Below are positions 1-64,000 of a stretch of DNA of 64,000 bases, piece by piece. The stretch comes from Pseudomonadota bacterium. GTDB taxonomy: Bacteria; Pseudomonadota; Alphaproteobacteria; Acetobacterales; Acetobacteraceae. The stretch spans positions 62,001 to 126,000 of the forward strand of contig JAJZBM010000003.1 of assembly GCA_021798915.1 (NCBI GenBank), given 5' to 3'. The translations under genes and the position numbers were made by a program. The stretch's first letter is position 1. Each line of letters begins with the position of its first letter. The notes below the pieces were generated by a model. The model saw only the letters and a program-made list of their open reading frames with translations. It had not been told where the DNA came from and ran no database searches.

Positions 1-867
1 GTATTTCGCCGCGATCCCCTCCCAGGGGTCGGCTTCGAGCTGCTTCATGCCGAGGCTGATGCGCTGGGTCTCGGGGTTGAAGCGGATCACCTGCACGCGC
101 ACCGGCTGGCCGATCTGCAACGCCTCGGCGGGGTGGTTGATGCGCCGCCAGGCGATGTCGGTCACATGGAGCAGGCCATCGACGCCACCGAGATCGACGA
201 AGGCGCCGTAATCGGTGATGTTTTTCACCACGCCGTCGATGATCATGCCTTCCTTGAGACCCTGGATCAGTTCGCTCCGCTGCTCGGCGCGGGTCTCTTC
301 CAGCACGGCGCGGCGGGAGACGACGATATTGCCGCGCGCGCGGTCCATTTTCAGGATCTGGAAGGGCTGGGGCGTGCCCATGAGCGGCGCAACGTCACGC
401 ACCGGGCGGATATCGACTTGGCTTCCCGGCAGGAACGCCACGGCGCCGCCGAGATCGACGGTGAAGCCGCCCTTGACGCGGCCATAGATGGTGCCGTTCA
501 CGCGCTGATTGGCGGCGAAGGCCTTTTCGATATTGGTCCAGGATTCCTCGCGCCGCGCCTTCTCGCGCGAGAGCACGATGGCGCCGTCACGATCCTCGTA
601 GCGCTCGACGTAAAGCTCGACCGCGTCGCCGGGCTTGACCTCCGGCGCCATGCCGGGCGGGGCGAATTCCTTGAGCGGCACCCGCCCCTCGCTTTTGAGC
701 CCGACATCGACGATCGCGAATTCATCGGTCAGGCGCAGCACGTGGCCGGTGATGACCGAGCCCTCGAAGCCGGCATCGCGGCCGAGGGTCTGATCGAGCA
801 TGGCGGCAAAATCCTCGCCCCCGGCGACGTGGGCGGGAGCGGCGGTAGCAGGCGCAGTGGCAGCCAT
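1..867 (-). CDS. rpsA: 30S ribosomal protein S1 (N-terminal part, runs off the window start)
   Basis: Minus-strand frame from ATG at 867 reads MAATAPATAAPAHVAGGEDFAAMLDQTLGRDAGFEGSVITGHVLRLTDEFAIVDVGLKSEGRVPLKEFAPPG, an S1-type repeat; sits downstream of cmk as is typical. Confidence 0.93.
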   Translation of the reverse strand, partial: MAATAPATAAPAHVAGGEDFAAMLDQTLGRDAGFEGSVITGHVLRLTDEFAIVDVGLKSEGRVPLKEFAPPGMAPEVKPGDAVELYVERYEDRDGAIVLSREKARREESWTNIEKAFAANQRVNGTIYGRVKGGFTVDLGGAVAFLPGSQVDIRPVRDVAPLMGTPQPFQILKMDRARGNIVVSRRAVLEETRAEQRSELIQGLKEGMIIDGVVKNITDYGAFVDLGGVDGLLHVTDIAWRRINHPAEALQIGQPVRVQVIRFNPETQRISLGMKQLEADPWEGIAAKY

Positions 868-1145
868 CGGAATGGGTCGATCCTTATGTGGCGCGGGGCG
901 GCGCGGGCCGCCCGGTCCTGGTATGCGCGTCCGTCTGGCGGACACGTCTTGCCCATGCGTTGCGCAGGGGCCGATGAAACTCACGAATGAACGGACGCGG
1001 CACGATGCCACGCGGCCCAGTGTTCCCGGCCGCGCAGCGCCGTGGACAGATACGCCAAACCCTTCCCGAGTCAAGGGGAACCGGCGCCCGCGCGGGGGTT
1101 TTCCTGTCTCTCGCGATCACGTCCGCGATCGCTCCGCCCCGCTGC

Positions 1146-1793
1146 TCACTGGGGCGCGATGACGGCGAGGACGATGGCGAGCGCCGCGGCGAATGCGGCG
1201 TCGGCGTCGAGCGCCGAGGTGTCGAGCGTCACCGCATCCGCGGCCGGGCGGAGTGGCGCGAGCGTGCGCGCCGCGTCCTCCGCGTCGCGGGCGGCGAGAT
1301 CGGCGGTGATCTGTGCGCGTTCCTCAGGGGCGGCGGCACGCTCGCGCCAGCGCCGCTCGGCGCGGGCGGCGAGGCTCGCGGTGACGAAGAGCTTCACGGG
1401 CGCGGCCGGCAGCACCACGGTGCCGATGTCGCGGCCGTCGAGAACCGCGCCGCCGCGCGACGCGAAATCGCGCTGGAAAGCGAGCAGGGCGGCACGCACC
1501 GCTTCCTGCCCGGCGACGGCGCTGGCGGCGCGATCGACCGCCGCGGTGCGAAGATCGCCGCGGGCGAGATCGCCGGGGCTCAGCGCCTGCGCCGCCCGCG
1601 CCGCCTCTGCCGGATCGGCGGGATCGCCGCCCTGATCGAGCACGCGGCGCGCAACGGCGCGATAGAGGAGGCCGGTATCGAGATAGGGCAGGCCGAAATG
1701 CGCGGCCAGACGGCGGGCGAGCGTCCCCTTCCCCGCCGCCGCCGGCCCGTCGATCGCGATCACCAGGGGCGCGGCCGTCATCGGGGCCGCCAT
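1146..1793 (-). CDS. cmk: Cytidylate kinase
   Basis: [34 protein letters not shown]; aroA-cmk-rpsA order. Confidence 0.95.
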
Positions 1794-3145
1794 CAGAGCG
1801 GGGCGATCGCCGCGCCGAGCCCGTTCATCAGCGCGGCGAAGCCGGGGAAACTGGTCTCGATGAAACGTGCCTCGTCGATCGCGACCGGCGCCACGCTCGC
1901 GAGCCCGAGCACCAGCGCGCTCATCGCGATCCGATGATCCATGCCGGTCGCGACCATCCCCCCGCCGGCGGGCGGCGCGCCGGTGCCGTGGATGATGAGA
2001 TCGTCGCCCTCGTTCTCGACCGCGACGCCATTGCCGGCGAGCAGGGCCATCGTCGCCGCCAGCCGGTCGCTCTCTTTGACGCGGAGTTCGGCGAGCCCGC
2101 GCAGCCGCGTCACGCCGCGCGCGCAGGCGGCGGCGACGGCGAGGATGGGATATTCGTCGATCATGCTCGGCGCCCGCTCCGGCGCGACATCGATGCCGAC
2201 GAGCGCGCCATGAGCAACCGCGAGATCGCCGACCGGCTCGCCGCCGCTGATCCGGCGATTGCTGATGGTGATCGCCGCCCCCATCTCGGCCAGCGTCGCG
2301 AAGAGCCCGGTGCGCAGCGGATTGAGCCCGATGCCCGGCAGGCTGATCGCCGAGCCCGGCACCAGGAGGGCCGCGACCAGCGGGAACGCCGCCGAGGAGG
2401 GATCGCCGGGCACCACGATGTCGGCGGCGCGCAATTCCGGCTGGCCGGCGAGTTCGATCACCCGCCCGCCCACCTGATCCTCGCTCACCACGACGCTCGC
2501 GCCGAAATGGCGCAGCATGTTTTCCGAATGATCGCGGGTCGCCACCGGCTCTTCGACGGTGGTCACACCGCGGGCGTTCAATCCGGCGAGCAGGATCGCC
2601 GATTTCACCTGCGCCGAGGCGACCGGCAGACGATAGGCGATCGGCATTGCGGCGGCGGTGCCGGTGATCGCGAGCGGCATGCGCCCGCCATCACGGGCGG
2701 CAAACGCCGCGCCGCAGGTGGCGAGCGGCGTGATCACCCGGCGCATCGGCCGGCGGCGGAGACTGGCATCGCCGGTGAGCACCGAAAAAACCGGGTGGCT
2801 TGCGAGAATCCCGGCCAAAAGCCGCGCCGCGGTGCCGGAATTGCCCATGTCCAGCACGTCCTCGGGCTCGGTGATGGCGCCGATCCCGCGCCCGGCGACG
2901 CGCCAGACCCCATCCCCCTCGCGCCTGATCGCGGCGCCGAGGGCGCGCATCGCCTCGGCGGTGCGGCGCACGTCCTCGCCTTCGAGCAGGCCGCAGATGC
3001 GGGTCTCGCCGATCGCGAGCGCCCCGAGCATCAACGCCCGATGGCTGATCGATTTGTCGCCGGGAATGCGCGCGACGCCTTCGAGCCCGCGCGCCGGGCG
3101 CTGCGCGACCATCCCCGCCCCTGAGTCCGTCCCCGTCCCCGCCAT
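1793..3145 (-). CDS. aroA: 3-phosphoshikimate 1-carboxyvinyltransferase (EPSP synthase)
   Basis: [29 protein letters not shown]; start trimmed to ATG at 3145 ([12 protein letters not shown]) from the overlong ORF. Confidence 0.94.
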
Positions 3146-3271
3146 CCCCGTCTCTCTCCTCGCCGAACCGCAGCCACCGGCGCCGGCGCGATAGCACGGC
3201 GATCCGGGGTTTGACAGGGGCGCGCGAGGATGGCATGGGGCGCGCCCGATTGGCGTTCGAACGAGGCCCCC

Positions 3272-3598
3272 ATGGCGAAGCCCGAACTCGGCAGCAAGCG
3301 CGTCTGCGTCCAGTGCGGCACCCGCTTCTACGATCTTCTGAAGCAGCCGGCGATCTGCCCCAAATGCGGCGCCGAACAGCCGCCAGAGCAACCGCGTCTC
3401 CGCCGCCCGCCGGTCACGGTCGTCGAGGATAAGCGGCCGAAGAAAGCGGTGTCGCCGGAGCTGGAGGATGCCGATCTCGATATCGAGGTGGTCGAGGACG
3501 GCGATGTGATCGAGGACGCCGCCGATCTCGAGGACGACACCGATACGCTCGACGCCGATATCGAAGTCGAGTCCGATGGCGACGAGGCTGATCACTGA
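3272..3598 (+). CDS. TIGR02300 / FYDLN_acid family zinc-ribbon protein with acidic tail
   Basis: MAKPELGSKRVCVQCGTRFYDLLKQPAICPKCG followed by a strongly acidic C-terminus. Confidence 0.85.
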   Translation: MAKPELGSKRVCVQCGTRFYDLLKQPAICPKCGAEQPPEQPRLRRPPVTVVEDKRPKKAVSPELEDADLDIEVVEDGDVIEDAADLEDDTDTLDADIEVESDGDEADH

Positions 3599-3699
3599 GC
3601 ACCCGGTCTTCCGCTCCGCTGGCCAAGCCGGCCCCGCCCGGCTAGCCTTGCCGCGCCGGCGCGCCGGCGCGCCGGCCGACATGTTCCGGGGAGGAAAAA

Positions 3700-4479
3700 A
3701 TGCCGCGTTTCTGCGCCAATCTCTCGATGATGTTCAACGAAGTGCCGTTCCTGGAGCGCTTCGCCGCCGCCGCCCGCGCCGGCTTCACCGCGGTCGAATA
3801 TTTGTTTCCCTATGACCACGACCCGGCAACCCTCAGGGCGGCGCTCGACGCCGAGGGCCTGACCCAGGTTCTGTTCAACGCCCCACCCGGGGACTGGTCG
3901 GCGGGCGAGCGCGGCATCGCCTGCCTCCCCGGCCGCGAGGCGGAATTCCGCACCGGCATCCGCCGCGCCCTCGACTATGCCCAGGCGCTCGGCTGCCGGC
4001 AGGTGCATTGCATGGCCGGCCTCGCGCCCGCCGGGCTTTCGCCGGTGACGCTGGCCGCGGTCTATGCGACCAATCTCGCCTGGGCGGCGGGCGAGGCGCA
4101 GGCGGCGGGGGTCAAATTGCTGATCGAGCCGATCAACCATCAGGACATGCCGGGCTATTTCCTCAACACCACCGACCAGGCCGCGGCACTCATCGAAGCG
4201 ATCGGGCGCGAGCGCCTCGGCCTGCAATTCGACCTCTATCACTGCCAGATCACCGAGGGTGACATCACCCGGCGGATGGCGCGGCTCTTGCCGCTGATCG
4301 ACCATATGCAGATCGCCGACGTGCCGGCCCGGAACGAGCCCGGAACCGGCGAAATCGGCTGGGATTTTGTGTTCGCGCGCATCGACGCGCTCGGCTATCG
4401 GGGCTGGGTCGGCTGTGAATACCGCCCGGCCGGCGAGACCGTCGCCGGGCTCGCCTGGCGCCGGCGGTTCGGCGTCTGA
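3700..4479 (+). CDS. hyi: Hydroxypyruvate isomerase family protein
   Basis: MPRFCANLSMMFNEVPFLERFAAAARAGFTAVEYLFPYDH; next to tartronate semialdehyde reductase. Confidence 0.88.
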   Translation: MPRFCANLSMMFNEVPFLERFAAAARAGFTAVEYLFPYDHDPATLRAALDAEGLTQVLFNAPPGDWSAGERGIACLPGREAEFRTGIRRALDYAQALGCRQVHCMAGLAPAGLSPVTLAAVYATNLAWAAGEAQAAGVKLLIEPINHQDMPGYFLNTTDQAAALIEAIGRERLGLQFDLYHCQITEGDITRRMARLLPLIDHMQIADVPARNEPGTGEIGWDFVFARIDALGYRGWVGCEYRPAGETVAGLAWRRRFGV

Positions 4480-4507
4480 GCGCGTAGGGAAGAGGAAGGA
4501 CAAAACC

Positions 4508-5395
4508 ATGCGGATCGGTTTCATCGGGCTTGGCATCATGGGGCGCCCGATGGCGCTCAACCTCAAGAACGCGGGACATGAAATCCTGGTCCCCGAGCGC
4601 GCCAGCCTCAGCGCCGAACTCCGTGCCGCGGCAACGGTCCTCGCGGATGCGACCGCGATCGCGCGCGCCGCCGAAGTGGTGATCCTGATGCTGCCCGACA
4701 CCCCCGATGTCGAACACGTGCTGTTCGGCGCAAACGGCGTCGCCGAGGGTCTGTCGCCGGGCAAGCTGGTGATCGACATGTCCTCGATCGATCCGCTCGC
4801 GACCAAGCAGTTTGCCGAGCGGATCGCGAAGCTCGGCTGCCAGTATCTCGACGCGCCGGTCTCCGGCGGCGAGGTCGGCGCCAAGCAGGCGAGCCTCACC
4901 ATCATGGTCGGCGGGCCGGAGGCGGCGTTCCAGCGCGCAGAGCCCCTCTTCGCCGCGATGGGCAAGAGCATCACCCATATCGGCGCGGAGAACGGCGCCG
5001 GCCAGATCTGCAAGGTCGCCAATCAGATCGTCGTCGCGCTCAATATCGAGGCGGTGGCCGAGGCGCTGCTCTTCGCCTCCCGCGCCGGCGCCGATCCGGC
5101 CCGCGTCCGCACCGCCCTGCTCGGCGGTTTCGCCGCCTCGCGGGTGCTGGAAGTGCATGGCCAACGCATGCTGGACCACAGCTTCGCGCCCGGCTTCCGC
5201 ATCCGCCTGCATCAGAAGGATCTCAATCTCGCGCTCTCGGCGGCGCGCCAGCTTGGCGTCGCGCTCCCCAACACGGCGGGGGCGCAGCAGCTTTTCTCGT
5301 CCGTCGTCGCGCATGGCGGCGGCGATCGCGACCATGCGGCGATGCTCGAGGCGCTCGAAGGGCTCGCCGCGCATAAAGTGCGCTCGCCGGGCTGA
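4508..5395 (+). CDS. glxR: 2-hydroxy-3-oxopropionate (tartronate semialdehyde) reductase
   Basis: MRIGFIGLGIMGRPMALNLKNAGHE; 3-hydroxyisobutyrate dehydrogenase superfamily motifs (DAPVSGGEVGA). Confidence 0.88.
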   Translation: MRIGFIGLGIMGRPMALNLKNAGHEILVPERASLSAELRAAATVLADATAIARAAEVVILMLPDTPDVEHVLFGANGVAEGLSPGKLVIDMSSIDPLATKQFAERIAKLGCQYLDAPVSGGEVGAKQASLTIMVGGPEAAFQRAEPLFAAMGKSITHIGAENGAGQICKVANQIVVALNIEAVAEALLFASRAGADPARVRTALLGGFAASRVLEVHGQRMLDHSFAPGFRIRLHQKDLNLALSAARQLGVALPNTAGAQQLFSSVVAHGGGDRDHAAMLEALEGLAAHKVRSPG

Positions 5396-5595
5396 AGACA
5401 CGCGGAGCGGGATTCCCTTACTTTTTATTCACGTCATATGCAGATCACGGCCACTGGCGTCGAAATATTATCGTTGCCATGAATTTAAGCTCATGACTCC
5501 GATTCCGAGACATGCGATAAGGGCGCGTTAAGCTTTGCCCGAATCGGATGGCTCGACTCGGGATCGAGCGCTTCGGCTTTGGAGGGACATCGTTC

Positions 5596-6480
5596 ATGCG
5601 CTTCACTGAAATCGGCCAGCAACTGCGCGCGTATCGCATGGAAACCGGCCTTCGCGCCGAGGAAATCGCCGCGCGTCTCGGCGTCTCGCGGGCGGCGCTC
5701 TATCGCTATGAAAAAGGCGAGGTGATCAAGCTCGACACCATCCAGCGCCTGGCCGAACTGCTCAAAATTTCGCCGCTGTCTCTCCTCGGCATCGGGGTCG
5801 AATATTATAATCGCCCCGCCGGCTATTTCGAGCGCGCCCGCCAGATCGAGGAAACCGCCGATCAGATTCTGCTCGTCCATCAGCCGATCTGCTATCTCAC
5901 CACCTCCGCGGCCTATGATTCGGCACTCGCCGAGGCACTTTTCGAGACCGCCGATGCCGCCGGGGCCGAACGCGGCGCCTTGCGTTCGGCGGCGGAGCAA
6001 CTGCTCGGCCTCCTCGCCGCGCGGAAGAAAACCTATCAGGCGCGGCGCCCGAGCATCATCGCCATGATCTCGGCGTCATCGATCACCCGCTTCCTCGAAG
6101 GCGGGATCGCGAGCGCCCTGCCGCTTTCCGAGCGGATGCGCCGCATCTGCCGCGATGTCGCCGCGGCCGAGATCGAAAATACCGCGGCGCTGATGGAAAC
6201 CGAGCCGATGGGCCTGCAATTCGGCCTCCTGCAATCGGGGGAGCCGAGCGCCACCTTCGAAATTCTCCGCGCCCGCGATCGCGCCAGCCTCGCCGTCAAC
6301 CCGTTCCCGCCCGATACCGCGCCGAACGCCCAGCCCGGGGTTGCCATGGTGACCAGCGCCGATGACGCGGTCGCCGCCCACCAGCGCGTCGCCGAGACCA
6401 ATTGGCGCGACGTCTTGAAGGGCGCCGCCGCCGCCGCCAAGCTCCGCGACCTCGTCGCGAGGGCGCGCGCCCCGGCCTAA
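5596..6480 (+). CDS. XRE/HTH_3-family transcriptional regulator with large C-terminal domain
   Basis: IGQQLRAYRMETGLRAEEIAARLGVSRAALYRYEKGEVIKLDTIQRLAELL. Confidence 0.8.
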   Translation: MRFTEIGQQLRAYRMETGLRAEEIAARLGVSRAALYRYEKGEVIKLDTIQRLAELLKISPLSLLGIGVEYYNRPAGYFERARQIEETADQILLVHQPICYLTTSAAYDSALAEALFETADAAGAERGALRSAAEQLLGLLAARKKTYQARRPSIIAMISASSITRFLEGGIASALPLSERMRRICRDVAAAEIENTAALMETEPMGLQFGLLQSGEPSATFEILRARDRASLAVNPFPPDTAPNAQPGVAMVTSADDAVAAHQRVAETNWRDVLKGAAAAAKLRDLVARARAPA

Positions 6481-6531
6481 GCGCCGGTTATCCCCGAAAA
6501 CGTAGGGCGGAGACGATCTGGGCGGAGACGA

Positions 6532-7719
6532 TCAGGCCGCCGAGCGAACCGCCGGTGCGAGTTCGGCCGAACGTATGGCGGGATGGGAAGGGTTGGCGAA
6601 GCGCAATTCCCCGCCCGCCACCGCTTGCGGCGCCGCAAGGCCGATCAGCTCGGCGCGCGTCGCACAGCTCACCGCGGCCACCGGGCGCGCCTCGGCGCTG
6701 GTCAGAAAACGCCGCGCAGCCCCTTCGAGGCGGAGATGCTCGCGCAGCGCCCGCCATTCCGCGAGATCGGTATCCTCGAGAAACATCGCCAGAATACCGG
6801 GCGCAGCACCGCTCAGCCGTGTGCCGCTGAGCACCGAGAGGCGCCGCCGCACCGCCGCCGCGACATCGTCCTCGCGCGCCGCGCGCGCCGCCATCACGAA
6901 CACCCCCTGGCCGGCGACGGTGACGGACAGATGCGCCTCGGGCCCGAAATCATGGCGCAATCGCGCGAGCAGCCCGTGCTCATCGGCCTGCGCGCCGGCG
7001 AGGATCAGCGGATCGAGGCGCAGCATCGCCGCGGCATCCTGATCGGCGCGGGCGGCACCGGCGAGCATGCCCCGGATCCGCTCATGCAGGGCGCCGAGCG
7101 TCGCGGTTTCGGCGCCATCCTCGGCGCTGAGCCCTTGCGGCAGCGTCATCTTGAGGAGATAGCGGCCGGGATGGGCGGCAAGCCAGGTCTGTAGATCGGG
7201 GTCGATGCGATCGGCGAGCTGGCACCAGGCCTCGCGCGGGACGTCGCGCCCGTCCTCGGCGGAGATGACGTCGCAGACGATTTCGGCGCGGGCGCCTTCG
7301 CGGGTGATCGCGAGATCGAACGGGGTGTCGTTTTCGAACCCGGCGAACGCGACCGTAAAGCCACGCAGCCGATGCCGCTCGGCGATCCGCATCTGGTGAA
7401 AAACCGGGGTCAGCGCATTGGCGCCGCTGAGGGCGTCGCGGAGACGGGCATGGAAGGCCGCCCGCCCCTTTGCAGAGAGGCCGCGGAAGGTCCGCACGAG
7501 CAGGCCGGCGAGACGTATGATCTCACCCTCCGCCGCACTCGGCGGCCGCGCCGGGGCGCGGAGCCGGCGCGCGAGAGTGAGTTCGATCGCATGCCGCGAG
7601 AGCGCCGCCTGGCCGCGCCGCCCGCCACGCGCCACCGCCGCCTCCAACGCCTCGATACGCGCCCACCAGACGGGCTTGCCGACCACGCCGACGAAGCTCT
7701 CCAACGGTTTTTCAGCCAT
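6532..7719 (-). CDS. Hypothetical protein, 395 aa
   Basis: Long ORF with alphaproteobacterial codon composition; no confidently recognised family. Confidence 0.7.
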   Translation of the reverse strand: MAEKPLESFVGVVGKPVWWARIEALEAAVARGGRRGQAALSRHAIELTLARRLRAPARPPSAAEGEIIRLAGLLVRTFRGLSAKGRAAFHARLRDALSGANALTPVFHQMRIAERHRLRGFTVAFAGFENDTPFDLAITREGARAEIVCDVISAEDGRDVPREAWCQLADRIDPDLQTWLAAHPGRYLLKMTLPQGLSAEDGAETATLGALHERIRGMLAGAARADQDAAAMLRLDPLILAGAQADEHGLLARLRHDFGPEAHLSVTVAGQGVFVMAARAAREDDVAAAVRRRLSVLSGTRLSGAAPGILAMFLEDTDLAEWRALREHLRLEGAARRFLTSAEARPVAAVSCATRAELIGLAAPQAVAGGELRFANPSHPAIRSAELAPAVRSAA

Positions 7720-7808
7720 GACTCCCCATCCACCCGCCGCTTTTGCTCTTGCTTACGGAACGGACAGCGCAATGGATGCGCAATCGAGATCACATCATCG
7801 TGATCGGC

Positions 7809-8756
7809 TCAGAATGGGAACCGCACCGAGAAAATCCAGGCATGGGTGTAGGTCGGCGTCAGCGGATCGTATTCGGCATGCGGCGAGACCGCGAATTGAT
7901 AGCCGAAACCGAAGGTCATACGAAGACGCCCATAAAGCTGGAAACGGCCGAAAAGAATGCCGGGGAACAGAAAGACCTCGTTCTTGCCGCCGCGCGCGCC
8001 GCTCAGAAAATCGAGATCGGTGACGCTGAATTCCGGCCACAGATAATCCAGCAAATGATATTGCACGGTGACGTTGGTGGCGAGCTGCGCCCCGATGGTG
8101 CCGATATGATCGGTCGGATACGGGGTTCCGAACGTCGCCTGGAGGTCGAAATCGCCGACGCCGAAGCCGCCGGCGATGGTCGGGGTGAAGACATAGGCGT
8201 TTTCACTATAGCGCGGAATGCCGATCGGCGCCTGGCCGGAGAAGAACATGGTCAGGATATAATTGCCGTTCTGCTCATTGGCCGAAAGCAGACGCTGCTT
8301 GAAGAGAAACACCGGCCAGTCGGCGAAGCCGGCGGCGCCGCGCGGGATGTTGCCGGTGGTGACATAGGGCGGGGTGCCGAGGATCAACTCCTCGGTCTCG
8401 GTCGGGATCAGTTCGAGCCCCTTGCCGGAATCATAATTGTCGATATTGGCGCCGTTGGGCGCGTGCTCCCAATATTGATCCCAGCGGTATTCCTCTTCGA
8501 GGCGCGGGGTCACGGTGATGATCGGCGTCATCCAATGCGGCTGCTCGGCCTGGGCGCGATCGACGCGCTCGAACCAATGCGAGAAATAATCGGAGATGCT
8601 GTCATAGCCGGGGTCATAGGTCGGATTGACGTCCGGCGGGGCGGCCGCCGGCACCACGGGCCCATCGCTGTCCTCGGCCCGCGCGGGCTGGCTGAAGACG
8701 AGCGCGCAAATCCCCATTCCGGCCACCAATGGCCAGATCCAAGCTTTTGATAACAA
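7809..8756 (-). CDS. Predicted outer-membrane beta-barrel protein
   Basis: Signal peptide (MLSKAWIWPLVAGMGICALVFSQPARA), alternating aromatic/beta-rich sequence, C-terminal FSVRFPF. Confidence 0.7.
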   Translation of the reverse strand: MLSKAWIWPLVAGMGICALVFSQPARAEDSDGPVVPAAAPPDVNPTYDPGYDSISDYFSHWFERVDRAQAEQPHWMTPIITVTPRLEEEYRWDQYWEHAPNGANIDNYDSGKGLELIPTETEELILGTPPYVTTGNIPRGAAGFADWPVFLFKQRLLSANEQNGNYILTMFFSGQAPIGIPRYSENAYVFTPTIAGGFGVGDFDLQATFGTPYPTDHIGTIGAQLATNVTVQYHLLDYLWPEFSVTDLDFLSGARGGKNEVFLFPGILFGRFQLYGRLRMTFGFGYQFAVSPHAEYDPLTPTYTHAWIFSVRFPF

Positions 8757-8821
8757 AATATTTCCTCCGCTCCCGGCCCATCGGGGATGGCCTTGCGCGG
8801 CGCCCCTTCGGTGATCGCGAT

Positions 8822-8837
8822 ATGTTTATATAAACAT
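8822..8837. promoter_or_regulatory. Perfect 16-bp palindrome ATGTTTATATAAACAT, candidate operator
   Basis: Self-complementary sequence 66-81 bp upstream of the OMP start codon, in an AT-rich intergenic region. Confidence 0.45.
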
Positions 8838-8918
8838 TACGTGAGCGCAAGGCGGATTCGGCGCTCTCATCGTCACCCGAGTTATTATTGTTATGCTCGG
8901 ATTCTCGTGCCCGGCCCG

Positions 8919-10760
8919 CTACCCGGCCGGCGCGCTGCAGGAGGCAGCACCGAAGACGCAAAACCGCGCGCAATAGGGGTGGTTGAGCGTCACCGGGCGC
9001 GCCGCCGCGGCGAGATCGGCGCCGAGATCGAAATCCGGCGCATAGGGCTGCAAGGTGCAGGCAACGACCCTGGGCGCCGCCTCGCCCCGGCGATGGACGA
9101 CCATGCGGGAGGTCTCGCACATCACCCGCCGCCCGCGCCCGGCGAGCGTCTGCCAGCAGGTCGCGCTCACCTCCGGCGGGTCGGGCTGGCCGGCGAGTTC
9201 GGGAAACAGCGTGAGATGCGCGGGATCGAAGGCGTCGAGCGCCAGGCCGAGTTCGGCGAACAAGGCGGCGAAGCCGGCGCGCAGCCCCGCCTCCTCGATC
9301 TCGGGCGGCCGCCGCGCGGCGATCGAGAGCGCCGCCCCGCTTGTCGCCAAAAGACGAAGCCCGGCGAGGGTCGGGGCAAAGCTTCCCGGGCCGCGCAGGC
9401 GCTCATGCCCCGCCCGGGTGTAATGGTCGAGCGAGACGCGAAGCGCGAGCCGCGCGCCATGCGCCGCGGCAAGCGCGCGCAGCGCCTCGCCGTGCCGCTG
9501 CATCGGGCGCATGGCGTTGGTCAGGACGAGCGCGCGATAGCCACGCGCGAGCGCTTGCGCGATCATCCCCGGCGTCTCCGGGTTCAGAAACGGCTCGCCG
9601 CCGGTGAAGCCGATCTCGGCGAGTTCGGGATGGCGGGCGGACGCTTCGTCGAGAAAACGCTCGAAATCGGCGCGGGCGAGATAAATCAGCCGGTCATTGC
9701 GCGGGCTGCTTTCGATATAGCAATCCGTGCAGGCGATGTTGCAGAGCGTGCCGGTATTGAACCACAGGGTTTCGAGGGCGGTGAGCGCGACCGAGGCGTG
9801 CGGGGCGCCGCTTGCGGTGCGGGCCGGATCGGCGAAAGCCGGGCGCGGCGCGGGCGCGGCTTGGGCCGTCTCCGGCCATTTCGTGACGGCGGGCGCGAGC
9901 GGCGTGCCGCTCATCGCCTGCTCGGCGGCGGGCAGGATGTCGAAATTCGGCCAAACGCCGCTCTCCAGCGTCTCGGCATAGTCTTCCGGCAGCCCGGCAC
10001 GCCGCATCGCCGCCGCCGCCGCGCGATGGTCATAGGCGAGCGGCAGATGGCGAATGTCGAGTCCGTCCCGCCCGGGAATCAGCAGGCTGAACCAGCCGCG
10101 TGGGGTTCCGTCATTGGCGGGCAGGCCGATCACCCCGGCATTGTGCCAGAGCCGCGCGCCGAGGCGGCGGGTGAAGGGCAGGCCGCAATGGCCGCCGATC
10201 ACGCCGTCGGTGCCGGTTTCGGCGATTTCGTGCCCGAGATCGGCGTCCGGGGCGGAGGCGAAGACGAAACGGTTGATCCGGCTCGGCGCGCCATGGACGA
10301 CGGCGAAGCGGTGCCCGCCGATGAGGAGATCGAGCCGGCGCGGCAGCCCCGCCATCCAGCGCCGCGTCGGGTGATCGACATGGGCGCTGGCATAGGTGAA
10401 CCAAGCCGCCGAAAGCCGTTCGCAGCGCGACCCAGGGGCGAAGCCGCAGCCGCAATCCTCGGCCTCGGCGGCGAGTTGTTCCTCGCAATTGCCCATCACC
10501 GTCGCGATCCCGGCGGCGCGGATGAGTGCGATCACCGGCGCCGGATCGGCGCCATAGGCGACGACATCGCCGGTGCAGATCATGCGCGCGGGCGGAATGC
10601 CGAGCCGGGCCGCCTCGGCGAGCAGCGCCTCGGTCGCCTGAAGATTGCTGTAGCAGCCGCCGAAGACCAGAACCGGCCCGTCGGTGATGAGCAGCGGCAC
10701 CGCCATCGCCCCGCTTGCCGCGCCGAGCGCGTCGGGGAACACGCCCTCGCTCGCCCTCAT
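8919..10760 (-). CDS. Degenerate calcineurin-like phosphoesterase / radical SAM fusion protein, ~613 aa
   Basis: N-terminal VLVFGGCYSNLQATEALLAEA...CTGDVVAYGADP...VMGNCEEQ...VVHGAP...GGHCGLPF; C-terminal CNIACTDCYIESSP (CxxxCxxC), GFTGGEPFLNPE and six further Cys; start trimmed to ATG at 10760. Confidence 0.85.
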   Translation of the reverse strand: MRASEGVFPDALGAASGAMAVPLLITDGPVLVFGGCYSNLQATEALLAEAARLGIPPARMICTGDVVAYGADPAPVIALIRAAGIATVMGNCEEQLAAEAEDCGCGFAPGSRCERLSAAWFTYASAHVDHPTRRWMAGLPRRLDLLIGGHRFAVVHGAPSRINRFVFASAPDADLGHEIAETGTDGVIGGHCGLPFTRRLGARLWHNAGVIGLPANDGTPRGWFSLLIPGRDGLDIRHLPLAYDHRAAAAAMRRAGLPEDYAETLESGVWPNFDILPAAEQAMSGTPLAPAVTKWPETAQAAPAPRPAFADPARTASGAPHASVALTALETLWFNTGTLCNIACTDCYIESSPRNDRLIYLARADFERFLDEASARHPELAEIGFTGGEPFLNPETPGMIAQALARGYRALVLTNAMRPMQRHGEALRALAAAHGARLALRVSLDHYTRAGHERLRGPGSFAPTLAGLRLLATSGAALSIAARRPPEIEEAGLRAGFAALFAELGLALDAFDPAHLTLFPELAGQPDPPEVSATCWQTLAGRGRRVMCETSRMVVHRRGEAAPRVVACTLQPYAPDFDLGADLAAAARPVTLNHPYCARFCVFGAASCSAPAG

Positions 10761-10770
10761 CGCAGCACCC

Positions 10771-10815
10771 AGACCAAAAGGTCTTTGGTTCTTTCTTCCA
10801 AGAAAGAACCGCTTT
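10771..10815. repeat. Inverted-repeat intergenic element GGTTCTTTCTT-CC-AAGAAAGAACC + GCTTTCTT, probable terminator of ubiA
   Basis: 11-bp arms 10787-10797/10800-10810, just past the ubiA stop; related copy near 45499-45522. Confidence 0.7.
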
Positions 10816-10827
10816 CTTCCCCCTGCC

Positions 10828-11733
10828 TCACATCCCCCCCCCGCCGAGGGCGATGGCGAGCGCGATCGCGAGCCCGGTTTCGCGGTTGGCCTTGAACAGA
10901 CGAAGACAGCGCGCCGGGTCATCGATGTCGAGGGCGATCACCTGCCAGGCGAAGAGCGCCGCCGGCAGGGCGAGGGCGGCGAAAAACCCGACCCCGAGCC
11001 CGGCGAGACGCCCGGCAGCGAGGAGGGCGATGAGCGCGAGCGTGTAGCAGACGGCGAGAAACGGCCGCGTCGCCCGGCCGAACAGCCGCGCCGTCGATTT
11101 CACGCCGACGAGGGCGTCGTCCTCGCGGTCCTGATGGGCGTAGATGGTGTCATAGCCGAGGATCCAGACGATCGCGGCGAAATAGAGCAGACCGGCGGCA
11201 AGGGTGAGGCGCCCGGTCGCGGCGGCGTAGCCGAGCGGTGCGCCCCAGCCGAAGGTGAAACCGAGCATGATCTGCGGCCACCAGGTGACGCGCTTGGCGA
11301 GCGGGTAGGTCGCGACCAGCGCCAGGGAGCCGACCCCGAGCGCTTGCGCAAGCGGCGGCAATTGCAACAAAATGACCAGCGAGACCGCGAGCAGGACGGC
11401 GAGAAACATCGCCGCCTCGCCGAGCCCGAGGGTGCCGGCGGCGAGCGGGCGGCCCTTGGTGCGCGCAACGAGCCGGTCGAGATCGCGGTCCCACATATCG
11501 TTGACGATGCAGCCGGCGGCGCGCATTAGGACGCTGCCCACGGCAAACAGGGCGATCAGCCAGAGCGCCCGCCCGAGTGTCGGCCGCGCCAGCAGCAGGC
11601 TCCAGAGGCCAGGGAGAAACAACAGCCACGCCCCGATCGGCCGGTCGAGCCGGGCGAGCAGGAAATAGGGCTGCCAGCGCGGTGGCAGGCGGGCGAGAAA
11701 GCCATCACGAACGATATCGGTATGCGCGGTCAT
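10828..11733 (-). CDS. ubiA: 4-hydroxybenzoate octaprenyltransferase
   Basis: RLDRPIGAWLLFLPGLWSLLLA, NDMWDRDLDRLVARTKGRPLAAG, GYDTIYAHQDREDD. Confidence 0.93.
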   Translation of the reverse strand: MTAHTDIVRDGFLARLPPRWQPYFLLARLDRPIGAWLLFLPGLWSLLLARPTLGRALWLIALFAVGSVLMRAAGCIVNDMWDRDLDRLVARTKGRPLAAGTLGLGEAAMFLAVLLAVSLVILLQLPPLAQALGVGSLALVATYPLAKRVTWWPQIMLGFTFGWGAPLGYAAATGRLTLAAGLLYFAAIVWILGYDTIYAHQDREDDALVGVKSTARLFGRATRPFLAVCYTLALIALLAAGRLAGLGVGFFAALALPAALFAWQVIALDIDDPARCLRLFKANRETGLAIALAIALGGGGM

Positions 11734-11755
11734 GGGTGCTAGTCTCACCGCTATC

Positions 11756-12472
11756 ATGGCCAGGTCAATCCGTCTCCACACGCCGGCTTCCCTCACCGCC
11801 GGCGGCCTCGTCGCCCTCCCGCCCGATCAGGCGCATTATCTCGGCACGGTGATGCGCGCAACGCCCGGCGCGGTCATCGCGCTGTTCAATGGGCGCGACG
11901 GCGAATGGCGCGGCCGGATCGTCGCCCTCCGCCGCGGCGGGGCGGAGATCGCAATCGAAACCCAACTGCGCCCGCCAGCGGCCGCGCCGGATCCCGATCT
12001 CTGGCTGGTTTTTGCGCTTCTCAAACGCCCGGCGACCGATCTCGTCGTCCAGAAGGCGACCGAGCTCGGGGTTGCGGCGATTTTTCCGGTGATCACGATG
12101 CATAGCCTCGGCGAGCGGGTCAATCTCGCCCGGCTGGAGGCGATCGCGCGTGAGGCGGCGGAGCAGAGCGAGCGCCTGTCACTGCCCGAGCTCCATGCCC
12201 CGCAACCCCTCCCCGCCCTCCTCGCCGGCTGGCCGGGCGGGCGCCGTCTGGTCGCCGCGATCGAACGCGCGGACGCGCCGCCGGTTGCGGCAAAGCCGGG
12301 GCCGGCGGCGCTCATCGTCGGGCCCGAGGGGGGATTCGCGGCGGCAGAGCTTGACGTCCTGCGCGCGCATCCCTTTGTAGAGCCGGCGACGCTCGGGCCG
12401 CGCATCCTCCGCGCCGAAACCGCCGCGATCGCCGGGTTGGCCCTGCTCCAGGCCGCGCCCCGGCGGCGTTGA
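11756..12472 (+). CDS. rsmE: 16S rRNA (uracil-1498-N3)-methyltransferase
   Basis: ALLKRPATDLVVQKATELGVAAI, LIVGPEGGFAAAELD, LGPRILRAETA. Confidence 0.92.
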   Translation: MARSIRLHTPASLTAGGLVALPPDQAHYLGTVMRATPGAVIALFNGRDGEWRGRIVALRRGGAEIAIETQLRPPAAAPDPDLWLVFALLKRPATDLVVQKATELGVAAIFPVITMHSLGERVNLARLEAIAREAAEQSERLSLPELHAPQPLPALLAGWPGGRRLVAAIERADAPPVAAKPGPAALIVGPEGGFAAAELDVLRAHPFVEPATLGPRILRAETAAIAGLALLQAAPRRR

Positions 12473-12534
12473 CTGCGCCTGCCATTTTCTTGCGCCACCG
12501 TTCCGGGGGCGCGCCAAAAGGTCACGAAATCCGC

Positions 12535-13923
12535 ATGTCCAATCCCGGTGAGATCGACGCCACCCCCATCACCGATCGGCGTCAGCTCGCCGCCTGGTTT
12601 GAGGCCGGCTGCAAGCCGCGCGATGCATGGCGGATCGGCACCGAACACGAGAAATTCGGCTTCCGTCTCGCCGATTTCGCGCCCCCGCCCTATGAGCCTG
12701 CGGGAATCGGCGCCGTCCTCGGCGGATTCGCGCGCACCGGCTGGACGCCGATCCTCGATCGCGGGCGGATGATCGGGCTCAAGGGGGGGGAGGCGCGAAA
12801 CGAGGCCTCGATCTCGCTGGAGCCGGGCGGGCAATTGGAACTCTCGGGCGGGCTGCTGCCCGATCTCCATGCCACCGCGCGGGAGCTCGCGGCACATTTC
12901 GCCGAGATGCACGCCGCCGCCGATGCGCTCGGCCTCGGCTTCGCCGCACTCGGCTTTCATCCGCTGGCGCGCCGCGACGCCATGCCGTGGATGCCGAAAA
13001 GCCGCTATGCCATCATGCGCCGCTACATGCCGACGCGCGGCGCACTCGGCCTCGACATGATGCTCCGCACCTGCACCGTGCAGGTCAATCTCGATTACGG
13101 GTCGGAGGCGGACATGGTGCAGAAGCTCCGCGTCGGGCTCGCGCTGCAACCGCTGGCGACCGCCTTGTTCGCCAATTCCCCGTTCACCGAGGGCCGCCCG
13201 AACGGATTCCTCTCCTACCGCGCCCATATCTGGAGCGATACCGACCCCGACCGCACCGGCATCCCGGCCGTGTTCTTCGAAGACGGCTTCGGTTTCGAGC
13301 GCTTCGTGGACTGGGTGCTCGATGTGCCGATGTATTTCATCCAGCGGGAGGGCGGCTTCATCGATCTCGCCGGGCGTTCCTTCCGCCGCTTTCTCGAAAC
13401 CGGCCTCGACGAGGTGCCCGGGGAGCGGGCGGTGATCGGCGATTTCGCCGATCACCTGACCACCGTATTCACCGATGTGCGGCTCAAGCGCTTTCTCGAA
13501 ATGCGTGGCGCCGATGCCGGAACGCCGGCGATGATGCTGGCGCAGAGCGCGCTCTGGACCGGGCTGCTCTATGATGACGCGGCGCTGGCGGCGGCGGCGG
13601 CGCTGGTCCGCGCCCATCCGTGGCGGACGTTCGCCGCCCTCCGTGCCGCGGTGCCGCGAAGCGGCCTCGCCGCGCCTTGGCCGACCCCGGCGCGGCCGGA
13701 GGGAACCTTGCGCGACCTCGCGCGGGAGGTGGTGGCGATCGCCAAAGATGGCCTCCGCGCCCGCGCCCGCCGCGACGCCGATGGCCAAGACGAGCGCCGG
13801 TTTCTCGCCCCGCTCGAAGAGATCGTCGCCGGCGGACCGACCCAGGCCGAGCACTGGCTGGCGCGGTATGACACGGTGTGGAACGGCGAGACACGGGAAA
13901 TCTTCCGCGAATCGCGGCTTTGA
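12535..13923 (+). CDS. gshA: Glutamate-cysteine ligase
   Basis: WRIGTEHEKFGF, FADHLTTVFTDVRLKRFLEMRGAD; alphaproteobacterial/plant-type GCL. Confidence 0.9.
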   Translation: MSNPGEIDATPITDRRQLAAWFEAGCKPRDAWRIGTEHEKFGFRLADFAPPPYEPAGIGAVLGGFARTGWTPILDRGRMIGLKGGEARNEASISLEPGGQLELSGGLLPDLHATARELAAHFAEMHAAADALGLGFAALGFHPLARRDAMPWMPKSRYAIMRRYMPTRGALGLDMMLRTCTVQVNLDYGSEADMVQKLRVGLALQPLATALFANSPFTEGRPNGFLSYRAHIWSDTDPDRTGIPAVFFEDGFGFERFVDWVLDVPMYFIQREGGFIDLAGRSFRRFLETGLDEVPGERAVIGDFADHLTTVFTDVRLKRFLEMRGADAGTPAMMLAQSALWTGLLYDDAALAAAAALVRAHPWRTFAALRAAVPRSGLAAPWPTPARPEGTLRDLAREVVAIAKDGLRARARRDADGQDERRFLAPLEEIVAGGPTQAEHWLARYDTVWNGETREIFRESRL

Positions 13924-14034
13924 ACGGCAGCTGAGCGCGGCGATTCGGGGGTTCGGGCCGGCGATCACGAAAATTTTTTCTCGCGTCGTCTGCGGCCGGG
14001 TTTGTGTTTTTCCCTGCCGGCCGAATTATTAAAA

Positions 14035-14072
14035 ATATTAACAAACGAAAAAATGCATACCGTCGTTAATAT
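14035..14072. promoter_or_regulatory. Inverted repeat ATATTAAC-N22-GTTAATAT, candidate operator for the BTAD regulator
   Basis: Perfect 8-bp arms (14035-14042, 14065-14072), centres ~30 bp apart, in an AT-rich leader. Confidence 0.35.
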
Positions 14073-14194
14073 CGGGATTTCGCCGACCGATTCTTTCCGG
14101 AAATGACATTTCGTTGCCATGACCACGCCGGCGCGATCCAGCACGACAAACGGAAATGCTTGCAGTCTAGACGGGACTCTGTAACACTAAAAAA

Positions 14195-16261
14195 ATGCTG
14201 ATGTCACGCGCCGCCGAATTGACCTCTCTTGGCCGCCCCGCGCCCCGCGCCGGGGAGGAACGGCTGCGGCTCCGGCTATTCGGGGCGATGGAGGCGGCGG
14301 CCGCGAATGGCGACAGCGCCCTCCCCAATGGCCGCAAAACCCGCGCCCTGCTCGCCATGCTGGCGCTCGCCGCGCCACGCCCGGTCAGCCGCGCCTGGAT
14401 CGCCGAGACGCTGTGGAGCGGCCGGCCCGAGGAACAGGCCCGCGGCTCGCTGCGCCAGGAAATCCACCGCCTGCTCGATTGTCTCGGCCCGCTTGGCGCC
14501 GAGGTGCTCGCCATCGGGCGCGAACAGATCGCGCTCCGCCCCGGCACCACCTGGATCGACGTCGCCGAGGTGCTGCGCGCGACGCCGGCGGCGCCCGAGG
14601 CGCTGCGGCTGATCGGCGGCGAATTGCTGGCCGATCTCAGCGGCCTCGACCCTGCCGCCGATCTCTGGCTGGCGGGCGAGCGCAACCGGGTGCGCGGCCA
14701 TGCCCGCGCGGTCGCCGAAGCGCTGCTCGCCGAGCAAACCACGCCGGACGGCATGATCACCGCCGCCCAGCAGCTCCTCGCCATCGATCAAACCCATGAG
14801 GGCGCCTGGCGGGCGCTGATCCACGCCCACGCCGTGCGTGGCGAGCGGGGTCTCGCGATCGAGGCTTTCGGGCGCTGCCGCGCCGCGCTGGCGCAGGCGC
14901 TGGATGCGCTGCCCTCCGATGAAACCCGCGAATTGCTGGCCGAGATCCGCTCCGGCAGCGCACCCCCCCTCAAAAGCCGCGGCCAGATCGCGCCGGCCCC
15001 GCAGGGGCGCGGCGGCCGGCGCCTCGGTGTGCTGCCGCTGCAGAGCTTCGGGGACGACCCAATGGGGCGCGGTGGGGCCGGCGGGGCCGGCGAAATCGCC
15101 ATCGTCCTCGCCGAGGAGATCACCAGCGCGCTCGCCCCGTTCCGCTGGCTCGACCTCGTCTCCTGCGCCGCCCTGGCGCGCTTTGCGACCGAAACCCGGG
15201 ACGAGACGGCGCTCCGCCGCGCTTTCGGCCTCGATTTCCTGATCGACGGCACGCTCCAGCGCCTCGGCGCCATGCATCGCGTGACGCTGCGCCTGATCGA
15301 TCTCACCGCCGGCAACCATATCGCCTGGGTGCAGCGCTTCGACCATCGCGCCGACGACCCGCTCGGCCTGCAGGACCGCATCGCCGCCCTCGCCGCGGCG
15401 CGAATCGACCTCGAAGCCCAGCATCTCGAAATCCGCCGCGTCGCTCAGCCGGTGGCGAGCGGCGCCGGGCGCGTCGAGCGCGACATGTCCGCCTATGAGG
15501 CGGTGCTGCGCGCCCTCGGGCTGATGCAGCGCCTCGATCGCACGCAATTCCTCGCCGCCGGCTCGCTCCTCGACCTCGCCGCCGAACTCGACCCCGATTA
15601 CGCCCCGCCACGGGTGCAGATCGCCACCTGGAACGCGCTCCTGATCGCCCAGGGCTGGGCCGCCCACCCCGAGGAGGCGCGCGCCCGCGCCATCGCCGCC
15701 GCCCAGCAGGCGATCGCGATCGACCCCCAGGATGCCCGCGCCTTCGCCATCGCCGGGCATATCAAATCGACCCTGGAGCAGCGTCATGACGAGGCGGTGG
15801 CGCTGGCGCGGCGGGCGCTGGCGCTAAACCCCAATCTGCCGCTGGCCTGGGGCATGGCCGGCATCATCGAACTCGGCCGCGGCGATCTCGCCGCCGCCGA
15901 ACAGCGTTTCGCCCGTTATAAGGAGCTGGTGCCGCTCGATCCACGCGCCTTCGTCATCGATCAGGGGCAGGCGTTGCTCGCCTTTCTGCGCGGCGATTTC
16001 GAGACCGCGACCATGCTCGCCCGCGAAATCAGCGAGATCCGGCCGTCCCTCCGCGCCATCTACCCGCTGCATCTCGCCGCCCTCGGCCATCTCGGGCGGC
16101 GCGCCGAGGCGACGCTGCTCCGCACCCGCTTCGCCCATCTCGATCCCGATCACAGCATCGCCGGTATTCTCGCCCAAACCCCGCTCGCCCGTGACGCCGA
16201 CCGCGACCTGCTGGCAACCGGCCTCCGCCTCGCCGGCGTCCCCGAACTCAGCGCGAACTGA
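14195..16261 (+). CDS. BTAD/SARP-type transcriptional regulator with TolB-like and TPR regions
   Basis: LRLFGAMEAAAANGDSALPNGRKTRALLAMLALAAPRPVSRAWIAETLWSGRPEEQARGSLRQEIHRLLDCLG; RRLGVLPLQSFGD...; TPR-like Ala-rich C-terminus. Confidence 0.8.
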   Translation: MLMSRAAELTSLGRPAPRAGEERLRLRLFGAMEAAAANGDSALPNGRKTRALLAMLALAAPRPVSRAWIAETLWSGRPEEQARGSLRQEIHRLLDCLGPLGAEVLAIGREQIALRPGTTWIDVAEVLRATPAAPEALRLIGGELLADLSGLDPAADLWLAGERNRVRGHARAVAEALLAEQTTPDGMITAAQQLLAIDQTHEGAWRALIHAHAVRGERGLAIEAFGRCRAALAQALDALPSDETRELLAEIRSGSAPPLKSRGQIAPAPQGRGGRRLGVLPLQSFGDDPMGRGGAGGAGEIAIVLAEEITSALAPFRWLDLVSCAALARFATETRDETALRRAFGLDFLIDGTLQRLGAMHRVTLRLIDLTAGNHIAWVQRFDHRADDPLGLQDRIAALAAARIDLEAQHLEIRRVAQPVASGAGRVERDMSAYEAVLRALGLMQRLDRTQFLAAGSLLDLAAELDPDYAPPRVQIATWNALLIAQGWAAHPEEARARAIAAAQQAIAIDPQDARAFAIAGHIKSTLEQRHDEAVALARRALALNPNLPLAWGMAGIIELGRGDLAAAEQRFARYKELVPLDPRAFVIDQGQALLAFLRGDFETATMLAREISEIRPSLRAIYPLHLAALGHLGRRAEATLLRTRFAHLDPDHSIAGILAQTPLARDADRDLLATGLRLAGVPELSAN

Positions 16262-16888
16262 TCACGTTTCCGGCTGATCGCCGCCGATCAGGGAGGCGAT
16301 TTCGGCGCGCCCCGCTTCCCCGAGACCGGCGATGACCCCGGCGCGGTCGGCGGGCGGGCGGTTCTGGCTCATTTTCCATTTCCCCTCGAGCCGGGTCAGC
16401 GCGAGGGTGAAGCCGACGATACCCTTGAGCTGAGCGGCGATGAAATCCGCCGGCGCATCCTCGACCGCCCAGGGCGCGGCCCGCCCGGCCTCGTGACGCG
16501 CGGTCAATCTCTTGACCAGGGCGAGCAGCGACGCCGGGTCGTCGAAAAACCGCAGCCTGCCCTCGGCATGGATGGTGACGTAGTTCCAGGTCGGCACCAC
16601 CCGCCCGGTCTCCCGCTTGGTCGCGTACCAGGACGGCGTCACATAGGCGTCCGGCCCCATGAAAATCGCCAGCGCCATCGCGCCATCGCCGCGCGCCAGC
16701 GGATTGCCGCGGGCGATATGGCCGGAAAGCGTGCCGAGCGGCGCGGGCTCGGGGTCGATCAGCAAGGGCAGCGGGCTCGCCTCGAACCCCTCGCCGGCAG
16801 CGATGACGAGATTGGCGAGCGGTTGCGCACGCATCATGGCGTGCAGGCGGTCGATCCGGTCTTCGCGAAACGCCGGCGGATTGTACAT
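16262..16888 (-). CDS. FMN-binding negative transcriptional regulator, PaiB family
   Basis: MYNPPAFREDR, WYATKRETGRVVPTWNYVTIHAEG, KMSQNRPPADRAGVIAGL. Confidence 0.9.
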   Translation of the reverse strand: MYNPPAFREDRIDRLHAMMRAQPLANLVIAAGEGFEASPLPLLIDPEPAPLGTLSGHIARGNPLARGDGAMALAIFMGPDAYVTPSWYATKRETGRVVPTWNYVTIHAEGRLRFFDDPASLLALVKRLTARHEAGRAAPWAVEDAPADFIAAQLKGIVGFTLALTRLEGKWKMSQNRPPADRAGVIAGLGEAGRAEIASLIGGDQPET

Positions 16889-16899
16889 GCGTCCCTCCT

Positions 16900-18444
16900 T
16901 CAGGGTGTCGCGGCCAGGAATTGCGGTGGCAGCAAGGCGTTGGTGTAGGCCTCCGGGTGGGTCAGCAGATAATGCGCCGCGTCGAGATCGGCATCGGTGC
17001 CGAGGGCGGCGGGACAGGCGCCGCGAATTTCCAGGATGATGCCCGGCGGCACCGGCGCCCGCGCGGTGCGATGGGCGGCGAGCGCCGCCGCCAGCGGCCG
17101 CTTGCCCGCGGCGAGATCATCGAACTCGCGCGCCAGCACCGCCGCGCCAAGGCTGGTGCAGATCTGCGGCATCACGCCGAGATCCTGGATCGGCCAGCCG
17201 AGCGGCGCCAGGACACGGCTCCAGGTTACGTATAATTCGCCGCCATCGGGCAGCGCCGTCATCGTCTGGATCAGCCCCTTGCCCAGCGTCGCGCTGCCGA
17301 GCACCACGGCGCGGCGGTTATCGGCCAGGGCCGCGGCGGTGATCTCGGCGGCGCTGGCGGTGCGGCCATCGACCAGCACGGCCACCGCGACGTCATCGGC
17401 GTGTGGCTCGGCATCGGCGTCGAGCACCCGGTTCGCGGCCGGATCGCGCCCGGCGGTGGTCGCGATGAGGCCGGAGCCGAGCAGCGCACCGACGACGTTC
17501 ACCGTTTGCTGCAACAGCCCGCCACGATTGCCGCGCAGATCGACGACGATGCCGCGCGGCCGCGCCCGCTCGGGAAGAAAACCCCCGGAGAACGCCTTGT
17601 CCAGCGCCGCAGTCACCTGCTGGTCGGTGCCGCGCTGAAATCCGGTGAGGCGAAGCACGGCGATATCGTCGGGCAGGGTGCTGACGAAGACGGTCTGCGC
17701 CGCGACCGGGGCACGCACCAGATCGAGGGTCTGGCGCCGCCCCTCGCGGGTGCGGAGCGCGAGCCGGACATGGCTCGCGCTCGGCCCGGCCAGCATCGCG
17801 GCAACGGCGACGGCATCGGCATGCCCGACCGGTTCGCGATCGAGCGCGAGAATGATCGCCCCGGGCTGAATGCCGGCCTTCGCCGCCGGACTCTCGGCGA
17901 GCACCTCGGCGACGGCGACGGCATCGCCACGCTGGCCGAGGATCAGCCCGACGCCACCATCATTGCGCCGGCCCTGGCGGTCGATCTCGATCTCGCCGGG
18001 CGGAGAATAGCGCGAATAGGGGTCGAGATGGGTGAACAATTCGTCGAACAGGCCGCGCATGAGGCCCTGCGCCCCGCCACGGCGCACCAGAGCCGAAGCC
18101 TCCCAGCCGCTTGCCGCGAGGTCCGCGGTGAGCGCGCCCCAGCCCGCGGCGTCATCGGCGGCCGGGGTGGCACGCGAGAGCTGCATCCGCCCACCGACAA
18201 GGAGATCCACATGCCCCTCCTGTGCTGCGACGGCGAGCGCCGGGTCCATCACCGCGAGCCCGCGCAACAGCCAGAGGGCGAGGCGCGGGATCGGCACCGG
18301 CTCCAGGCTGCGCGGCGCGATGAAGGCATAGGCGTCGGTGAAGACCTGCGCGGCGAGCGGCATCGGGAACGCCACCTCGGCGACATTCTGCGCCTGGGCC
18401 GGCCATGCGAACAACAGCAGAAGGAAAAACCGCGCCGCTCTCAC
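16900..18444 (-). CDS. S41 family C-terminal processing peptidase
   Basis: Signal peptide; PDZ-like region GVGLILGQRGDAVAVAEVLAESPAAKAGIQPGAIIL; VDGRTASAAEITAAAL and LGKGLIQT catalytic Ser/Lys motifs. Confidence 0.9.
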   Translation of the reverse strand: MRAARFFLLLLFAWPAQAQNVAEVAFPMPLAAQVFTDAYAFIAPRSLEPVPIPRLALWLLRGLAVMDPALAVAAQEGHVDLLVGGRMQLSRATPAADDAAGWGALTADLAASGWEASALVRRGGAQGLMRGLFDELFTHLDPYSRYSPPGEIEIDRQGRRNDGGVGLILGQRGDAVAVAEVLAESPAAKAGIQPGAIILALDREPVGHADAVAVAAMLAGPSASHVRLALRTREGRRQTLDLVRAPVAAQTVFVSTLPDDIAVLRLTGFQRGTDQQVTAALDKAFSGGFLPERARPRGIVVDLRGNRGGLLQQTVNVVGALLGSGLIATTAGRDPAANRVLDADAEPHADDVAVAVLVDGRTASAAEITAAALADNRRAVVLGSATLGKGLIQTMTALPDGGELYVTWSRVLAPLGWPIQDLGVMPQICTSLGAAVLAREFDDLAAGKRPLAAALAAHRTARAPVPPGIILEIRGACPAALGTDADLDAAHYLLTHPEAYTNALLPPQFLAATP

Positions 18445-20669
18445 GTTCGCCGCGATGACGCGCGCCGCGCCACCTTCGCCGCCCGCTTGCCACCCGGCCG
18501 GCCTGGCCTGGCGGGCGGGCCGGAAGCCTCACCCAGGATATGGAACACCATGCCGCCGGTGAGCGGATTGGCCTCGATCAGGCGCACCGTGACCGACTGG
18601 GCGAGCCGATAACTGATCCTGCGCCGCCGCCCGAGCAGCATTTGCGATCCGTGGTCGAACATCCACTCATCATCTGGTAGAGACGAGAGGGGAACGATCC
18701 CGCCCGCGCCCGTTTCCACCAATGTGACGAATAAAACGGCGCGCGTCACGCCGGAAATGCGGGCGGCGAAACTTTCTCCCACCCGATCGGCGAGAAACGC
18801 GGCGAGGTAGCGTTCGCCGGCCGCCCGCTCGGCGGCGGCGGCGCGGCGCTCGGTTGTGGTGATGTGCGCGGCGATGTCATCGAGGCGCGCCGCTGCCTCG
18901 GCGTCGAGCCCATCCGATTCAGGACCATCGGGGCCGAGATGAAGGGCGCGGATCAGGGCGCGATGGACCAGAAGATCGGCATAGCGGCGGATCGGGCTGG
19001 TGAAATGTGCATAACGCGCCAGGGCGAGGCCGAAATGGCTGATATTGTCCGGGCTGTAGGCGGCTTGCGAGAGGCTGCGGAGCACCGTCTCATTGACCAG
19101 CGGCGCCTCCGGCCGGCCGGCGATACGGCGCAGCACGGCATCGAGATCGCGCGGATGCACCTGGCTGGCGGCGGGGAGGGTGATCTCGAAAGGCGCCAGC
19201 AATTCGCGCAAGCTCGCCAGTTTCTCCGGCGCCGGCGGGGCGTGGACGCGATAGACGCAGGGCACGCGCCGCGCCTCCAACTCCTCGGCGGCGGCGACAT
19301 TGGCGAGGACCATGAATTCCTCGATCAGGCGGTGGCTGTCGTGCCGGGCGCGCGGGCGGATCGCGGCGATTTTCCCCGCCGCATCCAGCGTCACCTCCTG
19401 CTCGGGCAGGTCGAGATCGAGGGTGCCACGCGCCGTGCGCTGGGCGAGCAAGGCCCGATAGGCGCCATAGAGCGGGGCGAGGCGATCGGCCATGCGCCCC
19501 GCCTCATGCGCCGCCTGGACCGCCTCATAGGTCAGCCGCGCATGGCTCTGCATCAGGCCACGGCCAAAGCGGTGGCTCAGCTTCTCGCCGTTCGCCGCGA
19601 TCCGCATCTCGACGAAGAGACAGCCGCGCGGCTCATCGGGGCGCAGGCTGCACCAGCCATTGGAGAGCGCCTCGGGCAGCATCGGCACCACGCGATCGGG
19701 GAAATAGACGCTGTTGCCGCGCAGCCGCGCCGCCTCGTCGAGCGCCGAGCCGGGGCGGACGTAATGCGCGACATCGGCGATGGCGACGATCAGGCGAAAC
19801 CCGCCGCCGGCGATCGGCTCGGCGAATACCGCATCGTCGAAATCGCGGGCATCGGCGCCATCGATGGTGACCAGCGGAATGGCGCGAAGATCTTCCCGCG
19901 CCCCGAGCGGCGTGCAGCGGGCGCGGGACGCCTCGGCGAGCGCCGCCTCCGAAAACTCGACCGGAATATCATGGGCGGCGATGGCAAGGAGGCTCACCGC
20001 GCGCGCTTCCCCCTCGCGCCCGAGACGGGCGATGATGCGGGCCGGTTTCAGCCCGTAGCCGGGCGCTGGCAGCGGCACCGCCGCGACGATCTCGCCCGGC
20101 TCGGCGCCGGCGCTTTCCCCCGGCGGCACCCGCCATTCCGCCCGCGCCCGGCGATCGGCGGGCACGATGCGGCCGGCATCGGGATGCGGCGCGGCGGCGG
20201 TGCTGGCCCGAAAGACCCCGAGGATGCGGCCCGGCCGGTCATCCAGCCGTTTGACCGTGCGGCCTTCATAGCGGCCATGGGCGATGGGGCGAAGCCGCGC
20301 CAGCACCCGCGCGCCGAGCGCCAGCGCCGGGCGGCCGCGCGGCTCCGGCGCCATCAGGATCGCCGGCGGCTTCCCCTCCCCGGCCCAATCCAGCGGCCGC
20401 GCTACCGCCTCGCCATCGCGATCGAGGCTGATGACCTCGACCGGCAGGATCTCGGCAAGCCGGCCGGAGGCGGGCGTGCTGCGCGCCCCGGCCGGGGCGA
20501 TCTCGCCTTCCTGGGTGAGGGTTTGCAGCAGAGCGCGCAAGCCGGCGCGATGCTCGGGGCCGAGGCCGAAGGCGCGGCTGATGTCGCGCGCATGGACACG
20601 GCCGGGCTGCTCGGTGAGGAAGCGGCGGAGTTCCGCCGGGCTCGGGAGAAAGCCGCCGCGCCGGGTCAC
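18441..20669 (-). CDS. rnr: Ribonuclease R
   Basis: VTIDGADARDFDDAVFAEP, GNSVYFPDRVVPMLPEALSNGWCSLRPDE, FTSPIRRYADLLVHRAL. Confidence 0.95.
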   Translation of the reverse strand: MTRRGGFLPSPAELRRFLTEQPGRVHARDISRAFGLGPEHRAGLRALLQTLTQEGEIAPAGARSTPASGRLAEILPVEVISLDRDGEAVARPLDWAGEGKPPAILMAPEPRGRPALALGARVLARLRPIAHGRYEGRTVKRLDDRPGRILGVFRASTAAAPHPDAGRIVPADRRARAEWRVPPGESAGAEPGEIVAAVPLPAPGYGLKPARIIARLGREGEARAVSLLAIAAHDIPVEFSEAALAEASRARCTPLGAREDLRAIPLVTIDGADARDFDDAVFAEPIAGGGFRLIVAIADVAHYVRPGSALDEAARLRGNSVYFPDRVVPMLPEALSNGWCSLRPDEPRGCLFVEMRIAANGEKLSHRFGRGLMQSHARLTYEAVQAAHEAGRMADRLAPLYGAYRALLAQRTARGTLDLDLPEQEVTLDAAGKIAAIRPRARHDSHRLIEEFMVLANVAAAEELEARRVPCVYRVHAPPAPEKLASLRELLAPFEITLPAASQVHPRDLDAVLRRIAGRPEAPLVNETVLRSLSQAAYSPDNISHFGLALARYAHFTSPIRRYADLLVHRALIRALHLGPDGPESDGLDAEAAARLDDIAAHITTTERRAAAAERAAGERYLAAFLADRVGESFAARISGVTRAVLFVTLVETGAGGIVPLSSLPDDEWMFDHGSQMLLGRRRRISYRLAQSVTVRLIEANPLTGGMVFHILGEASGPPARPGRPGGKRAAKVARRASSRRT

Positions 20670-20671
20670 GA

Positions 20672-23371
20672 TCAGCCGGCGGCCTGGCGCCGCGCCGCCG
20701 GTTTTTTGGCCGCCGGTTTCTTCGGGGTCGGTTTCTTCGGGGTCGGTTTCTTCGATGGCGGCTTTTTCGGGGCCGCTTGCTTCGCGGCCGGCGCCTTTGC
20801 AGCGGGTGCCTTGGCAGCGCCTTTTGTCGCCCCTTTGGCCGCCGCCCCCTTTGCCGCCCCTTTGCCGCGTGGGCGCAGAAGCTTGCCCTTTTCGGCCAGC
20901 AACGCCACCGCTTGTTCCGCCGTCACCTCTTCCAAAGCGAGGCCGCGCGGCAGATTGGCGACCGTCTGGCCATGCTGGACATAGGGGCCGAAGCGGCCCT
21001 TGCGCACCGTCATCGGCGCCGCGTCCTTGGGGTGGGGGCCGAGCGTGCGCACCGAGGCGAGCTTGCGCGCCAGGAGATCGACGGCGCGGTTGAGCCCGAC
21101 CGCGAGCACGTCGTCATCGCGGTCGAGCGAGGCATAAACCCCACCCATGCGGATATAGGGGCCGAAACGGCCGAGCCCGGCCTCGATCGGCTCGCCGGTT
21201 TCGGGGTGCAGCCCGATGCGGCGCGGCAGCGACAGCAGGCCGAGCGCCTGCTCAAGGGTGATCCGCTCGCCATCCATGCCGCGCGGCAGCGAGGCGCGCT
21301 TCGGCCGCACCTTGGATTTGGGATCCTCCGGCGCCTCACCCTGCTGGACATAGAGCCCATAGGGGCCGCGGCGGACGGTGATGTCCTCCCCGGTCTCGGG
21401 ATGCTGGCCAAGGAGGCGCATGCCCTCGCGCAGCGTCTCGCCCTCGCCCTCGCCGCTCTCGGCCGCGAGTTTGCGGGTATAGCGGCATTCGGGATAGTTC
21501 GAGCAGCCGATGAAGCTGCCATGCCGGCCGAGGCGGAGACCGAGCCGGCCGGAGCCGCAGGCCGGGCAGGCACGCGGGTCGCCGCCATCGGCGCGGGGCG
21601 GGAAGAAATGCGGCCCGAGATCGCGATCCAGCGCCTCGATGACGTCGGAGATTTTGAGATCCTTGGTCTCGTCGACGGCGGCGGAAAACGCCTCCCAGAA
21701 CGCCCGCATCACCGCCTGCCAGCCGACCCGGCCGCCGGAGACGTCGTCGAGCTGCTCCTCGAGGGCGGCGGTGAAGCCGGTATCGACATAGCGGTTGAAG
21801 AAGCTGACCAGGAACGCGGTGACCAGGCGGCCGCGATCCTCGGGGATGAAGCGGCGTTTTTCGAGCCGCACATAGGCGCGCTCCTGCAACACCGAGAGGA
21901 TGGAGGCGTAGGTGGAAGGACGGCCGATGCCGAGTTCCTCCATCTTCTTGACCAGGGACGCCTCGGAATAGCGCGGCGGCGGCTGGGTGAAATGCTGATC
22001 GGCGCGCACCTCGCCGAGCCCCGGCCGCTCGCCCTCCGCCATCACCGGCAGGATGCGGCCCTCCTCCTGCTCCGCCGTGTCGTCCTGATCCTCGCGGTAG
22101 AGCTTCAGGAAGCCATCGAAAGCGATGGTCGAGCCGGTGGCGCGGAGTTTGGTGCCCCCGGCGGCGATCTCGACGCCGACCTGATCGATCTCGGCCGATT
22201 GCATCTGCGCCGCCGCCGCGCGCTTCCAGACCAGCTCGTAGAGCCGGCGCTGCTCGGGGTTCAGATGCGGCGCGGCGCGCTCAGGGGTCAGGGTGATATC
22301 GGTCGGGCGGATCGCCTCATGGGCTTCCTGGGCGTTCTTGGCCTTGGTCTGGTATTCGCGCGGCCGCGCCGGCACGTAATCGGCGCCGAAGCTTGCGCGC
22401 ACATGGTCGCGGATCGCGGCGATCGCCTCGCCCGCCATCTGCACCCCGTCGGTGCGCATATAGGTGATCAGGCCGACCGCCTCGCCGCCGATCTCGACCC
22501 CCTCGTAAAGCTGCTGCGCGAGACGCATGGTCTGCTGCGCGCCGAAGCCGAGCTTACGGCTCGCCTCCTGCTGCAGGGTGGAGGTGGTGAAGGGCGGCGG
22601 CGGATGGCGCTTGACGCGTTTTTTCTCGACCGCGGCGATGGCGAAGCCGCCCCGCGCCACCGCCGCTTTCGCCGCCATGGCGGCGCCTTCGTCGGCGAGA
22701 TCGAACTGATCCAGCCGGTGGCCATCGAGATGGGTGAGGCGGGCGGTGAAGGTCTCACCACGCGGCGTCGTGAAATCCGCCTCCACCGTCCAATATTCGC
22801 GGGCCCGGAAGGCCTCGATCTCGGCTTCGCGCTCGCAGATCAAGCGGAGCGCGACCGACTGCACACGCCCCGCACTCCGGCTGCCCGGCAATTTCCGCCA
22901 CAAAACCGGCGAGAGGGTGAAGCCGACCAGATAATCGAGCGCCCGGCGCGCGAGATAGGCCTCGATCAGCGACTGGTCGAGGTCACGCGGATGCGCGATC
23001 GCGGTTCGGATGGCGGCTTTGGTGATTTCGTTGAAGGTGATGCGGTGGACCTCGACGCCTTTGAGCGCCCGGCGCGCCTCCAGCATGGCGCGGACATGCC
23101 AGGAGATCGCCTCCCCCTCGCGGTCGGGGTCGGTTGCGAGATAGAGCCGGCGCGCACCCTTGAGCGCCGCCGCGATGGCGGCGATCTGCTTCTCGCCGCG
23201 CCCGTCCGATTCCCAGTCCATGGCGAAACCCTCGTCCGGGCGGACGCTGCCGTCTTTCGGCGGCAGATCGCGGACATGGCCGAGACTCGCGAGGACGGTA
23301 TAGCCGCCGCCGAGATATTTGTTGATGGTTTTGGCCTTGGCCGGGGATTCGACAACGACGACGTCGGACAT
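20672..23371 (-). CDS. topA: DNA topoisomerase I
   Basis: VVVVESPAKAKTINKYLGGGYTVLASLGHVRDLP, LITYMRTDGVQM, Lys/Pro/Ala-rich repeat tail (KKPTPKKPTPKKPAAKKPAA). Confidence 0.96.
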   Translation of the reverse strand: MSDVVVVESPAKAKTINKYLGGGYTVLASLGHVRDLPPKDGSVRPDEGFAMDWESDGRGEKQIAAIAAALKGARRLYLATDPDREGEAISWHVRAMLEARRALKGVEVHRITFNEITKAAIRTAIAHPRDLDQSLIEAYLARRALDYLVGFTLSPVLWRKLPGSRSAGRVQSVALRLICEREAEIEAFRAREYWTVEADFTTPRGETFTARLTHLDGHRLDQFDLADEGAAMAAKAAVARGGFAIAAVEKKRVKRHPPPPFTTSTLQQEASRKLGFGAQQTMRLAQQLYEGVEIGGEAVGLITYMRTDGVQMAGEAIAAIRDHVRASFGADYVPARPREYQTKAKNAQEAHEAIRPTDITLTPERAAPHLNPEQRRLYELVWKRAAAAQMQSAEIDQVGVEIAAGGTKLRATGSTIAFDGFLKLYREDQDDTAEQEEGRILPVMAEGERPGLGEVRADQHFTQPPPRYSEASLVKKMEELGIGRPSTYASILSVLQERAYVRLEKRRFIPEDRGRLVTAFLVSFFNRYVDTGFTAALEEQLDDVSGGRVGWQAVMRAFWEAFSAAVDETKDLKISDVIEALDRDLGPHFFPPRADGGDPRACPACGSGRLGLRLGRHGSFIGCSNYPECRYTRKLAAESGEGEGETLREGMRLLGQHPETGEDITVRRGPYGLYVQQGEAPEDPKSKVRPKRASLPRGMDGERITLEQALGLLSLPRRIGLHPETGEPIEAGLGRFGPYIRMGGVYASLDRDDDVLAVGLNRAVDLLARKLASVRTLGPHPKDAAPMTVRKGRFGPYVQHGQTVANLPRGLALEEVTAEQAVALLAEKGKLLRPRGKGAAKGAAAKGATKGAAKAPAAKAPAAKQAAPKKPPSKKPTPKKPTPKKPAAKKPAARRQAAG

Positions 23372-23402
23372 GGATTTCCAACTCAGTGGGGCGGGCGCGG
23401 GA

Positions 23403-24539
23403 TCAAGGTTCCGCGGGCCCGGCGATCAGCGCGACACGGTTGCCGGGGAGTGTCTCCACCCGCCCGGCGATTTCCAGCTCCAGGAGCGCCGCCATGACAA
23501 CGGCAGGCGACAACTGGCAATAGCGGAGGATATCGTCAACCGCGATCGGCGCAGGGCCGAGTAGCGCGAGAATGGCAGCGTGCCCCCGATCCTCCGCCGC
23601 CGGCGCGGGATCGGCGTCCCGGGTCGCGGCGAAGGCGGCGATCGCGGCCGGCTGCCGCCAGCCGCCAGCCCGGCCTGTGCCGGGGCTGGGCGGGAGATGG
23701 TCGAGGATATCGGCCAGGGTCTCGGTCAGATGGGCGCCCTGGCGGATCAGGTGGTTGCTCCCTTGGCTGCGCGGGTCGCGCGGCGAGCCGGGAGCCGCGA
23801 AAATCTCCCGCCCGGCTTCGATCGCGAGCCGCGCGGTGATCAGGCTGCCCGAGCGCAGCGCCGCCTCGACGACGACACAGCCGAGTGCGAGCCCGGCGAT
23901 GATGCGGTTGCGGCGCGGGAAATGCCTCGCCTGCGGCGCGGTGCCGAGCGGCGCCTCGGCGAAGACGCCGCCGGCGGCGCTGATGCGCGCCTGCAACGCC
24001 GCGTTCTCGGGGGGATAGGGGCGGTCGAGGCCGCCGGCGATGGCAGCGAAAGTGGCGCCGGCGCGGAGCGCCCCTTCATGCGCCGCGGCATCGATCCCGC
24101 GCGCCAGACCCGAGACCACGACATAGCCGGCCCCGGCCAGCGCCTCGGCGAGTTCGGCGGCGAGCCGGCGGCCATTGAGGGAGGCATTGCGCGCGCCGAC
24201 GATGGCAACGGCGGGGCGCGCGAACAAAGCGGGATCGCCCGCGAAGGCGAGCACCGGCGGCGCATCCTCGAGCAAGGCGAGCAGCGGCGGGTAGTCTTCG
24301 GTATCGAGAAACAGATGCCGCGCCCCCCGCGCCGCGACCGCCTCGATCTCGCGCGCCACCGCCCGGGCGGAGGGCACGCGTGGCGGCGCCATGCGCCCGC
24401 CGGCCCGCGCCAGCCGCGGCAAGACATCGAGCGCCGCGCCGGCGCTGCCATAACGGCGGACCAGCCGGCGATAGGCGATCGGCCCGACCCCCTCGCTCCG
24501 CGCCAGGCGCAGCCGCTCCAGCGCATCAGGCGGGGTCAT
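23403..24539 (-). CDS. dprA: DNA processing protein DprA
   Basis: VAIVGARNASLNGRRLAAELAEALAGAGYVVVSGLARGIDAAAHEGAL. Confidence 0.94.
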   Translation of the reverse strand: MTPPDALERLRLARSEGVGPIAYRRLVRRYGSAGAALDVLPRLARAGGRMAPPRVPSARAVAREIEAVAARGARHLFLDTEDYPPLLALLEDAPPVLAFAGDPALFARPAVAIVGARNASLNGRRLAAELAEALAGAGYVVVSGLARGIDAAAHEGALRAGATFAAIAGGLDRPYPPENAALQARISAAGGVFAEAPLGTAPQARHFPRRNRIIAGLALGCVVVEAALRSGSLITARLAIEAGREIFAAPGSPRDPRSQGSNHLIRQGAHLTETLADILDHLPPSPGTGRAGGWRQPAAIAAFAATRDADPAPAAEDRGHAAILALLGPAPIAVDDILRYCQLSPAVVMAALLELEIAGRVETLPGNRVALIAGPAEP

Positions 24540-24552
24540 GTTCGCGCGACGA

Positions 24553-25155
24553 TCACGATTTCGTGCCGATACGCGGCTCGGTGCCGGCGAGGAGGCGGGC
24601 GATGTTGGCGGTATGGCGCCAGAAGATCAGGGCGGCGATCGCCAGGGTCGGCGCGAGCGCGTCGGCGCCGGCGAAGCCGAAAGCGAGGAGCGGACTCGCA
24701 GCGAAGGCGATCAGGGCGGCGAGCGAGGAACGGCGGCCGATCACCGCGGCGAGCAGCCAGATCACACAGACGAGTACCCCCACCGGCCAGCACGCGGCGA
24801 GCAGCACGCCGAGCGCCGTCGCCACCCCCTTGCCGCCACGAAACCCGAGCCAGAGCGGAAACACATGGCCGATCACCGCGCCGAGCGCCGCGAGCCACAG
24901 GAGAGCGGGCAGGCCCGGCGCGAGCCAGAAGCGCACGAGCAATACCGCCGCCACGCCCTTGGCGGCATCGAGCAGCAGCGTCGCCGCGGCAAGGCCGCGC
25001 CGGCCGGTGCGGAGCACATTGGTCGCGCCGATATTGCCCGACCCAATGGCGCGGATATCGCCAAGCCCGGCCAAGCGGGTGAGCAGCAGCCCGAACGGGA
25101 TCGCGCCGAGAAAATAGCCGAGCAGGAAGCAGGCACCCGCCATCGCCGCACTCAT
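24553..25155 (-). CDS. plsY: Glycerol-3-phosphate acyltransferase PlsY
   Basis: [43 protein letters not shown]. Confidence 0.95.
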
Positions 25156-26483
25156 CCGAACACGCGCCGCCCGGCTTTCCAGGTGCCGAGCACCCGCCCC
25201 TCCAGCGCGCGGCCGTCGAACGGGGTGTTCTGGGCCTTGCCGGGCAGGGCGCCGGCGGCGACCCGAAGGACGCGCTCGGGTGCGAAGAGACAGAGATCGG
25301 CCGGCAATCCCTTGGCGAGCCGCCCGGCCTCGACCCCGAGCAGCCGCGCCGGCGCCGCGGTCAGCAGGGCGATGACCCGCGCCAGGGGAAGGCGACCGCC
25401 GTGATATTCGGCGAGCGTCACCGGAAGCAGCGTGGTGAGCCCGGCGCCGCCCGGCGCCGCCTCGGCGAAGGGCAGACGTTTGTCATCGGCGTCGCGCGGC
25501 TGATGGTCGGAGACCACGGCGTCGATGGTGCCATCGGCCAAGGCCGCGGCGACGGCTTGCCGATCGGCCTCGGCGCGGAGCGGCGGCGAGAGCTTGGCAT
25601 AGCTCCGGAAATCGCCGATCGCGAGTTCGTTCAAGGCGAAATAGGGCGGCGCGGTATCGCAGGTGACGGCGATGCCACGCGCTTTCGCGGCGCGCACCAG
25701 GTCCAACGCCTCGGCGGTCGAAAGCCGCGAGAAATGCACCATCCCGCCGGTCAGCTCGGCAAGCCGGAGATCGCGCGCGACCAGGATCGCCTCGGCGCAG
25801 GCGGGAATGGCGGGCAGGCCGAGCCGGGTCGCGAGTTCACCCTCGGTCGCGGCACCACCGGCGGCGAGCGACGGCTCCTCGGGATGCTGGACGATGCGGG
25901 CGCCGAAGCCGCGCGCGTAAGCAAGGGCGAGACGCATCAGCCGCGCCGGGTGGATGGCGCGCGCGCCATCGGTGAAAGCCACCGCCCCGGCCTCGCGGAG
26001 AAGGCCGAGTTCGGCCAGCTCCTCGCCACGGCAGCCGCGCGTCACCGCGCCGTAGGGGAGGATGGTCAGGCGTCCGGTCGCGGCGCCGCGGGCGCGGAGG
26101 AAATGAACCAGCGCCGGATCGTCGATCGCGGGCTGGCTGTCGGGAAGGGCGGCGAGCGTGGTGATGCCGCCGGCCGAGGCGGCGGCGGCGGCGGAGGCGA
26201 TGGTCTCGCGATATTCGAAGCCGGGTTCGCCGAGGGCGGCGCGCATATCGACGAGGCCGGGGCAAAGCACCGCGCCGCCGCCCTCGATGATCTCCGCCCC
26301 CGCCGGCGCCTCGATCCGCTCGGCGATCTCGGCGATCACGCCATCGCGCACCAGAAGGGCTCCGGCGCCGTCGCGCCCGCTCGCCGGGTCGATCAGGCGG
26401 ACATCGCGGAACAAAAGAGCGGCGGGGCTCTCAGATTCGGGCCTCTCAGACGCGGACATCTCAGATTCGGGCCTCTCAGACAT
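25152..26483 (-). CDS. pyrC: Dihydroorotase homologue, probably non-catalytic PyrC' type
   Basis: Amidohydrolase-like sequence directly after pyrB; canonical D-x-H-x-H is [11 protein letters not shown] here; start at ATG 26483 overlaps the pyrB stop. Confidence 0.85.
26429..26481. repeat. Direct repeat: two 23-bp copies (TCTCAGATTCGGGCCTCTCAGAC), period 30 bp, at the 5' end of pyrC'
   Basis: 26429-26451 and 26459-26481 identical; encodes SERPESE...SERPESE. Confidence 0.9.
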
Positions 26484-27417
26484 GGCGCGGCCAGGCCCGG
26501 CTGCGGGCGAGCGTGTCGAGCACCGCCATCCGCACCGCGACCCCCATCTCCACCTGCTCACGGATGACGCTGTGGGCGGGATCGTCGGCGAGTTGGCTGT
26601 CGATCTCGACGCCCCGGTTCATCGGCCCGGGATGCATCACCAGCGCGTCGGGCGCGGCGGCGGCGAATTTCTCCGAATCGAGGCCATAGAAGCGGAAATA
26701 TTCGCGCGCGCTCGGCACCAGGCCGCGCGCCATGCGCTCTTTCTGAAGGCGCAGCATCATCACCACATCGGCCGCGGCCAGCCCCGCCTTCATGTCATGG
26801 AACACGGTGACGCCGAGCCCCTCGATCGCCGCCGGGATCAGCGTCGGCGGGCCGACGACCCGCACCCGCGCGCCGAGTGTCACCAGGAGGTGGATATTCG
26901 AGCGCGCGACCCGCGAATGCGCGATATCGCCGCAGATGGCAACGATCAGGCCGGCGAGCCCCCCCTTATGGCGGCGGATGGTGAGGGCATCGAGCAGCGC
27001 CTGGGTCGGGTGCTCATGGGTGCCGTCGCCGGCATTGATCACCGCCGCGTCCACCTTCTGGGCGAGGAGATTGGGCGCCCCGGACTGGGCGTGGCGGACC
27101 ACCAGGAGGTCGCATTGCATGGCGTTCAGCGTCGCCGCGGTATCGAGCAGCGTCTCGCCCTTGTTCACCGAGGACGCAGCGACCGACATATTGATGACAT
27201 CGGCGCCGAGGCGCTTCCCCGCCAGTTCGAAACTGGTGCGGGTGCGGGTGCTGTCCTCGAAGAACAGGTTGATCAGCGTCCGCCCGCGCAGCATGTCGCG
27301 CTCGGTGCGGCCGGAGCGGTTGAGCAGCACGTAACTCTCGGCGAGATCGAGAAGATGGGCGATCGCCGGCGGCCCCAGCCCCTCGATCGTCAGCAGATGG
27401 CGCGGAAGCTCCGTCAA
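26476..27417 (-). CDS. pyrB: Aspartate carbamoyltransferase catalytic subunit
   Basis: [38 protein letters not shown]. Confidence 0.96.
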
Positions 27418-27425
27418 GGAAGCGG

Positions 27426-27974
27426 TCAGGTCTTGGCCGCCGAGACCGCGACGACGGCGGTATCGTGCTCCTCGGTGCAGCCGCGCACGCCGAGGCCGGC
27501 GCAGACCAGGGCATGCACCACCACCTCGGCCTGAACGGCGTTGGGATCGGCCTCGACATCGATCGGGATCAGCCAGCGCGGCGCCCCGGTGGGCTTGGCG
27601 GGGGTCGCGCTATAGGCCGGGAGATCGACGCTGTCGCGGGTCAGCGAACTCAGAAGATGGCCTTCGCTGTCGAAAAAGCTGATCTCGACGATGATGGCGC
27701 GGTAATCGAGCGGGCCGGGATTGAGGATGCAGCCGGTGAGCTTGGCCTCGCCATTGCTCGCCGCGAGCTTGGCGTCGCGCAGAACCGGCGCGTTGGAAAT
27801 GCTGCGCACCGGGGCGAGGCAGGGCGCCGGGTCGCTGGGCATCAGGCCGAGATGGACGATCGGCGTCCCCGGCCCCTGCCGCGGCGGCGGCATCTGACAG
27901 CCGGCCAGGGCGAGAACACCGGCGCCGGCGGCGAACAAACCAAGCGGCGAAAGCTTCCGAAGGCGCGTCACCAT
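27426..27974 (-). CDS. Predicted lipoprotein, unknown function
   Basis: [31 protein letters not shown] lipobox (LAGC). Confidence 0.75.
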
Positions 27975-28048
27975 GATATCCTCTCTCGAACCCGGGCGCC
28001 GATCATAGCCGCAATGCCCGGTGGGTGGAAATGGCCGCGCTGCGGCGC

Positions 28049-29446
28049 TCACCCGGCGGCGGCGATGCGGGCCAGCGTTTCGGCGCGCCCGAGGGCGGCG
28101 AGCGTCGCATCGATCGGCGGGCTGGTCGTCGCCCCGGTGAGGGCGGCGCGAAGCGGCTGCGCGACCTCGCCGAGTTTTATCCCCCGCGCCTCGGCGAAAG
28201 TACGGAGCGTTTCATGGAGGGATTCCGGCGTGAACGCGGCGCCGGCGAGCCCCTGCGCCAGATCGCCGAGCAGCGCGCGGGCCCCGGGGGCATCGAGCAG
28301 GACGCGGGCCTTCTCGCTCATCGGCAGCGGCGGGATGCGGATGAGGAAGGCGGCGCTGTCGGCGAGATCGACGAGGGTGCGGGCACGTTCCTTGAGCGCC
28401 GGCATGAGCGCGAGAAGCCGCGCCCGCGCGACATCCTCGCCAACCCGGCCGGGCGCGCCGGCAAGCCGCGCCATCACGTCCTCGACCAGCCGCGCATCCT
28501 CGGCGGCGCGCAGCCAGACGGCGTTGAGATGGGTGAGCTTGGCATAATCCATGCGCGCCGCGGCACGCCCGACCCCGTCGAGATCGAAGAGACGGATGGC
28601 ATCCTCGCGCGAGAGGATCTCGGCATCGCCGTGGCCCCAGCCGAGCCGCAGAAGATAATTGCAGATCGCCTCCGGCAGGAACCCTTGGTCGCGGAATTCG
28701 AGCACGCTGACCGCGCCGTGGCGCTTGGAAAGCTTCGCCCCGTCGGCGCCGTGGATCAGCGGGATATGGGCGAAACGCGGCATCTCCCAGCCCATCGCCT
28801 GATAGATCTGCACTTGGCGGAAGGTGTTGGTGAGATGGTCGTCGCCACGGATGACATGGGTGATCGCCATATCGTGGTCATCGACGACGACGGCATGGAG
28901 ATAGGTCGGCGTGCCGTCGCTGCGGAGGATGATCATGTCGTCCAATTCGCCATTGGCGACCCGGACCGGCCCCTGCACCAGATCCTCGACCACCGTCTCG
29001 CCCTCGCGCGGCGCCTTGAGGCGGATCGCCGGTGCGACGCCCGGCGGCGCTTCGGCCGGGTCGCGGTCGCGCCAGCGCCCGTCATAGCGCGGCGGCCGGC
29101 CCTCGCTCAGGGCCTGCTCGCGCATCGCGCGCAGCTCCTCGGCGGTGCAATAGCAGCGATAGGCGCGCCCGGCTTCGAGCAGGGCATGGGCGATCTCGGC
29201 ATGGCGGGCGGCGCGGGTCGATTGGAACAGCGGCGCCTCGTCGGGGGCGAGGCCGAGCCAGGCGAGGCCTTCGAGGATCACCGCAACCGCCGCCTCGGTG
29301 CTGCGGGCGCGGTCGGTATCCTCGATGCGGAGCAGAAACTGCCCGCCGTGATGGCGGCTGAAGAGGTAATTGAACAGCGCGGTGCGGGCGCCGCCGATAT
29401 GCAAAAGCCCGGTCGGGCTGGGCGCGAAACGGGTGCGGACGGTCAT
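28049..29446 (-). CDS. gltX: Glutamyl-tRNA synthetase
   Basis: RFAPSPTGLLHIGGARTALFNYLF, KLSKRHGAVSV. Confidence 0.96.
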   Translation of the reverse strand: MTVRTRFAPSPTGLLHIGGARTALFNYLFSRHHGGQFLLRIEDTDRARSTEAAVAVILEGLAWLGLAPDEAPLFQSTRAARHAEIAHALLEAGRAYRCYCTAEELRAMREQALSEGRPPRYDGRWRDRDPAEAPPGVAPAIRLKAPREGETVVEDLVQGPVRVANGELDDMIILRSDGTPTYLHAVVVDDHDMAITHVIRGDDHLTNTFRQVQIYQAMGWEMPRFAHIPLIHGADGAKLSKRHGAVSVLEFRDQGFLPEAICNYLLRLGWGHGDAEILSREDAIRLFDLDGVGRAAARMDYAKLTHLNAVWLRAAEDARLVEDVMARLAGAPGRVGEDVARARLLALMPALKERARTLVDLADSAAFLIRIPPLPMSEKARVLLDAPGARALLGDLAQGLAGAAFTPESLHETLRTFAEARGIKLGEVAQPLRAALTGATTSPPIDATLAALGRAETLARIAAAG

Positions 29447-29547
29447 GGCCCGCTTCTAGAAGGTTTTTCCCCGCCCGCAAACCGCGATCATTCGTCCCGT
29501 GTCGCGGCGGCGGGGCGCGACCCGCCTCCACCCCGGGAGCGGCGTCC

Positions 29548-29658
29548 TCAGCCCCGCCCACTGAACAAATAGCGGAGCAGAGCGGCGATCCCGAGCACGA
29601 TCAGAATCAGGATCAGGAGCCAGAGCACTCCCATCCCGAGCCACATGCCGCCGCCCAT
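29548..29658 (-). CDS. 36-aa single-span membrane peptide, translationally coupled to the upstream multicopper oxidase
   Basis: Hand-translated: MGGGMWLGMGVLWLLILILIVLGIAALLRYLFSGRG*; MCO stop and this start share TGATG; missing from the ORF track because of length. Confidence 0.65.
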   Translation of the reverse strand: MGGGMWLGMGVLWLLILILIVLGIAALLRYLFSGRG

Positions 29659-31073
29659 CAGGCGACCTTGTCGTAAACGAGTTCGGTCATCATGCCGCTC
29701 ATCATGTGGAACAGGTTGTGGCAATGCAGCAGCCAGCGTCCGGGATTGTCCGCATCGAAGACGACGGTGACCGAGCCATTGGGCGGCACCAGGACGGTAT
29801 CGCGGAGCGCGCCGGCGATCGACGTCGCGCCGATCGCGGTGACCTGGAAATGGTGTCCGTGCAGGTGCATCGGGTGCGCCATTCGGCTCTGGTTCACCAT
29901 CATCAGCGCGACGCGCTGGCCGCGAGACACAATCAACGACTGATGGTCCCGCCAGGTGCGTCCGTCGATCGACCAGACATAGGGCGTCATCGTGCCGGCC
30001 AGCACGACGCGGTGAACCATTTCAGGCCGGCGCGGCGACAACGGCTGCAGGGCGGACAGGCGCGCCTCCAGCGACAGATCGGCGGCCGGCGCGGCGCGGG
30101 GCGCTTGCGGCGCCAGCTTGACGATTTTCGCCCCTGGCGTCGCCAGAAGGATGCCGGTTCTCTGCCGGTCACCCTCGCGTTGCGCCAGCACCGGGAAGGC
30201 GCCGGCACCGGGAAGCCGCAGCATGATATCGGCGCGCTGGCCTTGCGCCAGCGGGAAGCGGCGCACCGCGAGCGGCTGCACCGCGTCGCCATCGACGGCA
30301 ACCAAGCGCCCTTCGAGCCCGCCGAGATCGATCCAGAACGCCGTCGCCGCGGCACCATTGATCAGGCGTAACCGCACGCGCCCGCCACGCTCGACGCGCG
30401 TCACCTCGGGATCGGCGAGCGTGCGATCATTGGCGAGATAGGCGTCATAATCGATGTCGTTGAGATCCATCACCATGCCCGGCATTTCCATGTCCTGGCC
30501 AATGCCGGGCGTCGCCATGCCGCGGTCGTCGATCCGCCCGAGTCCGGCGAGGATTTCGGCGGGATCGCGGAAAGAGAAATCGTGCAGCAGCACCGTCACC
30601 TCGCGCGCATCGGCACGCGCATCCTCGGCGCTGCGCACGATCAGCGGCGCCGCCATCAGCCTTTGTTCCTGAAGTCCGTGATGCGAGTGCATCCAGTGCG
30701 TGCCGGGGCGGGCGGCGAAATCATAGGTCAGTTCCGTGCCATCGGCGATCAGCGCGCCGCCGGTTTGCGTAACGCCATCCTGAAGATAGGGTGGCGTCTG
30801 ACCGTGCCAGTGAACGATGGTGTCTTCCCCGCACCGATTGGCCACGGTGACGAGAAAATGCTGACCAGGGTCGATTTGCAAGCCCGGCATGCTGCCCGGC
30901 CCACGCAGGCCAAGAACCGAAGCCGGCTTGCCGTTCACCTCCAGGGTATGGCGATCGGCGGTCAGGCGGAGTGGTAAGGCCGCGGCATTGGCGCGTGCAA
31001 GGGAAAAGCCTGCCGTGATTCCGGCAGCGCTCGCACCAAGAAATGCCCGGCGGGACAGAAAAACTTTGCGCAT
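29658..31073 (-). CDS. Multicopper oxidase (copper-resistance type, Tat signal)
   Basis: SRRAFLGASAAG twin-Arg signal; VHWHG, HSHHG, HPMHLHGHHF, HCHNLFHMMSGM copper motifs; Met-rich MEMPGMVMDLNDIDYDAYLAND. Confidence 0.93.
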   Translation of the reverse strand: MRKVFLSRRAFLGASAAGITAGFSLARANAAALPLRLTADRHTLEVNGKPASVLGLRGPGSMPGLQIDPGQHFLVTVANRCGEDTIVHWHGQTPPYLQDGVTQTGGALIADGTELTYDFAARPGTHWMHSHHGLQEQRLMAAPLIVRSAEDARADAREVTVLLHDFSFRDPAEILAGLGRIDDRGMATPGIGQDMEMPGMVMDLNDIDYDAYLANDRTLADPEVTRVERGGRVRLRLINGAAATAFWIDLGGLEGRLVAVDGDAVQPLAVRRFPLAQGQRADIMLRLPGAGAFPVLAQREGDRQRTGILLATPGAKIVKLAPQAPRAAPAADLSLEARLSALQPLSPRRPEMVHRVVLAGTMTPYVWSIDGRTWRDHQSLIVSRGQRVALMMVNQSRMAHPMHLHGHHFQVTAIGATSIAGALRDTVLVPPNGSVTVVFDADNPGRWLLHCHNLFHMMSGMMTELVYDKVA

Positions 31074-31105
31074 GATCTGTTCGCTCCGAGTAAAGCGAGG
31101 ATAAT

Positions 31106-31125
31106 ATGGCCGAAAGAGCGGCCAT
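31106..31125. promoter_or_regulatory. Inverted repeat ATGGCCG-AAAGAG-CGGCCAT upstream of the multicopper oxidase
   Basis: 7-bp perfect arms 33-52 bp upstream of the MCO start codon. Confidence 0.35.
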
Positions 31126-31454
31126 CCGGTCGCTCCCCGTCAGACACGAAGAGGCGCCAGCGCTCCCAGATCCACGCGGCAAACCGCAACAACGTCACAC
31201 CCGTCATGCCGATTTCATCAATCACATCGCCGCGCTGTGCCGCTCGCCCAACCATATCGACGGCCCCCAAGTGGAGCAAGCGGAACACACCGCCATGTCA
31301 GGCGAAACGGCGCCCGCCGCATTGATCCCGATCAAGACGCGGGGACCGCCGGTTCCGCGCCGGTTCGACTTTCCCGCCGCTTGCTCCCCGTTGAATGTTA
31401 CGGGTTTCATGACATGCTGCGGTCTCGGAATCGCCGCTCGAACGCAAAAGGCAC

Positions 31455-32183
31455 ATGTCGATGATCGCACCTGTTTCCGCCCCGCGCCTCGTGGTCACGC
31501 TCGGGCTCTATGGCAGCGCCTCGACCTGGATCTTCAACGTCGTCCGCGAAACCCTGAACGCCGCCCATGGCGCCGATCGGGTCTGCGCCTATTACGCCGA
31601 CGCGATCACGCTGATTTTCCAGGACGCGGCGATCGCCGGCCGTTTCGTCGTCGTCAAGATGCATGTCGGCGATGCGGCACTCGCCGGCTTCGTCCATCTC
31701 GCCCAGCCCTTGCTGTTGCTCAGCGTGCGCGACCCGCGCGATGCCGTGGTCTCGCTGATGCAGCGCTTCGGGCAGGATTTCGAGAAAGCCGCGTCGCGCG
31801 TGGTGCAAAGCGCGCGCCGCATCCAGGTCTTCGCCGCCGCCGGCCATCCGGTCCTGCGTTATGAGGACGGTTTCTTCACCCGCCCCGAAACCCTCGATGC
31901 CATCGCCGCCCGGCTCGGCGTCACCCTGCGCGAGGAAGTCAAGGCGGCGATCTTCGCCGGCTATCAGACCAGCTCGGTGCGGAAATTCGCTGCCGACGTC
32001 GCCCATCTCCCGCGCGAGCGGCTGGACGGCAACCCCGCCGATCCCTTCGACCGGGTGACGCATATCCACCAGAATCACATCGGCGACGGCATGATCGGCA
32101 AATGGAAGGAACGGCTTTCCGCCTCCGAAAGCGCCGCCTTGACCGAGGCGCTCGGCGATTTCATGACCGTTTTCGGCTATTGA
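31455..32183 (+). CDS. Sulfotransferase-like protein
   Basis: 5'-PSB-like GLYGSASTWIFNVVRETL and 3'-PB-like LSVRDPRDAVVSLMQRF. Confidence 0.72.
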   Translation: MSMIAPVSAPRLVVTLGLYGSASTWIFNVVRETLNAAHGADRVCAYYADAITLIFQDAAIAGRFVVVKMHVGDAALAGFVHLAQPLLLLSVRDPRDAVVSLMQRFGQDFEKAASRVVQSARRIQVFAAAGHPVLRYEDGFFTRPETLDAIAARLGVTLREEVKAAIFAGYQTSSVRKFAADVAHLPRERLDGNPADPFDRVTHIHQNHIGDGMIGKWKERLSASESAALTEALGDFMTVFGY

Positions 32184-32199
32184 ACGCAGCCAGCCGGTT

Positions 32200-33324
32200 T
32201 CAGCCAAGAAAATCCCGCAGCCGCGCAACCACCGCCTCCGGCTGCTCCTGCTGCACCCAATGCCCGGCGCCTTCGATCAGATATGCTTCACGAAAATCGG
32301 CGCAGGCGAGCGTTTGCATGCGCTCGAAGCTCCCCGGCATCTGATAGACCCCCCAATCGGCGGCGCCGGCGATGAACAGGGTTTTCACCGTGATCGCGCG
32401 TCCGGCGAAAATCTGCATCTCCTCGCGCCCGATGCCGGCGGTCGCGCAATGATACCAATGCAGCCCGCCCTGGAAGCCGGTGCGCGCGAACTCGGCGGCA
32501 TAGACCGCGAGTTCGGGCTCGGAAAGCCAGCGGCAGGCGGCGATCTCGGCTGGCGAAGGAAGGGCTGCGGCGACCGTCGCCGGCATGCTCGCATCGCGGT
32601 CCATGATGTAATAGCGCGGCATCCTGGCGAGGTCCGCAGCGGCGGCGGAGGCGAGGCGAAACGGCCGGTTGCCCGGCCAATCGGCGCTTTTCATGTGGTA
32701 ATAAGCGCGGAGGAATGCCGCCAGCCCCCCGGCCGGGGCATCCATCGCCGCCGCCGCCGCCGGGCTGGCATAATAAACCTGATAATGCTTGCGCGGCGGC
32801 ACGAGGGCGGCCAGCGCGGCATCGAGCGCCGCCATTCCCGGGCCCGCGGCGAGCGCCGGCGGGCCGGCGAAGGGCGCGCTCATCAGAACCAGGGCAGGGA
32901 ACAGATCGGGGCGCAACAGCGCGCACCAGGCGGCGACCGGGGCGCCGAAATCATGCCCGACCACCGCCGCCGCCGCATCCCGGCCGAGCGCCGGCAAAAG
33001 CCCGATCACGTCACGCACCAGGCGCAGCATGCGGAAATCGGCGGGATCGCTGCCCTCCGCCCCCTCCCCGATGATGGTGGTGCGGCCATAGCCACGCTGA
33101 TCCGGCGCGACGACGTGGAAACCGGCGGCAGCCAGCGGCGGCATGATCTTGCGCCAGGAATAGGCGAGTTCGGGAAACCCGTGCAGCAGCAAAACCAGCG
33201 GACGGCCAGGGCCGGCACCGGCCTCCAGGAGATGCACCCGAAGACCATTGCCATTATCGACGAAGCGGGCGCTCACCCCCGCCGGCAGAACCTCCCCCCC
33301 GAGCGGCGGCAGATCGAGCGCCAT
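32200..33324 (-). CDS. Alpha/beta hydrolase (epoxide hydrolase-like)
   Basis: LLLHGFPELAYSWRKIMPPLAAAGFHVVAPDQRGYGRT, GHDFGAPVAAWCAL, GAGHWVQQEQPE. Confidence 0.9.
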   Translation of the reverse strand: MALDLPPLGGEVLPAGVSARFVDNGNGLRVHLLEAGAGPGRPLVLLLHGFPELAYSWRKIMPPLAAAGFHVVAPDQRGYGRTTIIGEGAEGSDPADFRMLRLVRDVIGLLPALGRDAAAAVVGHDFGAPVAAWCALLRPDLFPALVLMSAPFAGPPALAAGPGMAALDAALAALVPPRKHYQVYYASPAAAAAMDAPAGGLAAFLRAYYHMKSADWPGNRPFRLASAAAADLARMPRYYIMDRDASMPATVAAALPSPAEIAACRWLSEPELAVYAAEFARTGFQGGLHWYHCATAGIGREEMQIFAGRAITVKTLFIAGAADWGVYQMPGSFERMQTLACADFREAYLIEGAGHWVQQEQPEAVVARLRDFLG

Positions 33325-33328
33325 CGGC

Positions 33329-33931
33329 TCAACCCGCCTCCAGCCGCCGGGCCAGGAAATCGAGCCGGTCCTGGCCCCAGAAAATCTCCTCGCCGAGGAC
33401 ATAGGATGGCGCGCCGAACACGCCACGGGCGATGGCCGCCTCGGTATCGCGCGCCCGCAGCGCCGCCCAGCCCGGTTCCTCGGCGCGCTTGATCAAGGCG
33501 GCACCATCGGCGCCGGCCGCATCGGCCAATGCGGCGAGCGTCGCCGGATCGGCGGTATCGCGCCCCTCCTCCCACAGTGCCTTCAGCACATGATGCGCCA
33601 GCGCCAGGGCCTTCTCCCCTTCCCCGCTCTCGCGGAGCGCGATGACGGCCTGCGCGGCGAGGGTCTCATTGGCCGGGAAATGGGGCGGGTGGATCTGGAT
33701 CGGCAGGCCGAGATGATCGCGCCAGCGCGCCAGTTCCTGAAGCCGATAGGCCTGGCGCTGGGGCGAGCGCCGGGGCAGCGGCAGACCGCCGGTTGCGGCA
33801 AAAATCACCCCGAAATCGACCGGGAATACCCGCACGCGCACCTGATGGCGGGCGGCGAGAGCGGCGAACCGCGCAGCACCGAGATGCGTCCATGGTGAAT
33901 TCAACGACAGAAAATAATCGATCTCGCGCAT
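33329..33931 (-). CDS. 2-hydroxychromene-2-carboxylate isomerase / DsbA-family thioredoxin-fold protein
   Basis: MREIDYFLSLNSPWTHLGAARF...GVFGAPSYVLGEEIFWGQDRLDFLARRL. Confidence 0.88.
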   Translation of the reverse strand: MREIDYFLSLNSPWTHLGAARFAALAARHQVRVRVFPVDFGVIFAATGGLPLPRRSPQRQAYRLQELARWRDHLGLPIQIHPPHFPANETLAAQAVIALRESGEGEKALALAHHVLKALWEEGRDTADPATLAALADAAGADGAALIKRAEEPGWAALRARDTEAAIARGVFGAPSYVLGEEIFWGQDRLDFLARRLEAG

Positions 33932-34022
33932 CATGCGCCGTCTCCCCATCACCCACGCCATCGCCCACACCATCGCGGCAGGCGCCGGAAAACTGTCGCA
34001 TGGCCACCGAGCGAAGGAAAGT

Positions 34023-34214
34023 AAGGCCAGGGGGCTTTGCCCCCTGCACCCCCACCAAAGGCTCGCCTTTGGAAACCTTCACTTGTTTGGGAGGGCAAGG
34101 AGGGCCTGGGCGGCGCTTGGCAAGGTCACGGTTGGCCCTCCTTGCCCTCCCAAACCCATATGGGGTTCTAAGGGCGTGCCCTTAGCGGGGTCCAGGGGCA
34201 GCGCCCCTGGCCTT
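34023..34214. repeat. Intergenic hairpin-mosaic repeat element (~192 bp)
   Basis: Inverted termini AAGGCCAGGGG/CCCCTGGCCTT plus five internal hairpins, including a perfect 22-bp pair (34085-34106/34134-34155). Confidence 0.8.
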
Positions 34215-34223
34215 TCTTTCCCT

Positions 34224-35324
34224 TCACCCGAGGGCGAGGGCGAGCTGTCGCCCTGCGTCCTCCGTTTCGAGTTGCGACAATGCGACCCCGAGGAGGCGGA
34301 TCCCTAGTCGCGGCGGAAACAGCGGGCGCAGCAGATCCCGCCCGGTCGCGGTGATCAGGGCGGCGTCGGCGCTCGCCTCGGCCAGGCTGCGCGCGCGGGT
34401 GATCTGCTGGAAATCGGCGTATTTCACCTTCACCGTCGCGGTTCGCCCGGCGAGGCGGTGGCGCGCCGCCGCCGCGGCGACCTTGGCGGCGAGCATCGCC
34501 AGCGGCGCCGCCACTTCCTCCCAGGTATGCAGATCCTGGGCGAACGTGGTCTCCGCGCCGATCGATTTCCGCACCCTTGCGGCCTCCACCGGGCGATCGT
34601 CCTCGGCCCGCGCCAGGCGATAATAGACCGCGCCCATCTTGCCGAAATGGGCGGTGAGAAAGCCGCGTTCGGCGCGGCGGAGATCGGCGCCGGTGATGAT
34701 CCCGAGGGCGTTCATCCGTGCCGCCGTCACCGGCCCGATGCCATGGAATTTCCCGACCGCGAGGCCGGCGACGAAATCCGGCCCGAGGCTTGGCGGGATG
34801 ACGAAAAGCCCGTCCGGCTTGCGATGGTCGGAGGCCAGTTTCGCCAGGAATTTGTTGTAGGAGACGCCGGCCGAGGCGGTCAGCCCGGTTTCGGCGCGGA
34901 TCGCCGCCCGGATCGCCACGGCGATCGCCCGCGCCGAGCCGTGCCGCCCGATCTCGGCGGTGACGTCGAGATAGGCTTCATCGAGCGAGAGCGGCTGAAT
35001 GAGCGGCGTGTAGCGGGCAAAAATCGCGCCGATCGTCGCCGAAACCGCCTTGTAGACCTCGAATCGCGGCGCAACGAAGATCAGCTCCGGGCATTTGCGC
35101 GCCGCCAACCCGGACGGCATCGCCGAATGGACGCCGAAGCGACGCGCCTCATAGCTCGCCGCGGCAACCACGCCGCGCGCCCCCGCCCGACCCACCGCGA
35201 TCGGCTTGCCGCGCAAAGCCGGGGTGTCGCGCTGCTCGACGGCGGCAAAAAACGCATCCATGTCGATATGGAGGATGCGGCGAAGAGGCCCGGGGAGTTC
35301 GCTACGCTGCGCCATGCCGGGCAT
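34224..35324 (-). CDS. dinB: DNA polymerase IV (Y family)
   Basis: ILHIDMDAFFAAVEQRDTPALRGKPIAVG, SLDEAYLDVT. Confidence 0.95.
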   Translation of the reverse strand: MPGMAQRSELPGPLRRILHIDMDAFFAAVEQRDTPALRGKPIAVGRAGARGVVAAASYEARRFGVHSAMPSGLAARKCPELIFVAPRFEVYKAVSATIGAIFARYTPLIQPLSLDEAYLDVTAEIGRHGSARAIAVAIRAAIRAETGLTASAGVSYNKFLAKLASDHRKPDGLFVIPPSLGPDFVAGLAVGKFHGIGPVTAARMNALGIITGADLRRAERGFLTAHFGKMGAVYYRLARAEDDRPVEAARVRKSIGAETTFAQDLHTWEEVAAPLAMLAAKVAAAAARHRLAGRTATVKVKYADFQQITRARSLAEASADAALITATGRDLLRPLFPPRLGIRLLGVALSQLETEDAGRQLALALG

Positions 35325-35566
35325 GAGTTTAGCCGCTTACGCCAGAGACGAAAAGAACAAATAGAGTACATCATGCGGCGCCGCACCGCGAAACCGCAAC
35401 GCAACCCTCCATGATGCGACAAAGAAAATTTAGAGGCTGGTCAAATCTCAAGCTCTCACCTAAAAGCTGCGGCGCCACCGTTATTTGCGTGATTCGGGTG
35501 CGGGGGCCGGTTCATCCGCCCGCGAAACGGCGCCAAGCCGGCGGGCTCCATGTACAAGGAACACTC

Positions 35567-35836
35567 ATGTCCAAAGCTTTCATCGCCCATGTCATCCAGG
35601 ACTCCGCCGAACTCACGGGCGTTGCCGCCAACCGCGCTGCGGGCGACCTCATGGCGGCGATCGTCGGGGAGTTGAAGAAGACCGGCAAATTCACGCTGCC
35701 GAGCTTCGGCACCTTCACCGTCCGCAAGACCAAGGCGCGCAAGGGCCTCAACCCGCGCACCGGCGAGCAGATCAAGGTGAAGGCCGGCAAGACCGTGCGC
35801 TTCAAAGCCTCGCCGACCCTGAAGAAATCGGTCTGA
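35567..35836 (+). CDS. HU family DNA-binding protein
   Basis: MSKAFIAHVIQDSAELTG...GKFTLPSFGTFTVRKTKARKGLNPRTGEQIKVKAGKTVRFKASPTLKKSV. Confidence 0.92.
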   Translation: MSKAFIAHVIQDSAELTGVAANRAAGDLMAAIVGELKKTGKFTLPSFGTFTVRKTKARKGLNPRTGEQIKVKAGKTVRFKASPTLKKSV

Positions 35837-35884
35837 CGACCTGCCCGGCGGGCGGAATTTTCCCCCGCCACCGGCGAAAGAAGA

Positions 35885-35924
35885 CGAAAAAACCTCCCGG
35901 GCAGATCGTGTCCGGGAGGTTTTG
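35885..35924. terminator. Bidirectional-looking rho-independent terminator between HU and Bax inhibitor genes
   Basis: AAAACCTCCCGG...CCGGGAGGTTTT hairpin between convergent genes. Confidence 0.8.
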
Positions 35925-35951
35925 CCTATCCCGCCGCCGGGGCCGCGAGGC

Positions 35952-36728
35952 TCAGTTGTTGTTGCTGCGCACCCCGGTCAGTTGCAGCAGAAGAATGAAC
36001 AGGTTGATGAAATTGAGGAGAAGCTGGAGCGCGTCATAGACGCTGCGCTTGGCGGCGGCGTCCGGGCTGTCGGCATAGGCGAATTGGACATAGCTCGCCT
36101 TGATGCGCTGGGTGTCATAGGCGATCAGGCCGGTGAACACGATGACGCCGATGATGCTGAGCGCGAATTGCAGCGCCGAGCTGCGGACGAACATGTTGAC
36201 GAGACTGGCGATGATGATGCCGACCAGACCCATGAACAGGAAGCTCCCCATGCGGGAGAGATCGCTCCGCGTGGTGTAGCCCCAGAGGCTCATGAAGGCG
36301 AAGGTCGCGGCGGTGATGAAGAACACCCGCGTCACCGATTGCCCGGTATATTGCAGGAAAATATTGGTGAGGCTGGCGCCCATGGCGACGCAGAACAGCC
36401 AGTAGAGCGTCTGCGCCGCGCTCGTCGACAGCCGGTTGACGCCGAAGCTGAGCACCAGGACGAAGGCCAGCGGCGCGAACATCGAGAGAATGGCGAGACC
36501 AGACGCCACCCGATGCGGCCCATAAGCGGTCATCACCACCGGGTAGAAGAGATCGAGCAGGCTGGTATTGGCGATCCCGTAGGCGACGATGCCGGTCAGC
36601 ACCAGGCCGGACGCCATCCAGTTATAGACGCGCAACATATATGCGCGAAGGCCCGCATCCAGGACGGCGGTACTGGCGGCCGCGCCCGTTGCGCCGGAAT
36701 AGGCCCGGGTGTTGGGGGTGAAGGCCAT
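35952..36728 (-). CDS. Bax inhibitor-1/YccA family membrane protein
   Basis: Multi-TM; FTGLIAYDTQRIKASY, LLLNFINLFILLLQLTGVRSNN. Confidence 0.92.
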   Translation of the reverse strand: MAFTPNTRAYSGATGAAASTAVLDAGLRAYMLRVYNWMASGLVLTGIVAYGIANTSLLDLFYPVVMTAYGPHRVASGLAILSMFAPLAFVLVLSFGVNRLSTSAAQTLYWLFCVAMGASLTNIFLQYTGQSVTRVFFITAATFAFMSLWGYTTRSDLSRMGSFLFMGLVGIIIASLVNMFVRSSALQFALSIIGVIVFTGLIAYDTQRIKASYVQFAYADSPDAAAKRSVYDALQLLLNFINLFILLLQLTGVRSNNN

Positions 36729-36842
36729 GGTCGGTCGTTCTCCTTGCGGGCGAAATGCCCTCTGAGGCGGGGATTTTGGCGATACTATCGCGCTTTTCAA
36801 GCGGCTTGACCAGCCGCAGGCAGCCATACGCGCGCCCGCGGC

Positions 36843-37679
36843 TCAGTGCGTGGCGCCGGCCGCGAGCGCCGCCTTGCGGGGCTGGAGATTGGTCAGATAC
36901 ATGGACGCGGTGCCGAACCAGATGGTCTCGAAATCCATCCGGATCGGCAATGGCGGCATCCCGGGCGTTGCCACCGCGAACCAGGCGCTGCCATGCTTGG
37001 CGCGCCGTGTGCTGCTCTCTTCCTTGTCGTGCTCGATGCCGCCGATCAGCAGCCCCTCGAAGTCACAGCGCTCGGCATTGCCGTAATAGGGCGAGCGGGA
37101 CGAGCGCGGCACCGATTCGGTGCCGATGGTGCGCGCGGTAAGAAGCATCAGGCGGCGCCCGTCATAGAGGCGCGCGGTGCCGTCGCAGCGGCCGTTCTGC
37201 TGCACGCGATGGACGAGCAGCGCCATGGCGCTCAGCGAATCGATGCTCTGGCGCGCCTCCGTGGGCGTCACCGCGTCGCGATCGGGCTCGCGCGGCGGGG
37301 TCAGGGTGCGGACGAACGGTTCCTGATCGGCGTAGCTGATCAGGGTCTGCCATTTCTCGCCGCTCCAGAGCCCGTTCGAGACGTAGCGCTCCGGCACCGC
37401 GTCCGCCCCCTCGAAGCGCCCTTCGGCGATGCTTTCGTTCTGGCCATGCACGAAGGCGCTGAACAGACCGGCGGTATGGAAGACGAATTTGACCCGATAG
37501 CCATCCGGGCGAAGGTCAATACTGGTGCCGAGATCGCCGGTGTTGAGCCCCGCGGTATAGAAGGCATAATCGGCATCGACCGCGGCCTCGGGCGCCTGGG
37601 CGGCCGCCGGGGTGGTATGGAGAAGCGGCACGGCGGCGGCGGCGACGCTGATGAACGAAACCAGGAATATACGAGTCAT
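36843..37679 (-). CDS. Exported DUF3108-like protein
   Basis: Signal peptide; AVDADYAFYTAGLNTGDLGTSIDLRPDGYRVKFVFHTAGLFSAFVHGQNESIAEG; C-terminal PLPIRMDFETIWFGTASMYLTNLQ. Confidence 0.65.
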   Translation of the reverse strand: MTRIFLVSFISVAAAAVPLLHTTPAAAQAPEAAVDADYAFYTAGLNTGDLGTSIDLRPDGYRVKFVFHTAGLFSAFVHGQNESIAEGRFEGADAVPERYVSNGLWSGEKWQTLISYADQEPFVRTLTPPREPDRDAVTPTEARQSIDSLSAMALLVHRVQQNGRCDGTARLYDGRRLMLLTARTIGTESVPRSSRSPYYGNAERCDFEGLLIGGIEHDKEESSTRRAKHGSAWFAVATPGMPPLPIRMDFETIWFGTASMYLTNLQPRKAALAAGATH

Positions 37680-37753
37680 GACAAAAGATGTGACGCCGGG
37701 ACCAGGCTTTGGCAAGCCTTCGCCACCGCCGCGCCGCATGGCCACAGACCGCC

Positions 37754-38728
37754 TCAGGGCACGATGACGATTTTGCCGCGCACCTTGCGCCCGGCCATGT
37801 CGGTCAGCGCGGTGGCCGTCTCCTCCAGCCGATACTCGTGCGAAACCAGTGGCTTGAGCTTTCCCGCCGCGATCGCTCCGAGCAGGGAGGCGGTTTCCTC
37901 GGCATAGAGATCGGGCTCGCGGCGCATATGGTCGCCCCAGAACACGCCGACCAAGGCGGCGCCCTTCAATAACGGAAGATTGAGCGGCAGCGCCGGAATT
38001 TTACCGGCGGCGAAACCGATCACCAGATAACGCCCGCGCCAGGCGATGGAACGGAACGCCGGTTCGGCGAAATCGCCGCCGACCGGGTCATAGATCACGT
38101 CCGGGCCGGCGCCGCCGGTCGTCCGCGCGATGCCGGCGCGCAGATCCTCGGCGCTGTAATCGATCGTCGCGCCCGCGCCGTATTCCTGGCAGAGCGCCAG
38201 TTTTTCGGCCGAGGAGGCGGCGGCGATGACCTCCGCGCCGAGATGGCGGCCGATATCGCAGGCGGCGAGGCCGACGCCGCCGGCCGCCCCCAGCACCAAA
38301 AGCCGCTCACCGGGCTTGAGCGCCGCGCGGTCGGCGAGCGCGTGCCAGGTGGTGCCATAGGTGAGCAGAAACGCCGCGCCGACCGCGTCATCGACGTTTG
38401 CGGGAAGCGGGAAACAGGCCGCCTCGCGGGCGATCGCCTGCTCGGCGAACCCGCCGAGGCTGACGAAAGCGGCGACACGATCGCCGGGCCGCAGCCGCGT
38501 GACACCGGGCCCGGTCTCGACCACGGTGCCGGAGACCTCGGCGCCGGGGATGAAGGGCAGTTCCGGCCGCATCTGATATTTGCGCTGGATGATGAGATAG
38601 TCGGGAAAATTGACCCCGGCGGCGTGGACGCGAAGCCGCACCTCGCCCGGACCCGGCTTGGGCTCGGGAATCTCCTCGAACCGGAGCGTCTCCGGCCCGC
38701 CCCATTCGACGCAGCGCACCGCCCGCAT
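37754..38728 (-). CDS. Zinc-binding dehydrogenase-family NADPH:quinone oxidoreductase
   Basis: MRAVRCVEWGGPETLRFEEIPEPKPGPGEVRLRVHAAGVNFPDYLI; LVLGAAGGVGLAACDIGRHLGAEVIAAASS. Confidence 0.92.
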   Translation of the reverse strand: MRAVRCVEWGGPETLRFEEIPEPKPGPGEVRLRVHAAGVNFPDYLIIQRKYQMRPELPFIPGAEVSGTVVETGPGVTRLRPGDRVAAFVSLGGFAEQAIAREAACFPLPANVDDAVGAAFLLTYGTTWHALADRAALKPGERLLVLGAAGGVGLAACDIGRHLGAEVIAAASSAEKLALCQEYGAGATIDYSAEDLRAGIARTTGGAGPDVIYDPVGGDFAEPAFRSIAWRGRYLVIGFAAGKIPALPLNLPLLKGAALVGVFWGDHMRREPDLYAEETASLLGAIAAGKLKPLVSHEYRLEETATALTDMAGRKVRGKIVIVP

Positions 38729-39249
38729 CAGCCTTCCTCCCCGCAACGACGATAGGTGCAGCTCAGCGCCGGTGGCTGGCGGAGCGTCTGGAACACCACG
38801 CAATAGCGTTCGGTGGTTTCGATCAGGCGGGCGAGGGTGCGCTCATCGGCGTCGGTGTCGACCTCGAAGCGGAGCGCGATGTCCTTGATCCCGACCGGCG
38901 CCGCGCGGTCGATGCCGAGGGTGCCGCGCGCATCCCAACTGCCCTCGGCGATCACCCGCGCCTCGCGAAACGTAACCCCGCTCGCCATGGCGACGGCGGA
39001 GAGCGTGACCCCGGCGCAGGCGACCAGGGCTTCGAGCAGCATGTCCCCCGAACACGCCTCCGAGCCATCGCCGCCGGTGGCCTTGTGCAGCCCGGCCTGA
39101 ATTTCACCGCCATGGGTCATGACCCGGCAGGCGACTTCGCCCGCGACCAGCCGCGCCTCGGCGCGTGAGCCGCTGATCGCCGCCGCCGGATCGGCCCGGT
39201 AGCGCTCCTTGAGCGGCGCTTGGCGCGCCCGCAGACTGGCTTGGTCCAT
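38728..39249 (-). CDS. OsmC family protein
   Basis: GSEACSGDMLLEALVACAGVTLSAVAMASGV...LIETTERYCVVFQTLRQPPAL. Confidence 0.88.
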   Translation of the reverse strand: MDQASLRARQAPLKERYRADPAAAISGSRAEARLVAGEVACRVMTHGGEIQAGLHKATGGDGSEACSGDMLLEALVACAGVTLSAVAMASGVTFREARVIAEGSWDARGTLGIDRAAPVGIKDIALRFEVDTDADERTLARLIETTERYCVVFQTLRQPPALSCTYRRCGEEG

Positions 39250-39359
39250 GGATCCCCGTCTCCTCCGCCATCGCCGGGGTCGCGACCGCCCCGGATTGGC
39301 ACCATTGCGCCCGATCGCGGCCCGGCGGTCAACCGCGCCCCCGCCGCGGCCGCGACGCC

Positions 39360-40019
39360 CTAGCGCCTTGCGATCAGCGCAACGATCACCGCCGCGAGGA
39401 GATAAAGCGCGAGCGCGCGCAGCGGCGGGGCGAAGCGCGGCGCCCGGGTCGCGGCGGGCAGGCGTTTTTTGCCGCTGATCATTGGCCGCAACAGATTTTC
39501 GCCGCGAATCCAGCCATAGGCGAGGATCGCCAGCAGATGCACGATGATCGCGCCGAGCAAAACGTAGAAATTCCACGCATGAAACGCCGAGACGAGGTCG
39601 GAGGCGGGCTTGGCGAGGAGGGGATTGAGGGGTCCCGCGCTGTTGCGGTCGGCGCGCGCGAAAAGACCGCTCAGTGCCTGCGCGAACAACAGCACGAGCA
39701 GCAGCAGAACCATCCAGCCGCCGGCCGGATTATGCCCGACGCCCTCGCCGCCGGCGCTGCGGCGAAAAGCGGCGAGATGGGCGAGGGCGGCGCGCGGCGG
39801 CTTGAGGAAGGCCCCGAAGCGTGCCGTCTCGCTGCCGAAAAACCCCCAAAACAGGCGGAAAATCAGCAAGCTCAGGGTCACTTCCCCGAGCCGGTAGTGC
39901 AGCCACATGAGATCGAGGAACTGGCTGACATAAAGCGCCACGATCAACGCCACCAACAGCCAGTGAAACAGCCGCACCGGCGCGTCCCAGACCCTGATCG
40001 AAAGCTTGATGCCGCTCAT
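39360..40019 (-). CDS. Cytochrome b561-type di-heme membrane protein
   Basis: VWDAPVRLFHWLLVALIVALYV, LIFRLFWGFFGSETARF, FHAWNFYVLLGAIIVHLLAIL. Confidence 0.9.
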   Translation of the reverse strand: MSGIKLSIRVWDAPVRLFHWLLVALIVALYVSQFLDLMWLHYRLGEVTLSLLIFRLFWGFFGSETARFGAFLKPPRAALAHLAAFRRSAGGEGVGHNPAGGWMVLLLLVLLFAQALSGLFARADRNSAGPLNPLLAKPASDLVSAFHAWNFYVLLGAIIVHLLAILAYGWIRGENLLRPMISGKKRLPAATRAPRFAPPLRALALYLLAAVIVALIARR

Positions 40020-40063
40020 CCGTCTATCCGTTCCCCATCTTGACGCCGCCACCAGCCGCCGCC

Positions 40064-40975
40064 ATGCCGCGCGGCATGACCGCCTGGCACCCCGCGATCG
40101 AGCTGCTTTTTGCCAGCCAATGGCGTGGTCCCGCCATAGGGTTTTTTAGCGCGGCGGGCCTTGCCGGGCTGGCTCGCCGGAAACGGTTTCGCCGTCTCGC
40201 CGCCGCCGCCGCGTCGGCCGGCCTGCTGGCCGGCTGGGTCACGGAGCTCGGTCTCGCGGTGCATGAGTCGCGCCGGCTCGGAATCGCGGTGATCGCGGCG
40301 GCGGCGATGCTTCTTGGCGGAGTCGCCCTGCCGACAGCGGGCAAGCGCGGCGCGGGGCGGCGTTTGCCCACCCTCCCTCCACCGCTTGGGCTCGCCCTCG
40401 CCGGGCTCGCCGGGGCCTGGTGGCTCGGCGGCGGCGGGCGCAGCCTCGGCGCCATCGCCGCCGCCTGGCGCGGCGAATCGGTGGTCGGGCTCGCAACGAT
40501 GCTGATCGGGTTGCCGCTGCTCGCCGGACTGCGCGCAACGCCATTGCCGGCCCATTGGCCGCTCGCCGCCCTCGGTGCCGCGCTTGGCATCGCCTTCGCC
40601 GCATTCGGGACCGGCGGCGGCGCGGTCTCGCTCGCGCTCACGCTCGCCGGCGCTGTGCTCGGGGCCGGGATCGGCGGCGGGCGGGGCCATTGGCGGCAGG
40701 GCCAGAGCATCACCCTCGGCGTGGTCGCCGCCCTCGCGCTTCTCTCTGGCGCCGCCCTGCTCGGCGATGGCCGCACCCTGCACGCGCGGCCGAGCCCGGT
40801 TTGGGCCGCCGTGCTCGCGCCGCTGGCGACGCTCTGGCTGTTTGGGCGCCTCGCGCCGCGCCTATCCGGCCGGATCGGCCAGCGACTCGGCGGGGTCGCG
40901 CTCGCGAGCCTGCTCGCCCTCGTCCTGGTCGGTCTGCTCGCCTTCAGCGCCGCGGCGATCGCCGGGCTCCGCTGA
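40064..40975 (+). CDS. Hypothetical multi-TM membrane protein
   Basis: Repeated hydrophobic Gly/Ala-rich spans; alternative starts 40040 and 40076. Confidence 0.6.
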   Translation: MPRGMTAWHPAIELLFASQWRGPAIGFFSAAGLAGLARRKRFRRLAAAAASAGLLAGWVTELGLAVHESRRLGIAVIAAAAMLLGGVALPTAGKRGAGRRLPTLPPPLGLALAGLAGAWWLGGGGRSLGAIAAAWRGESVVGLATMLIGLPLLAGLRATPLPAHWPLAALGAALGIAFAAFGTGGGAVSLALTLAGAVLGAGIGGGRGHWRQGQSITLGVVAALALLSGAALLGDGRTLHARPSPVWAAVLAPLATLWLFGRLAPRLSGRIGQRLGGVALASLLALVLVGLLAFSAAAIAGLR

Positions 40976-41041
40976 CATCACCACAGGGTGATCACGATTG
41001 CGACAGACCTAGATTTGGCGCAACATGATGCTCTGATGATG

Positions 41042-42220
41042 GAAGTTTCACCCCCGCCCGCTCCGGCGCGTGCATCCCCGGGGTTTATGACCCCGCCGCG
41101 CCTCATCGTCGCCGCGATCATCGTGCTCGTCGCCGGCCTCGGCGCCGCCCTGCTATGGCGCGAACGGCCGCCAACCACCCCCCCGGAACCAGCGGCACCC
41201 ATCGCCGCCCCGGCGCCCTCGTCCACCCCCGCCGCATCTCCTGCCGCCTCATCTCCCCCCGCCGCCTCTTCCCCCGCCGCGTCTCCCGGCCCCGATGCCG
41301 CGGAAACCGCGCCGCGCTTCGATATCGTCCGCGTCACCCCCGAGGGCACGGCGGTGATCGCCGGCCGCGCCGTGCCCGGCGCCGATGTCACCGTCCTTGC
41401 GGACGGCAAAGCGATCGGCCACGTCACCGCCGATAGCGCCGGGGAATTCGTCTTCACCCCCGATGCCGCCTTCGCGCCCGGCCCGCACGCGATCAGCCTC
41501 GCGGCCAAGGCTGAAACCGGCGCCGAGACGCACAGCCTGAGCGATGTCCTGGTGGTGGTCGCCGGCAAACAGCCGGGCGAGACCGCGCCGGCCAGCGCGC
41601 TCGCAACCCTCGCCCCGAACGGCCCGGCGAGCCCCGACATGCCGAAGCTCCTGCAAGCGCCGCAACGCCTGCAAGCGCCGCCGGCCAGTGCGGCCAGAAC
41701 GCCGGAGGAAGCGGATGCCGGCGCGGCGCCGTCACCGCGGATCGAGGTGCTGGATTATGATCAGGCCGGCCATCTCCGCCTCTCCGGCCGCGCGGCGCCG
41801 GGCGATGCCGTGAGCCTCGCGATCGACGGGCAGGCGGCAGGCGAAGCGGCGGCGGACCCGAGCGGCCATTGGACGATGGCGCCACCGCGCGCGGTCTCGC
41901 CCGGGCATCACCGCCTCACGCTGGAGGCGCGTGGCCCCGATAAGGCGGTGACGGGCACGCTCTCGCTTCCGTTCCTGCGTGAAACTCTCGCCCCCGGCAG
42001 CCTCAAGCCCGGCATGATGGTGGTCCAGCCGGGGCAGAATCTCTGGCGCATCGCCCGCGAGGTCTATGGCAGCGGCATCCGCTATACGATCATTTTCGCC
42101 GCCAATCGCAACCATATCCAGCGGCCCGGCATCATCTATCCGGGTCAGACCCTGATCGTGCCGCCGGCGCCGGAAATGGCGCCGGGGCGAATCCCGGCTT
42201 CCTCCAACACGTCGAGATAA
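41042..42220 (+). CDS. LysM peptidoglycan-binding domain protein with Ig-like repeats and a TM anchor
   Basis: Pro/Ala/Ser-rich linker; two GRAVPGADVTVLADG / GRAAPGDAVSLAIDG modules; C-terminal VQPGQNLWRIAREVYGSGIRYTIIFAANRNHIQRPGIIYPGQTLIVP. Confidence 0.88.
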   Translation, partial: EVSPPPAPARASPGFMTPPRLIVAAIIVLVAGLGAALLWRERPPTTPPEPAAPIAAPAPSSTPAASPAASSPPAASSPAASPGPDAAETAPRFDIVRVTPEGTAVIAGRAVPGADVTVLADGKAIGHVTADSAGEFVFTPDAAFAPGPHAISLAAKAETGAETHSLSDVLVVVAGKQPGETAPASALATLAPNGPASPDMPKLLQAPQRLQAPPASAARTPEEADAGAAPSPRIEVLDYDQAGHLRLSGRAAPGDAVSLAIDGQAAGEAAADPSGHWTMAPPRAVSPGHHRLTLEARGPDKAVTGTLSLPFLRETLAPGSLKPGMMVVQPGQNLWRIAREVYGSGIRYTIIFAANRNHIQRPGIIYPGQTLIVPPAPEMAPGRIPASSNTSR

Positions 42221-42606
42221 GGGGCGAGCGCCAGCAGCCGGAGGGTGATCGCGGCGAGCAGATCGGTGATCACCGGCGGCTCGGCGAGGAGGATTTTCGA
42301 CAGCATCAGGAGGCGATGGTCAGGGGCTAGGACCACCCGCCATTCCGGCGGCAGAAGCGCCGGCAGGCGCGGCAGGAAGCCGAAAATCAGCGACCGTTCA
42401 CGGTGCGCCTCCGCCTGCCCGGTGCTCGGCACCCGCCCGGCGACCGCCTCGAGTTCGAGTTCGTTGCCCGACAGCAGGGCGCGGAGCGGACGGGCGCGGA
42501 AGGAAAAGGAAAACCTCGCCCGCTGTTCGGGCAGACGCGGGGCGATATGACCAAGGCCATCGATCACGAACGGACCAAGCGTCAAGGGGGCATCGATCGG
42601 CATCAA
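42145..42606 (-). CDS. Hypothetical protein, 153 aa (convergent overlap with the LysM gene)
   Basis: MMPIDAPLTLGPFVIDGLGHIAPRLPEQRARFSFSFRARPLRALLSGNEL; plausible codon use. Confidence 0.5.
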   Translation of the reverse strand: MMPIDAPLTLGPFVIDGLGHIAPRLPEQRARFSFSFRARPLRALLSGNELELEAVAGRVPSTGQAEAHRERSLIFGFLPRLPALLPPEWRVVLAPDHRLLMLSKILLAEPPVITDLLAAITLRLLALAPYLDVLEEAGIRPGAISGAGGTIRV

Positions 42607-42728
42607 CGGGTTCCTGCACGGGGTTCTCTCTCTATCGATCCGATCTTGCCCCCGATCGATGAAGCTTTCATAAACCGCGCAGACACGACCGCCGCAAGCT
42701 TTCCTCTGGTTTCGGAATCCGTCTCGGC

Positions 42729-43394
42729 ATGGCCCTCGATACGATCTTCATGGTTCTCGCCCCGCCCCATCCCGCAGCACGGCCGTTTCTGGCCGGTGGC
42801 CTGGTCGCGGTCGTGCTCGGGCTCGTGCTCGGTGCCTGGCTGTTCTGGCTCGGAATCCTCTTCGTGCTGTTCTGCCTCTATTTCTTCCGCGACCCGGAGC
42901 GCGTGGCGCCGGCGCGGCCGGGCGTCATCCTGGCCCCCGCCGATGGCCGCGTCGTCGCGGTCGCGCCGGCAGCCCCGCCGGGCGAACTCGGCCTCGGCCC
43001 GGCACCGCGCTGGCGGGTCGCGATTTTTCTCTCGGTGCTCGATGTCCATGTCAACCGCGTCCCCGCGGGCGGCACGGTCACCCGCATCGCCTATCGGCAC
43101 GGCAAATTCCTCAATGCCAGCCTCGACAAGGCGAGCGACGAGAATGAGCGCAACGCCCTCGCGATCCGCCTCCCCGACGGGCGCGAGATCGCCGTCGTGC
43201 AGATCGCCGGCCTGATCGCGCGGCGCATCCTCTGCGCGGTGCGCGAGGGCGACGCGGTCAGCACCGGGGCGCGTTTCGGCATCATCCGCTTCGGCAGCCG
43301 CACCGACCTCTATCTCCCCGAGGGGGTGCGCCCGCTGGTTGTCGAGGGGCAGCGGATGATCGGCGGCGAAACCGTCATCGCCGAGCTTGGCTGA
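42729..43394 (+). CDS. psd: Phosphatidylserine decarboxylase (archaetidylserine decarboxylase-type)
   Basis: [63 protein letters not shown]. Confidence 0.94.
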
Positions 43395-44215
43395 TGGCCG
43401 CGCGCCCCATGTCGCGCTTGCGCCGGCGCGTGCGGCCGCGCTTCACCGGGCTCTCCTTCAACCGCCTGATCCCCAATCTGATGACCCTGCTCGGCCTCTG
43501 CGCCGGGCTCACCGCGATCCGCCTCGGCATCGAGGGACATTTCGGCGGCGCCGCCAAGGCGATCATTCTCGCCGGTTTCATCGACGGGCTGGACGGGCGC
43601 CTCGCGCGGCTCCTCAAGGCGGTGACCCGATTCGGTGCCGAGTTCGACAGCCTGACCGATTTTCTCTGCTTCGGGGTCGCCCCGGCCTTCGTGATCTATC
43701 TCTGGTCACTGCACACCATGCATGGCTATGGCTTCGCCCCGGCACTGATTTTCGCCGTGTGCATGGCGCTCAGGCTCGCGCGCTTCAACGCCACTCTCGA
43801 CTCGGTCGCCCCGGCCTATACCTATAATTTCTTCACCGGCGTCCCGGCGCCGGCCGGCGCGCTGCTGGCGCTGCTGCCGCTGTTCATCGGGCTGGAAGCG
43901 CGCGACATGGGCTGGACATGGCTCGACGCCTTCGCCCGATTTCCGCTGTTCGACGCCGCCGTCCTGATCACCACCGCGCTGCTCCTGGTCTCGACGCTGC
44001 CGGTCTGGAGCTTCAAGAATTTCAAGGTGCCGACCACGATGGTGCTGCCGATGCTGCTTGGCACCGGGCTTTATGCCGCGTTCCTGATCGCCGATCCCTG
44101 GGCCGGGCTCGCGGTCGCCGGTCTGGTCTATCTCGGGATGCTGCCGTTCAGCGCCCGCAGCTTCCGCCACTTGCGGCGCGAGGCGGAGGGGCCGGAGACG
44201 GAACCCACGCCATGA
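43394..44215 (+). CDS. pssA: CDP-diacylglycerol-serine O-phosphatidyltransferase
   Basis: IPNLMTLLGLCAGL; DGLDGRLARLLKAVTRFGAEFDSLTD CDP-alcohol phosphatidyltransferase motif; TGATG overlap with psd. Confidence 0.94.
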   Translation: MAARPMSRLRRRVRPRFTGLSFNRLIPNLMTLLGLCAGLTAIRLGIEGHFGGAAKAIILAGFIDGLDGRLARLLKAVTRFGAEFDSLTDFLCFGVAPAFVIYLWSLHTMHGYGFAPALIFAVCMALRLARFNATLDSVAPAYTYNFFTGVPAPAGALLALLPLFIGLEARDMGWTWLDAFARFPLFDAAVLITTALLLVSTLPVWSFKNFKVPTTMVLPMLLGTGLYAAFLIADPWAGLAVAGLVYLGMLPFSARSFRHLRREAEGPETEPTP

Positions 44216-44235
44216 CCGCCGACGGTGGCGGCGTC

Positions 44236-44310
44236 TGGCTGGGGCGGGAGGATTCGAACCTCCGCATGGCGGAATCAAAATCCGCTGCCTTACCGCTTGG
44301 CTACGCCCCA
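44236..44310 (-). tRNA. tRNA-Gln (anticodon TTG), CCA encoded
   Basis: Reverse complement TGGGGCGTAGCCAAGCGGTAAGGCAGCGGATTTTGATTCCGCCATGCGGAGGTTCGAATCCTCCCGCCCCAGCCA folds as a cloverleaf. Confidence 0.95.
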
Positions 44311-44398
44311 TCGGCGCCGGGCGCGCTTCTGATACCGATCCACATGCCCGCGGTCCAGCCCGCAATCTCGTTACATCTTCCCTGCTCAGGAAAAAACC

Positions 44399-45406
44399 AT
44401 GACGCAGCGCGTCCTTGTCACCGGCGGCGCCGGTTATGTCGGAAGCCATCTCGTCGCCGCCCTGGTCGCGGAAGGCGCCGAAGTGGTGGTGCTCGATGAT
44501 CTCCGCCAGGGCCATCGCGCCGCGATCACCCGGCCTGCTGCCCTGATCGTCGGCGATCTCGCCGATCCGGCGGCACGCGCCGCCGCCTTCGCGCGCGGCC
44601 CCTTCGATGCCATCTTCCATTTCGCCGCCCTCTCCCTGGTCGGCGAGAGTATGCAGGATCCGCTGCGCTATTTCCGCGAGAATGTCGGCAACGGGATCGC
44701 CCTGATCGGGGATGCGATCCGCCACGGCGTCACCCGTTTCGTGCTCTCCTCGACCGCCAATCTGTTCGGCGGCGAGGTCGAAATCCCGATCACCGAGGCG
44801 GCAACGCTGGCCCCCTCCTCACCCTATGGCGAAAGCAAGTTCATGCTCGAGCGGGCGCTGTTCTGGGCCGATCGGGTGCATGGCCTGAAGAGCGCCTGTC
44901 TCCGCTATTTCAACGCCGCCGGCGCCGACCCCAATGGGCTGCTCGGCGAAGACCATGATCCGGAGACGCATCTGATCCCGCGCGCGATCGACGCTGCCCT
45001 CGGCCGCGCCCCGGAACTGGTGGTGTTCGGCACCGACCTTCCAACCCCGGACGGCACCTGTATCCGCGACTATATCCATGTGAACGACCTCGCGAGCGCC
45101 CATCTCGCCGCCCTCGCCCGGCTCGATCGCGGTTCCGTCGCCTATAATCTCGGCAACGGCGCCGGCCATTCGGTACGCGAGGTCATCGCCATGGTGGAGA
45201 CGGTGAGCGGCCGGCGCGTGCCCCATCGCCTCGGGCCACGGCGCGCCGGTGATCCCCCGGTTCTGGTCGCCTCCTCGGCCCGCATCCGCGAGGAAACCGG
45301 CTGGCGGCCGCGCTTTCCGGCATTGCGCGAGATCGTCGGCACTGCTTACGCCTGGCGTCTCGCGCATCCGGGCGGCTATGGCGGGCGCGAGATCGGGCTG
45401 GAATGA
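44399..45406 (+). CDS. galE: UDP-glucose 4-epimerase
   Basis: VLVTGGAGYVGSHLVAALVAEGAEVVVLDDLRQG, SPYGESKFMLE, DGTCIRDYIHVNDLA. Confidence 0.92.
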   Translation: MTQRVLVTGGAGYVGSHLVAALVAEGAEVVVLDDLRQGHRAAITRPAALIVGDLADPAARAAAFARGPFDAIFHFAALSLVGESMQDPLRYFRENVGNGIALIGDAIRHGVTRFVLSSTANLFGGEVEIPITEAATLAPSSPYGESKFMLERALFWADRVHGLKSACLRYFNAAGADPNGLLGEDHDPETHLIPRAIDAALGRAPELVVFGTDLPTPDGTCIRDYIHVNDLASAHLAALARLDRGSVAYNLGNGAGHSVREVIAMVETVSGRRVPHRLGPRRAGDPPVLVASSARIREETGWRPRFPALREIVGTAYAWRLAHPGGYGGREIGLE

Positions 45407-45416
45407 GGAAGGCCTT

Positions 45417-45530
45417 CTTTTGACTTCCGAAAAAGAAGTCAAAAGACTTTTCTCCCGGAACAGCGCCTGAGCGCTGTCCAACCAATCAAAAGTTTTTTGG
45501 TTCTTTTTTTCAAAAAAGAACCGCTTTCCT
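45417..45530. repeat. Triple-hairpin intergenic element between convergent genes, probable bidirectional terminator
   Basis: CTTTTGACTTC/GAAGTCAAAAG, ACAGCGC/GCGCTGT, GGTTCTTTTTT/AAAAAAGAACC; last hairpin related to 10787-10810. Confidence 0.75.
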
Positions 45531-45532
45531 TT

Positions 45533-46318
45533 TTACTTCCCCTCGAACGCCGGCTCGCGCCGCGCCGCCATCGCCGCCACGCCTTCGCGGAAATCCGCTG
45601 TTCGGCGCTGCCATTCCTGTTCGACGAGTTCGCGCTCGGTCGCCGCCTCGATCGCGTCGATGAAGCCGCGGCGCAGCGTTTCGCGGGTGGAGACGAGGGC
45701 GAGCGGCGCCGCAACCGCGATCTCCGCGGCGAGCGCCAGCGCCGCGGCGCGCAATTCCGCCTGCGGGACGAGGACATCGGCAAGCCCGATCGCCGCCGCT
45801 TCCTCGCCCGGGATGCGCCGGCCGGTATAGAACATCAGCGCCGCGCGCTGCGCACCGACGAGGCGCGGCAGCGTCGCGGTGAGGCCGAAGCCGGGATGAA
45901 AGCCGAGCCGGGTGAAATTGGCGCAGAATCGCGCCTCGGGGCAGGCGACACGAAAATCCGCGACCAGCGCGAGGCCGAGCCCACCGCCCACCGCCGCCCC
46001 CTGCACCGCGGCGATGATCGGCTTGCGGGTGCGAAACAGACGGATCGCCTCCTTGTAGAGATGCTTGGCCCCCCCCTCCTCGGCGAGCCCGGTCGCCGGG
46101 CGGCCGGCGAAATCGGCGCCGGCGCAGAAATTCTTGCCGGCGGCGGCGAGCACGATGGCGCGGCAGGCGGGATCGGCGTCGAACGCCTCGAAGCTCGCGC
46201 CGATATCGGCGATCAGGGCGTTATCGAAGAAATTATTCGGCGGGCGGCGGATTTCGACGAGCCCGACCCGCCCCTCACGCCACGCCGCGACATCGCCACG
46301 CACCACCTCGTTCGTCAC
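45533..46318 (-). CDS. Enoyl-CoA hydratase/isomerase family protein
   Basis: AAGKNFCAGADF, AAVQGAAVGGGLGLALVADFRVA; GTG start overlaps the livF stop (GTGA). Confidence 0.9.
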   Translation of the reverse strand: MTNEVVRGDVAAWREGRVGLVEIRRPPNNFFDNALIADIGASFEAFDADPACRAIVLAAAGKNFCAGADFAGRPATGLAEEGGAKHLYKEAIRLFRTRKPIIAAVQGAAVGGGLGLALVADFRVACPEARFCANFTRLGFHPGFGLTATLPRLVGAQRAALMFYTGRRIPGEEAAAIGLADVLVPQAELRAAALALAAEIAVAAPLALVSTRETLRRGFIDAIEAATERELVEQEWQRRTADFREGVAAMAARREPAFEGK

Positions 46319-47055
46319 GTCCTGCTCTCCTCGCTCAGCCGCTTGCCGCCGAGATAGGCGGCGCGCACATCCTCGTTGTTCCACAGCGCCTCCGGCTTGC
46401 CCGCGACCACGAGGCGCCCGGTTTCCAGGACATAGCCACGATCGGCAACCCCGAGCGCGATGCGGGCATTCTGCTCGACCAGCAGAACCGTCGTCCCGGT
46501 CTCGCGAATACGCGCGATGATGCGAAACACCTGCTGCACGATCAGCGGCGCAAGCCCAAGGGAAGGCTCATCGAGCAGCAACAACCGCGGCCGCGCCATC
46601 AACCCGCGCGCCAGCGCCACCATCTGCTGCTGCCCGCCGGAGAGCATCCAGCCGCGCGTGTCGGCGAAGCGCACGAGATCGGGAAACAGGGCGAACATCT
46701 CCTCCGCGTCACGCGCACGCGCCGCCCGCGTGCTATGGCGATTGGAAGCGCCGAGCAGGATGTTTTCGCGCACCGTGAGGCCAGGGAAAACCCGCCGCCC
46801 CTCCGGCACATGCGCGATGCCGAGCCGCACCACGCGTTCGGGATGCAGGCCCGCGATCGCCGTGCCCGCGAAGCGGATGTCACCGGCGGTTGGTGCCAGA
46901 AGACCCGAGATGCAGCGAAGCGTCGTCGATTTTCCCGCGCCATTGGCGCCGAGCAGGGTGACGATCTCGCCTTCCTCGACGGCGAGATCGAGCCCCGAAA
47001 GCGCCGCGACGGCGCCATAGGCGGCGGAGAGGCCGGAGATTTCAAGCAATGACAT
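46315..47055 (-). CDS. livF: Branched-chain amino acid-type ABC transporter ATP-binding protein
   Basis: Walker A LLGANGAGKSTTLR; signature MLSGGQQQMVALARGLMARPRLLLLDEPSLGLAP. Confidence 0.93.
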   Translation of the reverse strand: MSLLEISGLSAAYGAVAALSGLDLAVEEGEIVTLLGANGAGKSTTLRCISGLLAPTAGDIRFAGTAIAGLHPERVVRLGIAHVPEGRRVFPGLTVRENILLGASNRHSTRAARARDAEEMFALFPDLVRFADTRGWMLSGGQQQMVALARGLMARPRLLLLDEPSLGLAPLIVQQVFRIIARIRETGTTVLLVEQNARIALGVADRGYVLETGRLVVAGKPEALWNNEDVRAAYLGGKRLSEESRT

Positions 47056-48775
47056 CTTCGCCCACCTCCCCGAGATAGGCGGCAACGACATCGGGATGGC
47101 GCAACACCTCGTCCGGCGTGCCATCGGCGATGCGGCGGCCGAAATTGAGCACGGTGATGCGGTCGGAAACCTGCTCGACGAGATCCATGTCGTGCTCGAT
47201 CAGGAGAATGGTCAGGCCGTGGCCGCGCAAACGGCGCAGCAGGGCGACGAGATTCTGCTTTTCGGTGAGATTGAGGCCGGCCGCCGGCTCATCGAGCAAA
47301 AGCAGCGTCGGGTTGGCGGCGAGGGCGCGGGCGATTTCGACCAGACGCTGATGGCCATAGGGAAGGCTTGAAACCACAACCGCCGCCCGCGCCGCCATGC
47401 CGACGAAATCGAGCGCCGCCAGCGCCCGCGCCCGCCGTGACTTCGCATCCGACCCGCTGCCGGCGCGGAAGCTGCCGATCAGCACATTCTCGAACGCGGT
47501 CAGCGAGTGAAACAGGCGAATATTCTGAAACGTCCGCCCCATACCGGCGCTAGCGAGGAGATGCGGCGCGAGGCCGGCAACCTCGCGCCCGCCAAGCCGG
47601 ATGCGTCCCGCGGTCGGGCGGTAGATGCCGGAAAGCAGGTTCAGCGTCGTCGTCTTGCCCGAGCCATTCGGCCCGATCAGGGCGTGGACGGAACCACTTT
47701 CGATGACCAGATCGACCTCATCGACCGCACGCAGGCCACCAAAATGCTTGGAAAGACCATCAACTTCTAGAATCGGCCGATCCGTTGCAACGCTCGCGCC
47801 GAGGGTGAGCGGCGCCACCGCACCGCTCGGCAAATCGGGCGCGCGGCCAAACAGCCGCGTGACATACCCGAAAATTCCCTGCGGCATGAAGATCATGATC
47901 AGGATGACGGCGAGGCCATAGACGGCGAGGTAGAATTGCTTGAGGAAGCGCAGCCACTCGGGCAGAAGAATGAGAAGAGCAGTGCCAATCACCGCGCCGA
48001 TCGCCGCATCCACCCCACCGAGCAGCGCCATGGTGAGCAGAACCACGGAATCGTCGAAGGAAAATTGATCGGGGCTGATATAACGAAACGCGCCGGCAAA
48101 AAGCCCGCCGCCGAGACCACCAAGAAAAGCGCAGGCGGCAAAGGCGATGATCTTGACGCGGTTGGTATCGATCCCGGCGACCCCGGCGGCGAGTTCATTG
48201 TCGCGCACCGCCTGCATGGAAAGCCCGAGGCGGCTCGATTTCAGCCAGGCCACCAACCCCGCAATCACGAACAGGAAGACCAGACAGAGCGCGAGATAAT
48301 GCTGTGATTGGTCGAGCGCCAGAAATCCGAGATGAGGCCGCGGAATATTGGAAATTCCGTCCGGCCCGTGGCTGACCCCGATCCAGTTGGTCAAAACCAG
48401 CGTCAGGATCTCCTGGAAGCTGATCGTCACCATGGCGAGATAATGTCCGCCGAGTTTCAGCGTCGAGCCGCCGAGCACGATCCCGAAGAGAAGCGCGACC
48501 ACGGCGCCGAGGAGCAAGGATACGAAGAACGCCATGCCGAGCGTCGTCGTGCCGATCGCGACGCCATAGGCGCCGATGCCGAAAAACGCCGCCTGCGCGA
48601 TGTTGATCTGCCCGGCATAGCCGAGCACGATTGTCATCCCGAGCACCGCGATCGCGTAGGTGCTCGCCTGCATCAGCAGATTCATCAGATAGCCGTTGAT
48701 CGGCAGCGCCAACGCGAGCCCGATCGCGACGATCAGCGCCGCGAGCCAGAGCAGGAATTTGATTCCGCTTTTCAT
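47042..48775 (-). CDS. Fused LivM permease-LivG ATPase of the branched-chain ABC transporter
   Basis: N-terminal multi-TM LivM domain (GYAGQINIAQAAFFGIGAYG) followed by an ATPase (LIGPNGSGKTTTLNLLSG) in one 577-aa frame. Confidence 0.93.
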   Translation of the reverse strand: MKSGIKFLLWLAALIVAIGLALALPINGYLMNLLMQASTYAIAVLGMTIVLGYAGQINIAQAAFFGIGAYGVAIGTTTLGMAFFVSLLLGAVVALLFGIVLGGSTLKLGGHYLAMVTISFQEILTLVLTNWIGVSHGPDGISNIPRPHLGFLALDQSQHYLALCLVFLFVIAGLVAWLKSSRLGLSMQAVRDNELAAGVAGIDTNRVKIIAFAACAFLGGLGGGLFAGAFRYISPDQFSFDDSVVLLTMALLGGVDAAIGAVIGTALLILLPEWLRFLKQFYLAVYGLAVILIMIFMPQGIFGYVTRLFGRAPDLPSGAVAPLTLGASVATDRPILEVDGLSKHFGGLRAVDEVDLVIESGSVHALIGPNGSGKTTTLNLLSGIYRPTAGRIRLGGREVAGLAPHLLASAGMGRTFQNIRLFHSLTAFENVLIGSFRAGSGSDAKSRRARALAALDFVGMAARAAVVVSSLPYGHQRLVEIARALAANPTLLLLDEPAAGLNLTEKQNLVALLRRLRGHGLTILLIEHDMDLVEQVSDRITVLNFGRRIADGTPDEVLRHPDVVAAYLGEVGEDVIA

Positions 48776-48785
48776 GCCCGGCCTC

Positions 48786-49661
48786 TCACGCCTTCTGGGC
48801 GATTTTCTCGCCGAAAATGCCCTGCGGCCGGATCAGCAGAAAAGCGAATAACAGGATGAAAGCGAAGGCGTCCTTGTAGGGGACAGAGATATAGAAAGCC
48901 CCCAGCGTCTCGGCGACGCCGATCAACAGCCCGCCGACGATCGCCCCCGGCACGTCGCCGAAGCCGCCGATGATGGAGGCGGCAAAGGCCTTGAGCGCGA
49001 TCTGCGCGCCGAGCCCGACCGAGACGAACAGGATCGGCGCGACCAGAATGCCGGCGATGCCGCCGAGCACCGCCGAATAGGTGAAGGTGAGCATGATCAT
49101 ACCGGTGACGTTGATGCCGAGCAGGCTCGCCATCTCTTTATCCTGAGATACCGCCTGCATCTTCTTGCCGACCATGGTATGTTCGAAGAAAAAATATTGC
49201 AGGATGACCAGCGCGAGCGTGGTCGCGATGATCACCAGATATTGCGCATCGAGAAACACCGCGCCGAAGCTGATGCCGGGATAATCGGTCATGCCGGGAA
49301 GCGTCGTCGGCTCCGGGCCATAGAGCGCGAGCACGAGATTGGTGATCAGGATCGAGGCGCCGATGGTCGAGATCACCACCGGCAGAAACGAACGATGGCG
49401 GAGCGGATAATAGACGCCGAGATTGAAGAGGGCGCCGAACAGCGCCATCACCACCAGGCTGATGACCACCCCGAGCCAGTAGGGCAGGCCGAGATCGACG
49501 GTGGTGATGACCATGCAATAGCCGCCGAGCATGGCGAACTGGCCTTGCGCGAAATTCACCACGTTGGTCGCGCGATAAATCAGCACGAAGCCGAGCGCGA
49601 CCAGCGCATAGACGGCGCCGATGCCAATCCCGGTAAACAGCAATTGCAAAATGATCGTCAT
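48786..49661 (-). CDS. livH: Branched-chain amino acid-type ABC permease
   Basis: GIGIGAVYALVALGFVLIYRATNVVNFAQGQFAMLGGY. Confidence 0.94.
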   Translation of the reverse strand: MTIILQLLFTGIGIGAVYALVALGFVLIYRATNVVNFAQGQFAMLGGYCMVITTVDLGLPYWLGVVISLVVMALFGALFNLGVYYPLRHRSFLPVVISTIGASILITNLVLALYGPEPTTLPGMTDYPGISFGAVFLDAQYLVIIATTLALVILQYFFFEHTMVGKKMQAVSQDKEMASLLGINVTGMIMLTFTYSAVLGGIAGILVAPILFVSVGLGAQIALKAFAASIIGGFGDVPGAIVGGLLIGVAETLGAFYISVPYKDAFAFILLFAFLLIRPQGIFGEKIAQKA

Positions 49662-49670
49662 GGTTTTGTG

Positions 49671-50888
49671 CTATTGCGCGGGGAAATCGACACGCTTGAT
49701 GAAGACCACCTTGCCGTTCTTGTTCTGGACGACATTGTAGCCGTGCAGCCCATCGCCATTGGCATCGAAATCATAGGTTCCTTCGGTGCCCTTATAGCCG
49801 CGAACGGCGAGGATCGCGGTGCGGAAGGCGGCGGGCTCGGTCGATTTCGCGGCGTTCATGGCGAGCGCCGCGATTTTGATCGCGTCATAGGTCCAGGCCG
49901 AGAACTGATCGGCCGGCAGCTTGTGCAATGTCTGATAGGCTTTGGCGAATGCCGTTGCCTCGGGGCTGGAATCGGCGTTGAAATCGGCAACGCCGTAGGT
50001 GCCATAAAGGGCCGGCCCGGCGAGGTGGAGCGCCGCGGTGTCGGTGATCGAGGGCGAGCCGACCCAGGGCGTGCGAACGCCGAGTTGGCGCAATTGGCGG
50101 GCGAAAATCGCCAGATCCTGCTCGAAGGTGAAATAACTCCCGATCACCTCGGCGCCCGAACCCTTGACCGCGAGCACGACGGGGGTGAAATCCGGCGTCT
50201 GATTGGCATAGCCCTGCGCGGTCACGATGCTTGCACCGAGCGCCTGCAATTCCGTGGTCAGCAGCCGCGCGCCGCTGGTGCCGAAGGCGTCGGTCGAGGT
50301 CACCAGCGCCCATTTCTTGAGGTTGAGGGTCTGCACGCCAAACGCCGCGATCACCTTGGCGGAGAACGTGTCATTGGGCCGGCAGCGGAACAGCCAGGGA
50401 TCGCCGGCATGGGTGAGATTGGGATCGGTGCCGCCGAAAAACACCGGCTTTCCAACCCGGCGCGCATCGGGATCCATCGCATGCACCTGCGTCGAGCGGA
50501 TCGAGCCGAGGAAGGCGACGATCGCCTGGTCATTGGCGAGCCGGTTGAAGGCGGAAACGACGCCGGGATTGGTGGTCTGGTCGTCCTCGATAACGAGTTT
50601 GAGCGGGCGGCCGAGCACGCCGCCGGCGGCATTGACCTCGGCGACCGCCATCTCCGCGCCCCATTCGGCATAGCGCCCGGATTCGGCGGCAGCGCCGGTG
50701 AGCGGTGTCACCATGCCGATCTCGATCGGCGCCTCGTCGGCCCGCGCCGGCATCGCGCCACAGAGGCCCGCGAACAGCCCCGCGATGCCGGCGATGCATG
50801 CGAGCGCCGGGCGCCGGCGCAGCCCACTCATCACCGGGTCGCCAATCACCCCGCGCCCAATCATCGGGCCGTTTTTTTCCGCCGCCAT
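49671..50888 (-). CDS. ABC transporter substrate-binding protein (LivK/Peripla_BP_6 type)
   Basis: IEIGMVTPLTGAAAESGRYAEWGAEMAVAEVNAAGGVLGRPLKLVIEDDQTTNPG. Confidence 0.92.
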   Translation of the reverse strand: MAAEKNGPMIGRGVIGDPVMSGLRRRPALACIAGIAGLFAGLCGAMPARADEAPIEIGMVTPLTGAAAESGRYAEWGAEMAVAEVNAAGGVLGRPLKLVIEDDQTTNPGVVSAFNRLANDQAIVAFLGSIRSTQVHAMDPDARRVGKPVFFGGTDPNLTHAGDPWLFRCRPNDTFSAKVIAAFGVQTLNLKKWALVTSTDAFGTSGARLLTTELQALGASIVTAQGYANQTPDFTPVVLAVKGSGAEVIGSYFTFEQDLAIFARQLRQLGVRTPWVGSPSITDTAALHLAGPALYGTYGVADFNADSSPEATAFAKAYQTLHKLPADQFSAWTYDAIKIAALAMNAAKSTEPAAFRTAILAVRGYKGTEGTYDFDANGDGLHGYNVVQNKNGKVVFIKRVDFPAQ

Positions 50889-51077
50889 GCTTTCCTCCCT
50901 CGCGTCACCCCGCCACGCCCGGATCGTCTCGGCGCACGGTGTTTTTTGCCTTGGTCCCTGTTATCCCCCGCGCCAGCAAAGCTGGCAAGCCAATCCTGTC
51001 CCGCCCCTTGCCGGCGTGACCCTTCCGGGCAAAGCTGGGGCGCGCGAAGCTGGGGCGCGAAGCTTGAGGAGGCATGG

Positions 51078-52805
51078 ATGGCGAAAAATTCGGCGACGCG
51101 CATGGCGGCGTCGGCGGACAGCGCACCGAGCGGCGCGGATGCGGTGCCGGATGCGCGCGGGCTCAATCTCTATCGCGCCGATCCGATGCTCGCGCGGCTG
51201 CTGCCGCTCTATCTCCCGGCCGCGCTTTGCGCCCATCTCACGCCCTATTGCGACCGCCTCGGGGCGCTCGCCGGTGGCCGGCTCGATGAACTCGCCGCCG
51301 ACGCCGATCGCCATCCGCCGCGCCTGCACCCGCGCACCCGCACCGGCGAGGATCGCCAAAGCATCGAGAAACATCCGAGCTATCGCGAGATGGAGCGGCT
51401 CGCGTTCGGCGAATTCGGCCTCGCCGCCCTGTCCCATCGCGCCGGCGTGTTCGGCTGGCCGACACCGCTGCCACCGGCGGCGAAATACGTTCTCACCTAT
51501 CTGTTCGCGCAGGCCGAGTTCGGCCTCCTCTGCCCGGTCAGCATGACCGACAGCCTGACCCGCACCTTGCGCAAATTCGGCGATCCCGCCTTGGTCGAAC
51601 AGTATCTGCCGCAATTGCTGAGCCAGGATCTGGAGACGCTGGCGCAGGGCGCGATGTTCATGACCGAGCAGGGGGCGGGCTCGGATGTCGGCGCGACCTC
51701 GGTATATGCGGTCGCCAAGAACGATGGTTCATGGCGGCTGTTCGGCGATAAATGGTTCTGCTCGAATGCGGATGCGGCGCTGGCGATGGTGCTCGCGCGG
51801 CCGGAGGGGGCGGAGGCGGGAACCAAGGGCCTCTCGCTCTTTCTGCTCCCCCGCTGGCGCGGCGACGGCACGCCCAACGCCTATCGCATCGTGCGGCTGA
51901 AAGACAAGCTCGGCACACGCGATATGGCGAGCGGCGAAATCCGTCTCGAAGGCGCGGAGGCGTTCCTGGTCGGCGAACCCGGCGCCGGATTCCGCCAGAT
52001 GACCGACATGATCAACAATTCCCGCCTCTCGAACGGGGTGCGCGCCGCCGGGATGATGCGCCGGGCGGTGACCGAGGCCTTGTTCGTCGCCCATCACCGC
52101 CGCGCCTTCGGCCGCCGCCTGATCGAGCTTCCTTTGATGCGGCGCCAGCTTTTGAAAATCCTCGTGCCCACCGAGCAGGCGCGCAGCATGATGTTCATCA
52201 CCGCCGGCGCGCTCGCCCGCGCCGATGCCGGGGATGGGGAAGCCTATGCGCTGCTGCGCATCCTGACGCCGCTGATCAAATTCCGCGCCTGCCGCGATGC
52301 CCGCCGGGTGACGGGTGATGCGATGGAGGTGCGCGGCGGCGCCGGCTATATCGAGGAATGGCCGGAGCCGCGGCTGGTGCGTGATGCCCATCTCGGCTCG
52401 ATCTGGGAGGGGACGAGCAATATCGTCGCGCTCGACGTCATGCGCGCGGCGCGGCGCGAGGGCGCGCTCGCCGCCTTGCAGCGCCACATCACGGCGGAGG
52501 TCGCGCGTTCGGGCATGACCACGCTCCTCCCCCCGCTCGCCGGCGCGATCCGCCTCGCCGAGCAGGCGATGGCACCAAGCGGCGCCCATCTCGCGCGCCG
52601 CGCCGCCTCGGCGCTCTACCATCTCGCCAGTGCCAGCGCCTTCGCCCGCGAGGCCGCCGAACTCGGCGAGACGAGCCGGCAAACCCTCGCCGACCTCGTG
52701 CTCCGCCACCGCGTTCTGCCGCAGGATCCGCTGGCGGAAAGTGCTGACGACACCGAAAGCGCTGCGCTGGCGGCTTTGCTCCCCAACCCCGCCGCCTTTG
52801 CGTGA
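51078..52805 (+). CDS. AidB-like acyl-CoA dehydrogenase, ~575 aa
   Basis: MTEQGAGSDVGATSV, DKWFCSNADA, RLKDKLGTRDMASGEI, EVRGGAGYIEEWPEPRLVRDAHLGSIWEGTSNIVALDVMRA; start trimmed from the 1208-aa ORF. Confidence 0.88.
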   Translation: MAKNSATRMAASADSAPSGADAVPDARGLNLYRADPMLARLLPLYLPAALCAHLTPYCDRLGALAGGRLDELAADADRHPPRLHPRTRTGEDRQSIEKHPSYREMERLAFGEFGLAALSHRAGVFGWPTPLPPAAKYVLTYLFAQAEFGLLCPVSMTDSLTRTLRKFGDPALVEQYLPQLLSQDLETLAQGAMFMTEQGAGSDVGATSVYAVAKNDGSWRLFGDKWFCSNADAALAMVLARPEGAEAGTKGLSLFLLPRWRGDGTPNAYRIVRLKDKLGTRDMASGEIRLEGAEAFLVGEPGAGFRQMTDMINNSRLSNGVRAAGMMRRAVTEALFVAHHRRAFGRRLIELPLMRRQLLKILVPTEQARSMMFITAGALARADAGDGEAYALLRILTPLIKFRACRDARRVTGDAMEVRGGAGYIEEWPEPRLVRDAHLGSIWEGTSNIVALDVMRAARREGALAALQRHITAEVARSGMTTLLPPLAGAIRLAEQAMAPSGAHLARRAASALYHLASASAFAREAAELGETSRQTLADLVLRHRVLPQDPLAESADDTESAALAALLPNPAAFA

Positions 52806-52826
52806 CGGCCCGGCCTGGCCACCCTT

Positions 52827-52863
52827 TCGTGATTGTGCGACGCAATAGAATCACGATTTTTTT
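52827..52863 (+). terminator. Rho-independent-like terminator downstream of the acyl-CoA dehydrogenase
   Basis: TCGTGATT...AATCACGA 8-bp arms followed by TTTTTTT. Confidence 0.6.
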
Positions 52864-52973
52864 ATATAAGGAATGCCCGTAAGCGCTTGAAATCTTAATC
52901 GTTGGTAAAATTAATGGGATGAATATCAAAAATACGGGTTGCGTCTCATAGATTGCCCGTGTAGGGCGGGGGT

Positions 52974-54833
52974 ATGCGAGGGACCGGTTCAACGCTCTCC
53001 CGCCTTCCCGCCGCTCGGGCCATGCTCGCCGGGGCGGCCTTGTTCGCCAGCGCGGCGACAAGCAAGGCGGTGGCGCAACCCGACGAAACCGCGATGGCCG
53101 TGCCACGTCTGGCACCGCTCGGCGCCATGGAAGTGGTATTGCCGCAACCGCTCGACACCGTCGAGGCGGAGCAGTTTCGCGCCGTTTTCGCCGCCCAAGC
53201 CGCCGGCGACCTCGCCGCCGCCGACCGGCTGCTTGCAGCGCTCGCCGGCGACGATAGCGGCGATGCGGCGCATACCGCGCTGCGCGCCGATCTCCAGGGC
53301 TACGTGCTCGCCAGCCGCTATCTCCGAAGCGCCGGCCGCACCCCGTTGCCGGCGCTCTCGGCCTGGCTTTCCCGCCATTCCGCCCTTGCCGTCGCGAGCG
53401 ACATCGCGGCACTCTGCGGCCAGCGCGCCGGCGATGCCCATTGCCCGGCCGCCCGCCACCTGCCGCCGCCGCCCGGCCTCGCCGCCCTCAGCGCACCCGA
53501 GGACACCGCCCCCGATTTCCCCGATAACCGCCGCAACCCGGCGCTGGAGCGCGAAATCCTCAGCCGCGCCGAAAGCGGCCACGCCGACGCCGCCCTGCGC
53601 CTGATCGCCCATACCAGCGGCCTCAGCCGGGACTACGCCGCCTGGCTGCGGGCCGAGGTGGCACAGGCGCTGTTCGCCGCCAATCACGATCACGCCGCCC
53701 GCGCGCTCGCCGCGGCCGCGCTGCATGACAGCGGCGGCCGGGTCGCGCTCGCCGGCTTCACCGCCGGCCTCGCCGCCTGGCGGCTCGAACGGATGGCCGA
53801 GGCGATGCGGTTTTTCGAGGCCGCGGGCGTCGCGCCGATCGGCGCGCCGGGTCTGCGCGCCGGCGCCCTGTTCTGGGCCGCGCGCGCCCATTTCGCAACC
53901 GGTGACGCCGAGGGCGGCCATCTCTGGCTCCAGCGCGCCAGCGCCGAGGCCAACACCTTCTACGGCCTGCTCGCCCGCCGTCGGCTTGGCCTCCCGTTGA
54001 TCCGGGACGAGGTCTTCTCCGAGGAAATCCTGGGCGAGGCCGATATCGCCGCGGTCGCCGAAACCGCCGAGGGTTTGCGCGCTTTTGCGCTCCTGCAGGT
54101 CGGGCAGACGCGCTGGGCGGACGCGGAATTGCGCCGGCTCGCGGCCAAATCGGAAACCGCGCCCGATCTCCGCCGCGCCATCGCCCTGGTCGCGCGCGAG
54201 GCCGGGCTCACCCGCCTCGCCGACGACATCGCCGCGACCTTCCGCAGCGATGGCGCCCTCGGCGCCGGGCCGCTCCCGCGGCTTGCGCCGCGCGGCGGGT
54301 TCCAGATCGCGCCGGCGCTGGTTTACGCCCTCGCCCGCATCGAATCGCATTTCGATCCCGCCGCCGTCTCGCCGACCGGGGCGCGCGGTCTCATGCAGAT
54401 CATGCCGGTGACGGCGAGCTATCTCGTCAATGACCCCTCGCTCGCCGGGCCGCATCAGAAGCGTTTGCACGACCCCGCCGTCAATCTCGATATCGGTCAG
54501 CGCTATCTGCTGTATCTCTCGCGCCAGAACGCGGTGGATGGTGATCTGCTGCGTCTTCTTTGCGCTTATAACGCCGGGCCGGGAAATGTCGGGGCGTGGG
54601 AGGGCGCGTTGCATGACGGCGGCGATCCGCTGCTCTTCATCGAAGCGGTGCCGAGCCATGAGACGCGCGGCTATCTGCATCGCACCCTCGCCTATGCCTG
54701 GCTCTACGCGGCGCGGCTCGCAGTCGTGCCGCCGGGGCTTGCGGCACTCGCCGAGGGTCGCTTTCCTCGCGTGCGGAGTTTCGATACCATGTCCGCACGC
54801 GCCGAGGAGACGCGCCCGCTTCTGCTCCACTGA
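52974..54833 (+). CDS. Soluble lytic murein transglycosylase
   Basis: ALARIESHFDPAAVSPTGARGLMQIMPVTA, LLRLLCAYNAGPGNVGAWE. Confidence 0.92.
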   Translation: MRGTGSTLSRLPAARAMLAGAALFASAATSKAVAQPDETAMAVPRLAPLGAMEVVLPQPLDTVEAEQFRAVFAAQAAGDLAAADRLLAALAGDDSGDAAHTALRADLQGYVLASRYLRSAGRTPLPALSAWLSRHSALAVASDIAALCGQRAGDAHCPAARHLPPPPGLAALSAPEDTAPDFPDNRRNPALEREILSRAESGHADAALRLIAHTSGLSRDYAAWLRAEVAQALFAANHDHAARALAAAALHDSGGRVALAGFTAGLAAWRLERMAEAMRFFEAAGVAPIGAPGLRAGALFWAARAHFATGDAEGGHLWLQRASAEANTFYGLLARRRLGLPLIRDEVFSEEILGEADIAAVAETAEGLRAFALLQVGQTRWADAELRRLAAKSETAPDLRRAIALVAREAGLTRLADDIAATFRSDGALGAGPLPRLAPRGGFQIAPALVYALARIESHFDPAAVSPTGARGLMQIMPVTASYLVNDPSLAGPHQKRLHDPAVNLDIGQRYLLYLSRQNAVDGDLLRLLCAYNAGPGNVGAWEGALHDGGDPLLFIEAVPSHETRGYLHRTLAYAWLYAARLAVVPPGLAALAEGRFPRVRSFDTMSARAEETRPLLLH

Positions 54834-54943
54834 GCGCCACCTTCCCACGGCCATCCGCCGGGCGGTGGTTGGTGGCTGATGGTTGGCGGTCGGGTGGCGG
54901 CTGTTCCGCGCGATGGGGTCAATTCCGATCATGGAGAGCCGCC

Positions 54944-55495
54944 ATGGCGCGCATCGACGAAGCCCGAACCTTTCTCGCCGTCAACATCGCGGTTCTCACC
55001 GTCTCGGACAGCCGCACATTGGCCAACGACACCTCCGGCGACACGCTGGCCGCGCGCATCACCGAGGCCGGGCACAATCTCGTCGCGCGTGATCTGGTGC
55101 GCGATGATGCCGATCTGATCGTGGCGAAGCTCGGCGCCTGGATCGCTGCACCCGAAATCGATGTCGTCATCACCACCGGCGGCACCGGCCTCACCGGGCG
55201 CGACGTGACGCCGGAAGCGTTCGCGCGCGTGCTCGAAAAACACATCGAGGGTTTCGGCGAATTATTCCGCATGCTGAGCTATCAGAAGATCGGCACCTCG
55301 ACGATGCAGTCACGCGCCATCGGTGGTGTTGCGCATGGCACCTATCTCTTTGCCTTGCCCGGCAGTCCCGGCGCGGTCAAGGATGGCTGGGACGACATCC
55401 TGCGCTGGCAGCTCGATGCGCGGCACCGGCCGTGCAATCTCGTCGAGCTGATGCCGCGTCTGATGGAACACATCGCCACCGCCGCGCGCACATGA
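54944..55495 (+). CDS. moaB: Molybdenum cofactor biosynthesis protein B
   Basis: VNIAVLTVSDSRTLANDTSGDTLA, VVITTGGTGLTGRDVTPEA. Confidence 0.93.
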   Translation: MARIDEARTFLAVNIAVLTVSDSRTLANDTSGDTLAARITEAGHNLVARDLVRDDADLIVAKLGAWIAAPEIDVVITTGGTGLTGRDVTPEAFARVLEKHIEGFGELFRMLSYQKIGTSTMQSRAIGGVAHGTYLFALPGSPGAVKDGWDDILRWQLDARHRPCNLVELMPRLMEHIATAART

Positions 55496-55932
55496 CTCGC
55501 CAACCGCCGGGTTGCCGCGCCGATTATCGCGCCTTCGACGAGATCACCACGCGCTGGCACGACAATGATATCTACGGCCACGTCAACAACGTGGTCTATC
55601 TCGCCTGGTTCGACAGCGCGGTGAACGGATTCCTCGTCCGGCGCGGCCTGCTGTCGCTCGCGGAGAGCCCGATCATCGGCATCGTTGCGGAAAATTCCTG
55701 CCGCTATCACGCGTCGATCAGTTTCCCCGAGCGCATTGCGGTGGGTTTCCGGGTCGCCCATCTCGGCACCAGCGCGGTTCGTTACGAAATCGGTGTTTTT
55801 CGCGCCGGCGACGACCGCGCCGCGGCAGAGGGGCATTTCGTGCATGTCTATGTCGATCGCGCCACCATGCGGCCGGTCGCGATGCCGGCGGCGGTGCGCG
55901 CGGCACTCACCGATCTCATCATAAAAACCTGA
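55492..55932 (+). CDS. Acyl-CoA thioesterase (4HBT family)
   Basis: TRWHDNDIYGHVNNVVYLAWFDSAVN hot-dog motif; ATGA overlap with moaB. Confidence 0.9.
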   Translation: MTRQPPGCRADYRAFDEITTRWHDNDIYGHVNNVVYLAWFDSAVNGFLVRRGLLSLAESPIIGIVAENSCRYHASISFPERIAVGFRVAHLGTSAVRYEIGVFRAGDDRAAAEGHFVHVYVDRATMRPVAMPAAVRAALTDLIIKT

Positions 55933-55950
55933 AAAACGGAGGAAATTCCA

Positions 55951-56733
55951 ATGGATTTCGGATTGCGCGGCAAGACCGCCATCGTCTGCGCGGCGAGCAA
56001 GGGGCTCGGGCGCGCCTGCGCCATGGCCCTGGCGCGCGAAGGCGTGGCGCTGGTCATCAACGCACGCGGGAAAGAAACCCTCGCCGCCACCGCCGATGAG
56101 ATTCGCGCCGCGACCGGCGTCGATGTGCAGGCGATCGCCGCCGACATCACCACCGCCGCCGGGCGCGATGCGGTGCTCGACGCGGCGCCGGCACCCGATA
56201 TCCTGATCAACAACGCCGGCGGCCCGCCGGCGGGAAATTTCGCGACGTTGACACCGGAACAATGGCACGCGGCGCTGGAGGCCAATATGTTGACGCCGAT
56301 CGCGCTGATCCAGGCGGTTCTCGCGGGCATGCGCGCGCGGCGCTTCGGGCGCATCGTCAACATCACCTCCGCCTCGGTGAAATCGCCGATCCCGACGCTC
56401 GGCCTCAGCAACGGCGCCCGCGCCGGCCTCACCGGCTTCGTCGCTGGTGTCGCCCGCGAGGTCGCGCGCGATAACGTCACCATCAACAATCTTCTCCCCG
56501 GCCCGTTCCTGACCGATAGGCTGCGCGAGAACATGCGCGCCGCCGCCGCCAGCGCCCATCGCAGCGTCGATGAGGAAATCGCTCTCCGCGCCAAGGCCAA
56601 TCCCACCGGGCGAGTCGGCGATCCGGCGGAATTCGGCGCCGCTTGTGCGTTTCTGTGCAGCGTGCAGGCGGGTTTCATCGTCGGACAAAACTGGCTGCTC
56701 GATGGCGGCGCCTTCAACGCGACGCTCGGCTGA
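55951..56733 (+). CDS. SDR family oxidoreductase
   Basis: GKTAIVCAASKGLGRACAMALAREG, ILINNAGGPPAGNF. Confidence 0.92.
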   Translation: MDFGLRGKTAIVCAASKGLGRACAMALAREGVALVINARGKETLAATADEIRAATGVDVQAIAADITTAAGRDAVLDAAPAPDILINNAGGPPAGNFATLTPEQWHAALEANMLTPIALIQAVLAGMRARRFGRIVNITSASVKSPIPTLGLSNGARAGLTGFVAGVAREVARDNVTINNLLPGPFLTDRLRENMRAAAASAHRSVDEEIALRAKANPTGRVGDPAEFGAACAFLCSVQAGFIVGQNWLLDGGAFNATLG

Positions 56734-56748
56734 CGGACCCGGAACGGT

Positions 56749-57408
56749 ATGGACTGGCCGGCACGCATCGAGAGTTATGAGCGCCTGACCCAATTCCCGC
56801 GCAGTCTTTTCATCGCCGCCGACGGGCGCGTCGTCGGCACCTGGATCATGGGTAACGATTATCGCGTCAAATCCGGCTATTATGGCGGCTATCCGGCCGG
56901 CTATCTGCGGCGCGTCGCGGCGCTGTTTCCGGATCGCCGCAAGGTCTTGCACGTGTTTTCGGGAAAGGTCGATCTCGGCGCAATGCCGGGTGACACGGTG
57001 GATTGCAACCCCGCCGTCGCCCCGACCTTCGTCGCCGATGCCCATGATCTCTCGCCGGTGCCGCTCGCAGACTACGACCTGATCCTCGCTGATCCGCCCT
57101 ACAGCGTCGAGGATGCCGAGCGCTATCAGACGACCATGGTCAAGCGCAACGTCGTCCTGCGCTCCCTGGCGGCCGGCATGGCGGCGGGCGCGCGGGTGGT
57201 GTGGCTCGATCAGGTGTTGCCGATGTATCGCCGCGACGAATGGGTGATCGAGGCGGTGGTCGGGATCGTGAAATCCACCAATCACCGCTTCCGGGTGATG
57301 ACCATCTTCCAGCGGCGGGCGCCGGCGGGCGTGGGCCGGGTTGCGCGCAAACAGGCTTCGACAGCGCCGGCGATCCGGAGTAAGGAGGCGGAAAGAGGCA
57401 TGCCATGA
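56749..57408 (+). CDS. Class I SAM-dependent methyltransferase-like protein with ADPPYS motif
   Basis: VLHVFSGKVDLG (motif I-like), DYDLILADPPYS (motif IV-like); ATGA overlap with trpG. Confidence 0.65.
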   Translation: MDWPARIESYERLTQFPRSLFIAADGRVVGTWIMGNDYRVKSGYYGGYPAGYLRRVAALFPDRRKVLHVFSGKVDLGAMPGDTVDCNPAVAPTFVADAHDLSPVPLADYDLILADPPYSVEDAERYQTTMVKRNVVLRSLAAGMAAGARVVWLDQVLPMYRRDEWVIEAVVGIVKSTNHRFRVMTIFQRRAPAGVGRVARKQASTAPAIRSKEAERGMP

Positions 57409-58001
57409 TCCTGCTGATCGACAATTACGACAGCTTCACCTTCAACCTCGTCCATTTCCTCGGCGATCTCGGGGCGGTGTGCGATGTCCGCCGCAACGAT
57501 ACGCTCTCGGTCGCCGCGGCGCTGGCGCTGGCGCCCGAGGCGGTGGTGATCTCGCCCGGACCCTGCACCCCGAGCGAGGCCGGGATCTGCGTCGATCTGA
57601 TCCGCGCCGCGCCAGCGGATCTGCCGATCCTCGGCGTCTGTCTCGGCCATCAGGCGATCGGGCAGGCGTTCGGCGCGACGGTCGCCCGCGCGCCGCTGCC
57701 GATGCATGGCAAGACCAGCCAGATTTCCCATGACGGGCGCGGCGTTTTCGCCGGCCTCCCCAACCCCTTCGCCGCGACGCGCTATCACAGCCTGATGGTC
57801 GCCGAGGAGACCCTGCCGCCGGCCCTGATCGCAACCGCCCATAGCGAGGACGGGGTGTTGATGGCTCTCTGCCATCGCGAGCGGCCGATTTTCGGGGTGC
57901 AATTCCATCCCGAGAGCATCGCGAGCGTCGGCGGGCATGAGATCCTCGGCAATTTCCTCGCCATCGCCCGCGACCGGGGCGCGCCGGCGCGCGCCGCCTG
58001 A
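57405..58001 (+). CDS. trpG: Anthranilate synthase component II (glutamine amidotransferase)
   Basis: ILLIDNYDSFTFNLVHFLGDLGA, ISPGPCTPSEAG, LGVCLGHQAIGQAFG. Confidence 0.94.
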   Translation: MILLIDNYDSFTFNLVHFLGDLGAVCDVRRNDTLSVAAALALAPEAVVISPGPCTPSEAGICVDLIRAAPADLPILGVCLGHQAIGQAFGATVARAPLPMHGKTSQISHDGRGVFAGLPNPFAATRYHSLMVAEETLPPALIATAHSEDGVLMALCHRERPIFGVQFHPESIASVGGHEILGNFLAIARDRGAPARAA

Positions 58002-58030
58002 ATGCCCCCATCCGCATGAGATCTCGCTGA

Positions 58031-59050
58031 ATGCGTGCCGATCTGAAGCCGGTGCTCGCCCGCCTCGCGCGCGGCGAGACGCTGTCCGAGGCCGAATGCG
58101 AGGCCGCGTTCGGCCTCGTCATGGCCGGCGAGGCGACCCCGGCGCAGATCGCCGGCCTGTTGATGGCGATGCGGGTGCGCGGTGAGACGGTGGCGGAATT
58201 GCGGGGAGCGGCGCGGGCGATGCGGGCGCGGATGCTGCGCGTTCCCGCCCCTGATGACGCCGTCGATGTCTGCGGCACCGGCGGCGATGGCGCCGGCACG
58301 CTCAACGTCTCGACGGCGGTGACCCTGGTGCTCGCGGGCATCGGGGTTCCGGTCGCCAAGCACGGCAACCGCGCCCTGAGTTCGAAAAGCGGCGGCGCCG
58401 ATGTGCTGGCCGCGCTCGGCGTCAATGTCGACGTCGCGCCGGCCCGCCTGCCCGAGATCCTGCGCGATGCCGGCTGCATGTTCCTGTTCGCGCCGAACCA
58501 CCATGCGGCGCTCCGCCACGCCGCCGGGCCGCGCGTCGAGCTTGGCACCCGCACCCTTTTCAACCTGCTCGGCCCGATGGCCAATCCCGCCTCGGTGCGA
58601 CGGCAATTGATCGGCGTCTATGATCCCGTCTGGGCGCGGCCGATGGCCGAAGCCCTCGGCGGGCTCGGCGCCGAGCGGGTGTGGGTGGTGCATGGCGCCG
58701 GGCTCGACGAATTGGCCCTGGCCGGGGAAAACCGTATCGCCGCCTTCGAGGGCGGCACATTGCGGGAATTCACCCTCACCGCCGCGGATGCCGGCCTGAC
58801 GCCGGCCCCGATCGATGCCATCCGCGGCGGAGACGCCGCCACCAACGCTGCCGCCCTGGAGATCTTGTTGCAGGGTGCAGCCGGCGCCTATCGCGACACC
58901 GTGCTGTTCAACGCCGCCGCCGCCCTGATCGTCGCCGGGCGTGAGACGGCCCTTCCCGCCGGGGTCGCGCGGGCCGCGGCGGCGATCGATGACGGGCGCG
59001 CGCTCGCAGCACTGCTGCGGCTCAGACGCGCCAGCAACCAAGACGCTTGA
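58031..59050 (+). CDS. trpD: Anthranilate phosphoribosyltransferase
   Basis: [49 protein letters not shown]. Confidence 0.96.
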
Positions 59051-59094
59051 CCATGCCGTCCGGCTTTGCGACGGATGCCGAGCGAGGAGAGTTC

Positions 59095-59919
59095 ATGACC
59101 GCTGCCCCCACCCCTGATGGCGCCGATGTCCTGGCGCGGATCTGTGCCGAAACCCGTGCCGAGGTGGCCCGCCGGCGCGAGGCGACGCCAGTGGAAGCGC
59201 TGAAATCGCGCATCGCCGCCGCCGGGCCGACGCGTGGCTTCGGCCGCGCGCTGAAGGAAAAAATCGCCAGCGGCGCCTTCGCCCTGATCGCCGAAATCAA
59301 GAAGGCCTCGCCCTCGGGCGGGCTGATTCGCGCCGATTTCTCGCCCGCCGATCTCGCCCGCGCCTATGCCGAAGGGGGCGCGACCTGCCTCTCCGTCCTC
59401 ACCGACGGGCCCTATTTCCAGGGCTCGCCCGAGGATCTGATCGCCGCCCGCGCGGCGGTCGATCTTCCTGTCCTGCGCAAGGATTTCATCCTCGACCCCT
59501 GGCAGGTGCATGAAAGCCGGGCGATGGGGGCGGATTGCGTCCTCCTCATCATGGCGGCGCTCGCGGACCAGGAAGCGCGCGATCTCGAAGCCCTCGCCCG
59601 CTCGCTCGACATGGATGTCCTCGCCGAGATTCATGACGAGGCCGAACTCGATCGCGCGCTCGGCTTGGAGACCAATCTGATCGGCATCAACAACCGCAAC
59701 CTCAAGACCCTCAAGACCACGCTCGACACCGCCCTCGCGCTCGCCCCGCGCGTGCCGCCGGATCGTTTCCCGCTCGCCGAAAGCGGCATCAAAAGCCATG
59801 CCGATCTCGTCCGCCTCGCGCAGAACGCCGGCGTCCATTGCTTTCTCGTCGGCGAGCATCTGATGCGAACGCAAGACGTCACCGCCGCGACCCGGGCGCT
59901 GCTCGGGGCCTCGGCATGA
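59095..59919 (+). CDS. trpC: Indole-3-glycerol phosphate synthase
   Basis: [53 protein letters not shown]. Confidence 0.95.
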
Positions 59920-60392
59920 GCGCCGAATTCAGCCATTTCGACGCGAGCGGCCAGGCGCTGATGGTCGATGTCTCGGCAAAATCGGTCACCACGCGCAGCG
60001 CGACCGCCCGCGCCCGGGTGGTGATGCAGGCCGCGACTCTCGCCCTCATTCAGTCTGGCGGCGCGAAGAAGGGCGACGTGCTCGGGGTCGCGCGCCTGGC
60101 CGGCATCATGGCCGCCAAGCGCACCGCCGATCTGATCCCGCTTTGCCACCCGCTGGCGCTCGATGCGGTCGCGGTGGAACTGCTGGCGGCGCCGCCGGAG
60201 GCGGTGGAGATCACCGCGACGGTGCGCACCACCGGGCGCACCGGCGTCGAGATGGAGGCGCTGACCGCGGCCAGTGTCGCAGCACTCACCGTCTATGACA
60301 TGTGCAAAGCGGTCGATCGCGGCATGCGCATCGAGGGGTTGCGTCTGGTCGCCAAATCGGGCGGCAAATCCGGCGATTTCACGCAAGACTGA
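59916..60392 (+). CDS. moaC: Cyclic pyranopterin monophosphate synthase accessory protein MoaC
   Basis: [56 protein letters not shown]. Confidence 0.96.
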
Positions 60393-60399
60393 GGCGCGG

Positions 60400-61605
60400 A
60401 TGATCAGCGTCGCGGAAGCCAGAGACCGTATCCTCGCCGCCTTCGCCCCGGTCGGCGCCGAGACGGTGGCGCTCGCCGAAGCCGCGGGGCGGATCAGCGC
60501 CGCGCCGGTGATCGCGCGGACCACACAGCCGCCAGCGGATGTCTCGGCGATGGATGGCTATGCCGTCCGCACCGAGGATGGGCGCGATGGCGCGGTGCTC
60601 CGCCTGATCGGCAGCGCCCCGGCCGGCCATCCCTTCGCGGGGGGCATCGGCGTTGGCGAAACGGTGCGGATTTTCACCGGCAGTTTCGTGCCCGCCGGCG
60701 CCGACGCGGTGCTGCTGCAAGAGGACGCGAGCCCCGAGGGCGAGACGATACGGGTGCGCGAAACCGTGCGACCCGGCCAGCATATTCGCCGCATGGGCCA
60801 GGATTTCGCGCAAGGTGACGTGGTGATCGCGGCCGGGCGGCGGCTTTCGCCCCGCGCCATCGGCCTCGCCGCCGCGGCCAATCATCCCTGGCTCCTCGTC
60901 CATCGCCGCCCCCGCGTCGCGGTGCTCGCGACCGGGGACGAAATCGCCCTCCCCGGCGAGCCGATCCCGCCGGGCGGCATCGTCAGCTCCAACGCCCATG
61001 TGCTCGCGGCGATGGTGGCGAGCCTCGGCGGCGCCCCGAGCGTGCTGCCGATCGCCCTCGACGACCCCGAGGCGATCGCCGCCGCCGCCGATGCCGCGCG
61101 CGGCTTCGATCTTCTGATCACCACCGGTGGGGCCAGTGTCGGCGCGCATGATCTGGTGCAGGCGGGGCTGGCGCGGCGCGGTCTCGCGGTCGATTTCTGG
61201 AAGATCGCGATGCGGCCGGGCAAGCCGCTGATGTTCGGGCGGCTCGGCGCGATGCCGGTGCTCGGCCTGCCCGGCAACCCGGTCGCGGCCTTCGTCTGCG
61301 CGCTGCTCTTCGCCCGCCCGGCTTTGCTGCGGCTCGCCGGCCTTGCGCCCGCGCCGCTCCCGACCACGCGGGCGGAGACCGCGACGGCGCTGCCCGCCAA
61401 TGACCGGCGTTTCGATTTTCTCCGCGCCCGCCTGGAAGAAGACGCAGCGGGGCGGCTGATCGCGACGGCATTCGCGGTCCAGGATTCGGCGATGCAGGCG
61501 GTGCTCGCCGACGCCGATGCGCTCATTCTCCGCCCGCCGCACGCCCCTTCGGTCGCGGCGGGGGCGGCGGTCGAGATCGTCCGCTTCGATCGTCTCGGCC
61601 TTTGA
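60400..61605 (+). CDS. moeA: Molybdopterin molybdenumtransferase
   Basis: QPPADVSAMDGYAVR, VAVLATGDEI, ITTGGASVGAHDLV, GLPGNPVAAFVCALLF. Confidence 0.95.
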   Translation: MISVAEARDRILAAFAPVGAETVALAEAAGRISAAPVIARTTQPPADVSAMDGYAVRTEDGRDGAVLRLIGSAPAGHPFAGGIGVGETVRIFTGSFVPAGADAVLLQEDASPEGETIRVRETVRPGQHIRRMGQDFAQGDVVIAAGRRLSPRAIGLAAAANHPWLLVHRRPRVAVLATGDEIALPGEPIPPGGIVSSNAHVLAAMVASLGGAPSVLPIALDDPEAIAAAADAARGFDLLITTGGASVGAHDLVQAGLARRGLAVDFWKIAMRPGKPLMFGRLGAMPVLGLPGNPVAAFVCALLFARPALLRLAGLAPAPLPTTRAETATALPANDRRFDFLRARLEEDAAGRLIATAFAVQDSAMQAVLADADALILRPPHAPSVAAGAAVEIVRFDRLGL

Positions 61606-61650
61606 TCCCTGCCCTCATCTCCGTATCATGAACGGGTAAAATTCCCGTCC

Positions 61651-61688
61651 CTGTCATCATAGTTTCGCCGATGTCATCATAGCTTCAC
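61651..61688 (+). promoter_or_regulatory. Two tandem Pho-box-like sites (CTGTCATcataGTTTCGC, ATGTCATcataGCTTCAC)
   Basis: Direct repeat TGTCATCATAG[TC]TTC with period 20 bp; each unit is 7-nt CTGTCAT-like half site + 4-nt spacer + weaker half site; 38 bp upstream of the phosphoesterase start. Confidence 0.55.
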
Positions 61689-61725
61689 TGGCGGAGACGG
61701 GGGCGGAGGGCGTAACGATGCCGCC

Positions 61726-62538
61726 ATGACGAACATCATGGCGCGCCCGCTTTATCGCAGCGTCTTTCTCTCCGACACCCATCTCGGCACCAAGGCCTGC
61801 CGCGCCGATTTTCTTGCCGATTTCCTCCGCCGCGTTTCCGCCGAGCAGATTTATCTCGTCGGCGACATCATCGATGGCTGGCGGCTCCGGCGCGGCTGGT
61901 ACTGGGACCGGCATCATGACGCGGTGCTGACCGAGATCCTCCGCCATGCCCGCTCCGGCGCCAAGGTCACCTATATCGCCGGCAATCACGACGAGGCGCT
62001 GCGGCGCTTCCTGCCGCTCGGGCTCGAGATCGTCGGCGTCACCCTCGCCGACGAGGCCGCGCACATCACCGCCGATGGCCGCCGCCTCCTCGTGCTGCAT
62101 GGCGATCAGTTCGATTCGGTGGTGTGCTACGCGCGCTTCCTCGCCTTGCTCGGCGATGGCGCCTATGGCCTCGCACTCCGGCTCAACCGCTATTTCAACC
62201 TGATCCGCGCCCGGCTCGGCTATCCTTACTGGTCGCTGTCGGCCTATCTCAAGCGCCAGGTCAAGGAAGCGGTGAAGGCGATCGACCGCTTCGAGTCAGC
62301 CCTCGCCGCCGATGCCGCGCGGCGTGGCTTCGATGGCGTGGTTTGCGGCCATATCCATCACGCCGAAATGCGCGAAGTCGGCGGCAAGCTCTATCTCAAC
62401 GCCGGGGACTGGGTGGAAAGCTGCACCGCCCTGGTCGAACATCACGACGGGCGGCTGGAACTGCTCGACTGGGCGGCGATCAACGGTCTCTCCTTCCTCA
62501 CCCCGCGACACGCGGCCCTGCATGTCGCGACCGCCTGA
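61726..62538 (+). CDS. plcP: PlcP-like metallophosphoesterase (often annotated as LpxH-like UDP-2,3-diacylglucosamine diphosphatase)
   Basis: VFLSDTHLGTKACRADFLADFL, YLVGDIIDGWRLRRGWYWDRHHD, IAGNHDE, VLHGDQFDSVV, VVCGHIHHAEM, NAGDWVESCTALVEHHDGRLELLDW. Confidence 0.82.
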   Translation: MTNIMARPLYRSVFLSDTHLGTKACRADFLADFLRRVSAEQIYLVGDIIDGWRLRRGWYWDRHHDAVLTEILRHARSGAKVTYIAGNHDEALRRFLPLGLEIVGVTLADEAAHITADGRRLLVLHGDQFDSVVCYARFLALLGDGAYGLALRLNRYFNLIRARLGYPYWSLSAYLKRQVKEAVKAIDRFESALAADAARRGFDGVVCGHIHHAEMREVGGKLYLNAGDWVESCTALVEHHDGRLELLDWAAINGLSFLTPRHAALHVATA

Positions 62539-63598
62539 GGCCGACGCCGCGCCACGCCGGATCGCGATCGTGAGCGACGCCTGGCATCCGCAGATCAACG
62601 GCGTGGTGCGGACGCTGGCCATGGTCGCGGCCGAGCTGCGCCGCGCCGGGCATAGCGTGCTGGTGATCGGGCCGGACCGGTTTCGGACCCTCCCCTGCCC
62701 GGTCTATCCCGAAATCCGCCTCGCCCTCTGGCCGCGCCGCCGGCTCGCCGCCCAGCTCGCCGCTTTCGCGCCCGATTCGCTCCATATCGCGACCGAGGGG
62801 CCGCTCGGCCACGCCGCTTGCGCCATCGCCGGCCGCGCCGGCTGGTCCTTCACCACCGCCTATCACACCAGCTTTCCCGATTATCTCGCCGCCCGCTTCG
62901 CGCTGCCGCGCCGGCTCACCTATCGCTGGCTGCGCGGCTTTCATGGGCGCGGGGCGGGCCTGATGGTCGCAACCCCGGCGCTCGCCACCGAACTCGCCGG
63001 GCGCGGGTTCGCCAACCTGAACATCTGGTCGCGCGGCGTCGATCTCGCGGCGTTTCATCCCCAGAACGCCGTCGCACTTCCGTATCCGCGGCCGATTTTT
63101 CTCTCGGTCGGGCGGCTGGCCGTGGAGAAGAATCTGCCCGCTTTTCTCGCCCTCGATTTGCCCGGCAGCAAACTCGTCGTCGGGGACGGGCCGGCGCGGG
63201 CGGCCTTGATGCGCGATTTTCCCGAGGCGCATTTCCTCGGCGCGCGACAGGGGCCGGCGCTCGCCCGGCTTTATGCCAGCGCCGATGCCTTCGTCTTCCC
63301 GAGCCGGACCGACACGTTCGGCCTCGTCCTCCTCGAAGCGCTGGCCTCCGGTCTGCCGGTCGCGGCGTTTCCGACCGCCGCCCCGCGCGCGGTGCTGGGT
63401 CGCGCATATTCCCTGGTCGGCGCGCTCGATGGCGATCTCGGCCGCGCGGCGCGCGCCGCGCTCACCCGCGATCGCAACGCCTGCCGGCGCTTCGCGGAGG
63501 GGTTTTCCTGGGCGCACTCGGCGCGGCAGTTCCTTGCCAATCTGGTCCCGCTCCATGCGAGCGCGCGCCAAGCCATCGCCCCACCCATCGCCGCTTGA
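62522..63598 (+). CDS. GT4-family glycosyltransferase (Agt-like)
   Basis: RIAIVSDAWHPQINGVVRTLAMVAAELRRAGHSVLVIGPDRF, FPSRTDTFGLVLLEALASGLPVAAFP; overlaps plcP by 17 nt. Confidence 0.9.
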   Translation: MSRPPEADAAPRRIAIVSDAWHPQINGVVRTLAMVAAELRRAGHSVLVIGPDRFRTLPCPVYPEIRLALWPRRRLAAQLAAFAPDSLHIATEGPLGHAACAIAGRAGWSFTTAYHTSFPDYLAARFALPRRLTYRWLRGFHGRGAGLMVATPALATELAGRGFANLNIWSRGVDLAAFHPQNAVALPYPRPIFLSVGRLAVEKNLPAFLALDLPGSKLVVGDGPARAALMRDFPEAHFLGARQGPALARLYASADAFVFPSRTDTFGLVLLEALASGLPVAAFPTAAPRAVLGRAYSLVGALDGDLGRAARAALTRDRNACRRFAEGFSWAHSARQFLANLVPLHASARQAIAPPIAA

Positions 63599-63624
63599 GC
63601 CGTCGCGACAAGGAGAGTCCTTCC

Positions 63625-64000
63625 ATGCTGATCAGCTTCGTCGTGCCGGCCTATAACGAGGAAGCCCTGCTGGCCGAAACCCTCGCCGCGATCCGCGCCG
63701 AAATCGCCCGCGCGGGGCTCACGCTCGGGCGGGAGGCGGAAATCATCGTCGTCGATAACGCCAGCACCGATCGGACCGGCGACATCGCCCGCGCAAGCGA
63801 GGGGGTGCGGTTGGTGGCGGAGCCGCGCAAAGGGTTGGTGCAGGCGCGCTTCGCCGGATTCGTCGCGAGTTCCGGCGCGCTGGTCGCCAATATCGACGCC
63901 GACACCATCCTGCCGCCCGGCTGGCTCGCCCGCGTGCGCGCCGAATTTGCCAGGGACGCGCGGCTGGTCGCGCTGAGCGGCCCCTATCTCTATCGCGATC
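63625..64000 (+). CDS. Family 2 glycosyltransferase (partial, runs off the window end)
   Basis: MLISFVVPAYNEEALLAETLAAI...EIIVVDNASTDRTGDIA...VANIDADT. Confidence 0.9.
   Translation, partial: MLISFVVPAYNEEALLAETLAAIRAEIARAGLTLGREAEIIVVDNASTDRTGDIARASEGVRLVAEPRKGLVQARFAGFVASSGALVANIDADTILPPGWLARVRAEFARDARLVALSGPYLYRD

Follow-up and report, generated by a model that had tools for sequence, protein, structure and literature searches.

In the biosynthesis of oxo-arsenosugars, arsenic is adenosylated by the radical SAM enzyme ArsS (PMC12159101), and for ArsL, another radical SAM enzyme, the transfer of an aminocarboxypropyl group to arsenite has been reported (PMC8552651). The window analysed here, a stretch of 64,000 nucleotides from a genome of the Acetobacteraceae, harbours a gene whose product joins a calcineurin-like phosphoesterase domain to a radical SAM domain with detectable homology to ArsS. 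Judged by its sequence, this protein represents a real, conserved and unnamed family, apparently an ArsS-type variant with an unusual putative pseudo-phosphatase partner; a literature search for the fusion retrieved no description of it.

Comparison of the family profile with 17 ArsS proteins by hhalign gave a probability of 98.6% and an E value of 5e-16 over 265 columns, among them those of the C-terminal Cys region. The scores against the curated models are far lower than their cut-offs: TIGR04167 (ArsS) yielded 57.3 bits with the radical SAM domain and 55.4 bits with the whole protein (cut-off 300), and NF049973 (Rv1681 family) about 84-86 bits (cut-off 380). Both models match all 31 family members tested, in each case below the cut-off. 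Membership of the ArsS or the Rv1681 family was rejected on these scores, and since the TIGR04167 cut-off is not reached, the protein is not an ArsS family member by the curated test; the enzyme of this family may work like ArsS.

The fused protein and its immediate surroundings

The features of the locus are listed in Table 1. The initial annotation had read the gene correctly as a minus-strand frame of 613 codons, the start of which probably lies at M19 (~10706), because the homologues begin near residues 16-27. The proposed fusion of a phosphoesterase and a radical SAM enzyme is likewise a genuine two-domain arrangement. The second half matches Radical_SAM in Pfam (residues 335-475, E 4e-12), and Metallophos_2 and Metallophos are found in the first half with values under their gathering scores. 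An AlphaFold2 model built with 98 relatives has high confidence over nearly its whole length (pLDDT 95.7, pTM 0.89); Foldseek aligned its first half with the metallophosphoesterase 3rqz and with SapH (3qfm) at target TM scores of 0.77-0.82, the fold being calcineurin-like, and its second half with BlsE, SkfB and SuiB. The motifs quoted at the outset are all present (GGCYSN at 34-39, TGD at 63-65, GNCE at 90-93, VVHG at 154-157, GHCGLPF at 190-196 and CNIACTDC at 340-347), as are the late Cys residues 535, 548, 568, 597, 601 and 608.

Table 1. Features of the locus in window coordinates; residue numbers follow the annotated 613-aa protein.
Feature	Position	Strand	Remarks
Barrel-like protein, 315 aa	7809-8756		no Pfam or NCBIfam match
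Perfect palindrome ATGTTTATATAAACAT	8822-8837		upstream of the barrel-like gene
Fused phosphoesterase-like / radical SAM gene	8919..10760	-	stop included; 613 aa as annotated
C-terminal Cys region (C548, C568, C597, C601, C608)	8937..9119	-	all invariant in 112 sequences; resembles the ArsS C-terminal Cys pattern
Radical SAM core, residues 331-475	9336..9770	-	PF04055, E 4e-12
CX3CX2C of the radical SAM [4Fe-4S] cluster (C340, C344, C347)	9720..9743	-	invariant in 112 sequences
Calcineurin-like (metallophosphoesterase-fold) domain, residues 28-280	9921..10679	-	
GHCG, residues 190-193	10182..10193	-	H191 kept in 59/59; Gly in all sequences where GHxH ends in His
H156-G157	10290..10295	-	metal-2 ligand kept; His in 59/59
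Cys loop D102-C103-G-C105-G-F-x-x-G-x-x-C113	10422..10457	-	near-invariant in the family
GNCE, residues 90-93	10482..10493	-	Asn ligand N91 in 58/59; catalytic His replaced by Cys92 in 57/59
C62-T-G-D65	10566..10577	-	Cys in 58/59; metal-2 Asp in 59/59
GGCYSN, residues 34-39	10644..10661	-	replaces SD-x-H-GN; metal-1 Asp and His missing family-wide
Perfect inverted repeat GGTTCTTTCTTCCAAGAAAGAACC	10787-10810		between ubiA and the fused gene

Conservation in the phosphoesterase half was counted over 59 sequences, the ligands being assigned to metal sites 1 and 2 as is established for the calcineurin-like family. Metal site 1 is gone: its D-x-H motif has become G35-x-Y37 (G35 in 59/59, Y37 in 58/59) and the final His of GHxH is G193 in every sequence, so that the claimed loss of the D-x-H ligands is true throughout the family. 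The quartet of metal site 2 (D65, N91, H156 and H191, i.e. D/N/H/H) is retained, and the site described as degenerate is therefore lost by half only. Among the Cys residues highlighted in this half, C92 proved to be conserved, but C36 is Cys in no more than 24 of the 59 sequences and position 192 is occupied by either Cys or Ser; a three-Cys substitute for the metal ligands made up of C36, C92 and C192 was rejected, because C36 is often Pro. The original list also missed four near-invariant residues, namely C62 and the three Cys of the loop DCGCGFxxGxxC (C103 in 57/58, C105 in 58/58, C113 in 58/59), a loop which is missing from the ordinary phosphoesterases compared.

The radical SAM half was examined over 112 sequences. 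Of the six late Cys residues that had been put forward as a sign of an auxiliary Fe-S cluster of the SPASM/twitch type, five are invariant (Table 1), and C535, being Cys in 87/112 sequences, is not conserved. The five invariant residues would fit an auxiliary Fe-S cluster.

The fused gene stands alone in the window, between ubiA and the barrel-like gene, with no partner gene adjoining; the same genome encodes, on other contigs (C1, C5, C54), a pair of glycosyltransferases, an ArsM scoring above cut-off and a MerA-like relative. A sister species has an MFS gene with an 8-bp overlap with the fused gene. The barrel-like gene and its palindrome, to which attention had been drawn as downstream neighbours, bear no relation to the fused gene and were rejected as part of a system, because the barrel was detected in no genome outside the genus (4/6 genomes of the genus, 0/18 of the other genomes searched) and because in genome G005 it lies on a contig other than that of the fused gene, the palindrome being kept. 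The palindrome is conserved in G001 and G005 (with one mismatch in the latter), each time at an unchanged distance, and is probably the operator of the barrel-like gene. The inverted repeat on the other side of the fused gene has a similar second copy in the window (45499-45522) and may be a terminator or a repeat element.

Distribution and genomic company of the family

The survey of the architecture across genomes, which the initial annotation had proposed, revealed that the fusion recurs: some 50 distinct homologues with the fused architecture and many with a split one were found, mainly in Alphaproteobacteria. The fused form is present in the genus of the window, in Acetobacteraceae, Acidocellaceae, Bradyrhizobium, Afipia, Ancylobacter, Methylopila, Reyranella, Devosia and others. 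Two loci, L043 (Terriglobia) and L085 (Planctomycetota), bear MAG titles that name other phyla. Radical SAM homologues of the split type, mostly 50-60% identical, are spread more widely than the fused form. Where the phosphoesterase is encoded separately, its gene either adjoins the radical SAM gene (L119, L160 and L161) or lies elsewhere in the genome, and many carriers of the split type have no such phosphoesterase. A single fusion event is not supported, since a quick tree needs about eight changes between the fused and split states, at least two of which are forced by supported branches.

Co-occurrence was assessed in 142 genomes of the class, 41 of which carry this radical SAM protein and 101 do not; because the genomes are related, the p-values of this comparison are too small. 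The glycosyltransferase families TIGR04283 and TIGR04282, both named by NCBI after arsenosugar biosynthesis, were detected in 36/41 carriers versus 11/101 other genomes (TIGR04283, above cut-off, p 1e-18) and in 38/41 versus 14/101 (TIGR04282, p 2e-19), with odds ratios of about 60-80. True ArsS is present in only one of the 142 genomes. The phosphoesterase domain tracks this radical SAM protein, which is found in 11 of the 13 genomes encoding the domain (p 2e-5), the other two having ArsS or TIGR04283. As a general partner of ArsS the Cys phosphoesterase was rejected, given that a 229-genome sample of the phylum with 98 ArsS carriers returned only two weak matches outside the class. ArsM-like genes occur in 13/41 carriers versus 5/101 other genomes (odds ratio 9); for true ArsS the respective values are 80/98 and 17/131.

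Neighbours that recur beside members of the family are TIGR04283, TIGR04282, TVP38 and MerA-like FAD oxidoreductases and an MFS transporter; an MTA phosphorylase and a fatty-acid-hydroxylase-like protein recur less often (the TVP38 and fatty-acid-hydroxylase-like neighbours were named by eye). Glycosyltransferase and/or TVP38/MerA-like genes lie near 39/76 family loci, as compared with 10/19 true ArsS loci, and some true ArsS clusters in other Proteobacteria have the same companions, including the MTAP-like phosphorylase. A neighbourhood of the ArsS type (TIGR04283/TIGR04282, TVP38/MerA-like, MTAP-like) is thus found for the family and is lacking in the window itself. Two loci deserve separate mention. 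In G037 the Cys phosphoesterase, with C92 changed to Val and all three loop Cys kept, is encoded beside true ArsS, an MTAP-like gene, TVP38/MerA-like genes and a TIGR04283-like glycosyltransferase, and the cluster is adjoined by genes judged by eye to be PhnD/PhnE-like transport genes. In G139 a divergent member (35% identity) is placed between the two glycosyltransferases, in the order TIGR04282, radical SAM, TIGR04283, with an ArsM-like gene next door.

Both glycosyltransferase families were also encountered without ArsS or this radical SAM protein in G051, G080, G130, G158 and six other genomes. These roughly ten genomes mean that the glycosyltransferases are not specific to the pathway, and the name "arsenosugar" given to them may over-claim their function. 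At 11 loci (L032, L033, L034, L037, L051, L052, L063, L070, L077, L078 and L080) MNIO genes of the bufferin maturase type are found within ~8 kb of the fused gene, at several of them together with BufA-, DUF2063- and DoxX-like genes.

Proposed function and rival explanations

The relatives of the fused protein stand among the same partner genes as ArsS, and the family may therefore represent an undescribed form of the arsenosugar pathway. We assign a probability of about 0.45 to the reading in which the fused gene encodes an enzyme of an arsenosugar-type pathway, its radical SAM half being a distinct ArsS relative and its phosphoesterase half a former phosphatase equipped with a Cys loop. The radical SAM half would most likely form a bond between a thiophilic metalloid centre, most likely arsenic, and the 5'-deoxyadenosyl group of SAM. 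The phosphoesterase half would bind or present the metalloid substrate or a cluster and most likely would not hydrolyse phosphate; C103, C105 and C113 of the loop appear to have been acquired, and C62 and C92 presumably lie near the old active site. Downstream, in this putative order, an MTA-phosphorylase-like enzyme could remove adenine, the CofC-like TIGR04282 protein (of the nucleotidyltransferase type) could activate the resulting 5-substituted ribose-1-phosphate, and the TIGR04283 transferase could attach the activated ribose to an acceptor, giving a ribose-linked product. What the analysis shows is the homology, the conservation of residues, the fusion with its co-occurrence and a gene neighbourhood in common with true ArsS; the chemistry as a whole is inferred, and so are arsenic as the element, the part played by the Cys loop, an auxiliary Fe-S cluster and the sequence of the later steps. 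The more specific proposal that the calcineurin-like fold has turned into a Cys-based metalloid binder, which hands As(III) or methylated As(III) to the fused radical SAM enzyme for the formation of a C-As bond, and that the protein is the alphaproteobacterial counterpart of ArsS, seems rather doubtful.

Arsenic is the weakest link of the arsenosugar-type reading, because most carriers have no detectable ArsM; inorganic or imported methylated arsenicals might be used directly, or another element altogether. The same genes and the same chemistry (deoxyadenosyl transfer followed by glycosyl activation and transfer) might serve a P, S or Se species or an organic acceptor and lead to some other modified-ribose product, which we consider possible, if somewhat unlikely. 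Such a substrate would agree with the absence of ArsM-like genes from 28/41 carriers, in contrast to true ArsS, with the replacement of an ArsS-invariant Cys in the family, with the glycosyltransferase pairs found apart from both radical SAM proteins and with the PhnD/PhnE-like genes next to the G037 cluster. The companions held in common with true ArsS clusters nevertheless speak for arsenic, as do the location of the phosphoesterase gene next to true ArsS in G037, the ArsM-like gene adjoining the G139 member and the enrichment of ArsM-like genes among carriers.

The two remaining alternatives concern the nature of the halves. The near-invariance of the metal-2 ligands and the presence of SapH, an asymmetric Ap4A hydrolase, among the nearest structures could be explained by a working one-metal hydrolase (D65/N91/H156/H191) whose substrate is a pathway intermediate in phosphorylated or adenylated form, the Cys loop being structural, e.g. 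binding Zn. Yet the metal-1 ligands have disappeared from all 59 sequences, 57 of which have Cys where GNH(E/D) provides the catalytic His, and no established one-metal family member with this ligand set is known; such an activity appears distinctly improbable. Peptide modification, with the radical SAM half acting as a RiPP maturase and the phosphoesterase half binding the leader, is suggested by the resemblance of the core and the C-terminal Cys to sactipeptide and SPASM maturases in both sequence and fold, and by the bufferin-type MNIO genes near 11 loci, but it is highly improbable: the genes that accompany the family are sugar and redox genes, and no short neighbour (>=60 aa) recurs except the BufA-like ones, which have an MNIO maturase of their own. 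For genes of that size, this also bears out the earlier remark that no RiPP precursor is evident nearby. The modification chemistry envisaged there is better placed with ArsS-type modification of a small molecule than with that of a peptide.

If the arsenosugar-type reading is true, a large unnamed radical SAM family would acquire a role and a new type of pseudo-phosphatase would be recognised; Alphaproteobacteria, including soil, methylotroph and acid-mine lineages, would be added to the organisms that probably make compounds of the arsenosugar type; and the fusion would open to direct testing the way in which toxic As(III) might be held and passed to a radical enzyme.

Comparison with known systems

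With the SPASM/twitch enzymes BlsE, SkfB and SuiB the family has in common the fold of the radical SAM core and a C-terminus rich in Cys. The SPASM signature is a seven-Cys pattern, whereas the five Cys of the family are spaced C-x19-C-x28-C-x3-C-x6-C and do not conform to it. The phosphoesterase half has the same fold as 3rqz and the asymmetric Ap4A hydrolase SapH/Spr1479 and keeps their metal-2 ligands, but it lacks the metal-1 ligands and the catalytic His and contains the inserted three-Cys loop. The Rv1681 family (NF049973) is the best NCBIfam match of the window protein, yet the alignment extends over no more than about half of the model.

The likeness to ArsS comprises the CX3CX2C core, homology over most of the length, a similar C-terminal Cys pattern and the same companion genes. 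Compared with the ArsS pattern MC...C...HC-x2-C...SSC, the five invariant Cys of the family come in the same order with other spacing, and the ArsS-invariant Cys of SLPCY (C132 in A4) is replaced, the corresponding motif being VSLDHY. The family further differs from ArsS in being often fused to a phosphoesterase domain, in its weaker link to ArsM and in forming a separate clade.
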